A model generated the notes under the pieces. That model ran no database searches and was not told the origin of the DNA. It was given only the letters and a program-made list of their open reading frames with translations. This document shows, piece after piece, positions 1-64,000 of a DNA stretch of 64,000 bases (position 1 is the first letter of the stretch; every line of letters begins with the position of its first letter). Location: NCBI RefSeq assembly GCF_016735115.1, contig NZ_JAERQJ010000001.1:558001-622000 (forward strand). Reading direction: 5' to 3'. Source of the DNA: Aquimarina mytili. Lineage in GTDB: Bacteria > Bacteroidota > Bacteroidia > Flavobacteriales > Flavobacteriaceae. Both the position numbers and the translations under genes were made by a program.

Positions 1-780
1 TGTTAAACCAGCACCTTCAGAATCTGTTCTAGCTACAATTACACCTTCGTCAACACCTAATTCTAAGAAAGCATATCGAAGTGCATTAAGCTTAGCGATA
101 AAATCTTCATGTGGAACGGTTACTTTACCATCTTGATGACCGCATTGCTTAGCATCAGATACTTGATTTTCAATCTGTAGTGCGCAAGCACCAGCTTCAA
201 TCATTTTTTTAGCCAAAAGATAGGTTGCTTCTTCATTACCAAAACCAGCATCAATATCAGCGATGATAGGTACTACATGAGTTTCAAAATTATCAATCTC
301 GTCTTGAACATCTTCTCCAGCATCTAAGCGACGAAAAAGATCGTTTAATTCTACTGCATCGGCCTGACGTAAGAAAGTGTATATCTCTTCGATTAGCTTA
401 GGAACAGCAGTTTTTTCGTGCATTGACTGATCTGGTAAAGGCCCTAATTCTGAACGCAATGCTGCTACCATCCAACCCGATAGATATAGATATGTTTTGT
501 TTGTAGTTTTTTTATGTTTTTTAACTGCAATCATTTTTTGTTGTGCAACAAAACCATGCCAGCAACCTAAAGATTGTGTGTAGTTTACATTGTTAGCATC
601 ATATTCTGCCATATCCTTACGCATTATGGATGCTGTGTATTTTGCTATGTCCAATCCCGTTTTAAATCTGTTTTGTGCCGCAACACGAGCTGCATTTTCT
701 GGGCTAATAGTGGCCCAAGTGTTTCCATGCTTAGCTTTTAATTTACGTACAACGTCAAGAGCTGAATTATAATTACTCAT
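1..780 (-). CDS. aceA: Isocitrate lyase, N-terminal part (runs off left edge)
   Basis: Isocitrate lyase cleaves isocitrate to glyoxylate and succinate, the first step of the glyoxylate shunt, in the cytoplasm. The reading frame starts at the ATG complementary to 778-780 (MSNYNSALDVVRK) and stays open for 260 codons to the window edge, so the C-terminal part is missing. The catalytic signature is seen as KQCGH followed by QDGKVTVP. This KQCGH form and the surrounding residues resemble the longer AceA subgroup of about 530 residues, as in Pseudomonas, rather than the 430-residue E. coli type. The upstream region carries a perfect 14-bp palindrome at 1018-1031 that may be an operator. Malate synthase is not in the window; it could lie beyond position 1, which is inference. 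Confidence 0.95.
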   Translation of the reverse strand, partial: MSNYNSALDVVRKLKAKHGNTWATISPENAARVAAQNRFKTGLDIAKYTASIMRKDMAEYDANNVNYTQSLGCWHGFVAQQKMIAVKKHKKTTNKTYLYLSGWMVAALRSELGPLPDQSMHEKTAVPKLIEEIYTFLRQADAVELNDLFRRLDAGEDVQDEIDNFETHVVPIIADIDAGFGNEEATYLLAKKMIEAGACALQIENQVSDAKQCGHQDGKVTVPHEDFIAKLNALRYAFLELGVDEGVIVARTDSEGAGLT

Positions 781-1017
781 AATATTACTTTTTTTATTTT
801 AAGGTTACTGTCTTTATTTTACACTATTGTTTTGCGTATTGTAATCAATGTTTTAGTTTTTACTTGTGTTTTCATCTTTTCCATTTTTTTGTTTTAATAA
901 TTCGAATTCCAATTTCTACTTAGTGGCCTCAACCAAATTCTTTTTTGTAATATGATTTACAGATGTTGTTGTGAATTAATTACAGGACAATATTATAAAA
1001 AAGTTTTTGAATAAAAA

Positions 1018-1031
1018 AGCGAACGTTCGCT
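1018..1031. promoter_or_regulatory. Perfect palindrome upstream of aceA, candidate operator
   Basis: AGCGAACGTTCGCT equals its own reverse complement. It lies about 240 bp upstream of the aceA start, and a partial copy of one arm (GGTTCGCAAAA) follows at about 1060. Such GC-centred palindromes in AT-rich DNA are typical operators of TetR-like or XRE-like regulators of acetate and fatty-acid genes. The regulator is not in the window. Confidence 0.45.
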
Positions 1032-1351
1032 AAATTTGTTCAAAAAAATATTTTGTATAGGTTCGCAAAACTTATAATATTTGCTTTATGCATATAATGA
1101 ATTAGCGAGATTTTATGTGTATGTAATTGAAAAACAGAAGGATGGGGGTTTTGTAAAAACTTTTTTTATTGTGTAATAATTTTTTTTTAGTCGCTATTAA
1201 AAAAAATAATAAAATGAAGAAAAAAGAGAATATCCTATGAAGATAGAGTCGTATATTTTATTTTTTGGGAGATTACATGTGTCCAATGACGATCACAAGT
1301 TATTAAAACTCGATACAAATTTGGAGCCTATTATGTGTTTTCTTAACCTTC

Positions 1352-1380
1352 AAAACCAGATACATTAGTATCCGGTTTTT
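1352..1380 (-). terminator. Hairpin terminator after the serine-hydrolase-like gene
   Basis: AAAACCAGATAC, loop ATTA, then GTATCCGGTTTTT forms a 12-bp stem with one mismatch, and has T-rich tails in both directions. It sits 67 bp after the stop of the minus-strand gene ending at 1447, so it most likely terminates that operon. Confidence 0.6.
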
Positions 1381-1446
1381 AGTATTGAAATATTGAAAAT
1401 ATACTTCAAGAATTCATAACCATAAGAGTAATAGGTTTTTTATGGA

Positions 1447-3189
1447 TTACATTGAAGCCTTTTTTAACACTGAATTTAAATTGACTCTTTCAAACCATAA
1501 ATTTCGAATGGCATTATTTTTCACATAAAAACCGATGACTTTACCTGATTGATTTTTTTTAAATTCTATGCTTTGCATAAACCATTTGTCTCCTAAGAAC
1601 ACGTTTGATTTAATAGGTGAATATTTAATATCTCCAACTTTCGAATTTGTTAAGATAAGTGCTTTGTCCCGTGTCTTGACACTAAAAGTAATGTTACATT
1701 CCTTGTTTATATAGTATCCATTAAAATTATTGGCAAGCTCGTCATCACTAAATACTTTCGGGATATATTTTTCAAAAGGTATTTGCTCAGCTCCCGCATA
1801 TTCAAATATCATAGCGTCGGGCTTATCTTTTGGAAATAGGATATAGATTTTATCATCATACTGTACTTTCATTTGAAATCTATTCTCACTAAGAGGAATC
1901 AATGCACTTGCATTATTACTATTTCGCACATAACGTAACGTATCATTAATTACTTTAATTTCTCTGCTAAGCTCTCCTAACGGATCCCAATACTGTCCTT
2001 CGAATTTTTGTAGTTTATTTATAGACAATTTCTTTGTTTGTATTTTACTGAAATCTACAGTTTCTGGCTCGGTGAAATGCGTTTCTAGTATTCTATGGGC
2101 TGCTATTACTCCGGTATAGCCGTTATAACCATTACCGTCATTGCTTAAGGCAATAGCTACGTACTTTTGGTTCGGAAATTTAAAAATAGAACTATCATGC
2201 CCACCGGAACTACCTACTATATAGGTTGAGAATACTCCTCTTTCTTTATGGCCGTATAATTGGCCTAATGTTAGATTTCCATAATTAGTATTGTTTATTC
2301 TTCCATTATCCAATTGCGCCTTCGTGTCCATTAGTTGGATAATTTTTTTATGTTGTCCTTCTGAAGTAGAAAGATGTTTTTCCCATAAGATCATATCCTC
2401 TATAGAAGAAAATATATTATTAGCTCCTAAAATTTCATTTTTCGAATCATTGGCAACAATCTCTTTGTCAATAGTTCTGTATGCTTTAGCTACATTATTA
2501 TAAATACGATTAGCTTTAGTTCGCACAAATGTATCTTTCATACCAATAGGGGTAAAGATATTTTCCTCCATATATTGTTTGTAACTTTTTCCTGAAATTT
2601 TAGATATGAGTTCTGCTAAAAGCACAAAATTAGTCCCTGATAAAGAATAATCGGTACCAGGAACAAAGGCTGCTTGTTTCTGAAATGATACCAATGTTAG
2701 AACATCTTTTTGAGAAAAGTTATCTGTGGGGTTCCAGCCATTAATAGACATAAGAACATAAAAATCATATATTCCGCTGGAACCATTTAATAAATCTCTA
2801 ATACTAACCTTGTGGCTGAAGTTGTTAAGCTCTTTGATATGTTTTCTTACATCTTCATCCAAAGTGGTTTTGTTTTCTGTTATTAGTTTGAGAATAGCAT
2901 AGGAAGTGAAATATGCAGAAGTGCGTGCCAAATTAAATCTTGTTTTGGAAGTTATAGGTACGTTGTTTTCTATATCTGAAGCTCCAAAACTTTTTTTGTA
3001 AGCTACTTTTCCATCTTGAAGAATAGCAAAAGAAATACCTGGAGTATTTGGCATTTTCCAGCCTCCATCTTCAAATATTTTATCTACTTTTTTCTCTAGC
3101 TTTTTGGGGAGTGTAGATTGATTTTGTGCAAATGTGTTCAATGTCAAAGTAAGGGCAATAAGAGCCATTATGTACTTCATGTTTTTCAT
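1447..3189 (-). CDS. Beta-lactamase-fold (class C/serine hydrolase family) secreted protein with degenerate active site
   Basis: The protein has 580 residues, a signal peptide (about residues 1-21, cleaved after TFAQ) and a PF00144-like domain over about residues 30-380. The family fold is clear from blocks such as the one equivalent to RHLLTHTSGI (here RDLLNGSSGI) and LDEDVRKHI. The catalytic S-x-x-K tetrad aligns with R89-T-S-A92, so both nucleophile and lysine positions are substituted. The YxN motif reads YSL, and the late HxG-type motif reads GGHDSS. A C-terminal domain of about 180 residues of unknown role follows. It lies 9 bp after the DJ-1-like lipoprotein gene, so the two are probably co-transcribed. 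I infer a binding or scaffold role rather than hydrolysis, because the assigned catalytic residues are absent. Confidence 0.8.
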   Translation of the reverse strand: MKNMKYIMALIALTLTLNTFAQNQSTLPKKLEKKVDKIFEDGGWKMPNTPGISFAILQDGKVAYKKSFGASDIENNVPITSKTRFNLARTSAYFTSYAILKLITENKTTLDEDVRKHIKELNNFSHKVSIRDLLNGSSGIYDFYVLMSINGWNPTDNFSQKDVLTLVSFQKQAAFVPGTDYSLSGTNFVLLAELISKISGKSYKQYMEENIFTPIGMKDTFVRTKANRIYNNVAKAYRTIDKEIVANDSKNEILGANNIFSSIEDMILWEKHLSTSEGQHKKIIQLMDTKAQLDNGRINNTNYGNLTLGQLYGHKERGVFSTYIVGSSGGHDSSIFKFPNQKYVAIALSNDGNGYNGYTGVIAAHRILETHFTEPETVDFSKIQTKKLSINKLQKFEGQYWDPLGELSREIKVINDTLRYVRNSNNASALIPLSENRFQMKVQYDDKIYILFPKDKPDAMIFEYAGAEQIPFEKYIPKVFSDDELANNFNGYYINKECNITFSVKTRDKALILTNSKVGDIKYSPIKSNVFLGDKWFMQSIEFKKNQSGKVIGFYVKNNAIRNLWFERVNLNSVLKKASM

Positions 3190-3198
3190 AATAGTGAT

Positions 3199-3999
3199 TT
3201 AGTTAATCTTCTGGTGTTTTAGAATTTCGATTACTTTTTTGGCTATAAGAGACGCACTAGTAGGATCTTGCCCTGTAACAATTCGGCCCTCCTGAATATG
3301 ATAGTTATCCCAACCTTCTTTTGAATAGATGAAATCTCCTCCGTTCTCTATAATTTTTTCCTGAATCGAAAATGGAAATTCCTTAAAATATTGAGACTCT
3401 TTGTTTTCAAATACATCTGGAAAACCGGTAATTTTTCGGTTTGCCACTAGAAATGTACTATCAGATAATTTTAAGTTAGCTATACCAGCTGTTCCATGAC
3501 ATATTGCAGAAATTACTCCTCCGTTTTTTTCATAAATGTTCATAGAAATTTGTTGAATCTCTTTATTTTCCGGAACAGTAAACATGGCACTACCTCCACC
3601 AGAATAGTAGACAGCTATGTATTGAGCATAATCTATTTGTTTAGGGAGGTAGGTGTTTTCCAATTTGTCCATGAACTTTTCATCATACAAGTACTTTTTG
3701 GTTATAGAATCTGAACTGTGAATATATCCTATAGCAATGGCACCACCTTGCGGGCTTACAAAATCTATATCAAAACCTGCTTTGATAAACTCATGGTATG
3801 CAAAGATGATTTCGGGAAAATGATTAGTGGATTCAATATTAGAATTTCCATAGAAATGAGCATTACTAGTAACAAATAAAATTCGTTTTTTGGATATAGA
3901 GGTTTTTGTATAAGCTACGACTGTTGTTTTTTCTCCACTGATTGATGAATTACAGCTAATCGTCAAAACGAAAATAAAAGATGTGAATAAGGCTTTCAT
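3199..3999 (-). CDS. DJ-1/PfpI family lipoprotein
   Basis: This 266-residue protein starts with a lipoprotein signal peptide (MKALFTSFIFVLTISC, lipobox LTISC with Cys16), so it should be anchored outside the cytoplasm. The DJ-1/PfpI class I glutamine-amidotransferase-like fold is recognised from the nucleophile elbow AICHGTAGIANL and from DFVSPQGGA near the middle. The elbow cysteine is present. The closest functional relatives are Hsp31/YhbO-like glyoxalase or chaperone proteins, most of which are cytoplasmic, so a lipid-anchored version is unusual. It lies between an AraC-type regulator (99 bp upstream, same strand) and the serine-hydrolase-like gene (9 bp downstream), probably in one operon. 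Confidence 0.8.
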   Translation of the reverse strand: MKALFTSFIFVLTISCNSSISGEKTTVVAYTKTSISKKRILFVTSNAHFYGNSNIESTNHFPEIIFAYHEFIKAGFDIDFVSPQGGAIAIGYIHSSDSITKKYLYDEKFMDKLENTYLPKQIDYAQYIAVYYSGGGSAMFTVPENKEIQQISMNIYEKNGGVISAICHGTAGIANLKLSDSTFLVANRKITGFPDVFENKESQYFKEFPFSIQEKIIENGGDFIYSKEGWDNYHIQEGRIVTGQDPTSASLIAKKVIEILKHQKIN

Positions 4000-4098
4000 G
4001 CAATATCGTATTTAGCACAATAGTAGCTTTCATGAATTTAAAAACGATAGTAAGTAATAAATCAGGAGTACTGATTTATAAATCTGGAATAAAATTTT

Positions 4099-5145
4099 TT
4101 AGCTGTTGGTCAAATCTCTGTATTTCGAAGGGGTTTTTCCGGTATGCTTTTTAAAAGCAGCGTAAAAAGCCGATTTTGAGTTAAACCCGCAATCAAAACT
4201 GATGGTTTCAAGAGAATAGTTCGGATTGTTTTTTATGATTTTTTGTGCTTCTTCTATTCTTTTTTTATTCAAATAATTAGAAAAACTGATTTTCATAGTG
4301 TCATTAAGAAGCATAGATAATCTGTTAGGAGAAATAGCAAGTTTTTTGGCAATCTTAGGTAAAGTGATATTAGTATCCTTAAAAACTTGTTCTTCTTTCA
4401 TAAGGTTTTCTAGCTTGTTAATCCATAATTGCGCTTCTTTTGTATTGATACTTTTGTCCAGATATTTAGGAGGGTTTAAAAATAGAAGTTCGTTACGTTT
4501 TTTAGCGAAGAGCAATAATAAAATTAAGAGATAGAAAACAAATGAAAACGACAAAGCACCGACAATATAAGAGGTGTAATGAGCAGTGTTAAAAGCAATA
4601 CAAATAATCGTGTTTCCTATATAAATACTCAAAAACCAGAATTTGAAAGAAGGAATACTATTTTTTACGGTTCTTAATTTTGTATAATGTTTCCAAATCA
4701 AATAGCCACTAATTGCTACATAAATTATCCATTGGGTATAAATGGACTGGATAAATACAGAAAACCATAAATCTTCATATTGAGCGCGAGGGAATCCTAT
4801 AAATAGAGTAAGAGCTATTAACATAAGGATAGAAAAATGCACTTTTACCTCTTTCTTAATAGTTCTGTTAATTTCTAAAGCAGATTTGGTATAGAAGTAC
4901 AATAATGGACCAATAAACCAACAAGCAAATAATCCAATTTGAATGTAAACATCGGCTAGATCATAACTAAAGTAATAAAATACTGATTTGCCGACTCTAA
5001 TACTTAAAGCAAGCAATAAAAGCCCTAAAAACAAGTGACTTCTATGCTTGGGTTTAGCATAGAAAAGAAAAAATATCCCAACAATAATCCCATTAAAAGC
5101 CCCAAGAGCACTGAAAAAAAATAATAATTGAGTTTTTAGGTCCAT
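4099..5145 (-). CDS. Membrane-anchored AraC-family regulator (7TM-like plus HTH)
   Basis: The N-terminal half has about seven hydrophobic segments (residues 5-225 or so). A linker and a C-terminal AraC HTH domain follow, with KRIEEAQKII, TISFDCGFNSKSAFYAAFKKHTGKTPSKYR being read as two helix-turn-helix motifs. This is a common flavobacterial design for a membrane sensor that acts directly on DNA. I place the start at the ATG complementary to 5143-5145 (MDLKTQ, 348 residues). The frame extends upstream only to a TTG that overlaps a TATATTTG -7 element at 5163-5170, so transcription probably begins just before this ATG. It is probably the regulator of the DJ-1-like and serine-hydrolase-like genes downstream, inferred from position. 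Confidence 0.8.
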   Translation of the reverse strand: MDLKTQLLFFFSALGAFNGIIVGIFFLFYAKPKHRSHLFLGLLLLALSIRVGKSVFYYFSYDLADVYIQIGLFACWFIGPLLYFYTKSALEINRTIKKEVKVHFSILMLIALTLFIGFPRAQYEDLWFSVFIQSIYTQWIIYVAISGYLIWKHYTKLRTVKNSIPSFKFWFLSIYIGNTIICIAFNTAHYTSYIVGALSFSFVFYLLILLLLFAKKRNELLFLNPPKYLDKSINTKEAQLWINKLENLMKEEQVFKDTNITLPKIAKKLAISPNRLSMLLNDTMKISFSNYLNKKRIEEAQKIIKNNPNYSLETISFDCGFNSKSAFYAAFKKHTGKTPSKYRDLTNS

Positions 5146-5490
5146 ATACTTGGTCGATGTATGAATCAAATATAGATATTCTGGTATACTTTCTTAATTA
5201 ATCTGTCTTTGCTATACGAGCATATCTATCAAGAGCAGACCCTAATTTAGGAAATTTGGTGCGATTTGCATCCCAATGTTCCTTTTTGTTACCAAATGTT
5301 GGAATTATTTTCTTCTTAAATATAGATCGAAAAATGTCTTTTGTTTTGAAATAGTAGAGAATGAAAAAGTATGCATTACAAAAGCTTTACGTTTAATTGC
5401 GAAAGCAGAAAAGGTTAAAAAGATGAATTTTTTGGTAGCGTTGGATTCATACATTATCTAAATATTAAATAATTCCAATTTTTGTTTCTG
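5146..5490. other. Intergenic region between divergent AraC gene and siderophore operon
   Basis: This region has no convincing gene. It holds the TATATTTG -7 element of the minus-strand AraC gene at 5163-5170. A plus-strand frame of 61 codons at 5276-5461 has no recognisable product and no promoter or ribosome binding site, so I do not call it. Confidence 0.6.
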
Positions 5491-5532
5491 CGTCTTTTTT
5501 TATCCAATATACGTCATGAATATGTTTTTATG
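5491..5532 (+). promoter_or_regulatory. AraC-type direct-repeat operator of the siderophore operon
   Basis: Two half-sites start with CGTC at 5491 and 5512, exactly 21 bp apart. The first 27 bp (5491-5517) match the region 14960-14986 in front of the TonB receptor gene at 24 positions, including a shared CGTCTTTTTTTATCCA and a shared CGTCAT. AraC-family activators bind such two-turn direct repeats. The second half-site ends 6 bp before the -7 element, as expected for an activator that contacts RNA polymerase. Confidence 0.7.
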
Positions 5533-5538
5533 TCGATC

Positions 5539-5546
5539 TACATTTG
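5539..5546 (+). promoter_or_regulatory. Promoter -7 element of the siderophore operon
   Basis: TACATTTG matches the Bacteroidota consensus TAnnTTTG. No good TTG/TTTG -33 element lies 19-21 bp upstream, which fits activator dependence. The predicted start of transcription is near 5552. Confidence 0.6.
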
Positions 5547-5552
5547 CATAAC

Positions 5553-5576
5553 TTATTTAGATTAAATAAAAATAAT
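5553..5576 (+). promoter_or_regulatory. Fur-like iron box at the siderophore operon start site
   Basis: TTATTTA-GAT-TAAATAA forms a 7-3-7 palindrome at 5553-5569. The whole 24-bp element is shared with 15025-15048 (TTATTTAGA, two variable bases, AAATA, one variable base, AAATAAT). It covers the predicted transcription start and abuts the ATG at 5577, a repressor position. The assignment to Fur is inference from sequence and gene content. Confidence 0.55.
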
Positions 5577-7082
5577 ATGCTCCTCAATGCACAAACCAAC
5601 GTAGTTATTGATCATAAAATTGATCAGTTATTTGATTCGCAATCAAAATATACCTACGAAGAATATATACAAAAGGCAGTACAATATGTTAAATCCTTTC
5701 TGGATAGAGATAGCTTTTATAGTGGAGAGTTCATAAGCGATTTTGATTCAAAACGGCATTTCATTACTCCCGATCCCAATGTTAATTTAACCATTGACGA
5801 GGCTTTACAGGAAATAAAAGCACTATATCTCGATCACACTATAGCGTTTCATCACCCCAATTATGTAGCACATCTCAATTGTCCAGTTTTGTTACCTGCC
5901 ATAGTTGGGGACTTAGTCGCATCATCTATAAATACAGCAATCGAAACCTGGGATCAGAGTACTTCTGCTACTTTAATAGAGCAGGAGATGATTAAATGGA
6001 TCTGTACCCAAATGAGATTACCGCGTATCTCAGATGGAGTATTTACTTGTGGAGGAACACAATCTAATTTTATGGCTTTGTTATTAGCTAGGGATGATTA
6101 TGCTTTCAAACATTATGGACTTAACCTTAAAGAAAATGGTTGGTCTGATGTGGTTTCCAAATTTCGCTTCTTTTGTTCAGAAAAAGCACATTTTAGTATT
6201 AAGAAAAATGCTGCTCTAATGGGTATGGGATACAATGCAGTTATTCCAGTGGAAACAGATGATAAGATGAAAATGAAATCCGATGCTTTAATACAAGCAA
6301 TCGAGAAAGAAAAGCAATCAGGTAACATTCCTATCGGTATTATTGCCACCGCCGGAACTACTGATTTTGGAAGCTTTGATCCATTAGAAACCATTGCTCA
6401 AATCGCCAAAGAATATCAGATATGGTTTCATGTTGACGGAGCGTACGGGGGAAGTTACATATTGACAGATACACATCAGCATCTGTTAAACGGAATAGAA
6501 AGAGCAGACTCGGTAACTATTGATTTTCATAAAACCATGTTTCAGCCTGTTTGTTCTAGTGCATTTTTGGTACGCGATACAGAACACTTTAAATACGTGT
6601 CGTATTATGCTGATTATCTTAATCCTTTAGAACATAGGGATGCAGAGTGCCCTAATCTAATCGAAAAATCAATTCAGACTACCCGTAGATTTGATGCACT
6701 AAAGCTTTGGTTTACATTAAAAATGACAGGAGCTAAAACGATAGGTTCTTTTTTAGAAAAAGTACATTACCTGGCTTTAGATTTATACCATAGTATAAAA
6801 GATGATCCTTATTTTGAGATTGTTCATAAACCTGAGCTCAGCACCTTAGTCTTCAGATATATTGATTTAGAGACAGATTCTAATCCTATTCATGATAAAA
6901 TTAACCTGTATATAAAGAACACACTTTTTAAATCGGGTCAGGCATCTATTGCAAGTACAAAAATTGACGGAAAAATATACCTGAAATTTACATTACTTAA
7001 TCCAAAAAGTACCATTGATGATTTGTTAAATATTATCCAGATGATCAAGAATACAGGAAGAGAATACAATCCTCATAATTAA
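5577..7082 (+). CDS. PLP-dependent decarboxylase (group II; DesA/RhbB-like) for siderophore diamine
   Basis: It decarboxylates a basic amino acid (lysine, ornithine or 2,4-diaminobutyrate) to the diamine backbone of a hydroxamate siderophore. The group II pyridoxal-phosphate fold shows as HVDGAYGG (residues 285-292, PLP-binding Asp) and the Schiff-base lysine K319 in DFHKTMFQP. At 501 residues the length is normal for this family. I choose ATG 5577; the frame extends to a TTG at 5544, but that TTG is part of the promoter -7 element. It is the first gene of an operon of seven tightly spaced genes up to 13972. Substrate cannot be told from sequence; lysine to cadaverine (desferrioxamine or bisucaberin-like route) is my preferred guess because there is a single NIS synthetase. 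Confidence 0.88.
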   Translation: MLLNAQTNVVIDHKIDQLFDSQSKYTYEEYIQKAVQYVKSFLDRDSFYSGEFISDFDSKRHFITPDPNVNLTIDEALQEIKALYLDHTIAFHHPNYVAHLNCPVLLPAIVGDLVASSINTAIETWDQSTSATLIEQEMIKWICTQMRLPRISDGVFTCGGTQSNFMALLLARDDYAFKHYGLNLKENGWSDVVSKFRFFCSEKAHFSIKKNAALMGMGYNAVIPVETDDKMKMKSDALIQAIEKEKQSGNIPIGIIATAGTTDFGSFDPLETIAQIAKEYQIWFHVDGAYGGSYILTDTHQHLLNGIERADSVTIDFHKTMFQPVCSSAFLVRDTEHFKYVSYYADYLNPLEHRDAECPNLIEKSIQTTRRFDALKLWFTLKMTGAKTIGSFLEKVHYLALDLYHSIKDDPYFEIVHKPELSTLVFRYIDLETDSNPIHDKINLYIKNTLFKSGQASIASTKIDGKIYLKFTLLNPKSTIDDLLNIIQMIKNTGREYNPHN

Positions 7083-7095
7083 AACAAATACAATA

Positions 7096-8424
7096 ATGGA
7101 GAAAGAAAATATACTTGATTTTGTGGCTATTGGAATTGGTCCAATGAATCTTGGATTAGCTTGCTTAACCGAATCTATAGCCGAATTAGATGGCGTTTTT
7201 TTAGATAAGAAAGAAAAGTTTGATTGGCATCCTGGGATGATGCTTCAGGATACAACACTCCAGATCCCTTTTATGGCAGATTTGGTAACACTGGCAGATC
7301 CAACAAATCCATATAGTTTTCTAAATTATATCAAAGAACAAGGGCGCATTTATTCATTTTATATTAGAGAAAACTTCTTAGTATTACGTAATGAATATAA
7401 TCAATATTGTCATTGGGCAATTCAGAAATTATCAAATGTTTACTTTCAGACAGAGGTTACCGATATCGATTACAATAAGGAAGAAAGGTACTTTACAGTT
7501 ATTTCAAATAACACTACAACTGGAGAACAAAAAGTATATCAAACTCGTAAACTGGTTTTAGGTACCGGAACTCAACCTTATATTCCTAAGTGCTGTAAGG
7601 ATTTGAGAGGAAAAGCTATTCATTCTTCAGCCTATCTTTCGCATAAAGAACAACTACAGTCTAAAAAATCAATTACCATTTTAGGTAGTGGGCAAAGTGC
7701 GGCTGAAATTTTCTATGATCTTTTGCAAGATATTGATATAAAGGGATACGAACTCAATTGGATTACAAGATCACCTAGATTCTTCCCTTTAGAATATTCT
7801 AAACTCACTTTAGAAATGACCTCCCCTGACTATGTAGATTATTTCTATGACTTGCCTTCTACTAAAAGAGATGATCTAATCAAGAACCAAAAACATTTGT
7901 ATAAGGGAATTAATCAAGATTTGATTGCCAATATTTATGATTTGATCTATACTAAACAATTAACTCATAAAGTTAAGATCGACCTTAGAACGAATTCAGA
8001 ATTAAAGAAGGCTGATTATGATGCTACTTTAGAAAAATTCTATCTCGAAATACATCAAAACGAGCAGAATAAATATTACCAACATCAGACAGAAGGATTG
8101 GTGTTAGCAACCGGTTATGGGTATCAACAACCCAAATGTATTGAGGGAATTAAAGATTGTATTCGATGGGATGAAAAAGGAAGATATAATGTGCATCGTA
8201 ATTATGCCATTGATCATAAAGGCAGAGATATTTTTGTACAAAATGCAGAGCTACATACACATGGATTCGTTACACCAGATCTGGGAATGGCATGCTATCG
8301 AAATTCATATATCATCAAGGAGCTTACAGGAACAGATTACTACCCAATCGAAAAACGAATCGCTTTTCAGCAATTTGAAGTCACAAAGGAAGAAGAGATT
8401 AAGAAGGAAGCATCATTAGTATGA
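7096..8424 (+). CDS. Lysine/ornithine N-monooxygenase (SidA/IucD/PvdA family)
   Basis: It is an FAD- and NADPH-dependent flavoenzyme that N-hydroxylates the diamine or amino acid to form the hydroxamate nitrogen. The FAD motif GIGPMNLG is at residues 13-20, the NADPH motif is GSGQSAAE near residue 200, and the family ATGY motif is seen as LVLATGYGYQQP near residue 340. The 442-residue length is typical. It begins 13 bp after the decarboxylase gene and overlaps the next gene by 4 bp (ATGA), which indicates translational coupling. Confidence 0.93.
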   Translation: MEKENILDFVAIGIGPMNLGLACLTESIAELDGVFLDKKEKFDWHPGMMLQDTTLQIPFMADLVTLADPTNPYSFLNYIKEQGRIYSFYIRENFLVLRNEYNQYCHWAIQKLSNVYFQTEVTDIDYNKEERYFTVISNNTTTGEQKVYQTRKLVLGTGTQPYIPKCCKDLRGKAIHSSAYLSHKEQLQSKKSITILGSGQSAAEIFYDLLQDIDIKGYELNWITRSPRFFPLEYSKLTLEMTSPDYVDYFYDLPSTKRDDLIKNQKHLYKGINQDLIANIYDLIYTKQLTHKVKIDLRTNSELKKADYDATLEKFYLEIHQNEQNKYYQHQTEGLVLATGYGYQQPKCIEGIKDCIRWDEKGRYNVHRNYAIDHKGRDIFVQNAELHTHGFVTPDLGMACYRNSYIIKELTGTDYYPIEKRIAFQQFEVTKEEEIKKEASLV

Positions 8425-9590
8425 AAAAATTTCTGATCATAATGACCTTGGTTGCTGTGGTAAGTGATTATTTACTACATCCTTTTTACCCACAGTTCTT
8501 TGAGGCTCGTTTTGGTGTTACCGACCCAGAATGGGTAGGGTATTATTTTGCGGCTATTTGTTTTATGGTGATGATTGCTTTTCCGTTTTGGGCTTGTGTT
8601 TCTAAAAAAGTGGCAGAACTTAATATTTTGGTGTATACACAATTCATTGCCGGGCTATTAGCATTATACTGCTATTGGACTACGTCTTATATCAATTTTT
8701 GGATAGTATCGCTTATTATGATTTTGTTTAAGGGAAGTTACTTGTTGGTCTATCCATACATTCTAAGAATCATTACCAAAAAAGAACATCCAGATACTAT
8801 AGGATTATTATCTGTAGTCGTTCATTTGGGTGGAATTCTAGGAGCTGTCATTGGTGGGTTTACGGTCGATTTAATTGATGCTAGTTATATTTTTTTGATT
8901 ATGGCGGCAGGTGATTTTATACAAATGGGAATGAGTGCTTATTTATTGAAAAGCAAGAGGTATGACACTTCAAGAACCAAAGAAACCGAAGAGAAAATAG
9001 TTACTAATAAAAAAATGATTCCTAAAGGATTCATCTTCAAAATAGGAATTACAACACTACTATTATATGCAAGCGGATTTATTATCCGACCATTTTTTTC
9101 AACCTATTGGGAGTATATAACGGCCAATTCTAGTAAACTAATTTCTGGGGCGGTATATGCATTACCGGGCTTTGTAGCATTGCTTGTGCTATGGTGGGAT
9201 ATAAAAAGAAAAGGAACAAAATCCAGTGGCATAGTAATTCCTTTATGTATTGGTATCATTGGTTTGTTAGCACAGGGTATTCCAATTCCTTTTTTAGTTA
9301 TTCTGGGTAGAATCGTATATGGATGGGCCGTTTTTAGAGCCATTGTTCGTTTTGATGTATTGTTGTTTGAATCCAGTACTCCTGAGACCTATGCAATAGA
9401 CTATAGTAAAGTACATTTTTTCCAAAATCTAGGAGTGTTAATATCTTCCTTTTTAGTGGGTGTTCTTGTAGATCAATATGGATTAGTAATTCCTTTTACA
9501 ATGGCATGCATTGGTTTTACTGTGACTTTAGGCTTATACGTTTTGCTTTTCAAAATAAATTTCAAAAAAATCATAGTAAAGACAACCTAA
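8421..9590 (+). CDS. MFS transporter, probable siderophore exporter
   Basis: This 389-residue hydrophobic protein has about twelve membrane segments and a basic central loop (about residues 185-205), the layout of the major facilitator superfamily. It overlaps the hydroxylase gene by 4 bp and is followed after 4 bp by the acyltransferase gene. MFS proteins in NIS siderophore operons usually export the finished siderophore, although import of the ferric form (as for RhtX) is also known. I favour export because the uptake genes 15091-20055 form a separate unit with its own inner-membrane protein. Confidence 0.85.
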   Translation: MKKFLIIMTLVAVVSDYLLHPFYPQFFEARFGVTDPEWVGYYFAAICFMVMIAFPFWACVSKKVAELNILVYTQFIAGLLALYCYWTTSYINFWIVSLIMILFKGSYLLVYPYILRIITKKEHPDTIGLLSVVVHLGGILGAVIGGFTVDLIDASYIFLIMAAGDFIQMGMSAYLLKSKRYDTSRTKETEEKIVTNKKMIPKGFIFKIGITTLLLYASGFIIRPFFSTYWEYITANSSKLISGAVYALPGFVALLVLWWDIKRKGTKSSGIVIPLCIGIIGLLAQGIPIPFLVILGRIVYGWAVFRAIVRFDVLLFESSTPETYAIDYSKVHFFQNLGVLISSFLVGVLVDQYGLVIPFTMACIGFTVTLGLYVLLFKINFKKIIVKTT

Positions 9591-9594
9591 AATT

Positions 9595-10185
9595 ATGGAT
9601 ACAATAACTAAAATAGACATACTATTTTCTAAGTATTGTGAAGGCCTTGGAGAGCTACAAATACGTGATTTTAATTGTAAGGAAGATTCAGAGAAAATAC
9701 ATCATTGGGTGACCAAGCCTTATGCAAAATATTGGGGAATGCAAGAGTCTTCGATTACAGAGTTCGAAGAGGAATATCGAAAAATTGTAGACAGTAAACA
9801 TCATCATGTAGGTATTGGGATGTTACATGGTAAACCTATTTTTTTAATGGAATATTATGATCCGCATAAAGATACTATTGCTGATCATTATGATGTCCTT
9901 TCTGGAGATGTAGGCATGCATATTTTAGTGGCTCCTGTAGAAAAAAAGATTTCAAAATTTACCTGGAATGTATTTACCACTGTTATGGATTTCCTGTTTG
10001 CTGATCCAGCAATAAAAAGGATTGTGGTAGAACCTAATGTTGCGAATCAAAAGATTCATGTTCTCAATGCTAAAGCCGGTTTTCGGTACTTCAAAGAAGT
10101 TCAATTACCTCATAAAAGAGCACGTTTAGCAATATGCACGCGTAAAGATTATAAAAGTGCAATTCAAAAATCATATGTAAAATAA
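9595..10185 (+). CDS. GNAT N-acyltransferase (IucB/DesC-like)
   Basis: At 196 residues, it matches the siderophore acetyltransferase family that transfers an acyl group (acetyl, succinyl or similar) from CoA to the N-hydroxylated amine. The visible family features are the HHWVTKPYAKYWGM block near residue 40, GMLHGKPIFLMEYYDP at about 80-95 and the HVLNAKAGFRYFKEV block near residue 152. It lies between the exporter and the NIS synthetase, 8 bp before the latter, so it belongs to the operon. The acyl donor is unknown. Confidence 0.88.
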   Translation: MDTITKIDILFSKYCEGLGELQIRDFNCKEDSEKIHHWVTKPYAKYWGMQESSITEFEEEYRKIVDSKHHHVGIGMLHGKPIFLMEYYDPHKDTIADHYDVLSGDVGMHILVAPVEKKISKFTWNVFTTVMDFLFADPAIKRIVVEPNVANQKIHVLNAKAGFRYFKEVQLPHKRARLAICTRKDYKSAIQKSYVK

Positions 10186-10193
10186 TATAACCA

Positions 10194-12044
10194 ATGAACA
10201 CCTCAGACACTTTGTTATTATCAACTCAAATCTCACACTTAACTCCAAGAATTTGGGAGATAGTGAATAGAAACTTAATTAGAAAAGCAATTAGCGAATT
10301 TACTCATGAACTACTTTTAGAACTTGAATTCATAGGGCAAAAAGAGGATTGGAAAATCTATAAAATGTATACAGATATTCCTGATATTGTCTATTATTTC
10401 AATGTAAAAAAAAGAGTATTAGATCATTCACATATTGATCGTTCTTCTATTATAAAAATGAAGAATGATAAAGAAGTAGAACTAGACGCTCTTGATTTTA
10501 TCTTAGAATTAAAAAATACACTTGGGATTCCTGATGATATGTTACCTACCTATATGGAAGAAATCACCAGTACCTTGCATGGTGCAGCTTATAAATATAA
10601 GTATCAAGAATATAATGCCAGTGAGTTAATAGCGGCCGATTTTCAAGATATAGAAAAAGCAATGACCGAAGGACATCCTTGCTTTGTTGCTAATAATGGC
10701 AGGATTGGATTTAATACATCCCAGTATCATCATTTCGCACCAGAAACAGAAACCTCCTTTGCTTTAGTTTGGATAGCAGGACACAAAACAAAAGCCGATT
10801 ATCATAGTGTATCGATGCATGCTTATGATGTTTTGATAGAGAATGAACTGGGAAAAGAAACCGTGCAACTTTTTAACCAAAAATTGATGGATCTTGATCT
10901 TGATCCTGAAGATTATATTTTTATGCCTGTTCATCCTTGGCAATGGGATACTAAAATCAGTACTATTTTTGCTCAAGATATTGCACAACAATTTATCGTT
11001 TTATTAGGAAAAGGAAATGATCAATATGCTGCGCAGCAATCTATTCGTACACTGTTTAATATTACTCACCCAGAGAAGCTATATACCAAAACTGCACTCT
11101 CGATACTTAATATGGGCTTTATGAGAGGATTATCTCCCTATTATATGGGAAGTACTCCTGTGATTACAGACTGGATATCCCAATTATTAGAACATGATAC
11201 TCTTATACGACAGACAGGATTTACCATGTTGGGAGAAATCGCAACAGTTGGTTATAGAAATCGATATTATGAAACCTTGGGTAAAACCAAAGCCCATAAC
11301 AAGATGCTATCTGCACTTTGGAGAGAAAGTCCTTTTTCTAAGGTCACCAAAGACCAAAAGTTAATGACGATGGCGGCGTTTTTACATTTGGATAATCAAG
11401 GAAATTCATTGGTGGTCGAATTAATAAAAGCTTCCTCGGTATCTGTTGAGGTTTGGTTAGAAAACTATCTGCGTGTATATCTAACACCGCTTTTACATTG
11501 TTTATTTCAATATGACTTAGTGTTTATGCCTCATGGCGAAAATTTGATCATGGTTATTGAAAATAGCATTCCCGTAAAAGCGATCATGAAAGATATCACC
11601 GAAGAGATTGCCATTTTTGATGAAACAATAACATTACCTGAAAAAGCAAAACGATTACATGTTAAAGCAGATGATGATATTAAAGCCTTGGCCATCTTTA
11701 CAGATGTTTTTGATTGTTTTTTTAGATTCCTTTCAGATATTTTGGTAACACAAGGTGATTATTCTGAAACCACATTTTGGAAACAAGTAGCACAATGCGT
11801 TATCAACTACCAAGAATCACATTCGGAACTTTCAGATAAATTTCAACGAATTGATCTTTTTGCACCAGAATTTAAAAGATGTTGCCTTAATCGGTTACAA
11901 TTATTGAATACGAAACATATGCTCAACCTGGCAGATCCAGTAGACAGTTTACAATTTAAAGGAACTATAAAAAACCCTATTGCTACCTACAAAACTGATA
12001 CAAAAAACACAAAAACCAATACATCATATGCAACGGCAAAATAG
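10194..12044 (+). CDS. NIS siderophore synthetase, IucA/IucC family
   Basis: This ATP-dependent synthetase joins carboxylates to amines or hydroxylamines to assemble the siderophore. The family is clear from HGAAYKYKY near 127, EGHPCFVANNGRIGF near 160, PVHPWQW near 245, the RTL..KTALSILNMG block near 285-305 and PHGENLIMVIE near 445. It has 616 residues, usual for type C enzymes plus the C-terminal FhuF-like part. It is the only synthetase in the operon, which points to an iterative enzyme that oligomerises or cyclises one kind of hydroxamate unit (DesD, AlcC or bisucaberin type) rather than a citrate-based two-synthetase pathway. Its end overlaps the next gene by 17 bp. Confidence 0.93.
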   Translation: MNTSDTLLLSTQISHLTPRIWEIVNRNLIRKAISEFTHELLLELEFIGQKEDWKIYKMYTDIPDIVYYFNVKKRVLDHSHIDRSSIIKMKNDKEVELDALDFILELKNTLGIPDDMLPTYMEEITSTLHGAAYKYKYQEYNASELIAADFQDIEKAMTEGHPCFVANNGRIGFNTSQYHHFAPETETSFALVWIAGHKTKADYHSVSMHAYDVLIENELGKETVQLFNQKLMDLDLDPEDYIFMPVHPWQWDTKISTIFAQDIAQQFIVLLGKGNDQYAAQQSIRTLFNITHPEKLYTKTALSILNMGFMRGLSPYYMGSTPVITDWISQLLEHDTLIRQTGFTMLGEIATVGYRNRYYETLGKTKAHNKMLSALWRESPFSKVTKDQKLMTMAAFLHLDNQGNSLVVELIKASSVSVEVWLENYLRVYLTPLLHCLFQYDLVFMPHGENLIMVIENSIPVKAIMKDITEEIAIFDETITLPEKAKRLHVKADDDIKALAIFTDVFDCFFRFLSDILVTQGDYSETTFWKQVAQCVINYQESHSELSDKFQRIDLFAPEFKRCCLNRLQLLNTKHMLNLADPVDSLQFKGTIKNPIATYKTDTKNTKTNTSYATAK

Positions 12045-13140
12045 AATATTAGCTATAGACTTGGCAAGAGGAGTAAGTGTATTGATGGTAATCATTGTTC
12101 ATACCTTATGGATCTATGGAGATATATTTACGCAATCTGAAACCTGGTTAGGCGAAGCGATTCATTTTATCGGTAAAGGAACTCCAATGTTCTTAATAGC
12201 AATGGGAGTATCATTTACATTATCTCGTAATCAAAGTATTATTCTATCTATAAAAAGAGCATTCTACATTTTAGGTGTAGGGTATCTTATGAACTTCCTG
12301 AAGTTTGTACTCCCGGTCCTTTTGGGTACTGTTCCAGATAATTTTATAGCAGCCTATGGTTGGACAAAACCAGTAACCTTGGATAACATGATCTATATGT
12401 TAGGGACTGGTGATGTTTTACAATTAGCTGGAGTTTCTCTATTGTTTATGGGAATTATCAATCATTTTTCAAAAAATAAATATGTACCATTATTAATAGC
12501 ATTACTCATTGCTGTTGTGACCAAAGAGGTGCATGGTTTCCGCTTTGGGATTATAGGTATAGACTATGTGTTAGATCTTTTATGGGGAGCCAAGTGGAAT
12601 GTATATTTTGCAGTATTTCCTTGGTTCTCGTTTATCCTTATCGGAATGTTTTTTGGAAAATGGTATAAAGAAAAAAAGAATAGTACGCAGTACCTTTTTA
12701 ATAAAATGGGAGTTGCAGGAGTAATTCTAATGCTTATTGGAGGAGGGTTGTGTTACTATAATTTTGAGTACCATTTTGGAGACTACTTTCACTTAGGCCC
12801 AGGAGGAACATTATACCTGGCTGGATTTAATCTTGTACTGATGTGGTTAGCCAATGTATTAGTTACTCGAGTTAAGGAAAATAACATTTTTAAATTCTTT
12901 TATTATTGTAGCAAACGTGTAACGACAATCTATGTGATCCAATGGGTACTTATCTGCTGGGGGATGGGAGTTTTGGGGTACCAGCAATTTGGTATTACCG
13001 GTGTACTATTATTAATCCCATTTTACATTCTTTTAACGCTGGGAGTACAAAAATTTGTGTTGGATGTCGTATCGACTACAAATAAATCTAAAAAACAAAC
13101 ACGTATAGCTAAAAAACAAGTGGTTATACCAAAAACATAA
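12028..13140 (+). CDS. Polytopic membrane acyltransferase-like protein (DUF1624/HGSNAT type)
   Basis: This hydrophobic protein has about ten membrane segments and begins with RILAIDLARGVSVLMVIIVH. That block is the hallmark of heparan-alpha-glucosaminide N-acetyltransferase-like and related acyltransferase proteins; the first membrane histidine (VH) is present. I start it at ATG 12028 (370 residues), because the upstream ATG at 11980 lies well inside the NIS synthetase gene. It is coupled to the synthetase gene by a 17-bp overlap and lies 4 bp before the RpfF-like gene. It is not part of the core siderophore set. I infer an acyl transfer to the siderophore or a membrane step in its export, without direct evidence. 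Confidence 0.7.
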   Translation: MQRQNRILAIDLARGVSVLMVIIVHTLWIYGDIFTQSETWLGEAIHFIGKGTPMFLIAMGVSFTLSRNQSIILSIKRAFYILGVGYLMNFLKFVLPVLLGTVPDNFIAAYGWTKPVTLDNMIYMLGTGDVLQLAGVSLLFMGIINHFSKNKYVPLLIALLIAVVTKEVHGFRFGIIGIDYVLDLLWGAKWNVYFAVFPWFSFILIGMFFGKWYKEKKNSTQYLFNKMGVAGVILMLIGGGLCYYNFEYHFGDYFHLGPGGTLYLAGFNLVLMWLANVLVTRVKENNIFKFFYYCSKRVTTIYVIQWVLICWGMGVLGYQQFGITGVLLLIPFYILLTLGVQKFVLDVVSTTNKSKKQTRIAKKQVVIPKT

Positions 13141-13144
13141 TGTT

Positions 13145-13972
13145 ATGAGGGAGTTTGATTGCGTTTCTATAGCATATTTTAGAGAAGAAGAACTCTTGCT
13201 TTGGAAAATAAAAGATACCGGAATGCCTAACTTTTGTTTACAAGGCCTTCAGGAGTTTCGAGAATTTTGTGACTGGGTTAATGCCTATTTTTCGCACCCT
13301 GACAGGCCTTTAAAATTTATTGTTTCTGGATCAGAACATCAGGGTATCTATAATATGGGAGGAGATTTACCCTTTTTTCTTAATTGTATTCATACGAACG
13401 ATAAGGAAAAACTACTCACCTATGCTCACCTGTGTATTGATGCAATCTATAATATTTATACTTCTTTTGGTTTGCCAGCAATTACAATTGCTCTAGTAGA
13501 AGGAAATGCTTACGGAGGTGGGTTTGAATGTGCATTAGCTCACGATTTTATTATTGCCGAAGAACAGGCACAATTTTGTCTGCCCGAGAATAAATTCAAC
13601 TTGTTTCCAGGTATGGGGGCTCATAGCTTGTTAATCAGAAAAATTGATATAGTAGAAGCAGATAGATTGATTCGAAGCAGTAGAACATATAAAGCAAGGT
13701 TTTTACAATCGTTGGGGCTAGTAGAAAAAGTAACTGAAAAAGGAAAACCTATGCAAGGGTTGAATGATTTTGTGGACAAAATTTCAGAACAATTCAATTT
13801 TGAATATCATCATATTCAATGCAAAAAATTGGTCAATCCTTTACTGAAAAAAGAGTTATTAGCGATTACAAATCTTTGGGTAAAAGCTTGTATGAAAGTT
13901 GGATCATTTGACCTAAGAAAAATGGAGATTTTAGCCAAAGCGCAATTAAGAAAAGTAAGTGCTATATCTTAA
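13145..13972 (+). CDS. Crotonase-family protein resembling RpfF (DSF synthase)
   Basis: The 275-residue sequence has the enoyl-CoA hydratase fold with RpfF-specific blocks: YNMGGDLPFFL at 69-79, then NAYGGGFECAL at 121-131, then LPENKFNLFPGMGAHSLL at 146-163. RpfF of Xanthomonas uses two glutamates 20 residues apart (E141 and E161) to dehydrate 3-hydroxyacyl-ACP and release a cis-2-unsaturated fatty acid. Here E128 and E148 occupy the same places with the same spacing. It is the last gene of the siderophore operon, 4 bp after the membrane protein gene. Its TAA shares the bases TTAA with the stop of the convergent regulator. No RpfC/RpfG-like sensor is in the window. The product is unknown; an unsaturated acyl chain for the siderophore or a diffusible signal are both possible. 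Confidence 0.8.
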   Translation: MREFDCVSIAYFREEELLLWKIKDTGMPNFCLQGLQEFREFCDWVNAYFSHPDRPLKFIVSGSEHQGIYNMGGDLPFFLNCIHTNDKEKLLTYAHLCIDAIYNIYTSFGLPAITIALVEGNAYGGGFECALAHDFIIAEEQAQFCLPENKFNLFPGMGAHSLLIRKIDIVEADRLIRSSRTYKARFLQSLGLVEKVTEKGKPMQGLNDFVDKISEQFNFEYHHIQCKKLVNPLLKKELLAITNLWVKACMKVGSFDLRKMEILAKAQLRKVSAIS

Positions 13973-14976
13973 GGTCGTGTACTATTTCTATATGTTTTGG
14001 GAGTAATACCTTCTATTTTTTTGAATGCTGCCGTAAAATGAGTAGAATTTTTATACCCTACCATTTCTGAAATCTCATAGATTGGTTTTTTACTATGATG
14101 TAATAATTGTTTAGCCTTATTCATTCGAAGTTCTGTGGCATACTCAAATATGGTTTTGCCAAATAGACACTTAAATTCTTTTTTCAATACAAAATCATTT
14201 ACCCCTATCTGTCGGGATAGTTGTTGTATCGAATGTTGAACAGAAAGATCAGACGCAATTAAGTGTTGCGTCTGATATAATTTTTTGACTAAATTATCTA
14301 CAGGGGTTATTATAGTCGGTTTTGGTTTGGATGAGTTTTCTAATTTTAAAGCAATCAATTCAAGTGTTTTTGATTCTAGAAACAAGCGTTTTAGCAACCC
14401 CTTTCGTTCGTCGGTTAAAATTTCGGAAAGTATATCTTGAGTTTTTGGGCATAGAGGTTTAAAAAAATTATTCTGCAATTTTATCAAAGAATATTTATCC
14501 AAAATAGTATACTCTTCGTCAAGCCGATGTCTTTTTATAAAATCAACACTCATTCTAATTTTGACTTCTTTAAGCCGTTTGCGCTTGTGGTAAGCCACAG
14601 AACCTCGGATTTTTGATAGATATAAAAGGTAACTCTCCTGACTTTCATAAATAAGATCATGTGTAATGCCTTCTATTTTGATAATTTGCTCCCCTTCAAT
14701 AAGAAAAGAAAGTTCAAGAAAGTCTTTAGAAAGATACCCTTCCATGAAAAGGTCTTTCTTTAAAACTACATCGAATATGCTTAACTGCAGCCCGTCAAAA
14801 CGATGATATTCAAAAAAACCTATACCAAATTTATCTAGAAATCTAAACCTCTTTGATAGAATACCACATTGTTTATGCGTCTTTATTAGCTCTGAAATTG
14901 AATATAAAGTATCGATCTTCTTTTTGTTATGTAATTTGGTTTTAAGTGACGTTTTTTCACGTCTTTTTTTATCCAT
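13969..14976 (-). CDS. AraC-family regulator of the siderophore locus
   Basis: The protein has 335 residues, with a C-terminal AraC DNA-binding domain (about 230-335: DFVLKKEFKCLFG, MNKAKQLLHHS, ISEMVGYKNSTHFTAAFKK) and an N-terminal part of about 220 residues like the PchR/YbtA/RhrA type regulators that sense a ferric siderophore. It sits between the biosynthesis operon and the receptor gene and is divergent from the receptor. Its start codon (14974-14976) lies inside the direct-repeat element 14960-15001. That repeat is also found in front of 5577, so I infer that it activates both units and controls its own expression. Confidence 0.85.
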   Translation of the reverse strand: MDKKRREKTSLKTKLHNKKKIDTLYSISELIKTHKQCGILSKRFRFLDKFGIGFFEYHRFDGLQLSIFDVVLKKDLFMEGYLSKDFLELSFLIEGEQIIKIEGITHDLIYESQESYLLYLSKIRGSVAYHKRKRLKEVKIRMSVDFIKRHRLDEEYTILDKYSLIKLQNNFFKPLCPKTQDILSEILTDERKGLLKRLFLESKTLELIALKLENSSKPKPTIITPVDNLVKKLYQTQHLIASDLSVQHSIQQLSRQIGVNDFVLKKEFKCLFGKTIFEYATELRMNKAKQLLHHSKKPIYEISEMVGYKNSTHFTAAFKKIEGITPKTYRNSTRP

Positions 14977-15001
14977 AATGCGTCATTTTTATCCTTTTCT
15001 A
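14960..15001 (+). promoter_or_regulatory. AraC-type direct-repeat operator of the receptor gene
   Basis: Half-sites start at 14960 (CGTCTTTTTTTATCCA) and 14981 (CGTCATTTTTATCC), 21 bp apart and almost identical to each other. The pair matches 5491-5532 and ends 5 bp before the -7 element. It overlaps the first codons of the divergent AraC gene, which suggests autoregulation. Confidence 0.7.
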
Positions 15002-15006
15002 GACAC

Positions 15007-15014
15007 TAATTTTG
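15007..15014 (+). promoter_or_regulatory. Promoter -7 element of the receptor operon
   Basis: TAATTTTG matches TAnnTTTG. The distance from the second CGTC half-site to this element is 26 bp, against 27 bp at the siderophore promoter. Confidence 0.6.
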
Positions 15015-15024
15015 CACTTTAAAT

Positions 15025-15048
15025 TTATTTAGACCAAATATAAATAAT
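15025..15048 (+). promoter_or_regulatory. Fur-like iron box of the receptor operon
   Basis: It is the second copy of the 24-bp element seen at 5553-5576, differing only at the two bases after TTATTTAGA and at one base before AAATAAT. It has TTATTTA and TAAATAA arms, 9 bp apart. It lies just downstream of the predicted transcription start. Confidence 0.55.
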
Positions 15049-15090
15049 GTTTTTCTGGTCGCTAAATTAATCAAAAAATAATTATAGTCA

Positions 15091-17487
15091 GTGGTTATTT
15101 TAAAACAAAAATGCAGCATCATTTTTTTGCTTTTTGCTGCCTTATGGTGCAATGCGCAAGAACTCGTTCAAGGAGTGGTTTTAGATCAAAATACTAATCC
15201 AGTTCCAGGAGCAACCATTCAGGTCCTTGGTCAAAAGGATATAGGTGTGGTTAGTAATCTTGAAGGAAAATTTCAAATTTTACTCCCTGCAGGCAGTCAT
15301 ACTTTAGAAACCAGTTTTGTGGGTTTTAAAACCAATCGTACTTCGATTACTACAATTGCTTCAGAAACTAGGTACGTAACTATCGTAATTAAAGAAAATA
15401 TTGAAGAATTAACAGATGTACTTATCAAAGGGAAGACAGAGGCAAAAAAGACCCGTGAAAAACCTTTTGAGGTAGACGTAATTGAAACCAAGGAGCTTAA
15501 AAATATAAGTGTAGATATAAATGCTGTGCTAACAACAATTCCCGGAGTAAATGTTCGACAACAAGGAGGATTGGGTGCTACTTTTGACTTTTCGTTAAAT
15601 GGATTATCTGGTAAACAGGTAAAGTTTTTTATTGATGGTATTCCTTTAGAAAATTATGGAAGCTCACTTTCTCTTAACAATTTTCCAGCAACACTCATAG
15701 AAAGGGCCGAAGTCTACAAAGGTGTTGTTCCTATTTTTCTGGGAGCAGATGCTTTGGGTGGGGCAATCAACATTATTACTAATCAGCGTAAAAACGATTT
15801 TCTGGAAGTTTCCTATGATATTGGTTCTTTCAATACACATCGTGCCACTGTAAATGGCCAATACTATAGTGAGAGTGGACTGGCTTTCCAAGTATCATCT
15901 TACTACAATTATTCAGATAATGATTATACCATAAATGGTGTAGATTCTGATGTAGATGGCTTCGTTGTGCGCGATGAATTGGGTAATCCCACTGGGGAAA
16001 TCGTAGAAGAAGTCAAACGGTTTCATGACGCCTACACCTCTCAAATGATACATATAAAAGCTGGTGTAGTTAATAAAGCATTTACAGATCGTTTGATGTT
16101 TGGATTTATAGCCTCGACCAATGAAAATGAAATCCAGCATCCTATCGATCCACAAAATCCTTTTGGTGAGGTTTTTACAGAAAACAATGTCGTTTCGGGG
16201 AGCATTAATTTTGAAAAAGAGAACCTACTCAAAAACAGATTGAAGCTAAATATCTATGCTTCTATAGCCCAAAACCGAGATCAGGTTGTTGATACATCAG
16301 CTCGAAGATATAATTGGTTTGGTGGTTTTACCGAAAGGATAGATCAAACTTTAGGCGAATTTGAAGCCAATAAAACCCTTTTCAAATTCAAAGATAATTT
16401 GCATTTGGTCAATGCTTTGGCAACTTATACTATTGATGAATCGCAGACTATACTTTTTAATTATGCTAAGAATTATATCAAAAGAACAGGAGAGGATCCT
16501 GCTCGATCTGGTAGAATAGCTTTTCAGGATCCTCATGTGGTAAGTAAAAATCTAATAGGATTGTCGTATGATGTTGAATTGCTGGACTCTAAATGGAATA
16601 CTTCATTATTTTCAAAAGGATATATACTGGATTCTGAAGGTACTATTGAAGACCTTTTTACTACTGTAGAAGAAGATCGATTTACTCCCTTTAAAAATTC
16701 TATTGAAGAATTAGGATATGGTTTTGCTTCGACGTATAAGGTTTTAGAAAGCCTTCAAATAAAAGGATCATTTGAAAGAACATTTAGAATCCCTGAAGGA
16801 TTTGAACTTTTTGGCGATGGTTTTTTACTAAAATCAAATCCAGAGTTATTACCCGAAGAGAGTTATAATGCGAATCTAGGAATTCTTTTCAACACACAAC
16901 TTAATAATTTCAAAATTCGAGCAGATACAAACGTGTTTTTGCGAGAATCCGAAAATTTTATTGCCATTAGATCCGAAGGGATTTTCTCAAGATTCTATAA
17001 CACAGCAGATGCACGTAGTAGCGGAATTGAAGGAGAGATCAGAACACTGTATAATGACAGATTCTTTTTAGATCTTAATGCTACGTATCAAAATATTATA
17101 GATCGTAATGCAGGAGAAAATGCAGGAGTTGACTTTCTAGAGAATCAACGTATCGCAAATATTCCGTATCTATTCGGAAATGCCAGTTTTGGAGGAAGAT
17201 TTAATAATATTCTAAAGACAGGAGATCAATTCAATGTTTCATGGAGTACCTACTATGTTCATGATTACCCACTTACTTCCTTCGTAGAAGGAAGCCCAGA
17301 AGAGCGAGACATTATCCCTGAACAAGTTTCGCACAATCTACAATTAGGATACTCTTTTGATAAAGGAAAATATAATGTTTCAGTATTAGCTCGTAACATC
17401 ACTAATGCCAGGATTTATGACAATTTCGAGATTCAGCAACCGGGAAGAGCTTTTTATGTTAAGCTGAGGTATTTTTTAACAAACTAA
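15091..17487 (+). CDS. TonB-dependent siderophore receptor (XusA-like)
   Basis: This outer-membrane receptor imports the ferric siderophore. It has a signal peptide (to about residue 23, CNAQ), then a carboxypeptidase-regulatory-like beta-sandwich domain (about 25-110, QGVVLDQNTNPVPGATI). The plug domain (about 115-235, TIPGVNVRQQGG and ADALGGAINIIT) follows, and then the 22-strand barrel ending in an aromatic-rich strand (FYVKLRYFLTN). There are 798 residues. The start is GTG at 15091; an in-frame stop TAG lies at 15085-15087, and no ATG is in frame nearby. The promoter carries the same AraC and iron elements as the biosynthesis operon, which ties this receptor to the siderophore made next door. 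Confidence 0.92.
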   Translation: MVILKQKCSIIFLLFAALWCNAQELVQGVVLDQNTNPVPGATIQVLGQKDIGVVSNLEGKFQILLPAGSHTLETSFVGFKTNRTSITTIASETRYVTIVIKENIEELTDVLIKGKTEAKKTREKPFEVDVIETKELKNISVDINAVLTTIPGVNVRQQGGLGATFDFSLNGLSGKQVKFFIDGIPLENYGSSLSLNNFPATLIERAEVYKGVVPIFLGADALGGAINIITNQRKNDFLEVSYDIGSFNTHRATVNGQYYSESGLAFQVSSYYNYSDNDYTINGVDSDVDGFVVRDELGNPTGEIVEEVKRFHDAYTSQMIHIKAGVVNKAFTDRLMFGFIASTNENEIQHPIDPQNPFGEVFTENNVVSGSINFEKENLLKNRLKLNIYASIAQNRDQVVDTSARRYNWFGGFTERIDQTLGEFEANKTLFKFKDNLHLVNALATYTIDESQTILFNYAKNYIKRTGEDPARSGRIAFQDPHVVSKNLIGLSYDVELLDSKWNTSLFSKGYILDSEGTIEDLFTTVEEDRFTPFKNSIEELGYGFASTYKVLESLQIKGSFERTFRIPEGFELFGDGFLLKSNPELLPEESYNANLGILFNTQLNNFKIRADTNVFLRESENFIAIRSEGIFSRFYNTADARSSGIEGEIRTLYNDRFFLDLNATYQNIIDRNAGENAGVDFLENQRIANIPYLFGNASFGGRFNNILKTGDQFNVSWSTYYVHDYPLTSFVEGSPEERDIIPEQVSHNLQLGYSFDKGKYNVSVLARNITNARIYDNFEIQQPGRAFYVKLRYFLTN

Positions 17488-17521
17488 AATAATTGCTAAT
17501 TTTTTAAAATCATATATACAA

Positions 17522-18817
17522 ATGAAAACAATACAAATAACTAAAAACATAATGTTGCTTATAGTAATGACTATAGTTGCATTTTCTTGTAGTAGCGATG
17601 ATAATGGAGGGACTATTGTACCTGAGCCGACTGCTATATCTAAATATGTAGTAGGGTTTGAAGCATTCCCGGTTGGGCAAGCGGCACCTGTTGATTATAT
17701 TTTAGAACTTCCTTCTTTAGAGTCACTAACTATTGGAGAAATTTCTGTTGAAGGACAAGGAAAACCTTTAAAAGGATGGAGATTTTTTCATAGTGCAGGA
17801 AATACTGTCTTTACGGCGGGTTATGCCGATGATGATAAATGTATATCCTATCAATTAGACGAAAATGGAGTATTGAAAGAGAAAACCAATTTCGAGTTTC
17901 AATCTACCTTGGATAATTATGCAGCCATTGATGACAACACTTTAATAGCTGTAGAGTTGAGTGCATCAGTTACCGATCCAGCAGCAACATCAATTCCAGA
18001 CCGTAGTTTCTATATTATCAATGCAGAAACGGGGTTAGTAGAAAAAATAGAAACGCATCCTGTAGATAGTAGTCTTGGAGATGGAACAGCCAGTAATCTA
18101 CCCTATATGCCTTGGGTTACAGGAATGACGTTAAGAGACGGAAAACTATTCGTGTCTTATCATAAATTATTACCTGATGGTACTTTTACCAATGTTGGAG
18201 CAGATAAAGCCAATGTAGCCGTTTTTAAGTATCCTGAATTTGAATTGGAAAAAATAATCGAAGACACCCGTACTAGCCCAATAGGTGTAAACGGTCATAG
18301 TACAGGAATAGAACAAACCGAAAATGGAGATATCTATTCGTTTTCTCCCTCGGCGTTGAGTGCCGGTTTTACAACAGCGGTTAAACCATCTGGAATTTTA
18401 AGAATTAAAAGCGGAGCAACAGAATTTGACCCTGATTATTTTTTCAATATTGAAGAGGCTGCCAACGGAGGGAAATTATTCTGGATGGATTATGTGGGTA
18501 ACGGAAAAGCCATTGCCAGAATTATTATAGATGATACCAACGGAGCAGGAGAGTGGGGAGCCTTCTTTAAAAAAGATGTGTTCAAATTGGTAGTGATAGA
18601 TCTCAATACTAAAACAGTAACCGATGTTTCAGGAGTTCCTGTACATGGACATCGGTATACGGCGCCTATGTTTGTAGAAAATGGTAAGGCATATATTAGT
18701 TGTTCTACCGATACCGAAACACATATTTATATAGTAGATTCAGAAACAGCTACAGCAACCAAAGGAGCCAAAGTTCTTGGCTTAGGGCTAAAAGGAATTT
18801 TCAAGGTAACTAACTAA
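17522..18817 (+). CDS. DUF4374-type lipoprotein (XusB-like siderophore-binding protein)
   Basis: It is 431 residues with a lipoprotein signal peptide (IVAFSC, Cys about residue 23, followed by SSDDNGG, a pattern compatible with surface export of lipoproteins). The body looks like a beta-propeller: repeated strands with blocks such as YMPWVTGMTLRDGKLFVSYH and HGHRYTAPMFVENGKAYISC. To my knowledge proteins of this type (DUF4374) partner a TonB receptor and a PepSY protein in the Bacteroides XusABC siderophore-uptake system, where XusB is a surface lipoprotein that binds the siderophore. It follows the receptor gene by 34 bp. Confidence 0.8.
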   Translation: MKTIQITKNIMLLIVMTIVAFSCSSDDNGGTIVPEPTAISKYVVGFEAFPVGQAAPVDYILELPSLESLTIGEISVEGQGKPLKGWRFFHSAGNTVFTAGYADDDKCISYQLDENGVLKEKTNFEFQSTLDNYAAIDDNTLIAVELSASVTDPAATSIPDRSFYIINAETGLVEKIETHPVDSSLGDGTASNLPYMPWVTGMTLRDGKLFVSYHKLLPDGTFTNVGADKANVAVFKYPEFELEKIIEDTRTSPIGVNGHSTGIEQTENGDIYSFSPSALSAGFTTAVKPSGILRIKSGATEFDPDYFFNIEEAANGGKLFWMDYVGNGKAIARIIIDDTNGAGEWGAFFKKDVFKLVVIDLNTKTVTDVSGVPVHGHRYTAPMFVENGKAYISCSTDTETHIYIVDSETATATKGAKVLGLGLKGIFKVTN

Positions 18818-18836
18818 CCATTTTACTTGAAAAAGA

Positions 18837-18877
18837 ACACTCTCAAATGCTTATCGCATCTGGGAGTGTCATTTTTT
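18837..18877 (+). terminator. Hairpin with T-tract between xusB-like and PepSY genes
   Basis: A 14-bp stem (18837-18850 with 18856-18869, two G-U pairs, loop TTATC) is followed by CATTTTTT. It lies only 21 bp before the PepSY gene, so it may partly terminate transcription and lower expression of that gene relative to the receptor. Confidence 0.7.
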
Positions 18878-18897
18878 GTTGAAATGATCAAGCGACT

Positions 18898-20055
18898 ATG
18901 AAGAAGAAAAATACTCGAAAAATCATATTAAAAATCCATAAAATATTGGGTTTAACAACGGGCTTAGTGGTTTTTGTAGTGTCTATTACTGGATGTCTTT
19001 GGGTTTTTAAAGAAGAAATTGAAAACTTTTATGATGGGTATAAATATGTAACTCCACTGGATCAAGAGTTCTTATCTGCATCCAAAATAAAAACGATTGC
19101 CGAAGAAGTTATTCCTAATAGAAGTATTCATGGAGTTATTTATGGAAAACCCAATGAAGCCATAGAGGTAGTGTTTTATGAAGCATCACCAGAAATATTT
19201 TATCATAGTGTTTTTTTAAATCCCTATACAGGAGATTTTATCAAAAAAATTGATAATGATGCCGGATTTTTTGGTTTCGTACTAAAAGGGCATTTACGGT
19301 TATGGTTACCCGATGCAGTAGGATCAAGAATTGTTTCGTATTCGGTGTTGTTTTTTTTAATAATCTTGATTAGCGGATTAATCTTATGGTGGCCCCGAAA
19401 TAATAAAAACTGGAAACAACGATTGAAGTTCGATTGGAATTCTAAAACTAGATGGAAACGTAAAAATTTTGATCTCCATACGGTAGTTGGGTTTTATATA
19501 TCCTCTTTTGGATTGATATTAGCATTTACAGGGTGTGTCATGGCGTTTAACTGGTTCTATTTTATTGCTTACAAAGCCACAGGAGGAGATAAAGCACCGC
19601 AATTTATCATTCCAGAAAGTAAAAGTGTAATGATTGTCGAAAAGAATGAAACTCCACCTTATGATAAACTCATTCCAATCCTCTACAAAACCTATAAAGA
19701 TGCCAAAAACTTCGAATTACACTATCCTGAAAATGATACGACATCAGTTCTTGTAGAGGTAAGCAATTCTAAAGGACTATATTACAATATGGATTATCTT
19801 TTCTTTGATCAAAACACCCTAGAAGAAATTGAAACCACAAGTATTTATGGAAAATATAAAGATGCCAAGTTTGCCGATAAAGTGATTAGAATGAATTACG
19901 ATATTCATATAGGAGTTATAGGAGGAATTGCAGGGAAAATTATTGCTTTTTTAATAAGTTTAATTTGTGCCTCATTACCAGTAAGCGGTATTTTACTTTG
20001 GTATGGTAGAAAGTATAAAAAAACTAACAAAGCAAAGTTTACATATGTAAATTAG
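18898..20055 (+). CDS. PepSY-domain inner-membrane protein (XusC-like)
   Basis: This 385-residue protein has four membrane segments (about 15-35, 145-165, 195-215, 345-365) and PepSY-associated regions between them. The family (PF03929-like) occurs beside siderophore receptors and includes proteins proposed to reduce or handle ferric siderophores at the inner membrane, such as XusC and FoxB-like proteins. HGVIYGKP and GHLRLWLPDAVGSRIVSYSVLFF are recognisable family blocks. It closes the receptor unit and is separated from the lipoprotein gene by a hairpin. Confidence 0.85.
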   Translation: MKKKNTRKIILKIHKILGLTTGLVVFVVSITGCLWVFKEEIENFYDGYKYVTPLDQEFLSASKIKTIAEEVIPNRSIHGVIYGKPNEAIEVVFYEASPEIFYHSVFLNPYTGDFIKKIDNDAGFFGFVLKGHLRLWLPDAVGSRIVSYSVLFFLIILISGLILWWPRNNKNWKQRLKFDWNSKTRWKRKNFDLHTVVGFYISSFGLILAFTGCVMAFNWFYFIAYKATGGDKAPQFIIPESKSVMIVEKNETPPYDKLIPILYKTYKDAKNFELHYPENDTTSVLVEVSNSKGLYYNMDYLFFDQNTLEEIETTSIYGKYKDAKFADKVIRMNYDIHIGVIGGIAGKIIAFLISLICASLPVSGILLWYGRKYKKTNKAKFTYVN

Positions 20056-20325
20056 AAATCAAGTACATATACAAATTGCCAATATTTGACATCATGGGAT
20101 ACCACTGTTAAAATATTTCTACAGTATAAATCAACATCATTATAGTTGTCTCCATAAAATTATAATTAATTTGTGAGGGTCAAATTTTGAGTTTGTCAGT
20201 TACAAGAGTCGTAATTGTATAGATAAAGTTGATTTTTCTAAATAATACCCGCTGTTGGGTATTTAAAAACAATAAAGGTTTTAATAGTTTTACTACATAA
20301 ACGGTATAACTTAAAATATAAAGTA

Positions 20326-20622
20326 ATGGCTAAATATATTTCGGTATTAAATTCGGATTTAAATAAGTCCTATTGGAAAGCTGTACAATGGGATAATTCA
20401 TTGGTATCTATAGAAGCTAACCCGTATTATACGGCTGGTTATAATATGAATATTGCAAAAGAAGAAGGTCATCAAAAAATTAAAACAAAAACAATAAAAG
20501 AAATTAGAACTTTAAAAAGCGCAACTGCTACTATTATTAAACTAAGTAAAACGTCTACCGATGTTCTTAAGTTGGCCAACAATAGTGCTTCAAAGACATT
20601 TGTTAAAACTCTTGAGTCATGA
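20326..20622 (+). CDS. Small protein of unknown function, 98 residues
   Basis: I do not recognise a family. The protein has no signal peptide or membrane segment, is basic in its second half and should be cytoplasmic. Its last codons overlap the next gene by 4 bp (ATGA), so the two are translationally coupled. The 270 bp upstream are AT-rich and include a hairpin (AATACCC, loop GCTGTT, GGGTATT at 20244-20263). It is probably real, because of the overlap and the coding-like composition. Confidence 0.55.
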   Translation: MAKYISVLNSDLNKSYWKAVQWDNSLVSIEANPYYTAGYNMNIAKEEGHQKIKTKTIKEIRTLKSATATIIKLSKTSTDVLKLANNSASKTFVKTLES

Positions 20623-21920
20623 GAAATAGTATATTAATTATCATTATATCCGTTTTGTGTCTTTCTTGTGGATCCGGTCATTTAACAAGGCGTTATAAAT
20701 CTGTGGAGTCTATTAAAGATGATACTGTCATAAAAGATAATATCACTGTTGGAGCTTATTTCCTGGAAACGGCGAAAACGAGACCCATACCTCCCAAAAC
20801 TATTTTTGACTTATCTCCAAAGGGTCAGAATTCTTTAATTACCGAAATAAGCAAAAAAGTAAACAACTCAAGTGATTTAATCAAAAAACTAGGGTCTAAC
20901 CTTTCCATAAAGCCTAAAAAAAATATTCGTGTAATTGATCGCACAATTGTCGAAAAGCAGATTGTTCTTTCGGTAAGTAATAACAGCCACATGCCAGCCA
21001 ATAGAATATCCAAAATCAACATAACGCTAGATTTAGGTGATGATATTAAATTATTAAGTTGTAACAAGATTGCTACTAGTTATGAAACGTTAGATCTGGG
21101 AAAGCTTAATTATTCTAATACAAATCAAGCTAGCCTTACTGGAAATGCATCTACTGCAATTGGTTCAGAAAAGACATCAGCGGGTGATGACACAACAAAC
21201 TCAAAAACGAGTAGTAATGGAGCGGGGTTAACAGGTACTGTTTCGGCAAGTAGTACATTCTCTGAAGAAGTGATGTTAAGACAAAGGCGAGTAGCGCTTA
21301 ATGCCACCATTTCCGATAATAAGTTATCCCTATATCAGGACGGAATCGTAGGAATTGATTTAACCGGAAATATTATTGCAGATATAGTTTTTGAAATAAA
21401 AGACGCTAATGTACTACCTGTATATACGTTTAAAGGATTAGTAGACAAAAACAAAAAAATAGGAGAGCCCAAAGATATTATAGTGAGCGAAATATTAGAA
21501 GTGCTGCCCAATGTAACTAATGATATTAGAGCGACAATATCGTATGAGGCCGATTTTAGAGAAGTTATTTCTGGCGATAAAACAATTTCAGAATCAGATG
21601 ATGTTATAAAATTATATCACGGAACTGTGTCTAACGAAACAAATGAGGTTCTTATCCCGAAAGAAAAACTTATGAACCAGAAATTATGGAAACTTTCATT
21701 TTCCAAAGATAAAAATAAGTTTCCGGTAGAGATTAAATCAGTACTTGGACAGGGTGATTTAGTTTTTAATTCATGGGATCACGCTAGGGATTTTGCATTT
21801 TGGCTTATTGAAAAGTTTGACGACACAAAAAATATACTGGAGATTAACAATAGAAAGTATACACTTGTAATGCCTACCGGTTTTACTACGATTAAAGATA
21901 TTATAATATTGCCTTATTAA
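20619..21920 (+). CDS. Lipoprotein of unknown function, 433 residues
   Basis: It starts with a lipoprotein signal peptide (MRNSILIIIISVLCLSC, Cys17) and should be anchored in the periplasm or outer membrane. No known domain is recognised. The middle (about 165-215) is rich in Ser, Thr, Gly and Ala and looks like a flexible linker (TGNASTAIGSEKTSAGDD). It is followed by an alternating-strand region with LRQRRVALNATISDNKLSLYQDGIVGIDLTG, suggestive of a beta-rich fold. It is coupled to the preceding 98-residue gene. No neighbour gives a functional hint. Confidence 0.65.
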   Translation: MRNSILIIIISVLCLSCGSGHLTRRYKSVESIKDDTVIKDNITVGAYFLETAKTRPIPPKTIFDLSPKGQNSLITEISKKVNNSSDLIKKLGSNLSIKPKKNIRVIDRTIVEKQIVLSVSNNSHMPANRISKINITLDLGDDIKLLSCNKIATSYETLDLGKLNYSNTNQASLTGNASTAIGSEKTSAGDDTTNSKTSSNGAGLTGTVSASSTFSEEVMLRQRRVALNATISDNKLSLYQDGIVGIDLTGNIIADIVFEIKDANVLPVYTFKGLVDKNKKIGEPKDIIVSEILEVLPNVTNDIRATISYEADFREVISGDKTISESDDVIKLYHGTVSNETNEVLIPKEKLMNQKLWKLSFSKDKNKFPVEIKSVLGQGDLVFNSWDHARDFAFWLIEKFDDTKNILEINNRKYTLVMPTGFTTIKDIIILPY

Positions 21921-21964
21921 TTTATTTTTACTTCAGCAGTTCTGTTATTTAATAACTAAAAATG

Positions 21965-21994
21965 TTGTAGAAGGGACATTTTGGATTAAATTTG
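21965..21994 (+). promoter_or_regulatory. Canonical Bacteroidota promoter
   Basis: TTG at 21965-21967, a 19-bp spacer and TAAATTTG at 21987-21994 fit the -33/-7 consensus well. It drives the small secreted-protein gene starting at 22030. Confidence 0.7.
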
Positions 21995-22029
21995 CACCTT
22001 AATTAGTAAATCATAAAATTTAATTGAAG

Positions 22030-22356
22030 ATGAAAAAGATTCTTTTAGTACTTACAGTAATTTTTGCCTCAGCTTTTACTGATGTATCTAATAATCAAAT
22101 TGAAGAAATAGAAGTAACTTATAATGGTCAGTCTGAAAAAGCATATTACTTTACCAATAAACAAACCGGAAAAGTAATGGAGTTTACCATTGTAAGTAAA
22201 AAAGCAGTATCAAAATACGATTTTAATGAAAAAGAACTTATCGGAAAATCTTTTAAGATTACTTATGAGGTAGATAAAGTTGAAATAAAGACCGATGATA
22301 CTCAAGTAAAGCAATACAAACAAAGACTTATATTGATTGATATCAATAAAATCTAA
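22030..22356 (+). CDS. Small secreted protein of unknown function, 108 residues
   Basis: The start is ATG 22030 (MKKILLVLTVIFASAFT), giving a signal peptide of about 18 residues; the frame opens six bases earlier at a TTG that is less likely. The mature part is about 90 residues of mixed charge with beta-strand character (IEEIEVTYNGQSEKAYYF). No family is recognised. It is a single-gene unit, with a canonical promoter at 21965-21994 and a strong terminator at 22385-22414. Confidence 0.75.
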   Translation: MKKILLVLTVIFASAFTDVSNNQIEEIEVTYNGQSEKAYYFTNKQTGKVMEFTIVSKKAVSKYDFNEKELIGKSFKITYEVDKVEIKTDDTQVKQYKQRLILIDINKI

Positions 22357-22384
22357 AAACATTGAATTAATTTTTAATACCTTG

Positions 22385-22414
22385 AAGGTGATATAGTTTT
22401 ATATCACCTTTTTT
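22385..22414 (+). terminator. Rho-independent terminator
   Basis: A perfect 11-bp stem (AAGGTGATATA, loop GTTT, TATATCACCTT) is followed by TTTT. It lies 28 bp after the stop codon at 22356. Confidence 0.85.
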
Positions 22415-22612
22415 CTTTTTTGGATACCGATATAACACCTTCTTTATACAATTTAGAAGTAATTTTTATGCCTTACAATCGTTCAGTTGTTTTTGTGTAT
22501 CAGTTCTAGTTTGTCATAATTTTAACAAAAACTAAATTTTCACACCCTATTTTTAGACATTCCTTAGCCAAACAACTATAATGATATCTAATATTTATAT
22601 GAAAATTTCAAT

Positions 22613-24847
22613 ATGAGGTTTTTGATATTCTTAAGCTGTATTAATTTAGTAACAATATGTTGGGGGCAAACAAATCCCAATGAAAAAAAATCTTTTACAG
22701 TTGCGGTTACTTCTGAAACTATAGAAGTAGATGGTGATTTAAAAGAAGTTATTTGGGATGATCTATCACCCGCAAAAGACTTTATACAATACTTTCCATC
22801 AGATTCTATACCTGCAAAAGCACAAACAGAAATTTATATGTGCACGAATCAAAAAAGTTTGTACATAGGTATAAAATGTTACTCTACAGGTAACGATTGG
22901 ATCGTAACTTCATTGCGGCGGGATTATCGAGCCGGGGGAACTGATAATATTACATTGCTGTTCGATACTTTTGATGATGGTACTAATGCAATATATTTTG
23001 GAATAAATCCTGAAGGTGTTCGTCGCGAAGGTATTATTAGTAATGGAGGAAATGATTTTAGAGATTTCTCGACCTCTTGGGATAATAAATGGCGAGGAGA
23101 AGCCAAAAAACATGATGGATATTATACCGCAGAATTAGAAATCCCATTTAGCACATTGCGTTATCCAACACCATCAAAAAAATGGGGTTTTTCTGCCTAT
23201 CGATTTGATACACAAACCAACGAAATTAGTACGTATACAGGAACTCCACGTAATCAGATACTCTTTACATTGGCTTATCCTGCAGAGATGATCTGGGAAG
23301 AAGAATTGACCACAAAAAGTAGTGCTGTTTCTTTAATTCCTTTTGTTTCTTCTGGTTTTAATAAAGATTTTGAAGATGAGCTCCCGGCAGATGAATTTTT
23401 TGAAGCTGGAGGTGATGTTAAAATAGCGCTTACTCCTGGACTTAATTTAGATTTGACCGTTAACCCCGATTTTTCGCAAGTAGAAGTAGATGAGCAGATT
23501 ACTAATTTGGATCGATTTGAAATATTTTTTCCAGAACGAAGACAGTTTTTTTTAGAAAACGCAGATTTGTTTGGTCAGTTTGGATTTTCTAACATCAACC
23601 CTTTCTTTTCAAGACGTATTGGTGCCAGTGAGGATATTGTTACAGAAGAGTTAGTGCAGAACAGGATTTATGGTGGTTTACGTCTAAGCGGAAAACTTGA
23701 TCCAAATACAAGGATAGGTCTTTTAAATATGCAAACCGCAGCGAGTAATGGGCAAGGGATACCCGGCGTAAATTATGGGGTTGCAGTTGCCCAACGTAAA
23801 CTCTGGACACGCTCTAATATTGGTATTATTGCTGTCAATAAAGAATCTCTTAACCTTGAAGATCTTAATTTTGATTTGGACACTCTAGATCTTAATCGAT
23901 ATAACAGGATGATTGGTGTAGATTTCAATTATGCGACCAAAGATAATACCTGGTCAGGGAAAACATTTGCTCATGGTACATTTTCCCCTGATACTGATTT
24001 GGCTATAGCTCAGGGTACTACATTAAACTACAATACCAGAAAATACGGAGCCTTATGGAAACATGAATATGTAGATGAAGATTATAATGCAGAGGTTGGT
24101 TTTGTACCACGAACAGATTATTTTAGGATTAACCCGGTTGCAGAGCTTCGATATTATCCGCAGAATGAGTTTTTAAATAATCATACCTATAGAGCTGAAT
24201 CGGATATCTTTTGGCGTCCCGGTTTTGGTAAAACCGATCACCTATTTTCAGTAGGATGGGGAGGGGAGTTTGCCGAAAGAGCATCTTTTCAGTTAAACCT
24301 TAATCACAACTATGTATATTTATTTGATCCATTTGATCCAACGGGTACAGATTCTTTAGAACTAGAAGCGGAGCAGGATTTTTCTTATGTAAGTTTTACT
24401 GGAGAATATCGTAGTGATAGGCGTAAGATATTTAGCTGGAGTGTTAATCCCTATATAGGAGAATATTTTAACGGTTGGAGATATGGTACTCGAGGTAATT
24501 TTACAATTCGTTACCAACCCAAAGGCTTTTTCTCTTTAAATTATGCAGTAAATTATTTTGATTTACCACATCTTAATGGCAGTAGAGAGACTTTTTTGAT
24601 CAGTCCTCGTATTGATTATACCTTTTCCAAAAATTTGTTTACTTCGTTTTTTATACAGTATAACTCTCAGGATGATAATACCAACATTAATGCCCGTATA
24701 CAATGGCGTTTTGCACCAGTATCTGATATTATTCTTGTATATACCGATAACTTCTTAACAGGTGATGTAGATCCGTTAGATCGCTTTGCTTTTGATATAC
24801 GTACCCGGTCTATAGTACTTAAAATTACCTATTGGCTTAATTTGTAA
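22613..24847 (+). CDS. DUF5916 outer-membrane protein with N-terminal CBM9-like domain
   Basis: The protein has 744 residues, with a signal peptide to about residue 18. An N-terminal carbohydrate-binding-module-9-like sandwich follows (about 30-210: IEVDGDLKEVIWDDL, LYIGIKCY, and YYTAELEIPFSTLRY). The DUF5916 region comes next (NPDFSQVEVDEQITNLDRFEIFFPERRQFFLENADLFGQF recognised in part), and finally strands typical of an outer-membrane barrel to the C-terminus (RSIVLKITYWLNL). The family is widespread in Bacteroidota with no settled function, often annotated as hydrolase without evidence. It stands alone, with its own upstream region and a bidirectional terminator downstream. Confidence 0.85.
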   Translation: MRFLIFLSCINLVTICWGQTNPNEKKSFTVAVTSETIEVDGDLKEVIWDDLSPAKDFIQYFPSDSIPAKAQTEIYMCTNQKSLYIGIKCYSTGNDWIVTSLRRDYRAGGTDNITLLFDTFDDGTNAIYFGINPEGVRREGIISNGGNDFRDFSTSWDNKWRGEAKKHDGYYTAELEIPFSTLRYPTPSKKWGFSAYRFDTQTNEISTYTGTPRNQILFTLAYPAEMIWEEELTTKSSAVSLIPFVSSGFNKDFEDELPADEFFEAGGDVKIALTPGLNLDLTVNPDFSQVEVDEQITNLDRFEIFFPERRQFFLENADLFGQFGFSNINPFFSRRIGASEDIVTEELVQNRIYGGLRLSGKLDPNTRIGLLNMQTAASNGQGIPGVNYGVAVAQRKLWTRSNIGIIAVNKESLNLEDLNFDLDTLDLNRYNRMIGVDFNYATKDNTWSGKTFAHGTFSPDTDLAIAQGTTLNYNTRKYGALWKHEYVDEDYNAEVGFVPRTDYFRINPVAELRYYPQNEFLNNHTYRAESDIFWRPGFGKTDHLFSVGWGGEFAERASFQLNLNHNYVYLFDPFDPTGTDSLELEAEQDFSYVSFTGEYRSDRRKIFSWSVNPYIGEYFNGWRYGTRGNFTIRYQPKGFFSLNYAVNYFDLPHLNGSRETFLISPRIDYTFSKNLFTSFFIQYNSQDDNTNINARIQWRFAPVSDIILVYTDNFLTGDVDPLDRFAFDIRTRSIVLKITYWLNL

Positions 24848-24871
24848 GATTAATGTAGATTTCATGTAATT

Positions 24872-24909
24872 AAAAAAGACAAAAATCAATTAAGATTTTC
24901 GTCTTTTTT
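24872..24909. terminator. Bidirectional terminator between convergent genes
   Basis: AAAAAAGAC, one mismatch, AAAATC, a six-base loop, then GATTTT, C, GTCTTTTTT forms a 15-pair hairpin with A and T tails on both sides. It serves the DUF5916 gene on the plus strand and the small minus-strand precursor gene ending at 24950. Confidence 0.75.
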
Positions 24910-24949
24910 AATATTCTAAAACTATAATCTTTAAACAGTCTTGAAAGTT

Positions 24950-25159
24950 TTATGGGTTCCCATCTTCTGTAAAACCGCCGTAGGAGGTAGGATTAGTTTC
25001 GGTGTTATTTGTACAAGTAAAATGGCCAGCGCAAGTCTGCATAGTAGGACCAACAATTGTCGTTACATCGGGGGACATAATCTGCCCGCCTTTAATATCG
25101 TATAAATTATTGAGTTTTGTAATAGTAATTTTCCCTAAGTTTAATTTTTTGTTTTCCAT
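24950..25159 (-). CDS. Putative class I lanthipeptide-like RiPP precursor (GG leader), orphan
   Basis: This 69-residue peptide has the leader typical of Bacteroidota natural-product precursors: a charged start rich in Lys, Asn and Leu (MENKKLNLGKITITKLNNLYDIKGG) ending in the double glycine at 24-25. The 44-residue core after GG contains ten Thr, two Ser and two Cys (C43 and C49, CAGHFTC), a composition suited to dehydration and thioether rings. No lanthipeptide dehydratase, cyclase or peptidase-transporter gene is in the window, so it would need enzymes encoded elsewhere. The nearest same-strand gene upstream is a TPR-AraC regulator, which could control it (inferred from position). Confidence 0.7.
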   Translation of the reverse strand: MENKKLNLGKITITKLNNLYDIKGGQIMSPDVTTIVGPTMQTCAGHFTCTNNTETNPTSYGGFTEDGNP

Positions 25160-25368
25160 TATTTTTACTTTTAATGTGAGTTTGAATTTGAACTAACATA
25201 CTATAATAAATTATGCTTTGGACATTTTATTTTCCCATTAAATATCCAAAATGAAATAGTGTTATCAATTCATATACAAATATAATTGATAATATAACAT
25301 CCATTTTATTTTTTTATTGTTGCAATCAAATTTTATTGAAGATTAGATATTACGCATAGAATGCCTTG

Positions 25369-27114
25369 TTATCTTTGATTTTGGGTGGTTTGAAGCTGTT
25401 TTTCTAATTCTTTTATAAAATAAGAAGGATGAATCCCGTTTAGCTTGTAAAAAGCTTTAGAAAAAGCATCGGTTGTATTAAAACCAATTTCTTGTGCAAT
25501 TGCTTTTATAGTATAATTTCTAAACTTAGAATCTGTTTTTAATTTGGTTATTGATTGCTCTATTCTTAAATCATTGATATATTGATTAAAGGGTTTCTTT
25601 TTATATGTATTAATAATTTTAGAGAGATATTTAGTATTGGTTCCAAATCTTTTTGCTAATGTATTGATAGACAAATAAGGTTCAATAAAACCTAAATTAT
25701 TTTCAAAATCTGTTAATTTAGCAAGGATATCTTTTATAATCTCCTCGGGGATAGCAAGTTTTGCTTTCTTTTTCAATAATTCTGGTTGTTTTTTATTCTC
25801 TTTATTTATAGGTTGCTTATGGTAGAGTTCCTCAAAACGCCGTTTATATTGTTTTTGTCTTTGTCTATTTATTAGCCATAAACTGAGTAGTATAAAACTT
25901 AAAATAATCAGGATGCTTATGATTGTATTAGAATGTTGTTTTCCAGTTTCTAGATTATCTATAATTTCTTGTTTTTCTGAAAGTAACCTTGGTGTATCAT
26001 AGTCTTGTACTACTGTTTTTATAAGATGCTTATAATTGGTATGTAATACACTATCTACGGTAATGAGTTGTTTGATATATTTTAATTGATTATCCTTGTC
26101 ATCTAATTTTTTGTAGTAATTGATTAAGATTTCATAATTTTCTCTATTATTGGGCATAATCCGAGATATTTCCTGAAATATATCATCTACTTTAATATGT
26201 GCTGTAATAGCTTCTTTTTCTTCACCTAAAACGGTAAGCGTTTTACCAAAATAAAAATACGCCATAGAAAGATTGGCTCTATCTTCATTGATTTTAAACT
26301 CTTCAATAGCAATTGATAAACTATCTCTTGCATTTGTATACTTCTTTTTATCGAATAAGTTAATCCCTTCGTTCAAAGTAAAATAATACTTAAAATCCTC
26401 TTTGCCAAGCATTACAGACTCATTATAGCCAATAGTATTAATAATGGTTGCAGAATCAAGTTTTTTGTTGAGGTTATATGCATCAGATAAAGCAAATAAT
26501 GTACTTAAATAAGTCATGGGTTTACTTTTCTTAAATTTTGAATAGTAATGTTGACATTCTCTAAGTTCTGTTAATGCTGTTTTATGTTCTCCAATTCTAC
26601 TTTTTAATATTCCAATATTTTTTTTGCTGGCATAAAAAAGATGAATGTTTTCGACTTCTTTTGCACTCTCATTAGTTTTAAGATATAGTCCAAGAGCATT
26701 TTTAAAGCGTCCTTTGTTATGTTCAATTTTCCCTTTGTTATAATAAGCAAGCGCTGGATAAAATTTAGTTTTTAGATTTTTTGAAAACAGAATCATACTA
26801 TCCACATATTTCTCTGTAAGCTCTTTATCTTGAATAATACCAGAATGATAATAAAACCCATTTACTATTTCAAGCGTATCGATTGCCTTTTTTGCCTTAT
26901 AAAGATAAGTTTGTGCGTATTTAAATGCTTTAGAAGAGTCTTTTGCATTTTGGTACACCATTTTTTTTAGATAGGTATATTCTTTGGTGAGTAAGCTATC
27001 AGTGGGGGTTTGAAATGCTACAATCTTTAGACTGTTACATAACAATAAAAACAGTAGAAATAGATGCTTATAATAGTGGTTTCTACTACATGAAAATAAA
27101 ATAGTATACGACAT
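25369..27114 (-). CDS. TPR-containing membrane AraC-family regulator
   Basis: It has 581 residues: an N-terminal hydrophobic segment (about 15-36, signal or anchor), a TPR-like helical region facing the periplasm (about 45-370), one membrane segment (about 397-415, ISILIILSFILLSLWLI), and a C-terminal cytoplasmic AraC HTH domain (about 475-575: TLAKRFGTNTKYLSKIIN, IKAIAQEIGFNTTDAFSKAFYKLNG). It is a one-component transmembrane regulator common in flavobacteria. The target is unknown; the RiPP precursor gene lies 209 bp downstream and the LytTR system 240 bp upstream on the same strand. Confidence 0.85.
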   Translation of the reverse strand: MSYTILFSCSRNHYYKHLFLLFLLLCNSLKIVAFQTPTDSLLTKEYTYLKKMVYQNAKDSSKAFKYAQTYLYKAKKAIDTLEIVNGFYYHSGIIQDKELTEKYVDSMILFSKNLKTKFYPALAYYNKGKIEHNKGRFKNALGLYLKTNESAKEVENIHLFYASKKNIGILKSRIGEHKTALTELRECQHYYSKFKKSKPMTYLSTLFALSDAYNLNKKLDSATIINTIGYNESVMLGKEDFKYYFTLNEGINLFDKKKYTNARDSLSIAIEEFKINEDRANLSMAYFYFGKTLTVLGEEKEAITAHIKVDDIFQEISRIMPNNRENYEILINYYKKLDDKDNQLKYIKQLITVDSVLHTNYKHLIKTVVQDYDTPRLLSEKQEIIDNLETGKQHSNTIISILIILSFILLSLWLINRQRQKQYKRRFEELYHKQPINKENKKQPELLKKKAKLAIPEEIIKDILAKLTDFENNLGFIEPYLSINTLAKRFGTNTKYLSKIINTYKKKPFNQYINDLRIEQSITKLKTDSKFRNYTIKAIAQEIGFNTTDAFSKAFYKLNGIHPSYFIKELEKQLQTTQNQR

Positions 27115-27354
27115 CTATGGGTAGTTTTGGTTAGCAAATCTACAGATTTACAAATGAAAAAACCAAAAATTGATTGGACCGCTTTCTTAGGTTGTATTGA
27201 TGTTTTCTTATTGAAACCATGTGCTTAATAATATATCTATAATTGTATACTGTAAGTTTTAATAGCCTTGCATCCTTAAATAAGAGGTTTAAAGAAATCT
27301 ATAAATGTAAGCTTTAACCTATGCAAATAAAAAATGAAATAGGATCAATATAAC

Positions 27355-28104
27355 TTATCGATGCAATTGATCTAAAATTTCCATCACTTCATTCTTTTTA
27401 CGTACAGATACGGGTATGTTTTCGCCATTTTTCAGCATTAAGTAGCCACCATCAGTTTTAATAAAAGCACTTATACATTGCAAATTAACCAAGTGACTTT
27501 GATGTACTCGTAAGAACTGATAGTGTTTAAGCATATCAGCAAAGTATTTTAGGGTTTTGGTTACAAAAATTTTTTGACCATCTTGAAGATAAAAAATAGT
27601 GTTATTACTGTCTGATTCGCACCTAATAATATCATCTAATCCCACAATAATGATTTTATCCAAAGTATGTAATGATATTTTATCAGGCTTTTGTTCTGGA
27701 GCAGATAAGGTATCTTTTAGAATATTTAATCGTTCCTTATTAGGTTGAATCTGTTTTTTTGCCTTAGCGATGGCTTGTGCCAATTCTTCATTAGAATACG
27801 GCTTTAAAACATAGTCGATAGCAGCAAATTTAAAAGCCCGTATGGCAAACTCATCGCTGGCTGTTACAAAAATGATTTTTGATTTTAAATCCGGAAATAT
27901 TTCTAACACATCAAAACCAGTACCATCGCCAAGCATAATATCTAGAAAAAGGATATCGGGCTCGGTATTGCGCAATGATTTTGCAGCTTCTACAACGCTT
28001 TGAGCTGTGTCTATGATTTTTATTTCAGGATGATTAGCTTCAAGATCACTTTTTAAAAGCTGAAGCGCATCTGGCATATCTTCTACAATAATTGCTGTAA
28101 GCAT
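27355..28104 (-). CDS. LytTR-family response regulator
   Basis: The protein has 249 residues, with a receiver domain (1-120, phospho-acceptor D55 in ILFLDIMLGDG, with acidic residues IIVEDMP near 7-11 and K101 in VLKPYS) and a C-terminal LytTR DNA-binding domain (about 145-245, FLRVHQSHLVNL). Partner histidine kinase lies immediately upstream (9-bp gap), so both form one operon. LytTR regulators bind direct repeats of about 9 bp spaced by about 21-22 bp; such a repeat is present at 31993-32034. Confidence 0.92.
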   Translation of the reverse strand: MLTAIIVEDMPDALQLLKSDLEANHPEIKIIDTAQSVVEAAKSLRNTEPDILFLDIMLGDGTGFDVLEIFPDLKSKIIFVTASDEFAIRAFKFAAIDYVLKPYSNEELAQAIAKAKKQIQPNKERLNILKDTLSAPEQKPDKISLHTLDKIIIVGLDDIIRCESDSNNTIFYLQDGQKIFVTKTLKYFADMLKHYQFLRVHQSHLVNLQCISAFIKTDGGYLMLKNGENIPVSVRKKNEVMEILDQLHR

Positions 28105-28113
28105 AGGTAAGGT

Positions 28114-31100
28114 TTAATAATCGGTTTGTAATGGTATTTTGAATGCTATCTGGGTTCCGGCAACTGTATTGCCGTTAGTTTTGATTTCTTCGATGGTAAG
28201 AGAATCTTTTCCAGAAATAGATTCTAATCGTTCTCTGGTAACCGTAAGTGCCATGGATTGATGATCGGTATTCGTTTTGGCTTTTTGAGATTCAAAAATC
28301 CCCTGACCATTATCCAAAACAGTACAGTGTAGAAATTCTTCTGTGGTATGAAACTGTACTTTCAACTCACCGGCTCTACTTCCTTTTAAAATACCATGTC
28401 TCACAGCGTTTTCTACAAAAGGCTGTATAAGCATGGGAGGGATTAATATTTCTTCAGGATCAAACTCTGTATCTATGGCAATGTTATATGTAAATGGTTT
28501 GCTTGCCATTAACTGCTCTATTTCGATATAATGTTTTAAAGTTTGTATTTCTTGATCAAGTGTAATATAATCTTTTCTCGAATTATCTAATGTTTCTCTT
28601 AATAAGGTGGCAAAAGTATTGATGGTATTATTCATGCGTTGCGGATTGCTGGTTCCCATTGCTTTAATACCATTAAGAGCATTAAAAATGAAATGAGGGT
28701 TCATTTGTAAACGTAATGCCTTTTGCTCTAATGATAGCAGATGGTTTTTCATCTCCAGACGTTTTCGCTCTTCTTTATTTTTTCTTTTAACCCTTCGAAT
28801 GTATGATATACCATACCCCCCTATAATGAGTAAGATAACAGCTAATACGGCAAGTTGAAACCAGAGTTTTTCATAAATGGGGCTGTCAATAAAAAAATTA
28901 AAAGCAATAGGATCGCTTTCTTCCCATCGGTAATTTCTTGATTGCGCATAAAAAACATGTGAGCCATAGGCAAGTCCGGCGAGATTTTGTTTATGATCTG
29001 ATGACCATGGACTCCATTCAGAAGCATTGAGTTTAATCCTGTATTGAATATCATTAGGATGATCCAGGTCTATGGTTTTGTAACTAAACGATAATTCGGT
29101 TTGATTAGGCTTTAACTTTAAGACATTAGTGCTGTTTGTCCATGTATTTAAATTAATAGAATCTACACTTTGATAGGCTACTTCTATATTTTCAAAATAT
29201 AATTCTGGTTTGATAGTGGTCTTGGTAATATCACTGGGCTGGTATTTTGTCAATCCATAGATAGCTCCAAACCATAGATTTCCTTCTTGGTCTTTAGTAA
29301 CAGAATTAAGACAGGTTTCAATGCCTAAAAAACCATCATTTCTGCCAAAATGAAAAACATCTACAATATCATTAAATTGATTAAGTTCGATCTTATCAAC
29401 TCCTCTTTCGCTACCAACCCATAAGTTATCCTGATTGTCAAATATCATTTGATAGATATTGTTCGAATATGGTTTTTTTCTTCCTTTTAGTTTTTTAAAA
29501 ATTAGATCGCCTTCAAGACTTGTCCACCAAATACCTCTTCCGGCAGTACCTATAAACAAAGAATTTTTATGAAAGAATAATGTACTTATTGTTGTTTTTT
29601 GGTTCAGAACATTATCAAAATGAGTAACGCGATTATTTTTGATATATCCCAAGTGTCCATTTTGAGTAGCATACCATATTTTACCTAAAGAATCTTGCAG
29701 CATATAGCTGATCTGTAGATCTTTGATACCGTTTCTTCGTTGAAAATTCTTCACTCCCAATAGACGTTTCTTTTCTGGATCGTACTTGAATTTTGTAATA
29801 CCGGTAGAGTATGAAGCCGCCCATATGGTAGAATTATCCACATGTATTGTTCTTATCCAATTAGAAAGTAATCCTTTATCGGTATCGATAATATGATTTT
29901 TGATTACAGTTTTGACAATAGTATCAATTTTTACTAAAGAGTCCTTTTCTATCCCTTGTATATTGCTGCTATCAATAACAATACTATCAACCTCTTTGAT
30001 TTCTTTAAAAAGTATTCCTTTACCATCAGTACCAGCCCATATATTTCCGGAAATATCACTAGTAATACTTTTGATTTTTACCTCTGACAAGCGTTCTTCT
30101 TGTTTGATATGATGAATGCCGCTAGAGTCTATTTTTACCAGGCCAGCTTCAGAATTTGAAGCCCATATACCGTCTTTTGCCGTATGAATTGCATATACTC
30201 GATTACCTTTTAGTCCAGTGTTTTGATCATAGTGAATAAAGTTGTTTTCAAAATATTTATAGAAACCGCCACCTGAGGTAGCGATCCATATATTAGATTG
30301 GCGATCTAATATGGTTTTTCTAATATGAGAAACGGCTAAACCATTTCGCCGATTGATTCTCTTTTTTATCTTTCGTTTATTAGCATCAACAATAATGATT
30401 CCTTCATCATTTGTGGCAAACCATAACTCATTATCATTATATACAGAGATATTATTAACTCTAAGCGGTTTCGAAATCCAGCGGTTACCATAGCTTTTGG
30501 CATTAGTATTTATAACTAATACCCCTTGATTAAGAGCCGCAGCAAAGATTTTATTTTTATGAAAAATTGCAGCAGTATAATCATGTGCACTATGCCTTTC
30601 TATAATACTGGCACCTTTTCTAATATGATTTAGTTTCCAAAGCCCTTTATTGGTGGCAATCCAGAACAATCTACCATCATACACAATATCATTAATAATA
30701 CTAGTATTGATTTTAGGGTTGAGATTGATTTTAACAAGCCCAAGGTTTTTTTGATACTCATATATACCAATGTTTGTTGCCAGGTATGTTTTATTCTTGA
30801 TTTTATAAATTCTATTAATTCTGGGGCCTTCAAGATTTGTAAACTTATTTTTGGTTTTAATACTAAGCCCACTTTTTGTACCAATAAAAAGGCTGTCATT
30901 AGCAAAAGCGAGTGCATGTATATAATTAGATTGAAGCCCGTCACTTTCGGTCCAAATCTTAAATTCATCTCCATTAAATTGGCTAAGTCCGCCACCTTGA
31001 GTTCCAAGCCATAAATATCCTATTTCATCTTGCACAATGTCATATACCTGTGATTGTGGCAAACCATCTTCTAGGGTGTATGCTCTAAGCTGACTTGTTT

Positions 31101-31179
31101 GCGCAGATAATGAGCTGATGCAACTCCATACCAGGAAAGAAAAAAGTAAAGATGAAAGGCGATATAAATTCATATACAT
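28114..31179 (-). CDS. Two-component sensor histidine kinase with propeller and Y_Y_Y domains (LytS-type kinase)
   Basis: It has about 1021 residues, with a signal peptide ending near SSLSAQ, then two beta-propeller regions made of Reg_prop repeats (YTLEDGLPQSQVYDIVQDEIGYLWLGTQGG and many like it). A Y_Y_Y domain (about 680-745), a membrane segment (about 755-775, LAVLAVILLIIGGYGISYI) and a His_kinase domain follow, with the phospho-acceptor in NPHFIFNALNGIKAMG and the N-box PPMLIQPFVENAVRHG. The frame opens at TTG 31206, but a TATATTTG -7 element covers 31194-31201. The start is therefore ATG 31179 or ATG 31173. It senses an unknown periplasmic ligand and signals to the regulator at 27355-28104. 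Confidence 0.92.
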   Translation of the reverse strand: MYMNLYRLSSLLFSFLVWSCISSLSAQTSQLRAYTLEDGLPQSQVYDIVQDEIGYLWLGTQGGGLSQFNGDEFKIWTESDGLQSNYIHALAFANDSLFIGTKSGLSIKTKNKFTNLEGPRINRIYKIKNKTYLATNIGIYEYQKNLGLVKINLNPKINTSIINDIVYDGRLFWIATNKGLWKLNHIRKGASIIERHSAHDYTAAIFHKNKIFAAALNQGVLVINTNAKSYGNRWISKPLRVNNISVYNDNELWFATNDEGIIIVDANKRKIKKRINRRNGLAVSHIRKTILDRQSNIWIATSGGGFYKYFENNFIHYDQNTGLKGNRVYAIHTAKDGIWASNSEAGLVKIDSSGIHHIKQEERLSEVKIKSITSDISGNIWAGTDGKGILFKEIKEVDSIVIDSSNIQGIEKDSLVKIDTIVKTVIKNHIIDTDKGLLSNWIRTIHVDNSTIWAASYSTGITKFKYDPEKKRLLGVKNFQRRNGIKDLQISYMLQDSLGKIWYATQNGHLGYIKNNRVTHFDNVLNQKTTISTLFFHKNSLFIGTAGRGIWWTSLEGDLIFKKLKGRKKPYSNNIYQMIFDNQDNLWVGSERGVDKIELNQFNDIVDVFHFGRNDGFLGIETCLNSVTKDQEGNLWFGAIYGLTKYQPSDITKTTIKPELYFENIEVAYQSVDSINLNTWTNSTNVLKLKPNQTELSFSYKTIDLDHPNDIQYRIKLNASEWSPWSSDHKQNLAGLAYGSHVFYAQSRNYRWEESDPIAFNFFIDSPIYEKLWFQLAVLAVILLIIGGYGISYIRRVKRKNKEERKRLEMKNHLLSLEQKALRLQMNPHFIFNALNGIKAMGTSNPQRMNNTINTFATLLRETLDNSRKDYITLDQEIQTLKHYIEIEQLMASKPFTYNIAIDTEFDPEEILIPPMLIQPFVENAVRHGILKGSRAGELKVQFHTTEEFLHCTVLDNGQGIFESQKAKTNTDHQSMALTVTRERLESISGKDSLTIEEIKTNGNTVAGTQIAFKIPLQTDY

Positions 31180-31250
31180 TTTGAGGTTGAGAACAAATAT
31201 AATCAAACTGTTTTTTTGCTTTTGTAGTATTTGCCATTAATGTAACATAC

Positions 31251-31285
31251 AAAAAACCGACACAGCCTTAAAGGTATGTCGGTTT
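31251..31285 (-). terminator. Hairpin terminator after the 192-residue secreted protein gene
   Basis: A 9-bp stem (AAACCGACA with TGTCGGTTT, loop of 14) has a T-run on the minus-strand side (GGTTTTTTG). It separates the 31345-31923 gene from the kinase gene, which thus has its own promoter. Confidence 0.65.
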
Positions 31286-31344
31286 ATAATAAACAAAAGT
31301 TTCCCCCTTTTTGCTTATCAGATTGAGTTTGTGTCAGTTTAATT

Positions 31345-31923
31345 CTAATTGCTAGTAATAGCTATTGTGTTTGAAGGATCAATGGTTATGGCTCCATTAG
31401 TCCATTCAAAGCTTTTCTTCAGATTTACATACTTAATATCTGAAGTGTTTTTATAAAATGTTTGTGTTTGTAAAATATTTCCTTGAATACCATACTCTTG
31501 GTTTGGAAATATATACTGAAAATCAGTATTAGAATTTTCGCAGTATACATTTTTGAGTTCCGGAAGAGAAACAATAGTGTCGCCATCATCAGAAACAGTA
31601 AAGTAATAGGCTTCTACATGCGCGCAACATCCCAAGTATTCAACTTCCATCTTAATCACCTCAGAGATCCCTTCTAATCCGGGATTCTCCAAGGTGGTAA
31701 TAAAGATGTCCTCAAAGAGCTCGGTGTCATCAATAGTTAAGGTCGAGATTTTCTCGGAGCTATTTCCTGACCTAACTAAGTTGACCACATAAGCAGGGTG
31801 TTCTTTTCCTTGATCGGTAATTTCTGTTGTTACTAAGTATTTTTTAGTTTCAATAAACCCTTTTTGGGCATAGATAAATTGAAAACTCTGAAAAAGAACA
31901 ATAATGATGACAACATTTTTCAT
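31345..31923 (-). CDS. Secreted protein of unknown function, 192 residues
   Basis: A signal peptide (to about residue 19, QFIYAQ) is followed by about 170 residues with beta-strand character and three cysteines, including a CC pair (YLGCCAHVEAYYF). No family is recognised. It lies directly upstream of the LytTR two-component genes on the same strand, but is separated by a terminator. A 12-bp direct repeat with 21-bp period sits just upstream of its likely promoter (TAGTTTTA at 31955-31962), so it is a plausible target of that regulator. Confidence 0.75.
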   Translation of the reverse strand: MKNVVIIIVLFQSFQFIYAQKGFIETKKYLVTTEITDQGKEHPAYVVNLVRSGNSSEKISTLTIDDTELFEDIFITTLENPGLEGISEVIKMEVEYLGCCAHVEAYYFTVSDDGDTIVSLPELKNVYCENSNTDFQYIFPNQEYGIQGNILQTQTFYKNTSDIKYVNLKKSFEWTNGAITIDPSNTIAITSN

Positions 31924-32348
31924 AACAACTTATTTTGAGGTTGGCTATTTGATGTAAAACTATGACCTTAAAATGATCTATGAGTTATGGTTTTAGAATT
32001 CGTTACGATCCAATTAGAATTCGTTTTAGAATTGAAGAAATAGTTTTTTAAAATTTTTGTGATTCTATAGAATGGTTACTTTTTTATCAACTCATGTTTT
32101 TATTTTAAAAGTTTTATTATAAGTGTGTTATGGTAAAACCATAAAGAAAAAATTAGTGCTTAGATGCAATATTTTAGTAGACTTTTTTTGTAAATTCATA
32201 TGATTTCTTAAAACGATGTTTTTAAGATAGAAAATAGCTTACCCCTATAAAGAAAAATGCTTTTTTTAATAGCAATTATTACTTTTTACGTAGAATACTG
32301 TTTACTGTTTTTTAATCCTTTTTAAAGTAATTAATAATTTGATGTACT
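31924..32348. other. Intergenic region between divergent genes, 425 bp
   Basis: The minus-strand promoter region near 31955-31962 and the direct repeats at 31993-32034 occupy the left part. The right part (32040-32348) is strongly AT-rich, and I see no further feature in it except the region upstream of the muramidase gene. Confidence 0.6.
31993..32034 (-). promoter_or_regulatory. Direct repeats, candidate LytTR-regulator binding site
   Basis: TTAGAATTCGTT occurs at 31993-32004 and again at 32014-32025, exactly 21 bp apart. A shorter third copy (TTAGAATTG) follows at 32026. The pair ends about 30 bp upstream of a TAnnTTTG-like element of the minus-strand gene starting at 31923, the place expected for an activator site. 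Confidence 0.45.
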
Positions 32349-33191
32349 ATGAAAACAATACGTTATCGATCCAGAGGGGCAGATGTTCATTATCTAGAAG
32401 AAATATTAACAAAACTCGGATATAGTGTTTATGTATCTAATTATTTTGGAAGAGATTCTGATAGAGCTGTAAAGGATTTTCAGGCAAAAAATGGTTTAGT
32501 TGTTGATGGTATTGTTGGTCTTAAAACATGGTCAAAACTAATTGAAGCAGAAAGAAATTTAACAGCTTATAATGATAAGTTTTTATCAGAACTAGATATC
32601 AAAGATTTTGCAAAAGACTTTGGCTTAGAAATAGCTATGGTTAAAGCCGTCAATGAGGTCGAAAGCAGAGGGAAGGGGTTTTTATTGAGTGGAAAGCCAA
32701 TAATTTTATTCGAAGGGCATATTTTTTGGAGAGAACTAGAAAAAAGAGGAATTAAACCGACTCAATATGCTTCTCAACAAAATAAGGATGTATTGTATAA
32801 AAGATGGACCAAAACACATTATAGAGGAGGAGTAGGAGAATATGACCGTCTTGAAAAAGCAGCAAAAATATCTGACGCACCTGCATTTCATGAGGCAGCA
32901 TATAGTTCGGCTTCATGGGGAGCTTTTCAGATCATGGGGTTTCATTATAAACATCTTGGATATGCTTCAGTAGATCAATTTGTTTCGGCAATGTATGAAC
33001 ACGAAAGAGAGCATCTTAAAGCTTTTGGTAAGTTTATTGAGAAAACCTCTTTTAGAGGTAAAAAATTGATCGAGTGGATTAAAGATAAGAATTGGGCTAG
33101 ATTTGCAGAAGGATATAATGGACCTGGATATAGAAAAAACAAGTATGATACCAAGCTAAAAAATGCCTATACACGATATAGTAGCAACTAA
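32349..33191 (+). CDS. N-acetylmuramidase with peptidoglycan-binding domain (endolysin-like)
   Basis: This 280-residue protein has an N-terminal PG_binding_1 domain (about 5-65, RGADVHYLEEILTKLGY, DRAVKDFQAKNGLVVDGIVG) and a C-terminal N-acetylmuramidase domain of the DUF3380/PF11860 type (about 85-278). The likely catalytic Glu is in VNEVESRGKGFL, and SASWGAFQIMG is typical of the family. It would cleave the glycan strands of peptidoglycan. There is no signal peptide, as in phage endolysins, so release needs a holin, lysis or an unusual export route. No other phage gene is adjacent. Confidence 0.85.
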   Translation: MKTIRYRSRGADVHYLEEILTKLGYSVYVSNYFGRDSDRAVKDFQAKNGLVVDGIVGLKTWSKLIEAERNLTAYNDKFLSELDIKDFAKDFGLEIAMVKAVNEVESRGKGFLLSGKPIILFEGHIFWRELEKRGIKPTQYASQQNKDVLYKRWTKTHYRGGVGEYDRLEKAAKISDAPAFHEAAYSSASWGAFQIMGFHYKHLGYASVDQFVSAMYEHEREHLKAFGKFIEKTSFRGKKLIEWIKDKNWARFAEGYNGPGYRKNKYDTKLKNAYTRYSSN

Positions 33192-33256
33192 TTTCATGCT
33201 ATACTAGCGAAACACGGAAATTGCTGCTTTTTTTAGTATATTTAAGAGTAAACTAC

Positions 33257-33319
33257 CTCGGGGCAAGACCGCGAGACATCGGTTGGAAAATAATTTTGTT
33301 TTCGGGGCAAGCCTCGGAG
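33257..33319. repeat. Pair of REP-like GC-rich elements
   Basis: CTCGGGGCAAGACCGCGAG at 33257-33275 and TTCGGGGCAAGCCTCGGAG at 33301-33319 share the core CGGGGCAAG and have self-complementary ends (CTCG...CGAG). They stand out as GC-rich islands in AT-rich intergenic DNA between the muramidase gene and the sensor gene. They look like members of a dispersed hairpin repeat family, which cannot be confirmed from one window. Confidence 0.45.
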
Positions 33320-33355
33320 CATTTAAATCTCGATTATCGAGTAAATCTTCGACAT

Positions 33356-36250
33356 ATGAAGAATCGCTATCTCCTCATATTTTTTTTGTTCCTATTCAAT
33401 AATTTAGAAATTCTTGGGCAAAAATATAGATATACAACCTATCAAGGAGAAAAAATTCCATTTACAAAAGTCAATCAAACGATTCAGGATACTCGTAAAT
33501 ATATGTGGCTTGCCACAGATCAAGGTTTATTTCGTTTTGATGGAAGTCAATTTGAGGATTATAATACCTCTTTGCGAAGCCGGTATATTAAAACCATAAT
33601 TCCCTGGAAAAAAGACACTTTACTTTTTGCTAATGATACGGGAGTTTTCAAACTTTTTTATGAAGATAACACACCAAAAATTGTCCCTCATATCATAATT
33701 AGTGACACCAAAAGTGGGATGAGTTATCCAGAGGAGTTGTTTACCGACTCTAAAGGCAGATTATGGATTGGGCAACTAAATGGAGAGGTATATCAACAGG
33801 ACGAAACTAAAGTTAAAAAAGTGCCGTTTTCTTTAGCACTTAATCAAAGAATATCCAATATCTTTTTTAGTGAAGATCGCTTCAGAACCGTTTGGGTTTT
33901 AATTCCAAAAGAAGGACTGTATTACTTTGATGAGTCATCAAATGCTTTCGTAGAACTTGAAGGATATAGTGATATGTCACATTTTTATGTTGATGGGAAT
34001 CAGATATTGATGGTGGGAGACTTACGTATTCTAGCTATGACGGTCGATGATAATCATAAGATGATTGATCAAAAGCAAATAGACAATATAGGATTGGATT
34101 TTTATTATATTAATAAGGATATGGCTGGAGCTTACTTTTTAGCTTCAGAACAAGGAATGTATACCTTAACCTCAGATCAGGCAAAAGTTATTGAGATTTT
34201 TGGATCTAATGACCCTCATCGTGTAGAGAAACTTCCGTACAATTCAATTCACCATATGTATTTTTCTGAAGATCAAATACGTCCGGGAGGAAAAATCTGG
34301 ATAAGCACCTCAAATGGATTAGGATTATTGTGGTCCAGTTATTTTCAAAGTGTTTCAGGAATGTCTCATGATAATGTATTTAGTTTAAGCACTGGAATAC
34401 ATAATGAAATCTTAATTTCTCAAAGTAACGTAACTAGTGTAAAAAATCTGAATGCTCAAGTTAAATTTGATCAAATTAGAGATGTAAATCAAGTTACATC
34501 AATCTCTTCAGGTACTGAAAATATCTGGTACGGAACCGCTGCCGGAACCATTATTCTGCATAAAAATAGCACGAAACGCATTCGTTATAATTTGAGAAAC
34601 AGAGGAGGAGGCATATTTTATATGTTTACTGATCATAAAGGTGACAATTGGTTTTGTCAAGCACCAACGGACCGTCCTTTGATAGGAGTTGCCAAAATTA
34701 ATGAAGATGGACGTGTAACTATATACGATGAAGCAAATGGATTGAATAATCGAATTTTAGTAGTCAAGGCGGGAGGGAAATCCGCACTTTATGCGGCAGG
34801 TATTGGATCAGAAACATATTTGTACAAATACAATCGGTCCAGAGATGCTTTTGAAAATCAAAGTGTTCCTTTCCCTTTTCGAGTGAGCAATAATTTTGAA
34901 GTACATGACATCGCTATTGATAATAATGAAGTAGTATGGATGGCCACAACTGATGGTCTTATCAAATATGAAGCAGAAAAAGTAGAACGTATTGATCTTG
35001 GAGCGTATACAGAAAATGAAATTAGATCCATCTGTGTAATCCCAGGAGGGAATTTATGGCTTGCCACTGATACCAATGGATTAGTGTATCTAGATAATCA
35101 AGGTAGGTATGCGTTTTTTGACGAAAAAAGTGGAACACCTTCAAAAGTAGCATCGTATCGTAGTATGATTATAGACCATAATAATCAACTATGGGTTGGA
35201 ACTGCCGAAGGAGCTGTTTATTCTTCTAAATCTAATCCAAAACCCTTACGTATTGATGCTCCAATATTAAATGAAGTAAAGATAAATCATGAAATTAAAA
35301 ATGTCGAAAAATCAGCATTACGGTATACCGAAACAGCATCGGTAACATTAAAATTTATTTCTATTACCTTTCCGGCAGATGATATACAATATCAATACAA
35401 AATCATTGAAAATGATGCTGATATTGATAAAAATGACCAAATGCCAGGGTATTTGACTGCTGATGAAAATAAAATTACAGTGCCAGAACTTAAAAATGGC
35501 ACATATTCATTACTAGTAAGAGCTCAAAAACAGGGAGGATATTCATGGAGTGACCCTTTAGAAATTAAATTAAAAGTTCAGAAAAAATGGTATAAAACAT
35601 TTTTTGGGATACTGTTATTCGTCATTCTCGGGATGTCTATAGTGTGGTATACATTACGATTGTGGGTGTTTAAAAAAACAAAGAATATAAAAGCTTCACT
35701 CGGTTTAAAAGAGGAGCAGCTTTTGGAAAAAGAAAAGGCATTTATAGCGCAAACCCAGGACCTTAAAAACTCAAGTACTAAGCTTCAACTATTACATGAT
35801 GTATTTAAGAAAATACCCAAGGGAGCAACCTGGGATAAAGCGTTGCCAGTTTTATCAAAGATCGTGGAGTTTCCCGGAATTGATGCTTTCGAATTTGCTT
35901 TTAAGAAAGGAGAAGAGATGATGTATCGAGGGATATCGCAAGAAAGAACCAATTATATGGACAGAAGTGAAGAGTTCAACAAAAAAGAAAGTTTAGCTAC
36001 CTATGTTTTAATAGAGAATACACCTTTGATTATTACTAATTTTAATGAAGAAATTGACCAATACATTAATAAAAGAAAGAGTGAAGAATATCTATCAATG
36101 ATACTAGTGCCTTTTGAACAAAAAACAAGTATTGAAATCGTGTTGTGTATCTACGGAAAAGAGAAAAACAGGTTTACGCAAAGAGATGTTACGCTTATTC
36201 AAATTTTAACCACTTTTCTTTCAATCTCAATACTAGATGAGTTGAAGTAA
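33356..36250 (+). CDS. Propeller/Y_Y_Y sensor protein with C-terminal GAF-like domain, no output domain seen
   Basis: The start is ATG 33356 (MKNRYLLIFF, 964 residues); the open frame reaches 33221 through the REP-like repeats, but that part is not protein-like. A signal peptide (to about 21, EILGQ) is followed by Reg_prop propeller repeats (TIQDTRKYMWLATDQGLFRFDG and others). A Y_Y_Y domain (about 685-755), a membrane segment (about 765-785), a coiled coil and a GAF-like domain (about 815-960, ending FLSISILDELK) come after. Most relatives end in a kinase, phosphatase or HTH module; here nothing follows the GAF. It may signal through a partner protein. Confidence 0.8.
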   Translation: MKNRYLLIFFLFLFNNLEILGQKYRYTTYQGEKIPFTKVNQTIQDTRKYMWLATDQGLFRFDGSQFEDYNTSLRSRYIKTIIPWKKDTLLFANDTGVFKLFYEDNTPKIVPHIIISDTKSGMSYPEELFTDSKGRLWIGQLNGEVYQQDETKVKKVPFSLALNQRISNIFFSEDRFRTVWVLIPKEGLYYFDESSNAFVELEGYSDMSHFYVDGNQILMVGDLRILAMTVDDNHKMIDQKQIDNIGLDFYYINKDMAGAYFLASEQGMYTLTSDQAKVIEIFGSNDPHRVEKLPYNSIHHMYFSEDQIRPGGKIWISTSNGLGLLWSSYFQSVSGMSHDNVFSLSTGIHNEILISQSNVTSVKNLNAQVKFDQIRDVNQVTSISSGTENIWYGTAAGTIILHKNSTKRIRYNLRNRGGGIFYMFTDHKGDNWFCQAPTDRPLIGVAKINEDGRVTIYDEANGLNNRILVVKAGGKSALYAAGIGSETYLYKYNRSRDAFENQSVPFPFRVSNNFEVHDIAIDNNEVVWMATTDGLIKYEAEKVERIDLGAYTENEIRSICVIPGGNLWLATDTNGLVYLDNQGRYAFFDEKSGTPSKVASYRSMIIDHNNQLWVGTAEGAVYSSKSNPKPLRIDAPILNEVKINHEIKNVEKSALRYTETASVTLKFISITFPADDIQYQYKIIENDADIDKNDQMPGYLTADENKITVPELKNGTYSLLVRAQKQGGYSWSDPLEIKLKVQKKWYKTFFGILLFVILGMSIVWYTLRLWVFKKTKNIKASLGLKEEQLLEKEKAFIAQTQDLKNSSTKLQLLHDVFKKIPKGATWDKALPVLSKIVEFPGIDAFEFAFKKGEEMMYRGISQERTNYMDRSEEFNKKESLATYVLIENTPLIITNFNEEIDQYINKRKSEEYLSMILVPFEQKTSIEIVLCIYGKEKNRFTQRDVTLIQILTTFLSISILDELK

Positions 36251-36321
36251 TATGAGTAAAAGTCCTGAAAAACGGTCATACCAGTTGCAAAGATTATTTT
36301 AATCTTTATATTTTTACTCCC

Positions 36322-36795
36322 ATGATTGATAACTTCGAAAACGAATTCTTTGGTATCGGAATCCAAAATGGTAAAACTCCTGAGAACTTAGGAGTTTTGT
36401 GGCGCTCGGCTCAAAATATGGGAGCTAGTTTTATTTTTACAATAGGAAATCGTTACGCAAAACAAGCTAGTGATACTCATAACGCCGTAAAAGCAATGCC
36501 ATATTTTCATTATGATACTTTTGAAGATTTCTACAATCACCTCCCAAAAGGCGCTATGTTGGTAGGGGTAGAACTAACAGAGGATGCCGAACCTTTAGAG
36601 ACATTTAAGCATCCTAAACGATGTGTTTATTTATTAGGAGCCGAAGATCATGGATTATCCAAGAAAGCAATAGAAAAATCTCATTTTTTGATCAAGTTTA
36701 AATCAGAACTAAGTATTAATGTCTCTGTAGCAGGTAGTATAGTCATGTATGATCGCGGAATTAATAAACCAAGATTTATAAGAGCTTCAGGATAA
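36322..36795 (+). CDS. SpoU/TrmH-family RNA methyltransferase
   Basis: This 157-residue protein carries the three SPOUT motifs: ENLGVLWRSAQNMGA near 21-35, YLLGAEDHGLSKKAIE near 104-119 and SINVSVAGSIVMYDR near 131-145. It belongs to the SAM-dependent 2'-O-ribose methylases of tRNA or rRNA. The short length, with no extra RNA-binding domain, resembles TrmL-type enzymes, but the target nucleotide cannot be told. Its stop codon is followed at once by the 21-bp repeat array. Confidence 0.88.
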   Translation: MIDNFENEFFGIGIQNGKTPENLGVLWRSAQNMGASFIFTIGNRYAKQASDTHNAVKAMPYFHYDTFEDFYNHLPKGAMLVGVELTEDAEPLETFKHPKRCVYLLGAEDHGLSKKAIEKSHFLIKFKSELSINVSVAGSIVMYDRGINKPRFIRASG

Positions 36796-36819
36796 AACAA
36801 TGTCGCAAATACAAAGTTC

Positions 36820-37092
36820 ATTGTTATACAACTGATACGTATTGTAACACACCTTGAGTTCATTGTTGTATACCTAAAGGGTATTGTTACACGCTTCGAC
36901 CTCATTGTTATGTTCCAGAAGTGCATTGTAACGTGCCTAAAGTGTATTGTTATACACCTCGACCTCATTGTTATGTCCAGGAAGTGTATTGTTGCATACC
37001 AGAAGCTTATTGTTACACAGCTCAAGAGTATTGTAAGATGCCTTATGTTTATTGTAATATACTTTAAAAGCATTGTGTTGCTTCAAACGGAA
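36820..37092. repeat. Array of 13 units of exactly 21 bp, each beginning ATTGT
   Basis: ATTGT begins at 36820, 36841, 36862, 36883, 36904, 36925, 36946, 36967, 36988, 37009, 37030, 37051 and 37072, always 21 bp apart. A degenerate copy (AATGT) lies at 36799. The rest of the unit varies; the approximate consensus after ATTGT is TAYACACCTNNAG. The units are too diverged for a recent tandem duplication, yet neither spacing nor pentamer is broken. Twenty-one bp is two helical turns, so all pentamers face the same side of DNA. Both strands have long open frames here only because 21 is a multiple of three. Confidence 0.9.
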
Positions 37093-37201
37093 TTTTAGTG
37101 GTTAGTTTATGTGGGATAGAATTACATGCTGATCAAAGTAATCTAGATTAAAACCTAAATACATTTTGTCACTACTTCCAGAACAAGTATTTTTATTGTC
37201 T

Positions 37202-38548
37202 ATGTTTAAAACCTTAGAAGGTCTTGTTGCAGATTTTAGTTCCTGGGTATGGGACTGGCCTTTATTAGTGCTACTTATTGGTGGAGGGTTATTCTTTTTG
37301 ATCTATTCGAGATTTACTCCCTTTTTATATTTTCCACATGCTATAGATGTTTTGCGAGGTAAACATAATAATGATAATGATCCAGGACAGTTGAGTCATT
37401 TCCAGGCGTTATCATCTGCAATCGCAGCTACTGTAGGTATGGGTAATATTAGTGGTGTGGCTGTTGCAATTGTAACCGGTGGTCCAGGCGCAGTTTTTTG
37501 GATGTGGATTAGTGGTTTGATCGGTATGGCAACCAAATTTTATACTTGTTCACTTTCAGTCATGTATCGATCCGAAGAAGAAAATGGAAACTTATTAGGA
37601 GGTCCAATGTATGTAATCACCCGAGGATTAGGCAAACAATGGAAACCATTGGCTATATTTTTTGCACTTGCAGGTTTGGTAGGCACACTTCCTGCTTTTA
37701 CAGCAAACCAATTAACCCAAACACTAGTAGATGTTATGGGGTGGGAAGAAAATCATAAATTATATATTGGACTTGTTCTTGCAATTTTAGCTTCTTTAGT
37801 CATATTAGGAGGTATTAAAAGAATAGGTTTGGTAGCAAGTCGCTTAGTACCTTTTATGGTAATCTTGTATTTTATAACCGTAATCACAATCCTGATCATT
37901 CAAATAGAAGAAGTGCCCCATATGTTTGGTTTAATATTTTCTGATGCCTTTTCTGGTAATGCTATAGCAGGAGGAGGACTAGGACATTTGATCAAAACAG
38001 GGATTAAAAGAGGAGCTTTCTCTAACGAGGCCGGAGTTGGTACAGCTCCAATGATGCATGGTACGGCTAAAACCAAAGAACCTATTAGAGAAGGGTTAGT
38101 GGCAATGATAGGGCCGTCTATTGATACATTATTGGTTTGTACGTTAACAGCTTTGGCCATACTTTCAACCGGAGTTTGGCAATATAGTGACAGTAACGGA
38201 ATTTCATTAACCCTACAGGCTTTTAATGCGGTGTTACCTTATGGATTGGGAGATGTTGTCGTAATTATTATGGTGTTAGTATTTGCGTTATCTACACTAT
38301 TTTCATATTCATATTATGGGACCACTTGTCTAGGGTTTTTAACCAAACCCAAATATGGAAAATATTATAATTACATCTATATACTCTCTATTATAGTGGC
38401 AGCCGTTGTTAAAATAGATTTTGCGATAAATCTTATTGATAGTGCTTTCGCTTTAATGGCAATACCTACTGTAATTTCAGGGTTAGTACTAGCACCAAAA
38501 GTGAATAAAATGGCAAGACAATATTTTAAGAGTATACAAAAAATATAG
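37202..38548 (+). CDS. Sodium:alanine symporter family (AGCS) transporter
   Basis: It is a polytopic inner-membrane protein of 448 residues with about eleven membrane segments that carries alanine or glycine with Na+. Family hallmarks seen are SSAIAATVGMGNISGVAVAI near 75-95, GGPMYVITRGLGKQW near 132-146 and KRGAFSNEAGVGTAPMMHGTA near 265-285. I choose ATG 37202 (MFKTLEGLV); the frame extends to TTG 37166, which lies in the promoter-like region after the repeat array. Confidence 0.92.
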   Translation: MFKTLEGLVADFSSWVWDWPLLVLLIGGGLFFLIYSRFTPFLYFPHAIDVLRGKHNNDNDPGQLSHFQALSSAIAATVGMGNISGVAVAIVTGGPGAVFWMWISGLIGMATKFYTCSLSVMYRSEEENGNLLGGPMYVITRGLGKQWKPLAIFFALAGLVGTLPAFTANQLTQTLVDVMGWEENHKLYIGLVLAILASLVILGGIKRIGLVASRLVPFMVILYFITVITILIIQIEEVPHMFGLIFSDAFSGNAIAGGGLGHLIKTGIKRGAFSNEAGVGTAPMMHGTAKTKEPIREGLVAMIGPSIDTLLVCTLTALAILSTGVWQYSDSNGISLTLQAFNAVLPYGLGDVVVIIMVLVFALSTLFSYSYYGTTCLGFLTKPKYGKYYNYIYILSIIVAAVVKIDFAINLIDSAFALMAIPTVISGLVLAPKVNKMARQYFKSIQKI

Positions 38549-38552
38549 TTTT

Positions 38553-40568
38553 TTATTTTCGTACTATAAACTCACTTCTTCTGTTTTCTTGATGTTCTTC
38601 TTCAGTACAAGGAACATCATTTTTGCATTTATTTATTAATCTTCTTTCGCCATATGCTTTACCTCGTATTCTTCGCCAATAAATTCCTCCTTCTACAACA
38701 ATATATTTTATGGTAGCTCGCATTCGTTTTACGCTTAATCTTTTATTATACCAATAACTTGATCTACTATCGGTATGAGAACGAACTTCAATTTTGAGAT
38801 CAGGATATTTTTTCATTACTGAAATAATCTTTTGAAGTTCTACCTCCGCTTCCGGGCTTATTGAAGAATCATCTAATCCAAAATGAATAGGTTCCATCTG
38901 TAGTGTTTTAGATAAGTCATCGCCAATGTTAACGGCTACCGATGTTAATAATTTATCACCATCATCAGAAGCGTTTAGAGGAATAGATAAGTCGTGAGCA
39001 AATTCGAAAATGTCGTCGGTATTATAGGTAATTTCTTTAGGCTGAAACCCTTTTAATTCGGTTTGTACAACATATTCGGTTTCACATTCTACATCAAATT
39101 TATATCTACCTAGGCTATTCGACTTTGTTTCGGTAACAATATTACCATTAGCATCTAATAATTTAAGATCGGCTTCAGGAAGACTGTCGTTAGTCTCACT
39201 ATTGTAAATAGTACCTTCTATATATTGTTGGCATGATGTAATTAATTCTTCGGTTTGTTTAAAGCTATAGATATCATCATTTCCTTTGCCGCCTTTTCTA
39301 TTACTGGCAAAGTAACCTATTTTCGTTTCTTCATTAAGTACAAAAGAGAAATCATCTTTAGAGCTATTTACAGGTTTACCAACATTAAATGCTGCCGAAA
39401 AACCAGATTCTTCGGGGACAGCTACAAAAATATCCAATCCACCTAAACCTACATGCCCATCACTAGCAAAGTATAATCGATTACTATCACTAATGTATGG
39501 AAAGGTTTCCCTTCCTTCGGTATTGATTTTATCTCCAAGATTTTTGGGTTCCCCAAACTTGCCACCACCCAAAACATCAACCACAAACAGATCAGATTTT
39601 CCTAGTGTTGCTGGCATATCACTGGCGAAGTACAACTTAGTACCGTCTGCATTGAGTGATGGGTGAGAAGTTGAATAATCATCACTACAAAAAGATAATT
39701 CTTCTACATTAACCCACTTTCCATCTTTGAGATCTGCTTTGTAAATTTTTAATAAAACTACACCTTGCTTGCTGGTTCCAAGTTTATTGTTAGAGTAGTT
39801 ATTTCTGGAAAAGTAAACTGTTTTTCCGTCCCTACTAAAACTTGTTGATGATTCGTGAAATTTGGTATTTATTTTTCCTTTCAGTTTAACGGGTTCTTCC
39901 AGCGTTATTTGATCATCATTTATTTTTGAAGAAAATACGTCTAAAAAAGGCATTTTTGTCCATCCGTGTAATTTTGAATCTTTATTTGTTTTGGATCTTG
40001 AAGACGCAAAGACAATATGGTTATTATGATCAAAACTTGGAGCGTATTCAGAGTTTTTTGAGTTAATATTAAGCTTAAAAAGATCGTATCTTCCCGATTG
40101 CATTTCTATAAAATCAAGATAATTTCTTTTATTTATATAGGATTTGGCCCGAATATCGTTTCCAGTGATATCATAGAATTGATCCATAATTTTATCTGCA
40201 TCCTTATAGCGTTCTATACTCTTCAAACTTTGAGCATATCTAAATAAATACTCAGGATTTAGATCTTCGGGATATGTTTTTATCAATTTTTCATACCACT
40301 CTACAGAATCTTCAAGTTCTCCGGTTAGATAAAAAGAATCTGCCAGTTTTTGAAATAAATTTTTAGATGAATACCCTTGTCTGGCAACATCCAAATAAAT
40401 GGCTCTTGCATCTATATAGGCAAATGCTTGAAAACTTTGATCTGCTTTAGCTAACTGTTTTTCCTGATCTTGTGCGTTGAGAATTGAGGAAAAGAGGATG
40501 AACAGGTTCAATACTATAAACCAGCTTTTTGTATAGAGATGTGATGAATTGTATAAGTAATTTTTCAA
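38553..40568 (-). CDS. PorE-like protein: TPR, PD40 propeller, carboxypeptidase-like and OmpA domains
   Basis: There are 671 residues. After a signal peptide (to about 32, ILNAQ) come TPR helices (about 35-160), a WD40/PD40-like propeller (about 165-430, with IVFASSRS, LYFASDMP, IGYFASNRKGG), and a carboxypeptidase-regulatory-like domain (about 440-530, EGTIYNSETNDSLPEADLKL). An OmpA peptidoglycan-binding domain comes last (about 550-670, HFGLDDSSISPEAEVELQKI, HTDSRSSYWYNKRLSVKR). This order matches PorE of the type IX secretion system, which links the T9SS to peptidoglycan, although several paralogues exist per genome. No PorP/SprF gene is adjacent. The start is a TTG at 40568, because no ATG is available before the signal peptide. 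Confidence 0.82.
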   Translation of the reverse strand: MKNYLYNSSHLYTKSWFIVLNLFILFSSILNAQDQEKQLAKADQSFQAFAYIDARAIYLDVARQGYSSKNLFQKLADSFYLTGELEDSVEWYEKLIKTYPEDLNPEYLFRYAQSLKSIERYKDADKIMDQFYDITGNDIRAKSYINKRNYLDFIEMQSGRYDLFKLNINSKNSEYAPSFDHNNHIVFASSRSKTNKDSKLHGWTKMPFLDVFSSKINDDQITLEEPVKLKGKINTKFHESSTSFSRDGKTVYFSRNNYSNNKLGTSKQGVVLLKIYKADLKDGKWVNVEELSFCSDDYSTSHPSLNADGTKLYFASDMPATLGKSDLFVVDVLGGGKFGEPKNLGDKINTEGRETFPYISDSNRLYFASDGHVGLGGLDIFVAVPEESGFSAAFNVGKPVNSSKDDFSFVLNEETKIGYFASNRKGGKGNDDIYSFKQTEELITSCQQYIEGTIYNSETNDSLPEADLKLLDANGNIVTETKSNSLGRYKFDVECETEYVVQTELKGFQPKEITYNTDDIFEFAHDLSIPLNASDDGDKLLTSVAVNIGDDLSKTLQMEPIHFGLDDSSISPEAEVELQKIISVMKKYPDLKIEVRSHTDSRSSYWYNKRLSVKRMRATIKYIVVEGGIYWRRIRGKAYGERRLINKCKNDVPCTEEEHQENRRSEFIVRK

Positions 40569-40767
40569 ATGATCCCAGTATTTGATAATAAAAACCTGCT
40601 TTCACGGGGTTTTTGAAAACATACTAGAATTAAAATTATGAAAATTCTATCGTAAAAGTTAATATGTTAAGAAATAGTTACCAACTGTTTTTAGCCATAA
40701 AATGTTAACAATTTTTAGGATAATAGATAATCTTACCTAGTAATTATTTTCTTGTTTAATATTCAAC

Positions 40768-40775
40768 TACCTTTG
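40768..40775 (+). promoter_or_regulatory. Promoter -7 element of era
   Basis: TACCTTTG matches TAnnTTTG and lies 16 bp upstream of the era ATG. No clear -33 element is seen at the ideal spacing. Confidence 0.55.
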
Positions 40776-40791
40776 TGCCAAAATAAAGTAA

Positions 40792-41673
40792 ATGGCTCAT
40801 AAAGCAGGTTTTGTAAATATTATTGGTAATCCAAATGTGGGTAAATCCACACTTATGAATGCCTTTATAGGAGAAAAATTGTCTATTATTACCTCTAAAG
40901 CGCAAACAACAAGACATCGTATACTTGGTATTGTTAATGGGGATGATTTTCAGGTTATTTTATCTGATACTCCTGGAATTATTAAACCGGCCTATGAACT
41001 TCAAGAATCCATGATGGATTTTGTAAAATCTGCTTTTGAAGATGCTGATGTATTAATTTATATGGTAGAAATTGGTGAAAAAGAGCTTAAAGATGAGGCA
41101 TTCTTTGCTAAAATTAAAACCGCCAAAATACCAGTATTATTATTACTTAATAAGATAGATCAGTCAAATCAGGAACAATTAGAAGAGCAGGTGATTTTTT
41201 GGGCTGAGAAAGTTCCTAATGCAGAGATTTATCCAATATCTGCACTTGAAAACTTTAATGTAAAAGAAGTATTTGATCGATTGGTAGAACTATTGCCGCA
41301 ATCTCCACCGTTTTACCCAAAAGATCAATTAACAGATAAACCTGAGCGATTTTTTGTAAATGAAGCCATACGCGAAAAAATATTACTTTATTATAAGAAA
41401 GAGATTCCTTATTCGGTTGAGGTAGAAACAGAAGAGTTTTTTGAAGACGAGGATATTATCAGGATTCGTTCGGTGATTATGGTAGAACGAGATTCTCAAA
41501 AAGGAATCATCATTGGTCATAAAGGATCTGCTTTAAAAAAAGTAGGAATTGAAGCGCGTAAAGAATTGGAAAAATTCTTTGGCAAGAAAATTCACATAGA
41601 ACTCTATGTGAAAATCAATAAAAATTGGCGTAGTAATCAACGTCAATTAAAACGTTTTGGGTATAATAAATAA
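40792..41673 (+). CDS. era: GTPase Era
   Basis: Era binds 16S rRNA and helps 30S subunit maturation. The 293-residue protein has the G1 motif GNPNVGKST near 12-20, G3 DTPG near 59-62, G4 NKID near 121-124, and a C-terminal KH domain (IIIGHKGSALKKVGIEARKELEKFF near 240-265). The length is typical. In many flavobacteria era and der lie next to each other; here 6.2 kb with two secreted-protein genes separates them. Confidence 0.97.
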   Translation: MAHKAGFVNIIGNPNVGKSTLMNAFIGEKLSIITSKAQTTRHRILGIVNGDDFQVILSDTPGIIKPAYELQESMMDFVKSAFEDADVLIYMVEIGEKELKDEAFFAKIKTAKIPVLLLLNKIDQSNQEQLEEQVIFWAEKVPNAEIYPISALENFNVKEVFDRLVELLPQSPPFYPKDQLTDKPERFFVNEAIREKILLYYKKEIPYSVEVETEEFFEDEDIIRIRSVIMVERDSQKGIIIGHKGSALKKVGIEARKELEKFFGKKIHIELYVKINKNWRSNQRQLKRFGYNK

Positions 41674-42049
41674 TCCAAAAGGGGGGAAATTACCCCTTTA
41701 ATAACGGTTTTTTTGTAATACTTTACGGTCTTTCTTTTTAGATTTTGTGCTGCCTATAGATTCAATTGGTATTTTAACGTTTTTTCTTTTTTTAACCTTG
41801 TCATTCAGGAGTTTATATATAATTTAGAACCCTAATTTAAAAGGTTTTATATGGTGTAAACACTACTTTCTTCACTTATTTATAATAATAATTTTATACA
41901 ATTTGATCCGGGATAAGTATGGGAACTTAGCCCTTCTGTCATCTTATCGTATTCGAAATGATAATATGATATTATGATTAAGAAATTTATTGCACAATCA
42001 CGTATTCAAAATGGATTACAACTTAAAATTTTAGCAAAAAACAACAACA
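41674..42049. other. Intergenic region, 376 bp, between era and the first secreted-protein gene
   Basis: A short hairpin (AAAGGGG with CCCCTTT, 41678-41699) just after era may act in termination, though its T-run is displaced. The rest is AT-rich leader and promoter region with nothing I can name. Confidence 0.5.
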
Positions 42050-44818
42050 ATGAAAAAACTAACAACCAAACCAAGATTTTTTAAAAAAGCAATAGCTAAG
42101 ATGGGAATAGCTGCTGTTTTTTATAGCTCGATTTTTTTTCTTTTCTCTTTTAATTCTGTAAAAGAAAATGAAATAGAAAATAACTCTTTTGATCATTATC
42201 TTGAAGAAACCAATACCGAATGTAGGTTAACGGTAGACGCAGGTAATGATGTCACATTTTGTGATGATCGCGATGTTACTTTAACAGCTAGTGTTTCTGG
42301 AGCGGCAGAATGCTGTGTGCAGTATGATATCGTAAACACGAAGCATTGTAAAAACAATAAACGATATGTTCTATGGTTATCAGACGGGAGGCACAAGTCA
42401 AAATATTATAGAGATGGTGGATTATCTTGGATAGAGAATGCTGATGGGACAGCAACTCTAAAAGGTAAGGTCAGAAATATTAGAAACAACAGAGATGTTT
42501 TATACGTAGATGTTACCTATTCTGGAAAAACGATAACACCACCTGCTAATAGTCCAAAAGGGCATTGGTGTTACAATGAAAATCCAAGAGGATGGGAATA
42601 TTATACCAAAGTTACCGGAACCATAAAAAAGAGAAATAACTCGTGGTGGTCTTTTGAAATTTCTGAAAGAGGACCTGCATTTCAATTAGGAAGAGGAGCA
42701 AATATAACAGAGAAAAATAGAAGAAGACTAGGGGCTTCAGGCTGGTTTAATACTACGCATAGTAAATATAAAATTGGAGATTTTAACTTTAACCTGGGGT
42801 ATTGCGAAGAGAAGGCGAGTGACGTTTCATATTTATGGTCAACGGGAGAAACTACTCCGACCATTACAGTTAATGAACCAGGAGTTTACTCGGTAGAAGT
42901 AAGCGATTGCAAAAACTGTGTAGTTACCGATGAGGTAAAAGTTGAAAAAATTAATTTAGAAGTAGATGCTGGTGAAGATCAGGAGGTATGTAAAGGTGAT
43001 GAAATTACCATAACGGCTACAGTTTCAGGAGAATCAGAATGTACAGATTGTATCGCCTATGGTATAGAAAATACATATGATTGTAATGCTAATGTAGATT
43101 ATGTGCTATGGTTAAAAGATGATGGAGGTCATAATAATGACGATGACGACGATGATGACGATGATGATGACGATGATGACGATGATGATGACGATGATCA
43201 TAGAGATTCGGTAAGAAGGTTTTCTAATGTAGATTTGAAATGGCAGGAATTTGATGATGGTACTGCTACTCTAAAAGGAACAGTTGTAGACATTGAAGAT
43301 TCAAATGTTACTCTTGAGGTAGATGTTACATATTCTGGAAGAACAATAAGCACACCACCGGGTAGCCCTAAAAATCATTTCTGTAATCAAGAAAATGCTG
43401 AAGGATGGGTATATTATACGGGTGTCACGGGAACGCTTACTAAAACAGATGGGTCATGGTCCTTTGATATTTCCAGAATGGGACCAGCTTTTCAATTAGG
43501 TAACGGAGCTAATATTACCGAAGATACAGTGGGTAAATATGGAGCTTCAGGGTGGTTTAATACAACAGACAATAGATATAATAGAGGGGATTTTAATATC
43601 AATATAGGAGAGTGTGTTGATGTGGTTACCAGTAATGAGGTTACTTATTTATGGTCAACAGGAGAAACCACACCAAGTATAACAGTATCACCTCAAGAAA
43701 ATACTACCTATACAGTTACAGTTGAAGCTTGCTCAGGTTGTACAGCTTCAGATTCTGTTGATGTAACTCTAAGTGATCCACCACAAGTAGACGCTGGTGA
43801 GGGTCAAACCATTTGTTTAGGCGAAGAGGTAACTCTAATGGCTACTGTAGATGGCGAAGGAGAATGCGAGGAGTGTGTTGAGTATGGTGTAAGTGATACA
43901 GATTATTGTAGAGGAAGACATCATCAATTTGTCGTATTTATCAATGATAAAGGAACAAGATTATGGATGAGAAATGTAGATTTGGTATGGAAAGAGAATG
44001 CCGATGGAACAGCAACTTTAAAAGGTAGCGTTTTTGAATACAATTCTACCAATACAACTTTTGTTGTAGATGCAGTTTTTTCAGGAAAAACATTAATCCC
44101 TCCGGTAGGTAGCCCAAAGGCAAATTTATGTCAAGCGGCCGATGCATCGGGCTGGGTATACTATACCGAGATAAGTGGTACAGTTACTCAGGTTGATGGT
44201 TCATTAAGCTATGATATATCTAGAAGAGGTGAAGCTTTCCAAGTTGGATCAGGAGCTAATATATTTGAATATACAGCTAATGTGTTTGGTGGATCAGGAT
44301 GGTTTAATTTAGAAGGAGACCCAACGTCTTTTGGTGATTTTAACATTAATCTGGAATGTGTAAAGTTTGAACCAAAAGGAATAGAATATCTTTGGTCTAC
44401 TGGTGAAACAACTCAATCTATTACAGTATCTCCACTAGAAGATACTACATACCAAGTAATAACAACTGGTTGTACAGGGTGTGGAGAAGATATAGATACA
44501 ATTGATGTTACAGTTATCAATTGTGAAGGTCGATCAAAATCTGGAACTGAGGCAGAAACAACCACAGTATATCCTACTTTATTAAACCAAAATAGTATGT
44601 TGTATGTTAATTTTGACCTATCTCAAAATCAAGAGGTCAATATTGATATTTATGACCTTACCGGAAGAATAGTTGGTTCAACAATAAAAAAGTCTGTAAA
44701 TAACAGAGCTAAAGTTAATATAGACCTTAACCAGTATCAATTATCTAAAGGAATGTATGTCGTTAGAATAGTAGGTAATAATTGGGTTAAAACTGAAAGA
44801 ATAGTAATTGCTAATTAG
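42050..44818 (+). CDS. Large T9SS-secreted protein with three nested Ig-like/insert modules and a poly-Asp tract
   Basis: This 922-residue protein starts with a long signal or anchor segment (about 17-36) and ends in a type A T9SS sorting domain (about 836-922, VYPTLLNQN, NIDIYDLTGRIV, LSKGMYVVRI). Between them are three modules. Each begins with an SprB-like half-repeat (VDAG.D..C) at about 62, 305 and 580 and closes with YLWSTGETT at about 260, 533 and 780. The stretch between, about 175 residues longer than in an ordinary repeat, is a separate domain with recurring GTATLKG, AFQLG.GANI and GASGWFN....GDFNIN blocks and paired cysteines. Module 2 alone carries 20 consecutive Asp (364-383). 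It is a surface or released protein, possibly for adhesion or binding. Function is unknown. Confidence 0.85.
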   Translation: MKKLTTKPRFFKKAIAKMGIAAVFYSSIFFLFSFNSVKENEIENNSFDHYLEETNTECRLTVDAGNDVTFCDDRDVTLTASVSGAAECCVQYDIVNTKHCKNNKRYVLWLSDGRHKSKYYRDGGLSWIENADGTATLKGKVRNIRNNRDVLYVDVTYSGKTITPPANSPKGHWCYNENPRGWEYYTKVTGTIKKRNNSWWSFEISERGPAFQLGRGANITEKNRRRLGASGWFNTTHSKYKIGDFNFNLGYCEEKASDVSYLWSTGETTPTITVNEPGVYSVEVSDCKNCVVTDEVKVEKINLEVDAGEDQEVCKGDEITITATVSGESECTDCIAYGIENTYDCNANVDYVLWLKDDGGHNNDDDDDDDDDDDDDDDDDDDDHRDSVRRFSNVDLKWQEFDDGTATLKGTVVDIEDSNVTLEVDVTYSGRTISTPPGSPKNHFCNQENAEGWVYYTGVTGTLTKTDGSWSFDISRMGPAFQLGNGANITEDTVGKYGASGWFNTTDNRYNRGDFNINIGECVDVVTSNEVTYLWSTGETTPSITVSPQENTTYTVTVEACSGCTASDSVDVTLSDPPQVDAGEGQTICLGEEVTLMATVDGEGECEECVEYGVSDTDYCRGRHHQFVVFINDKGTRLWMRNVDLVWKENADGTATLKGSVFEYNSTNTTFVVDAVFSGKTLIPPVGSPKANLCQAADASGWVYYTEISGTVTQVDGSLSYDISRRGEAFQVGSGANIFEYTANVFGGSGWFNLEGDPTSFGDFNINLECVKFEPKGIEYLWSTGETTQSITVSPLEDTTYQVITTGCTGCGEDIDTIDVTVINCEGRSKSGTEAETTTVYPTLLNQNSMLYVNFDLSQNQEVNIDIYDLTGRIVGSTIKKSVNNRAKVNIDLNQYQLSKGMYVVRIVGNNWVKTERIVIAN
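43139..43198 (+). repeat. Tract of 20 Asp codons (GAT/GAC mixture)
   Basis: The 60 bp consist only of GAT and GAC codons within module 2 of the secreted protein. It is absent from the equivalent place in modules 1 and 3 and in the paralogue at 45268-47439. The mix of codons argues against a very recent single-unit slippage. A calcium-binding or flexible spacer role is possible. Confidence 0.85.
44168..44220 (+). repeat. 53-bp segment identical to 46591-46643
   Basis: Within the last module of the first secreted protein a 53-bp run is identical to the matching run in module 2 of the second protein. Flanking DNA differs at many synonymous sites, which looks like a gene-conversion patch. Confidence 0.7.
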
Positions 44819-45267
44819 TACTATTGACTATAAACCAATATGATTAGAAAAGTAAAAACCTGTCCTTGCGACAGGTTTTTATTTGTTTAATACTGTATGC
44901 CTTCTGGTGTTTTTGTTAAATGCATTAATCAATAAAAAAACATGTAAGAAAATAAATTTACGTGTAAGATAAATCTTTGTAAGGTGTATTTCATAGATGA
45001 TTTCTGTTTTTTTAACGTTTTTATGATGCTTTGTTATTGATCTTCAACGGTTAATGTATATTTTAGCACCCCAAACTTAACCTAAACACTATGAGTATGT
45101 TATAGAAATACTTCTTCACACCTAAATTACTAGAAACGGCTTTTTATTGTAAAATAACAGTATATCACATAGATACTATAGTGATGATTTCTAATTGAAG
45201 CTTTTTATAAACCTGAAATAAAATTAAGTAATAAATTAATTTTTTAAATTTTAAAAACAACAGCCAA
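44819..45267. other. Intergenic region, 449 bp, between the two secreted-protein genes
   Basis: Apart from the terminator at 44854-44880 the region is AT-rich, with no open frame of note. It must contain the promoter of the second gene, but I see no clear TAnnTTTG element close to 45268. Confidence 0.55.
44854..44880 (+). terminator. Rho-independent terminator after first secreted-protein gene
   Basis: A perfect 11-bp stem (AAAAACCTGTC, loop CTTGC, GACAGGTTTTT) lies 36 bp after the stop codon and has a T-tail. Confidence 0.9.
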
Positions 45268-47439
45268 ATGTCAAATCTTACACGTAAACTTAATGAGTAT
45301 AACCAAAAGATGGCGATGAGCACTTTCTCGTCCATGTTTTGTAGTTATATGTTGATGACCATTTTTATCATTTCTGCCAGTTTTACTATGGTAGCTAATG
45401 AAAATACTAATGATTCTTTTATAAATGAACCCTCAACACTGGATAATACTTGTATGTTATCTGTAGATGCAGGAGATGATGTAGAATTTTGCGGCAGTAG
45501 CGAAGTTACTCTTACTGCTACTGTATCAGGGGAGTCAGAATGTACTGATTGCTTAGAATATGGTATAGAAAACACATATAGATGTGGTAAAGATTTGTAC
45601 TATGTTCTTTGGTTAAAAGATGATGCCAATAATATCGTAAGAAGGTTTTCTAATGTAGATTTAAAGTGGAAAGAACTTCCTGATGGTACAGCGACCTTAA
45701 AAGGAACTGTTGTAGATAATAATGACGCTCAGATTACTTTAGAAGTAGATGTTACCTATACCGGAAGAACTACCAGTACACCTTCTGGAAGTCCTAAAGA
45801 TCATTTTTGCAATACAGAAGATTCAAACGGATGGATTTATTATACAGGTGTATCTGGAACTATTAGTCAAACAGATGGTTCTTGGTCATTTGATATTACT
45901 AGAATGGGACCTGCATTTCAATTGGGTAACGGAGCCAATGTTACCGAAGATGTAGTTGGGAAATATGGTGCTTCAGGATGGTTTAATACAACTGATAGTG
46001 ATTTTACCAGAGGTGATTTTAATATTAATATAGGGCCTTGTATTTCTTCTGAAACTAGTGACGTTACCTATTTATGGTCAACCGGTGAAACCACACAAAG
46101 CATAACTGTATCGCCGCAAGAGAGTACTTCATATACAGTTACAGTAATAGATTGCGAAGACTGCGAAGCTTCAGATACGGTTCAAGTAATTATCAAAGAT
46201 GGTCTTCAGGTAGATGCAGGAGAAGATCAAAATATATGCAAAGGACAAGAGACTACACTAACCGCAACAGTAACTGGCGAAGGAGAATGTGTGGAATGTG
46301 TTGATTATAGTGTTGGTGATACCGATTATTGTAGAGGAAGACAACATCAGTTTGTAGTATTTATCAATGATAATGGAACCAGGTTATGGATGAGAAACGA
46401 AAGCCTTGTATGGAAAGAGAATGCAGACGGAACGGCTACTTTAAAAGGTAATGTTTTTGAATACAATTCTACCAATACGACTTTTGTAGTAGACGCAGTT
46501 TTTTCTGGAAGAACAACAACACCTCCGGTAGGTAGCCCTAAAGCAAACTTATGCCAGGCAGCAGATGCTTCAGATTGGGTGTATTACACAGAGATAAGTG
46601 GTACAGTTACTCAGGTTGATGGTTCATTAAGCTATGATATATCAAGAAGAGGTGAGGCCTTCCAAGTAGGAGCCGGAGCTAATGTTTTTGAATATACTGC
46701 AGATGTATTTGGTGCTTCTGGATGGTTTAATTTAGAAGGAAATCCTACATCTTTTGGTGATTTTAACATCAATCTGGAATGTGTAAAATTTGAGCCAAAA
46801 GGGATAGAGTACCTTTGGTCTACAGGTGAAACAACTCAGTCTATTACAGTATCTCCAGAAGTAGATACAACATATTCTGTTACTGTAGATGGTTGTAACG
46901 GTTGTGGTGAAGCAACAGATGAAGTGTTGGTTACAGTGTCAGATGGTATTACATTTGATCTTGGAGAAGATCAAGTAGTATGTATTGGACAGTTTACTAC
47001 GCTTACTTCACCAATAGAAGGAGACACGTATCTATGGTCTACTGGAGAGACTACGAGATCTATAACGGTACAGGTATTTGAAACATTAACATATACACTT
47101 GAGGTAACTAAAGATGGTTGTTCAGGTACAGATGACATAGTTGTAGAGCTAAGGTTCTGTGAAGGTAGAGGTGCTGTAGATTTATATCCAACTGTGCTGA
47201 AATCATCAGGAGACTTATCTTTGGCGGTATATAATCAAAACGCACAAGAAGTTAAGATTTCAATACATGATTTAACAGGGGTAGCTGTGGGACCTGTATT
47301 AATTAAAAATGTATCAAAAGGTCAAGACGTTATTAATATAAATCTAGAGCAGTACTCAAAGATTTCTTCTGGAATGTATGTGGTGATGATTACAGATTCT
47401 AACGGAAAAACTACAACACGTAGAATGATTATAGAATAA
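45268..47439 (+). CDS. Large T9SS-secreted protein, paralogue of 42050-44818
   Basis: This protein is 723 residues long with an N-terminal membrane or signal segment (about 25-45) and a C-terminal T9SS sorting domain (about 640-723, LYPTVLKSSG, ISIHDLTGVAVG, SSGMYVVMI). Modules 1 (about 67-310) and 2 (about 315-560) have the same nested layout as the neighbour. Module 3 (about 563-620) is an ordinary Ig-like repeat: FDLGEDQVVCIG is followed after only about 25 residues by YLWSTGETT, with no insert. That uninterrupted copy shows where the extra domain sits in the others. It has no poly-Asp tract. It arose from the same ancestor by duplication and loss of a module. Confidence 0.85.
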   Translation: MSNLTRKLNEYNQKMAMSTFSSMFCSYMLMTIFIISASFTMVANENTNDSFINEPSTLDNTCMLSVDAGDDVEFCGSSEVTLTATVSGESECTDCLEYGIENTYRCGKDLYYVLWLKDDANNIVRRFSNVDLKWKELPDGTATLKGTVVDNNDAQITLEVDVTYTGRTTSTPSGSPKDHFCNTEDSNGWIYYTGVSGTISQTDGSWSFDITRMGPAFQLGNGANVTEDVVGKYGASGWFNTTDSDFTRGDFNINIGPCISSETSDVTYLWSTGETTQSITVSPQESTSYTVTVIDCEDCEASDTVQVIIKDGLQVDAGEDQNICKGQETTLTATVTGEGECVECVDYSVGDTDYCRGRQHQFVVFINDNGTRLWMRNESLVWKENADGTATLKGNVFEYNSTNTTFVVDAVFSGRTTTPPVGSPKANLCQAADASDWVYYTEISGTVTQVDGSLSYDISRRGEAFQVGAGANVFEYTADVFGASGWFNLEGNPTSFGDFNINLECVKFEPKGIEYLWSTGETTQSITVSPEVDTTYSVTVDGCNGCGEATDEVLVTVSDGITFDLGEDQVVCIGQFTTLTSPIEGDTYLWSTGETTRSITVQVFETLTYTLEVTKDGCSGTDDIVVELRFCEGRGAVDLYPTVLKSSGDLSLAVYNQNAQEVKISIHDLTGVAVGPVLIKNVSKGQDVININLEQYSKISSGMYVVMITDSNGKTTTRRMIIE

Positions 47440-47463
47440 TGTAATTCTTTAATAGTATACTTA

Positions 47464-47495
47464 AAAAACCCCTTGCTGTCCGGCAAGGGGTTTTT
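47464..47495 (+). terminator. Rho-independent terminator after second secreted-protein gene
   Basis: A perfect 13-bp stem (AAAAACCCCTTGC with GCAAGGGGTTTTT, loop TGTCCG) lies 24 bp after the stop codon. Confidence 0.92.
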
Positions 47496-47657
47496 GTTTT
47501 TGATCTTTTTTGTTCATGTGATTTAGATGATTATATCAGAGATGACCTCGTGATTGTAACCTGCGAAGTATCAAAACTCTATAGTTGTTTACGAAGTGAA
47601 ATAACATCCATAAAAAGTTTGTTGTTTTACAGTAACCAACTTAGACCAATTACTTGG

Positions 47658-47746
47658 TATCTTTGAAGTAAGTAATTATTTCACTGACTGACTATCAATT
47701 ATGAAAAGTTCCATAGGCCTGAAACATTGGCCTTTGGACTTTTTAT
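47658..47746 (+). ncRNA. Candidate short transcript or leader unit upstream of der
   Basis: TATCTTTG (47658-47665) matches the -7 consensus, and a 14-pair hairpin with a bulge and one mismatch (47704-47743) followed by TTATTTTTTAG ends about 75 bp later. A 19-codon frame starts at ATG 47701 and runs through the hairpin to TAA at 47758-47760. This could be a small RNA, a leader peptide with attenuator, or chance. There is no good -33 element. Confidence 0.2.
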
Positions 47747-47818
47747 TTTTTAGCCTTTAAGTAATCCTTTCAAAACAAAACATTTCTACATTTATAGTAG
47801 TGCTGAAATAAAAAAGTC

Positions 47819-47826
47819 TAATTTTG
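47819..47826 (+). promoter_or_regulatory. Promoter -7 element of der
   Basis: TAATTTTG matches TAnnTTTG and lies 23 bp before the der ATG. Confidence 0.55.
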
Positions 47827-47849
47827 CACAAAATTTAGAATATATCACA

Positions 47850-49157
47850 ATGAGCGGTATAGTAGCAATAGTAGGGAGACCTAACGTAGGAAAGTCAACA
47901 TTCTTTAATCGATTAATTCAAAGAAGAGAAGCAATCGTTGATGCGGTTAGCGGTGTTACCCGTGATCGTCATTACGGGAAAAGTGATTGGAACGGAGTAG
48001 AATTCTCTCTAATCGATACCGGAGGGTATGTAGTGGGTAGTGATGATGTTTTTGAAGCTGAAATCGATAAACAAGTAGAATTAGCTATAGATGAGGCAGA
48101 TGCCATTATTTTTATGGTTGATGTAGAGTCTGGTATTACCGGTATGGATGAAGATGTAGCCAATCTACTTCGCAAGGTCGATAAACCAGTATTTTTAGCT
48201 GTAAATAAAGTAGATAATTCGAAGAGAGCTGCTGATGCAGTAGAATTTTATAGTTTAGGGCTTGGAGAATATTATACTATTGCCAGTATCAATGGGAGCG
48301 GTACAGGTGAGCTTTTGGATGCACTAGTCGAGGCTTTGCCTGAAAAAGAAGAAGAAGAGGCTGATGAATTGCCAAGATTTGCAGTGGTAGGAAGACCTAA
48401 TGCTGGAAAATCATCTTTTATCAATGCATTAATTGGTGAAGACCGTTATATCGTTACTGATATTGCAGGAACTACTCGTGATGCTATTGATACTAAATAT
48501 AACCGTTTTGGATTCGAGTTTAATTTAGTGGATACTGCCGGGATTCGTAGAAAATCAAAAGTTAAAGAAGACCTGGAGTTTTATTCGGTGATGCGATCTG
48601 TTCGTGCTATAGAACATTGTGATGTGTGTTTGTTGGTGCTAGATGCTACCCGCGGATTTGACGGGCAGGTGCAAAATATATTTTGGCTTGCTGAGCGTAA
48701 CCGCAAAGGGGTTGTGATCCTGGTTAATAAATGGGATCTTATCGAAAATAAGGAAAGTAATACCCTAAAGGATTTTGAAAAACAAATTCGTAGAGAAATT
48801 GAACCATTTACCGATGTTCCTATAGTATTTATATCTACACTAACAAAACAAAGGATCTTTAAAGCAATTGAGACGGCTGTAGAGGTGTACAAAAATAGGT
48901 CTAAAAAGATTAAAACAAGCGAGCTTAATGATGTGTTATTACCTATTATTGAGCACAATCCACCGCCTGCGTATAAAGGCAAATATGTAAAAATAAAATA
49001 CATTACACAGTTACCAACTCCTCAACCTCAGTTTGCGTTTTTTTGCAATCTTCCACAATATATACGAGATCCGTACAAACGTTTTATCGAAAATCAACTT
49101 CGCAAAGAGTTTGATTTTCATGGAGTACCTGTTTCTGTATATTTTAGGAAGAAGTAG
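47850..49157 (+). CDS. der: Ribosome biogenesis GTPase Der
   Basis: Der has two GTPase domains in tandem and helps 50S subunit assembly. In the 435 residues I see G1 motifs GRPNVGKST near 9 and GRPNAGKSS near 183, G3 motifs DTGG and DTAG, G4 motifs NKVD and NKWD, and the C-terminal KH-like domain (about 350-435, [17 protein letters not shown]). Length and order are normal. Confidence 0.97.
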
Positions 49158-49350
49158 CGCTTTGTAGCAATAAGGTTAAAAAATGATGCTTTTAATATTC
49201 TTTTTTTAATAGCATCTTCCATGCTGTGACTAAAAGTTTATTGTAATGCTTAGCAAGAATAAGTGAATAGACATGATTTAAATTATAAGATTAGTTGTGT
49301 ATAAAAAAGAATACAGTTATTCTATACTTGCTAACTATTACAAGCCAATC

Positions 49351-50163
49351 TTACCAACTTCCACCAGCACCGCCGCCGCCTCCCATTCCGCCACCGAAAC
49401 CTCCTCCGAAGCCACCACTACCAAAACCACCACTAGATCCTCCTCCAAAACTTCCGCCACCATAACTACCACGGCCCATATTACTTAGGATGATTACATC
49501 AAGAAGGCTTCCTCCTCGAGATCGATTTCCTCGATTTCCTCTGCCATCATTACCATGATTACTTTTAGAAAACGCCTTGATAATGATGATAAAAAAGATC
49601 AATAATAAAACCAATTGTCCTATAGGGATATCCTTTTTCTTTTTTCTGGCCCCTTTAAAAGTGCCATCGAGGACTTGAAAAATGGCAGTGGTTCCTTTGT
49701 CTAATCCACTATAGAAATTACCTTTTTTAAATTCTGGTGTTATAATTTGATCAACAATAGTTTTCGAATTAAAATCGGTTAGCTTTTCTTCTACACCGTA
49801 GCCAGTAGTGATCCATATTTTTCGATCGTTCTTTGCAATCAGAATTAAGACTCCATTATCTTCTTTTTCTTGTCCTATTCCCCAATCGGATAACCATTCG
49901 GCAGCATATAGGCCAATGTTTTCTCCTTGTAATGAGTTAATGGTGGCTATTACAATTTGTGTTGATGTAGTATCTGAATAACGAACTAGTTTTTGTTCAA
50001 GACGTGTAGCTTCTGCAGCAGAAAGTATTTTAGCTTCATCATATACCGAAGTTTGTGATCTGGGTTTAGGCGGAATTTTTCTTTGAGCATAAATTGTATT
50101 AATACTTAAAGCAAAAACAGTTAAGAGTAGATAGTGTAGTATAGATTGTTGTAGTACTCTCAT
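49351..50163 (-). CDS. TPM-domain (YgcG-like) protein with Gly-rich C-terminus
   Basis: The protein has 270 residues: a signal peptide (to about 27, TIYAQ), a TPM domain (about 35-165, VYDEAKILSAAEATRLEQKL, LILIAKNDRKIWITTGYGVEEKL), one membrane segment (about 178-195) and a tail very rich in Gly and Ser ending in GGSW. TPM proteins next to LemA are common. The family was once called a phosphatase domain, but it seems to act in membrane or photosystem maintenance and its biochemical role in bacteria is open. It directly abuts the second TPM gene, and lies in the operon lemA-TPM-TPM. Confidence 0.88.
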   Translation of the reverse strand: MRVLQQSILHYLLLTVFALSINTIYAQRKIPPKPRSQTSVYDEAKILSAAEATRLEQKLVRYSDTTSTQIVIATINSLQGENIGLYAAEWLSDWGIGQEKEDNGVLILIAKNDRKIWITTGYGVEEKLTDFNSKTIVDQIITPEFKKGNFYSGLDKGTTAIFQVLDGTFKGARKKKKDIPIGQLVLLLIFFIIIIKAFSKSNHGNDGRGNRGNRSRGGSLLDVIILSNMGRGSYGGGSFGGGSSGGFGSGGFGGGFGGGMGGGGGAGGSW

Positions 50164-50601
50164 TTATCCTTTAGATATTTCGTCTGGTAATTCATTAATA
50201 TCACCATGCTCCCAGGGAAAGTATTTCTGCAATTGCTCTCCAGCCATAATAACTCCATCTATTAATCCTTGTGTAAAATTTCCGTCCTTAAATTTAGAAA
50301 GAATAGCATCTCTAGTGCTTTCCCAAAAGTTGTTTTTTACGACCTTGTTAATGCCTTCATCTCCATAAATAGCAAAAGTATGATCATGTACAGCAACATA
50401 GATCAACACTCCATTCCTTTGTTGAGTATTGTCCATCTTTAAAAAATGAAATACTTCTTTGGTTCTGTCTAGCACATCAAGATCAGTATGATTTTCTATA
50501 TGAACACGAATTTCTCCAGAGGTGTTTTTTTCTGCATGCCTAATCGCAGCAACTATTTGCTGTTCTTGCACTTCGGTAAGAAAATTTTCTACTTCAGACA
50601 T
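50164..50601 (-). CDS. TPM-domain protein, short soluble form
   Basis: This 145-residue TPM-domain protein has EVQEQQIVAAIRHAEKNTSGEIRVHIENH at the start and NGVLIYVAVHDHTFAIYGDEGINKVV in the middle. It has no signal peptide and should be cytoplasmic or peripheral. Its ATG overlaps the lemA stop by one base (TAATG), which implies translational coupling. It is the middle gene of the lemA-TPM-TPM operon. Confidence 0.85.
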   Translation of the reverse strand: MSEVENFLTEVQEQQIVAAIRHAEKNTSGEIRVHIENHTDLDVLDRTKEVFHFLKMDNTQQRNGVLIYVAVHDHTFAIYGDEGINKVVKNNFWESTRDAILSKFKDGNFTQGLIDGVIMAGEQLQKYFPWEHGDINELPDEISKG

Positions 50602-51203
50602 TACTTAAATTCGAAATCCACATCTGGCGCTTTTTCTGCACCTTCATCGGCTTTAAATCTTGCCATTTCCTCAAAACTACCCATCAATCCTAAAATAATA
50701 TTGTTAGGAAACACCCTTAGGTGTTTGTTGAATATGCCTACTGCTTCATTATATCGATTACGTTCAACGTTAATCCGATTTTCGGTTCCTTCAAGTTGTG
50801 TTTGTAAATTCAGGAAGTTTTGATTGGCTTTTAAATCAGGATACCGTTCTACAGTAACTAACAATCTTGATAAGGCAGAAGAAAGTCCACTTTGCACTTG
50901 TTGAAATTGGGCAATTTGGTCTGCTGTAATATTACTAGGGTCAATGCTCATAGAAGTAGCTTTTGCTCGTGCTTCAACCACCTCTTTAAGAGTATTACGT
51001 TCAAAATCTGCAGCACCTTGAACAGTTTTTACAAGATTACCGATAAGGTCACTTCTTCTTTGATAGGCACTTTCTACATTGGACCAGGCCGTTTTAGCAT
51101 CTTCCTGCAATGTTATGGCAGTGTTATACTTGCCGGCAGAAAGAAAATATAAAACACCAAGAATTGCAATAATAACTACAATAGGAATTAAAGTCTTTTT
51201 CAT
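50601..51203 (-). CDS. LemA family protein
   Basis: LemA proteins are anchored by an N-terminal membrane segment (here about residues 5-22, IPIVVIIAILGVLYFLSAG) with a long helical domain outside. The 200 residues include the family blocks VESAYQRRSDLIGNLVKTV and AVGIFNKHLRVFPNNIILGLMGS. The molecular function is not established. It starts the operon with the two TPM genes. Confidence 0.92.
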   Translation of the reverse strand: MKKTLIPIVVIIAILGVLYFLSAGKYNTAITLQEDAKTAWSNVESAYQRRSDLIGNLVKTVQGAADFERNTLKEVVEARAKATSMSIDPSNITADQIAQFQQVQSGLSSALSRLLVTVERYPDLKANQNFLNLQTQLEGTENRINVERNRYNEAVGIFNKHLRVFPNNIILGLMGSFEEMARFKADEGAEKAPDVDFEFK

Positions 51204-51327
51204 TTATTATGCTGTTGTTTTCGGGTTATTCTATTTGATTAGTCTACAATCATCGAATTTTGTTTCAAATCGAAGCAAAATTTTGCAAATTAACTATCGG
51301 GATAAATAAAAATTTAAAGAAAAAAGG

Positions 51328-51657
51328 TTATAACTGTTCTTTAATTTTAAGAAGTTGTCCTTTTATTGACTCTAGTTTACGAATGATATCAAAACTATCC
51401 AGAGCTTCGTGCTTTTGTTCTTTAAGGTGGATTTTGGCACCTTCTAACGTAAATCCTCGCTCCTTAACCAAATGATATATCAGTTCCAGATTTTTGATAT
51501 CTTCTGGAGTAAATTTTCGGTTACCTTTTGCATTTTTTTTCGGCTTCAGAATATCAAATTCTTTTTCCCAAAAGCGAATCAGAGAGGCATTAACATCGAA
51601 TGCTTCAGCTACTTCGCCAATACCATAGTACATTTTTTTTGGTAAGTCTACATACAT
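51328..51657 (-). CDS. MerR-family transcriptional regulator
   Basis: The 109-residue protein is an N-terminal MerR DNA-binding domain (about 10-80: YYGIGEVAEAFDVNASLIRFWEKEF, KGNRKFTPEDIKNLELIYHLVKERGFTLEGAKIHL) plus a short coiled-coil tail. It has no effector-binding domain. It follows the CapA-like gene by two bases, so it is part of the minus-strand group headed by the M23 peptidase gene. A MerR regulator at this place between alaS and lemA is usual in flavobacteria. Confidence 0.9.
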   Translation of the reverse strand: MYVDLPKKMYYGIGEVAEAFDVNASLIRFWEKEFDILKPKKNAKGNRKFTPEDIKNLELIYHLVKERGFTLEGAKIHLKEQKHEALDSFDIIRKLESIKGQLLKIKEQL

Positions 51658-51659
51658 AA

Positions 51660-52766
51660 TTATTCTTTTTGTTGTGTAAAACTTCCATCTTCATCAAAAA
51701 TAAGTTTGCTTTCAGGAAAATCTTCTTGTGTAAGCTTTTTAATTTCCTTTAGCGCTCTTTTTTTCTCATCTATAAATGGATATACCTCGTCAATTTGCTT
51801 AGCAGAATGAAGTTTTCCTTTCATGAAATTTCCATCTAAGTCAATTTCAATTTCTGCGATAGGAGCATATCCTTTAATCCCATCAAGATTAAATCTTGAG
51901 TAGGTGCAAAAATTACCTAAACTGTATGCAATAAACTTATTTTTATACACTTCAAAGGCTCTTGATACATGTGGCCCATGACCAATAATCACATCGGCCC
52001 CGGCGTCAATCATTGTATGTGCAAACTTGTAAACATTACCTCGGTCCTCACCATAAAAACGTTCAGTTTTTCTGGTCACGTGGGTGTGTTTTAGTCCTTC
52101 GGCACCACCATGAAAAGAAACAATTACGATATCAGCCTTTTGTTTAAGTTCTTCTACGATTTTTTTTGCATTGGTTAAGTTATGAATTTTTATGCAATCT
52201 TTGTTTGGTGCAAAAGCACAAAATCCATAAGTAATTCCATTTTTTTCAAAAATTGTGGAAGGTTGAGCAAATATGCCAGCATAGGCAATATTATGTTTTT
52301 CTAAAGTTTTTGAAGTGTTTTTAATTCCGATAGCGCCAAAATCACCAATATGATTATTAGCAATGCTCATAACATCAAAACCAGTTTCTTCAAGGTATTT
52401 GCCATAAGATTCTGGAGATCTAAATGAGTAACATTTTGAGGGGTCAGAACACCTTTTGGCATTTTCACCTTCATCGGTAAGTGTACCTTCCAGGTTTCCG
52501 AAAAGAATATCGGCTTGAGTTAGAATCACATTAACATTATCAAAAGGGCCTTTGCCTTCTGGAGGAAGATAACTATCATTTGGAAAATTGGTTCCCATCA
52601 TAATATCCCCAACGGCCATTAATTTAATGGATTTTGGTTTAGTCAGTTCAAGCTTAGTTTGCTGAGTTATCGAATACATAGAGTCCAATACTTCTTTTGA
52701 ATATTTTTGGGCCTGTATCGAAGAACTGAAACCAAAAATGATTACAAAAAAAAGTAGTTTACGCAT
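51660..52766 (-). CDS. CapA family protein (PgsA/poly-gamma-glutamate type metallophosphatase fold)
   Basis: It has 368 residues, with a signal peptide to about 20 (SSIQAQ) and the PGA_cap metallophosphatase-like fold. Metal-site motifs are visible: GDIMMGTNF near 53, GNLEGTLTD near 95, NNHIGDFG near 141, SFHGGAEG near 208 and GHGPHVSRAFE near 258. In Bacillus, CapA/PgsA takes part in poly-gamma-glutamate export, but most homologues in Bacteroidota have no such operon and no known substrate. It lies 6 bp after the M23 peptidase gene. Confidence 0.87.
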   Translation of the reverse strand: MRKLLFFVIIFGFSSSIQAQKYSKEVLDSMYSITQQTKLELTKPKSIKLMAVGDIMMGTNFPNDSYLPPEGKGPFDNVNVILTQADILFGNLEGTLTDEGENAKRCSDPSKCYSFRSPESYGKYLEETGFDVMSIANNHIGDFGAIGIKNTSKTLEKHNIAYAGIFAQPSTIFEKNGITYGFCAFAPNKDCIKIHNLTNAKKIVEELKQKADIVIVSFHGGAEGLKHTHVTRKTERFYGEDRGNVYKFAHTMIDAGADVIIGHGPHVSRAFEVYKNKFIAYSLGNFCTYSRFNLDGIKGYAPIAEIEIDLDGNFMKGKLHSAKQIDEVYPFIDEKKRALKEIKKLTQEDFPESKLIFDEDGSFTQQKE

Positions 52767-52772
52767 CGATGT

Positions 52773-53750
52773 TTAGTCTAAAGTTTCATTAACCAGATTG
52801 GAAGCTTTAAGCATTTCGGCAAACTCTTCAGGAGTTAAACTTCCGTAGTAAAAATTTCTAGGGTTGATTTTCTTACCATCTTTAAAAATCTCATAATGTA
52901 AGTGAGGGGCAACAGATCTACCAGTGTTTCCAACATAACCAATAATATCACCACGTTTAACCTTTTGACCTTTCTTAACATTGTACTTGCTTAAATGAGC
53001 ATATAAACTCATATAATTAAAACCATGATCAATACGTATATGTCTTCCGTACCCAGTAGAATTTGCATCAGCTCTTTTTACAACACCATTACCAGAAGCA
53101 TATACAGGGGTTCCTGTGGCTGCCGAGAAATCCATACCATAATGAAATTTTCGTGCTTTTGTAAAAGGATCACTTCTCCATCCATAACCAGATGCCATAC
53201 GTTTCAGATCTGAATTTTGTATGGGTTGTATTGCAGGTATAGTTGCAAGTAATTCTTCTTTCTGCTCAGCAAGCTCTGCAATTTCATCAAGAGATTTTGA
53301 TTGCACAACAATCTGTTTGGTTAATTTGTCTATTCGTTCACTACTCTCTATAATCATGTTAGAATTATCGTAGCCCTCAAGATTTTTATATCGATTTACA
53401 CCACCGAACCCTGCATTACGTACATCTGCAGGTATAGGGTTGGCTCCAAAATAAAGACGATAAATATTATCATCACGTTCTGCAACTTCTTTTAAGATTT
53501 CTTCGTTACGACTTAATCTTTTATTCATTAAATCATATTGAAATACCATGTTTTCGAGCTCTCTTCTATATTTTTTTTCTTTAGGAGTTTCTAACTGAGG
53601 GATATTAAGATAAATGAGTAGAAGAACAAACCCGGCTAAAAAAGTACCAACTACACCTAATGCAGCGATACCAAATTTCCTTCCTTTCTTTTGCTCTATT
53701 TTGCGATAAGAAAGTGTGTCACTATCATAGTAATATTTAACCTTTGACAT
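52773..53750 (-). CDS. M23 (LytM) family zinc peptidase, membrane-anchored
   Basis: The protein has 325 residues, with a membrane segment (about 28-48), a coiled-coil stalk (about 55-180) and a C-terminal M23 domain. Zinc ligands are seen in HYGMDFS (H and D) and in HLHYEIFKDG (HxH). It would cleave peptide cross-links in peptidoglycan or act as an adapter. It is divergent from alaS with a 210-bp spacer, an arrangement usual in flavobacteria. Confidence 0.92.
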   Translation of the reverse strand: MSKVKYYYDSDTLSYRKIEQKKGRKFGIAALGVVGTFLAGFVLLLIYLNIPQLETPKEKKYRRELENMVFQYDLMNKRLSRNEEILKEVAERDDNIYRLYFGANPIPADVRNAGFGGVNRYKNLEGYDNSNMIIESSERIDKLTKQIVVQSKSLDEIAELAEQKEELLATIPAIQPIQNSDLKRMASGYGWRSDPFTKARKFHYGMDFSAATGTPVYASGNGVVKRADANSTGYGRHIRIDHGFNYMSLYAHLSKYNVKKGQKVKRGDIIGYVGNTGRSVAPHLHYEIFKDGKKINPRNFYYGSLTPEEFAEMLKASNLVNETLD

Positions 53751-53960
53751 AATCTAAAATATGCTATTTTTGCAGGATATCAACCAAAAAAGTCTTGCTT
53801 AAAACCAAGACAACGCAACAAATATAGTAAAATGTTGCAAAGTCAAGAAAAAACTGACAACTATAGATCGATTTTTCCTAAATGGAAAACCTTTTAATTG
53901 TTTGTTTTTCATGTAGTTGAAGTTTTTTTGATGTAAATAAAATGCAATACAATAGAATTT

Positions 53961-56594
53961 ATGAAATCCCAAGAAGTTAGAAATCAATTTTTAGAGTTTT
54001 TTAAGTCCAAAAAACATAGCATCGTAGCATCTGCACCAATGGTAATCAAAGATGATCCAACCTTGATGTTTACAAATGCTGGGATGAATCAATTCAAAGA
54101 GTATTTTTTAGGCAATGGTACTCCTAAAAGCAATAGAATTGCCGATACTCAAAAATGTTTGCGAGTAAGTGGCAAGCACAATGATCTTGAAGAAGTTGGT
54201 ATGGATACGTATCATCATACCATGTTTGAAATGTTAGGTAATTGGAGTTTTGGGGATTATTTTAAAAAAGAAGCAATTCAATGGGCTTGGGAATTATTAA
54301 CTGAAGTATATGGTATAGATAAAAACATATTGTATGTGTCTGTTTTTGAAGGAGCAAAAGATGAAAACCTTGAAATGGATCAGGAGGCTTATGACTTATG
54401 GAGTGCAATTGTTCCCGAGGATCGCATCATAATGGGAAATAAGAAAGATAACTTCTGGGAAATGGGAGATCAGGGACCATGTGGTCCTTGTTCAGAGATT
54501 CATGTCGATCTAAGATCAGAAGATGAAAAAAAGAAAGTGCCAGGGAGAGAATTAGTAAATCAAGATGATCCATTAGTTGTAGAAGTATGGAATCTGGTTT
54601 TTATGCAGTATAATAGAAAAGCAAATGGATTATTAGAAAAGTTACCGGCGCAACATGTAGATACAGGTATGGGGTTTGAGCGTTTGTGTATGGCATTACA
54701 AGGAGTTAAATCCAACTACGATACAGATGTTTTTACACCATTAATTAGAGAAATTGAGACGATAACTAATACAACATACGATAAAGATAGTTTACCCACT
54801 AATGAAGATGGTAAAGTGAGTGTAGCTATTCGAGTAATTGCTGATCATGTAAGGGCAGTTTCGTTTTCAATAGCAGATGGTCAATTGCCAAGTAATACAG
54901 GAGCGGGATATGTAATAAGAAGAATTTTGCGCAGAGCAATTCGATACGGATTTACATTTTTAAATACCAAAGAACCATTTATATATAAATTGGTAGAGAC
55001 GCTAAGCAAGCAGATGAGTGATGCATTCCCAGAATTAAAAGCACAGAAAAACCTTATTATAAACGTGATTAAAGAAGAGGAACAATCTTTTTTAAGAACG
55101 TTAGATCAAGGGTTGGCACTTCTGGATAATGTAATAAAAAATACTAACGGGAAAGAAGTTTCTGGTGAAAAGGCATTTGAGTTATATGATACCTATGGTT
55201 TCCCTATTGATCTTACTGCCTTGATTTTGAGTGAGCAAGGGTATACGTTAGATGAAAAAGGTTTTGAAACCGAACTTCAAAAACAAAAGGAAAGGTCAAG
55301 AGCAGCTTCTCAGGTTTCTACGGGTGACTGGCAAGAGTTATCAAAAGAAACTTCTGAAGGATTTGTTGGGTATGATAATCTTTCTACAGATGTGAAAATA
55401 ACTCGCTATAGAAAAGTGAGTAGCAAAAAAGAAGGAGAATTATATCAATTTGTTTTTAATAAAACGCCTTTTTATCCAGAGGGTGGAGGGCAAGTAGGAG
55501 ATAAAGGTTATCTCGAGGCAACCAATGGAGATGTAGTCTATATTATTGATACTAAAAAAGAGAATAATTTAATTGTTCATTTTTCTAAAAATCTACCTAA
55601 AAAGATTGAAGGAAGTTTTAAAGCTGTAGTAGATAGTAAGCAACGCGCAAGGACGGCGGCTAACCATACCGCAACACATTTATTGCATCAAGCACTTCGC
55701 TCAATTTTAGGAACTCATGTAGAACAAAAAGGGTCAATGGTGCATAGCGGTAATTTGCGTTTTGATTTTTCGCACTTTGCCAAAGTAAGTAGTGAAGAGT
55801 TAAAAGAAGTTGAAGATTTTGTAAATGCTAGGATTAGAGAGCACCTTCCTTTAGAGGAAAAGAATGGTATCTCCTATGATCAGGCAATTGCAGATGGGGC
55901 CATAGCATTGTTTGGTGAGAAATATGGAGATTCTGTGCGTGCAATTCGATTTGGAGAATCTATGGAATTATGTGGAGGAACCCATGTGCAGAATACCAGG
56001 GATATTTGGCATTTTAAAATTACTTCAGAAAGTGCAATTGCGGCTGGGGTTAGGCGTATAGAAGCTATTACCAGTGATGCGGCCAAAGAATACTTTACTT
56101 CCCAATCAGAATCATTTAATGAAGTAAAAGCTGTTCTGAAAAATGCTAAAGATCCTGTTAAGGCTATTACTTCACTGCAAGAAGAAAATACAAGTTTAAA
56201 AAAGCAAATAGAATTATTACTTAAAGATAAAGCTAAAAACCTAAAAGGAGACCTTAAATCTGAATTTCAGGAAATAAATGGAGTGAATTTCTTAGCAAAG
56301 AAAGTAGATTTAGATGCTGCTGGGATTAAAGATTTATCTTTTGAATTAGGAGGTGAATTAGAAAATATCTTAGTGGTTTTTGGAGCTGAGAAAAATGGTA
56401 AAGCTTTATTATCATGCTATCTGTCTAAAAATTTAGTAGATGAAAAGAGTCTTAATGCAGGGCAAATTGTTAGAGAGTTAGGTAAATATATTCAAGGCGG
56501 CGGCGGCGGACAGCCATTTTTTGCTACTGCAGGAGGTAAAAACCCAGAAGGGATCAAAGAAGCATTAGAGAATGCAAAACAATATTTAAGTTAA
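53961..56594 (+). CDS. alaS: Alanyl-tRNA synthetase
   Basis: AlaS charges tRNA-Ala. The protein has the full bacterial length of 877 residues: the class II catalytic core ([36 protein letters not shown]), the editing domain with zinc-site motifs HTATHLLHQ near 573 and CGGTHV near 674, and the C-terminal C-Ala domain ending with the glycine-rich QGGGGGQP block. The start ATG is at 53961. Downstream, the usual neighbour (the GSCFA gene) is separated from alaS by a small cassette at 56601-57080. Confidence 0.98.
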
Positions 56595-56600
56595 AATACT

Positions 56601-57080
56601 CACGCAAAGTCGCTAAGATGCAAAGAAATGATAAAGATTTTGATGAGGAGTTGTTCGAAAATGAATTAGCGGGTATTATTGTTGATTGTTCATATCATAT
56701 CCATGTAGAATTAGGACAAGGACTTTTTGAATCGGTTTATGAAGAAATAATGTTTCATGAATTGACCTCGATTGGTTTAAAAGTTGAAAAGACAAAAAGC
56801 TTTGCCGGTTATTTGGAAAGGAAAGACAATGGATATGGGATTTCGAACAGATTTGATTGTTGAGAATAAAGTGATAGTTGAGTTGAAATCAGTTGAGCAA
56901 GTTGCTTCCGTACATTCAAAGCAGCTGCTTACATATCTTAAATTAACTGGAATAAAATTAGGATTGTTAATTAATTTCAATAGTCCGTTAATAAAAACAG
57001 GAATTACTAGAATAGTGAATGGATTGTAAAATCTTAAATCAGAGATAAATAAAAACTTTGTGCCTTTGCGTCTTTGCGAG
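56601..57080 (+). mobile_element. GxxExxY cassette flanked by inverted repeats
   Basis: The left end (56601-56625) and the reverse complement of the right end (57056-57080) match the pattern CnCGCAAAGnCGC, nAAG, three variable bases, CAAAG. These ends are themselves short tandem GCAAAG-type repeats. The single gene inside is a frameshifted GxxExxY protein. The 480-bp unit lies precisely between alaS and the GSCFA gene. I know this kind of end sequence to accompany GxxExxY genes in many Bacteroidota. How it moves is unknown. Confidence 0.6.
56618..57029 (+). pseudogene. GxxExxY protein gene (PD-(D/E)XK-like), frameshifted
   Basis: The first frame (56618-56863) encodes the family N-terminus with the name motif GQGLFESVYEE and continues to GLKVEK. 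The second frame (from about 56784) gives the rest: RQKALPVIW, MDMGFRTDLIVENKVIVELKSVE, HSKQLLTYLKLTG and KLGLLINFN. Both parts match one protein of about 135 residues. The change of frame falls at about 56782-56790 (GTTGAAAAG), where one extra base (or two lost bases) breaks it. The conserved D, E and K of the nuclease-like fold are present in the second part. The start codon lies inside the left inverted repeat. Unless a ribosomal shift occurs on the A-rich stretch, the gene is inactive. Confidence 0.85.
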
Positions 57081-57094
57081 AGCTAAGTGTGTAT

Positions 57095-58042
57095 ATGAAT
57101 CTACAAACAAAAATATCGTTATCAGCTCAAGAGCCAAAAATTGATTATAAATCAGAAATATTGATGCTGGGTTCTTGTTTTGCTGAAAATATTGGTGAAA
57201 CGTTTGGATATTATAAGTTTAAGAATCTGATTAATCCTTTTGGAATTCTATTTCATCCTAAGGCAATAGAAACTTTTTTATGGATGGCAAGTCAAGATGA
57301 ACACTATGTTGATACCGATTTGTTTTTTCATAACGAAAGATGGCACTGTTTTGACGCACATTCTTCATTAAGTAACCCAAGTAAAGAAAAGTTACTTTTT
57401 GATCTGAACGCAGCTTTAATTCTTACAAAAGAGAAATTACAATCTTCGACACATATATTTATAACTTTAGGAACAGCCTGGGTGTATCGTTTAAAATCTC
57501 TGGATATGATTGTGGCAAATTGCCATAAGATCCCGCAAAGAGAATTTGAAAAGACACTTTTGACAATTAATGAGGTTAATCAATGTCTTCAAAACTGTGT
57601 TCATTTCATAAGAAATCTTAATCCGTCAATTCAAATAGTATTTACGGTATCACCAGTAAGACATAGTAAAGATGGATTTGTAGAGAATAATAGGAGTAAA
57701 TCTCATTTGCTTGCCGCAATTCATCAAACTATAAATGGTGATTCAGGTCTAAGTTATTTTCCGTCTTATGAGATTATGATGGATGAACTAAGAGATTACA
57801 GATTTTATAGTGCTGATATGATTCATCCTAATGAAACCGCGATCCAATATATCTGGGAGCGTTTTTCTGAAGTTTGGATTTCCGAAAAGGCTAAGACAAC
57901 AATGAAGAGTGTTGAAGAAATTCAAAAAGGATTAGCACATCGCTCATTTAATCCTAAAAGTAAACAACATCTTACTTTTCTTAAAAACTTAGAGCATAAA
58001 AAAAACAAGCTAAAAGAAGAGCATCCTTTTATAGAGTTTTAA
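57095..58042 (+). CDS. GSCFA domain protein
   Basis: This 315-residue protein has the name-giving motif LGSCFAENIG near 27-36 and the NPFGILFHP block near 50. The SGNH-like hydrolase character shows in FTVSPVRHSKDG and in the late D-x-x-H (SADMIHPNE). The family is a putative esterase of unknown substrate. The start is ATG 57095 (MNLQTK); the open frame reaches TTG 57074 inside the right end of the GxxExxY cassette. In flavobacteria this gene normally follows alaS directly. Confidence 0.88.
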   Translation: MNLQTKISLSAQEPKIDYKSEILMLGSCFAENIGETFGYYKFKNLINPFGILFHPKAIETFLWMASQDEHYVDTDLFFHNERWHCFDAHSSLSNPSKEKLLFDLNAALILTKEKLQSSTHIFITLGTAWVYRLKSLDMIVANCHKIPQREFEKTLLTINEVNQCLQNCVHFIRNLNPSIQIVFTVSPVRHSKDGFVENNRSKSHLLAAIHQTINGDSGLSYFPSYEIMMDELRDYRFYSADMIHPNETAIQYIWERFSEVWISEKAKTTMKSVEEIQKGLAHRSFNPKSKQHLTFLKNLEHKKNKLKEEHPFIEF

Positions 58043-58066
58043 GTTTCTGATGTATAGTGTTTTCTT

Positions 58067-59827
58067 TTAAACAGTGATAAAATTTGGATTAATTATTTTT
58101 AATCCACTATCAATCAAATGCTTGATTTTTGGTTTTCTAGATTTTATTTGCTCTAAATGACCGATGATTTGAAGAGAAAAATCTTCATCTCTGGTATATG
58201 TCAGTTCATAAATTTCTATAGGTAGTAACCAATCGTCAGAATGGTCAGTTTTTAAAATATCAAAAACGGCTTCTAATGAAAACTTGGTGTTTTTGCCTTC
58301 TCTTATATTTCGTACAGACTGATATAAAGAGTGAAGTTCTTTTTCTGTGTTATTATAACTTCTTTTTGTTGTCGAAGAATTTGGATTATGTGTGATTAAA
58401 TTAAAAGAATAATCATCTGCTGGTCCTGAAAATGCTGACACAATTTCTTTTCCTACGGCAAGATCAAAAGTTCCCCATTCGGGTTTGAAAAGGCACTCAT
58501 CTTTGTAGTTGATAGTACATTCGCTAAATTGAATTAATATGAGCTCTCCCTGTATATTTCTAATACCTGTAATATTTGTTCCTGCAACCGTAATTCCGCT
58601 TTCAAATTCAAATTCGATGTATTCTCCGTCATAAAAATTATATGCTTTCAGATCTCTGGGAGACATATTTTCGATGGCAAGATTGATTCCTTTTAATTTA
58701 CCTAATGGTGATCTGAAGCCATCGGGATGCGCATCGATACCATGTCCGATAAGTTCTTTTTCTCTAAATGAAAGAGCGGTTGGTCCTGATGTTTCAAAAT
58801 AAATAACTTCGTTATCTTCGTTCCTAATCATGCGCGTAAACACACCAGAAACTTGTAACCCAGTGCTTAATTCGATAGTACCAAGGTTTTCTGACTCAAT
58901 TAACTTAGCTAGTCCACGATGTCCTCCTTTTCGCAAGGCCATTGTATCAGCAAATTCTTCAAGAACCTGGCACAAGTATGCAAAATCTGGAGTAACAAAT
59001 AATTGTGGTTGAGGTTTGGTGATGTCAAAATCCTGAAAAGCGGCTTCTGGAGAATATTCAAGTTTTTTTACATGATCTGTCATACACCATTCACTTTCTC
59101 CAATAGAAGATAATAAACCGGCGCCATAGATTTTAGGATTCTCTACCGAACCGACTAGGCCGTATTCTACAGTCCACCAATGCAAGTTTCGAATCAAAGC
59201 CATTTCAGAAGGTTCTTCTTTTTGATTTTGTAATATCTCGATCTTCTTCTCTGCCTCTTCTATGTCTTTTTGTTTTGTATTGTGGGCTTCTTTTAAAATT
59301 GAAAGCTTCCTAACGGCTTCATATAATTCATAATCTCTTTTTGAGGAAATTGCTTTGCAACCTATTTTCCCAAAACGTCTTAGGTATTCGGCATAGTCTG
59401 GATTGGCAATAATAGGTGCATGTCCAGCAGCTTCATGAATAATATCCGGTGCAGGGGTATATTCAATGTTTTCTAATTGTCGTATATCAGAGGCAATAAC
59501 CAGGATGTTATACGCCTGAAACTCCATGAAGGCATTAGGAGGGATAAAGCCATCTACAGCCACTGCAGCCCAGCCAATCTCTTGTAAAATCCTGTTCATC
59601 CCATACATGCTCGGGATTTGATCAATAGAAATGCCGGTTTTTTGAAGTCCGTTTAGATAAGAATCATGAGCAACTTTGGGTAATGAGAAAATATTTTTTC
59701 GCATTACATATCGCCACACTGCATGGTCAACAGGCGTATATTCCTCATAATTTTGTGGTTTTATGAATTGTTTCAAATGAGGAGGAAGCCTATCTAACAA
59801 AGGATTAGATTCTATATTTAAGGACAT
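58067..59827 (-). CDS. Phenylalanine 4-monooxygenase (aromatic amino acid hydroxylase), long form
   Basis: It converts phenylalanine to tyrosine using tetrahydrobiopterin, O2 and Fe(II). The iron ligands are H131 and H136 (HEAAGH) and E221 (WWTVEYG). At 586 residues it is twice the usual bacterial length. A charged coiled-coil-like insertion (about 162-208) lies between the histidines and the glutamate, and an extra C-terminal part of about 245 residues (from about 340) is not recognised. I choose ATG 59827 (MSLNIESN); the frame opens at a TTG two codons earlier. A TATTTTTG -7 element (minus strand, 59847-59854) fits this start. Confidence 0.92.
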   Translation of the reverse strand: MSLNIESNPLLDRLPPHLKQFIKPQNYEEYTPVDHAVWRYVMRKNIFSLPKVAHDSYLNGLQKTGISIDQIPSMYGMNRILQEIGWAAVAVDGFIPPNAFMEFQAYNILVIASDIRQLENIEYTPAPDIIHEAAGHAPIIANPDYAEYLRRFGKIGCKAISSKRDYELYEAVRKLSILKEAHNTKQKDIEEAEKKIEILQNQKEEPSEMALIRNLHWWTVEYGLVGSVENPKIYGAGLLSSIGESEWCMTDHVKKLEYSPEAAFQDFDITKPQPQLFVTPDFAYLCQVLEEFADTMALRKGGHRGLAKLIESENLGTIELSTGLQVSGVFTRMIRNEDNEVIYFETSGPTALSFREKELIGHGIDAHPDGFRSPLGKLKGINLAIENMSPRDLKAYNFYDGEYIEFEFESGITVAGTNITGIRNIQGELILIQFSECTINYKDECLFKPEWGTFDLAVGKEIVSAFSGPADDYSFNLITHNPNSSTTKRSYNNTEKELHSLYQSVRNIREGKNTKFSLEAVFDILKTDHSDDWLLPIEIYELTYTRDEDFSLQIIGHLEQIKSRKPKIKHLIDSGLKIINPNFITV

Positions 59828-59938
59828 GTGCAAATTATTTTGTGGTCAAAAATACTATAATTGGTAAATTAAAAGTTTTATTTAATATTGAAGTGTCTAT
59901 AAATAGTTAAATTTGTTTTTGTTGATCTTAAAAAAAAA

Positions 59939-61633
59939 TTGATTGTGAGATGTAAATTGATAATACTACTAGGATTGTTTAGCATTGTATTTGTTAATGC
60001 CCAGGTTACAAATAAAGGAGTTCCAAAAAGTTGGGAAATGCAAAATGCTAAAAAAAGTATAAGTCCAATCCTTATGAAAAGTATTGATTTTAAAAAAATC
60101 AATGCTGAAGATGCAATTAATGATAAAAAAGATAATATACCTTTCAGGTTTGGTCATGAGCTTAGTGTTAATCTTGGATTGGATAACGCTGGTGTTTGGG
60201 ATCAACTTGAAAATGGAGATAGAATATGGCGTATTAACATTGTCTCTAAAGGTGCAACAACTTTAAATTTTATTTTTAACGTATTTCAAATTCCTAATGG
60301 AGCTACATTATATCTATATAATGATGATAGATCTGATGTATTGGGGGCATATACAGATGTTTTTAACAGGCCTGATAAAATGTTAGGAACTTGGTTGATC
60401 GAAGGAGATGATATATGGATAGAATACTATGAGCCAGCTTCTGTTAAAGGACAAGGGAAACTCAATATTTCAAAAGTAATTCATGGATATCGCTCTGTAA
60501 CTGATGCCATGGCTAGGCGAAAAGATCTAGGGAGCTCAGATAATTGTAATCATGATGTAGATTGTACAGTTGGAAATGATTTTGATGCCATAAAAGATGA
60601 ATTAAAAAGATCTGTCGCTTTATTTATTCTTGGAGGGGGTGTATGTTCAGGGACTTTGATCAATAATACTAGTAACGATAGGGCTCCATATTTTTTATCG
60701 GCTAACCATTGTTTTGTAAATAATGATACGGGTCAGATGGATAATCCGGCAACTTGGGCATTTCGATTTAATTGGATAAGTCCAAATCCATCTTGTGGAA
60801 CTGCAGCTGCAAGTACAGATGGTGATCGAACCCAAGAAACTACTAGTGGTGCAACGATACTGGCTCGAAATGAAAAAACTGATGTGCTTTTAGTTAATAT
60901 AGACACAGGACTACCAGAAGAATGGGATTTAAACTGGGCTGGATGGGATCGATCAGGTAATGTTCCAAGTTTTGTAGTAGGGATTCATCATCCCGAGGGG
61001 GATATTATGAAAGTATGTAGAGAAGATCAATCACCCTCTAAATCATTACTTAATTTTAATGGTGAACCGCAAACTGAAATATGGGAAATTTCAGATTGGG
61101 ATATTGGGGTAACTGAAAGAGGTTCGTCGGGTTCGGCGATTTTTGATCCAAGTGGTAGGATTATTGGTCAATTAGCAGGAGGAGGCGCAGCTTGTAGCGG
61201 TCTTGATGATAATGGTCTTCCTGATTTTTATGGTAGATTTGATGTTTCCTGGGATTTTGGTACCACAGATGAAACTAGATTATCAAATTGGCTAGATCCA
61301 ACAAATACAGGTGACCTTACTACTGATATTGTTTCTCAAGACGGAACAGTTCCTCCAACTCCAACTCCTCCAGCACCGGAAGAAAAAGAAGAAGTTACAC
61401 TGTTTGTTGATACTTTTAAAGCTGTAGTAACTATTTCTAATACCATAACCGATAATGTTGTTACCTATTCAATTTATAATATTTCAGGAGCACTTGTTGA
61501 TTCAGGACAAGTTACAGGAGAAAAAGAAGATATTGATATGACATCTAAATCATCAGGAATGTATTTTGTGTTTATAGAAAACTCGGTTGGTGGTTCTTTT
61601 ACCCAAAAAGTTATCGTCAATCAAAGATTCTAA
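59939..61633 (+). CDS. Trypsin-like (lysyl endopeptidase type) secreted protease with T9SS sorting domain
   Basis: There are 564 residues with a signal peptide to about 22 (VNAQ) and a long propeptide-like region to about 200. The S1 protease domain has the catalytic triad H257 (SANHCF), D315 (KTDVLLVNID) and S397 (RGSSGSAIF), with several cysteines, as in Achromobacter lysyl endopeptidase. A Pro/Thr/Glu linker (TVPPTPTPPAPEEKEE, about 470-487) joins it to a T9SS sorting domain (SSGMYFVFIENSVGG, KVIVNQRF). It is released or surface-bound through the type IX system. No ATG is available: the start is TTG 59939 or GTG 59945. Confidence 0.88.
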   Translation: MIVRCKLIILLGLFSIVFVNAQVTNKGVPKSWEMQNAKKSISPILMKSIDFKKINAEDAINDKKDNIPFRFGHELSVNLGLDNAGVWDQLENGDRIWRINIVSKGATTLNFIFNVFQIPNGATLYLYNDDRSDVLGAYTDVFNRPDKMLGTWLIEGDDIWIEYYEPASVKGQGKLNISKVIHGYRSVTDAMARRKDLGSSDNCNHDVDCTVGNDFDAIKDELKRSVALFILGGGVCSGTLINNTSNDRAPYFLSANHCFVNNDTGQMDNPATWAFRFNWISPNPSCGTAAASTDGDRTQETTSGATILARNEKTDVLLVNIDTGLPEEWDLNWAGWDRSGNVPSFVVGIHHPEGDIMKVCREDQSPSKSLLNFNGEPQTEIWEISDWDIGVTERGSSGSAIFDPSGRIIGQLAGGGAACSGLDDNGLPDFYGRFDVSWDFGTTDETRLSNWLDPTNTGDLTTDIVSQDGTVPPTPTPPAPEEKEEVTLFVDTFKAVVTISNTITDNVVTYSIYNISGALVDSGQVTGEKEDIDMTSKSSGMYFVFIENSVGGSFTQKVIVNQRF

Positions 61634-61664
61634 AATAATTAAGAGTTTTAGTAAAGAAACTGTG

Positions 61665-62105
61665 TTATTGAGGTGTTTTTATACCATAAAATAGTACAGT
61701 TCCTTTATTATTTTCTAAAAACAAAGAATCTTCTTTAATTCTCTTAACTTTTACCTCAGATAATGCTTTAAAAAATTCATCTTCTAAAGCTGTTTTTTCG
61801 GGGCAATACATTTTAGAAGCCATTGCAAAACCTACAGAAATCGAATCTTTTTCGGTTTTATACTTACATGAAAAGGTATTACAACCTGAAAAACCAGATA
61901 TAGAATTATGTTCTTCGTCAATGGTTATATGTAACTTCTCTTCAGAAACATCTTTACCATTCAGAGAATTTATGTAAAATTTACTTCTTGATGTATCTTG
62001 AGATTTTACTTCTTCTTTTTTGGCAATTTTTTCATTTTTATTAGTGTTGCAAGTATTCGTGTTAGTGAAAGTTAGAAAGGATAAAGCAAGAATTAAATAT
62101 TTCAT
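61665..62105 (-). CDS. META-domain (HslJ-like) lipoprotein-like protein
   Basis: This 146-residue protein starts at ATG 62105 (MKYLILALSFLTFTN); the longer frame to 62192 is leader sequence. A signal peptide is followed by a META domain (about 60-140) with SGFSGCNTFSCKY and MASKMYCPEKTALEDEFFKALSEV, the standard pattern of HslJ and related heat-shock or stress lipoproteins. A cysteine at about residue 19 (NTNTC) might be lipidated, but the lipobox is poor. The function of META proteins is not settled. Confidence 0.85.
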   Translation of the reverse strand: MKYLILALSFLTFTNTNTCNTNKNEKIAKKEEVKSQDTSRSKFYINSLNGKDVSEEKLHITIDEEHNSISGFSGCNTFSCKYKTEKDSISVGFAMASKMYCPEKTALEDEFFKALSEVKVKRIKEDSLFLENNKGTVLFYGIKTPQ

Positions 62106-62243
62106 AAGGACGTGTTCTTTTTTAAATGATAAGGTGTGTTGTAAAATAACAAATTTATGATAATCTTGGTTTTTAATTGCAAAAACCTTCATTGTAAGAG
62201 ATTAAAATTTATTTTTGGCAGTGAAACAAAGAGATGTTATTGA

Positions 62244-62813
62244 ATGAAACCTGAAAGTCGAAAGCAAGAAATTATTAATGCAGCATCAATTCTTTTTAAA
62301 GAAAAAGGATATAGTGCAGTGACCATGAGAGATTTAGCAAAAGCAATGGGCATTAAAGCTGCCAGTTTGTATAATCATATTCAATCTAAACAGGAGATTT
62401 TAGCTACAATAATAATTGAGCTTGCTGAAGAATTTACTACCGGAATGAATCGAATAGTAAATTCAGAAAAAAGCACAATTCAAAAACTTGAGAACATCAT
62501 AGATCTTCATATTGATGTTACATTGAGAAATGCAGATGGTTTAGCATCTCTAAACAACGACTGGATGCATCTCGAAGAAGAAAACCTTCAGTATTTTGAA
62601 AAAATGCGTCAAGACTATGAAGAGAATTTTAGAAATATAGTGCAAAAAGGTGTTGATAAAAGTGAAATACGATCATATAACATTGAGATCATGGTGTTTT
62701 CAACACTTTCAACATTGAGAACACTCTATCTCTGGTATCCTAAGCAAAACGACATAGATGCTGCCATTTTAAAACATGATATGATGTCTGTATTGCTTAA
62801 AGGAGTTGTGTAG
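62244..62813 (+). CDS. TetR-family regulator, probable regulator of phenylacetate genes
   Basis: The 189-residue protein has an N-terminal TetR HTH (about 5-50: RKQEIINAASILFKEKGYSAVTMRDLAKAMGIKAASLYNHIQSKQEIL) and a helical ligand-binding domain. It lies 102 bp before a paaE-like gene on the same strand. Two perfect palindromes occupy that gap. TetR-type PaaR proteins repress paa operons and respond to phenylacetyl-CoA, which is the likely role here by context. Confidence 0.85.
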   Translation: MKPESRKQEIINAASILFKEKGYSAVTMRDLAKAMGIKAASLYNHIQSKQEILATIIIELAEEFTTGMNRIVNSEKSTIQKLENIIDLHIDVTLRNADGLASLNNDWMHLEEENLQYFEKMRQDYEENFRNIVQKGVDKSEIRSYNIEIMVFSTLSTLRTLYLWYPKQNDIDAAILKHDMMSVLLKGVV

Positions 62814-62840
62814 CGCATCATTAGGGAGTTCTTAAAATTA

Positions 62841-62856
62841 ACAAATAATTATTTGT
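62841..62856. promoter_or_regulatory. Perfect 16-bp palindrome before paaE
   Basis: ACAAATAATTATTTGT is its own reverse complement. It lies 7 bp left of the stronger palindrome at 62863-62880 and may be a second operator or a chance AT-rich palindrome. Confidence 0.4.
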
Positions 62857-62862
62857 GTATAC

Positions 62863-62880
62863 AACTAACAATTGTTAGTT
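62863..62880. promoter_or_regulatory. Perfect 18-bp palindrome, probable TetR/PaaR operator
   Basis: AACTAACAATTGTTAGTT is a perfect inverted repeat with 9-bp arms between the TetR gene and paaE. Its size, symmetry and place are those of a TetR-family operator. Confidence 0.7.
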
Positions 62881-62915
62881 TTGTTTAGCTATAACGATAT
62901 AGTTGAACAGTATTT

Positions 62916-63989
62916 ATGACAGATTTTTATCCCATACAAATTTCTGAAGTCCAAAAAGAAACAAAAGATTGTACGTCTATTACTTTTGATATCCCAGAAG
63001 AACATAAAGAAAAGTTTTTATACAAACAAGGTCAGCATCTAACTCTGAAAGCTTCTATTAATGGAGAAGAAGTACGACGTTCCTATTCCCTTTGTTCCAG
63101 TCCAATAGAAAATAAATGGCAGGTAGCGGTTAAAAGGATTAATGGAGGTGTTTTTTCTAATTATGCTAATGATGTTTTAAAACCGGGAGATGTATTAGAA
63201 TTAATGCCACCTTTAGGAAGTTTTTTTGTAGAAGTTGATCCATCAAAAGCTAAGAATTACATTGTTTTTGCGGCAGGAAGCGGTATTACTCCAATATTAT
63301 CAATAATTAAAACGCATTTAGCTACAGAGCCTAATAGCACTTTCAAGCTCTTTTACTTGAATCGAAACGCTAAATCAATTATCTTTAAAGAAGAGATTGA
63401 AGCACTTAGGAATAAATATTTTGGGCGTCTTGAAATATTTTATTTTTTAACCAAAGAACAACGTGATATTCCGATACTTAATGGAAGATTTACAGCTGAT
63501 AAAATACAAGAGCTTACCAATACATTGATAAATGTAGATGATGTTGATGAATGTTTTGTCTGTGGACCTGAGGAAATGATTTTTTTAATTAGAGATGAGT
63601 TGGTAAATGCCGGATTATCTAAAAATAAAATTCATTATGAGCTTTTCTTTTCTGGATTAACAGATGAAGATAAGAAAAGAGCCGCTGAGGCAATTGAGCA
63701 TAAGTTTGAAGGAACCGAAGTCACTATAATAGATGGAGGAAAAGAATTTCATTTTGACATGGATGATGATTATGATAATATTTTAGATGGAGCTCTAGCT
63801 GCGGGTGCCGATCTGCCTTTTGCTTGCAAAGGAGGAGTTTGCAGCACTTGTAAATGTAAGATAGTTGATGGCGCAGTCGAGATGAAAATAAATTATGCGC
63901 TAGAAGAAGACGAGGTTGCCAAGGGGTTAGTGTTATCATGCCAGGCAGTACCTACTACAGAGAAAGTAGTTGTAGATTTTGATGTATAA
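62916..63989 (+). CDS. paaE: PaaE-like ferredoxin reductase subunit of phenylacetyl-CoA epoxidase
   Basis: PaaE passes electrons from NADPH to the PaaABC(D) epoxidase in aerobic phenylacetate breakdown. The 357 residues hold an FAD domain (about 1-105, RRSYSLCSSP), an NAD(P) domain (about 110-235, FAAGSGITPILSII, CGPEEMI) and a C-terminal 2Fe-2S ferredoxin domain (about 265-355) with the cysteines of CKGGVCSTCKCK and LSCQ. This order, reductase first and ferredoxin last, is that of PaaE. The rest of the paa operon should follow beyond the window. Related flavohaem-type reductases cannot be fully excluded, but the TetR neighbour and operator support PaaE. Confidence 0.88.
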   Translation: MTDFYPIQISEVQKETKDCTSITFDIPEEHKEKFLYKQGQHLTLKASINGEEVRRSYSLCSSPIENKWQVAVKRINGGVFSNYANDVLKPGDVLELMPPLGSFFVEVDPSKAKNYIVFAAGSGITPILSIIKTHLATEPNSTFKLFYLNRNAKSIIFKEEIEALRNKYFGRLEIFYFLTKEQRDIPILNGRFTADKIQELTNTLINVDDVDECFVCGPEEMIFLIRDELVNAGLSKNKIHYELFFSGLTDEDKKRAAEAIEHKFEGTEVTIIDGGKEFHFDMDDDYDNILDGALAAGADLPFACKGGVCSTCKCKIVDGAVEMKINYALEEDEVAKGLVLSCQAVPTTEKVVVDFDV

Positions 63990-64000
63990 AACTCTATTGT

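Follow-up and report, generated by a model that had tools for sequence, protein, structure and literature searches.

The enzymes closest to the crotonase described here are the DSF synthases RpfF of Xanthomonas (3m6m), DfsA/BCAM0581 of Burkholderia (5fus) and RpfF of Cronobacter (6dgn), which share 28 to 33% identity with it. RpfF converts 3-hydroxyacyl-ACP, iso-branched chains included, to cis-2-enoyl chains by dehydration and thioester cleavage (PMC4542539). The closest biosynthetic clusters are those for bisucaberin B in Tenacibaculum mesophilum (bsb) and the tbs cluster of T. maritimum, in which a decarboxylase, an N-monooxygenase, an MFS exporter, CD1, C2 and D2 are encoded in this order. 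As published, these clusters have six genes and no crotonase is named; the sequenced 11.6 kb probably stops before the crotonase position. Rhizobactin 1021 and acinetoferrin are likewise NIS siderophores with a 2-enoyl chain; both are citrate based and their chains are trans. The compounds nearest to the product type predicted below, a hydroxamate with a cis-2-enoyl iso-fatty acyl chain and a cadaverine-succinate backbone, are tenacibactins K to M, which are known as compounds only; the source paper assigned no genes, and for Aquimarina none are known. Tenacibactin K is an acyl-desferrioxamine with a cis-2-isopentadecenoyl chain (J 11.4 Hz by NMR) on N-hydroxycadaverine (PMC8767563).

The window, that is, the whole 64,000-nucleotide stretch of Aquimarina mytili DNA that was analyzed, contains the features listed in Table 1.

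Table 1. Features of the siderophore locus in the window
Feature	Position	Strand	Evidence
CGTC-N17-CGTC direct repeat with 21-bp period, candidate site for AraC activation of the biosynthesis operon	5491..5515	+	Spacing shared by about 50 promoters of related loci
TAnnTTTG, presumed Bacteroidota-type -7 element	5539..5546	+	Motif match
Palindrome TTATTTAGATTAAATAA, candidate iron-responsive operator	5553..5569	+	Three copies genome-wide (5.0 Mb) with one mismatch allowed, two of them within the cluster
PLP-dependent decarboxylase (lysine to cadaverine)	5577..7082	+	PF00282; RhbB/DABA-decarboxylase model, 416 bits; 48% to Pantoea desferrioxamine-type operon
Diamine N-monooxygenase	7096..8424	+	PF13434, 429 bits; 58% to Pantoea desferrioxamine-type monooxygenase
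MFS exporter (BsbE-like)	8421..9590	+	PF07690; position as bsbE (PMC6164419)
GNAT acyltransferase (C enzyme, outside C1 clade)	9595..10185	+	PF13523, 160 bits; GNAT tree
NIS synthetase (D enzyme, D2 type)	10194..12044	+	PF04183/PF06276; 59% to T. aiptasiae D2
HGSNAT-type membrane acyltransferase	12028..13140	+	PF07786, 73 bits; PF01757; start inferred from alignment
RpfF-like crotonase, candidate cis-2-enoyl-forming dehydratase for acyl tail	13145..13972	+	Profiles, alignment, tree, fold
AraC-family regulator (siderophore regulator type)	13969..14976	-	PF12833; adjoins RpfF position, conserved
Second promoter copy before receptor: CGTC pair 14960/14981, -7 element at 15007, palindrome 15025-15041	14960..15041	+	Motif search
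TonB-dependent receptor	15091..17487	+	PF07715/PF13715
DUF4374 protein of uptake operon	17522..18817	+	PF14298
PepSY ferric-reductase-type membrane protein, uptake part	18898..20055	+	Conserved synteny; named by sequence look, not family search

The set of A to D enzymes is complete in the window, with a lysine decarboxylase, a diamine N-monooxygenase, a GNAT acyltransferase and a type C NIS synthetase. The operon has the desferrioxamine/bisucaberin gene set plus the HGSNAT-type membrane acyltransferase, and the CD1 of the bsb and tbs order has been lost. The decarboxylase probably starts at the ATG at 5577, downstream of the operator, rather than at the TTG at 5544. The first enzymes were 48, 58 and 50% identical to those of the decarboxylase-monooxygenase-GNAT/NIS operon of Pantoea vagans, compared with 36, 37 and 31% for the rhizobactin 1021 region of pSymA. 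Because the operon is closer to the Pantoea desferrioxamine-type operon than to rhizobactin, the siderophore backbone is expected to be a cadaverine-succinate hydroxamate, not a citrate. These identities confirm the NIS siderophore operon recognized in the initial annotation and assign it to the desferrioxamine/bisucaberin type, not to the citrate type. The annotation had cited rhizobactin 1021 and acinetoferrin as precedents, which fit less well than cis-2-enoyl tenacibactin K because of their citrate core and trans bond. No crotonase was detectable on reading the pSymA rhizobactin region, and with the distance of the enzymes (31 to 37%) the rhizobactin-type analogy was dropped.

The crotonase gene starts with ATG, encodes 275 amino acids and is the seventh and last gene of the siderophore operon. 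It is separated by 4 bp from the stop codon of the upstream HGSNAT-type gene, which ends at 13140, and its own stop codon shares 4 bases with the convergent AraC gene, in agreement with the terminal position and the 4-bp spacing described earlier. E128 of the protein lies within GGGFECAL and E148 within LPENKFNLFPGMG. Both residues align without gaps and at a constant offset with E141 and E161 of Xanthomonas RpfF (3m6m), and they align equally without gaps with the glutamates of two Burkholderia/Cronobacter synthases. Both are invariant across 15 aligned relatives, indicating that the catalytic pair claimed in the initial annotation was correctly identified. The GGDL and LFPGMG blocks are also shared with the DSF synthases, which have a Leu where crotonases of the window type have an invariant Tyr (AYGGGFE). 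The protein scored 267.8 bits with NCBIfam NF006452 (cut-off 177), which among 395 Bacteroidota genomes was passed by the window genome alone, and 159 bits with the RpfF equivalog model NF053515, below its cut-off of 550; the only Pfam label was ECH_1. By its profile scores, the crotonase is classed as a relative of RpfF and not as the NF053515 equivalog. The dN/dS ratio in pairs of intact rpfF-like copies was 0.03 to 0.21, indicating that the gene is under purifying selection.

A tree of 47 rows was built, which included ordinary enoyl-CoA hydratases of the window genome and of other Bacteroidota. The siderophore-linked crotonases formed one clade (100/100) nested in the RpfF family, and this family was split from the ordinary enoyl-CoA hydratases at 100/100; the reading as an ordinary enoyl-CoA hydratase was rejected on this tree. 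Their sister relation to Burkholderia was weak (84/74). By sequence, the best matches among solved structures were DSF synthases, those of Xanthomonas and of Burkholderia/Cronobacter. The structure predicted for the protein (pLDDT 83.8) matched five DSF synthase entries at Z 31 to 33, among them 5fus at 33.3 and 3m6n at 32.5, and the next structure, which is not an RpfF, at 26.0. In the model, the RpfF fold is present with its C-terminal helices. Tree and fold thus agree on the kinship with RpfF proposed in the initial annotation, and the outcome that the annotation had named as refuting it, a firm place among ordinary enoyl-CoA hydratases, did not occur.

The crotonase was found at the same position of the siderophore cluster in 33/33 named relatives, which belong to Aquimarina, Tenacibaculum, Flavivirga and two bins with wider labels; the proposed gene order thus recurs across flavobacterial genomes. 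The upstream gene in the relatives is the HGSNAT-type gene; in Tenacibaculum and one Aquimarina, genes for a hydrolase and a fatty acid hydroxylase are inserted ahead of the crotonase gene instead. The AraC gene follows in nearly all 33. In p-values that take no account of shared ancestry, RpfF was associated with NIS clusters both in Aquimarina (66 genomes; 34/45 NIS-positive versus 0/21 NIS-negative; Fisher P = 1.4e-9) and in Tenacibaculum (79 genomes; 5/13 versus 0/66; P = 6e-5). A draw of 397 Flavobacteriaceae genomes contained RpfF in 4 of the 7 NIS-positive and 1 of the 390 NIS-negative genomes. About a quarter of the Aquimarina NIS clusters function without an RpfF gene. On the HGSNAT tree, the presence of RpfF took 5 changes versus 14.9 in shuffles, indicating phylogenetic structure. 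The HGSNAT clade follows the presence of RpfF in Aquimarina, with an RpfF-positive clade of 30 that has one exception, the carrier of a gene remnant, and a second clade (n = 9) without RpfF. A strict pairing of HGSNAT and RpfF, which fits Aquimarina, fails in Tenacibaculum and was rejected. Viral contigs scanned with the Tenacibaculum protein gave no match.

The strongest comparative evidence came from one Aquimarina genome (G011) in which the pathway is split over two loci. RpfF, HGSNAT and the C1 domain are missing from its core cluster (L117), which contains genes for the decarboxylase, the N-monooxygenase, the MFS exporter, a D1 synthetase lacking the GNAT domain that it normally has, C2, D2, a nitroreductase, AraC and the receptor. 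A second locus (L116) contains GNAT, fatty acid hydroxylase, HGSNAT, hydrolase and RpfF genes, and in the GNAT tree this GNAT falls in the C1 clade, the domain that is elsewhere fused to D1. Both loci begin with CGTC-N17-CGTC, the TAnnTTTG element and the palindrome TTATTTAGAYYAAATAA. This arrangement suggests that RpfF, the C1 acyltransferase and HGSNAT constitute a module for acylation within the siderophore pathway.

In nearly every Aquimarina locus that covers this stretch, the same three-part promoter precedes both the biosynthesis operon and the receptor. The CGTC pair occurs in 0.3% of random 100-mers, and TAnnTTTG conforms to the Bacteroidota-type -7 element. From this anatomy, the direct repeat is a putative binding site of AraC and the palindrome a putative element responding to iron. 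With one mismatch allowed, the palindrome was found just three times in the window's genome, before the operon, before the receptor and before a small Cys-rich ORF by a ferritin gene. The last of these (L165, position ~1510, genome G000, contig C34) lies between the ferritin gene and a thioredoxin/lipoprotein operon, and its location points to an iron regulon.

A known product comes from a strain closely related to a gene carrier. The tenacibactin K producer, Tenacibaculum sp. C16-1, is 99.4% identical in its 16S sequence to T. aiptasiae a4 (PMC8767563), whose NIS cluster (L036) includes the crotonase gene; a further NIS locus of desferrioxamine type was not found in the a4 genome. With the known chemistry of RpfF, gene and compound fit each other, down to the iso branch and the uncommon cis geometry. 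Strain C16-1 also makes cis-4 and saturated congeners, such as the saturated tenacibactin M (PMC8767563), indicating that other enzymes feed the acyl position as well. Together with the acyl-desferrioxamines with unsaturated tails made by T. maritimum (PMC12224167), these congeners indicate that other tail routes exist. The bisucaberin B reported for T. mesophilum is unacylated. The bsb cluster was dropped as a contrast of no crotonase and no tail, since the T. mesophilum screening primers best match RpfF-positive clusters of the T. gallaicum type (forward primer exact, reverse primer with one mismatch) and sequencing probably stopped short of the gene position. For Aquimarina carrying such a cluster, no metabolite was found.

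We propose, with a probability of roughly three in four, that an RpfF-type crotonase has been recruited into desferrioxamine biosynthesis, where it makes a cis-2-enoyl tail; activity and product are inferred from the evidence above. The substrate would be a 3-hydroxyacyl thioester, probably an iso-branched 3-hydroxyacyl-ACP from fatty acid synthesis, which the crotonase would dehydrate to the cis-2-enoyl thioester, perhaps also cleaving the thioester. The chain may be handed on as an ACP or CoA thioester, or as a free acid that is activated again. A GNAT acyltransferase (the C1 domain where present) would then place the chain on the hydroxylamine nitrogen of N-hydroxycadaverine. Since the CD1 protein is absent from the window, the acyl-transferring enzyme there is uncertain and may be the single GNAT or the HGSNAT-type protein. 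An obligatory role of the C1 domain as acyltransferase was rejected because the window and other loci keep RpfF without CD1. The NIS synthetase would join the acylated unit to N-hydroxy-N-succinylcadaverine units, and the end product, an amphiphilic siderophore of tenacibactin K type, would associate with membranes. The AraC regulator and the iron-type operator may switch on the operon together with the receptor. Strong support for the first of two roles offered in the initial annotation, synthesis of an acylated siderophore with an unsaturated tail, comes from the fixed operon position, the co-occurrence, the relocated module with its shared promoter and the matching cis-2-enoyl siderophore.

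The second role, a free cis-2-enoic acid signal produced under iron limitation, would place a DSF system under siderophore control, whether or not the siderophore is affected. Characterized RpfF enzymes hydrolyze the thioester and release the free acid (PMC4542539), and every sequence or fold neighbor of the crotonase with a known product is a DSF synthase. However, no DSF sensor gene was recognized among the annotated neighbors in the 20-kb loci around the copies; RpfFs lie in a sensor neighborhood, and two alphaproteobacterial relatives (L158 and L160), by contrast, adjoin an EAL-domain gene. The gene is almost confined to siderophore clusters, with the G106 genome described below as one exception, and travels with acyltransferase genes, and a cis-2-enoyl siderophore is already known in the group. 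The diffusible fatty-acid signal therefore gained no positive support, and we consider a free signal unlikely. There is also little likelihood, in our estimate, of a dual role, in which the crotonase would supply the siderophore tail and also release cis-2-enoic acid, so that the siderophore would double as a carrier of a DSF-type signal. Release might be direct or might follow later hydrolysis of the siderophore, in Tenacibaculum by the secreted hydrolase of the operon.

The crotonase might instead act mainly as an acyl-ACP thioesterase or form a trans-2-enoyl chain, giving a saturated tail or a trans tail as in rhizobactin 1021 and acinetoferrin. RpfF does cleave saturated acyl-ACPs (PMC4542539), and saturated tenacibactin M comes from the tenacibactin K strain itself; against this, a crotonase is missing from the rhizobactin region, the two dehydratase glutamates do not vary among the relatives and the natural product known in the group has a cis-2 bond, which makes such a function quite improbable. 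That an ordinary enoyl-CoA hydratase of fatty acid breakdown is linked to the operon by chance, as the crotonase fold and the lone ECH_1 label might suggest, is very hard to reconcile with the 100/100 separation from the hydratases of the same genome, the position kept in 33/33 relatives and the NIS association in Aquimarina (P = 1.4e-9, shared ancestry disregarded).

Enzyme family, cluster type and compound class were all known before; no connection between them was found in the literature searched. Our search, which covered mostly papers outside subscription, found no report of RpfF linked to siderophore clusters in Bacteroidota, as the initial annotation had supposed. If siderophore tailoring is the true role, the operon would for the first time give a cis-2-unsaturated acyl siderophore a genetic basis, and we know of no earlier case of a DSF-synthase relative that serves as a biosynthetic tailoring enzyme instead of a signal maker. 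The orphan compound tenacibactin K would gain its genes, and a role would be found for the crotonase gene of most Aquimarina siderophore clusters. RpfF in a desferrioxamine-type cluster could then be a practical marker for an amphiphilic cis-enoyl product. DSF signaling would not follow from RpfF homology alone.

Losses of the gene were also seen. In one genome (G544, L127), the operon is normal except that only a 28-residue C-terminal RpfF remnant stands at the expected place. A frameshift in the rpfF-like gene of Flavivirga (L038:10001-10833) and an early stop in that of another genome (G548, L130) may each be a recent loss or an assembly error. The G538 genome carries an RpfF-like gene in another type of NIS cluster, with a MATE exporter and an AMP-ligase (L115:12083); its GGDL and GNAYGGGF blocks are degraded and both glutamates are kept, which may reflect decay or a new function. 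Inside the siderophore operon of T. aiptasiae lie genes (L036:6337-9973) for a nitroreductase-like protein, a secreted alpha/beta hydrolase and a fatty acid hydroxylase, which could possibly make a hydroxamic acid terminus or release the tail. Two diverged tandem RpfF-like genes in the G106 genome (L110:1343-4597), 33 to 34% identical to the window protein and without an NIS cluster, adjoin a cytochrome P450 gene and a gene for a 2,145-amino-acid ketosynthase protein with two FabA domains (PfaC-like), and may represent another nonsignal use of the RpfF family. A 99.8-kb plasmid of E. coli also has an RpfF-like gene (31.6%), which lies in a lipid-type cluster (L161:4604-8745) whose other products include a GNAT, an ABC transporter and a lipoprotein-sorting protein. 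On a Methylibium plasmid (L162:3153-5705), an RpfF-like gene is flanked by genes for an iron-containing redox enzyme and a ferritin-like protein, again an iron-related neighborhood.
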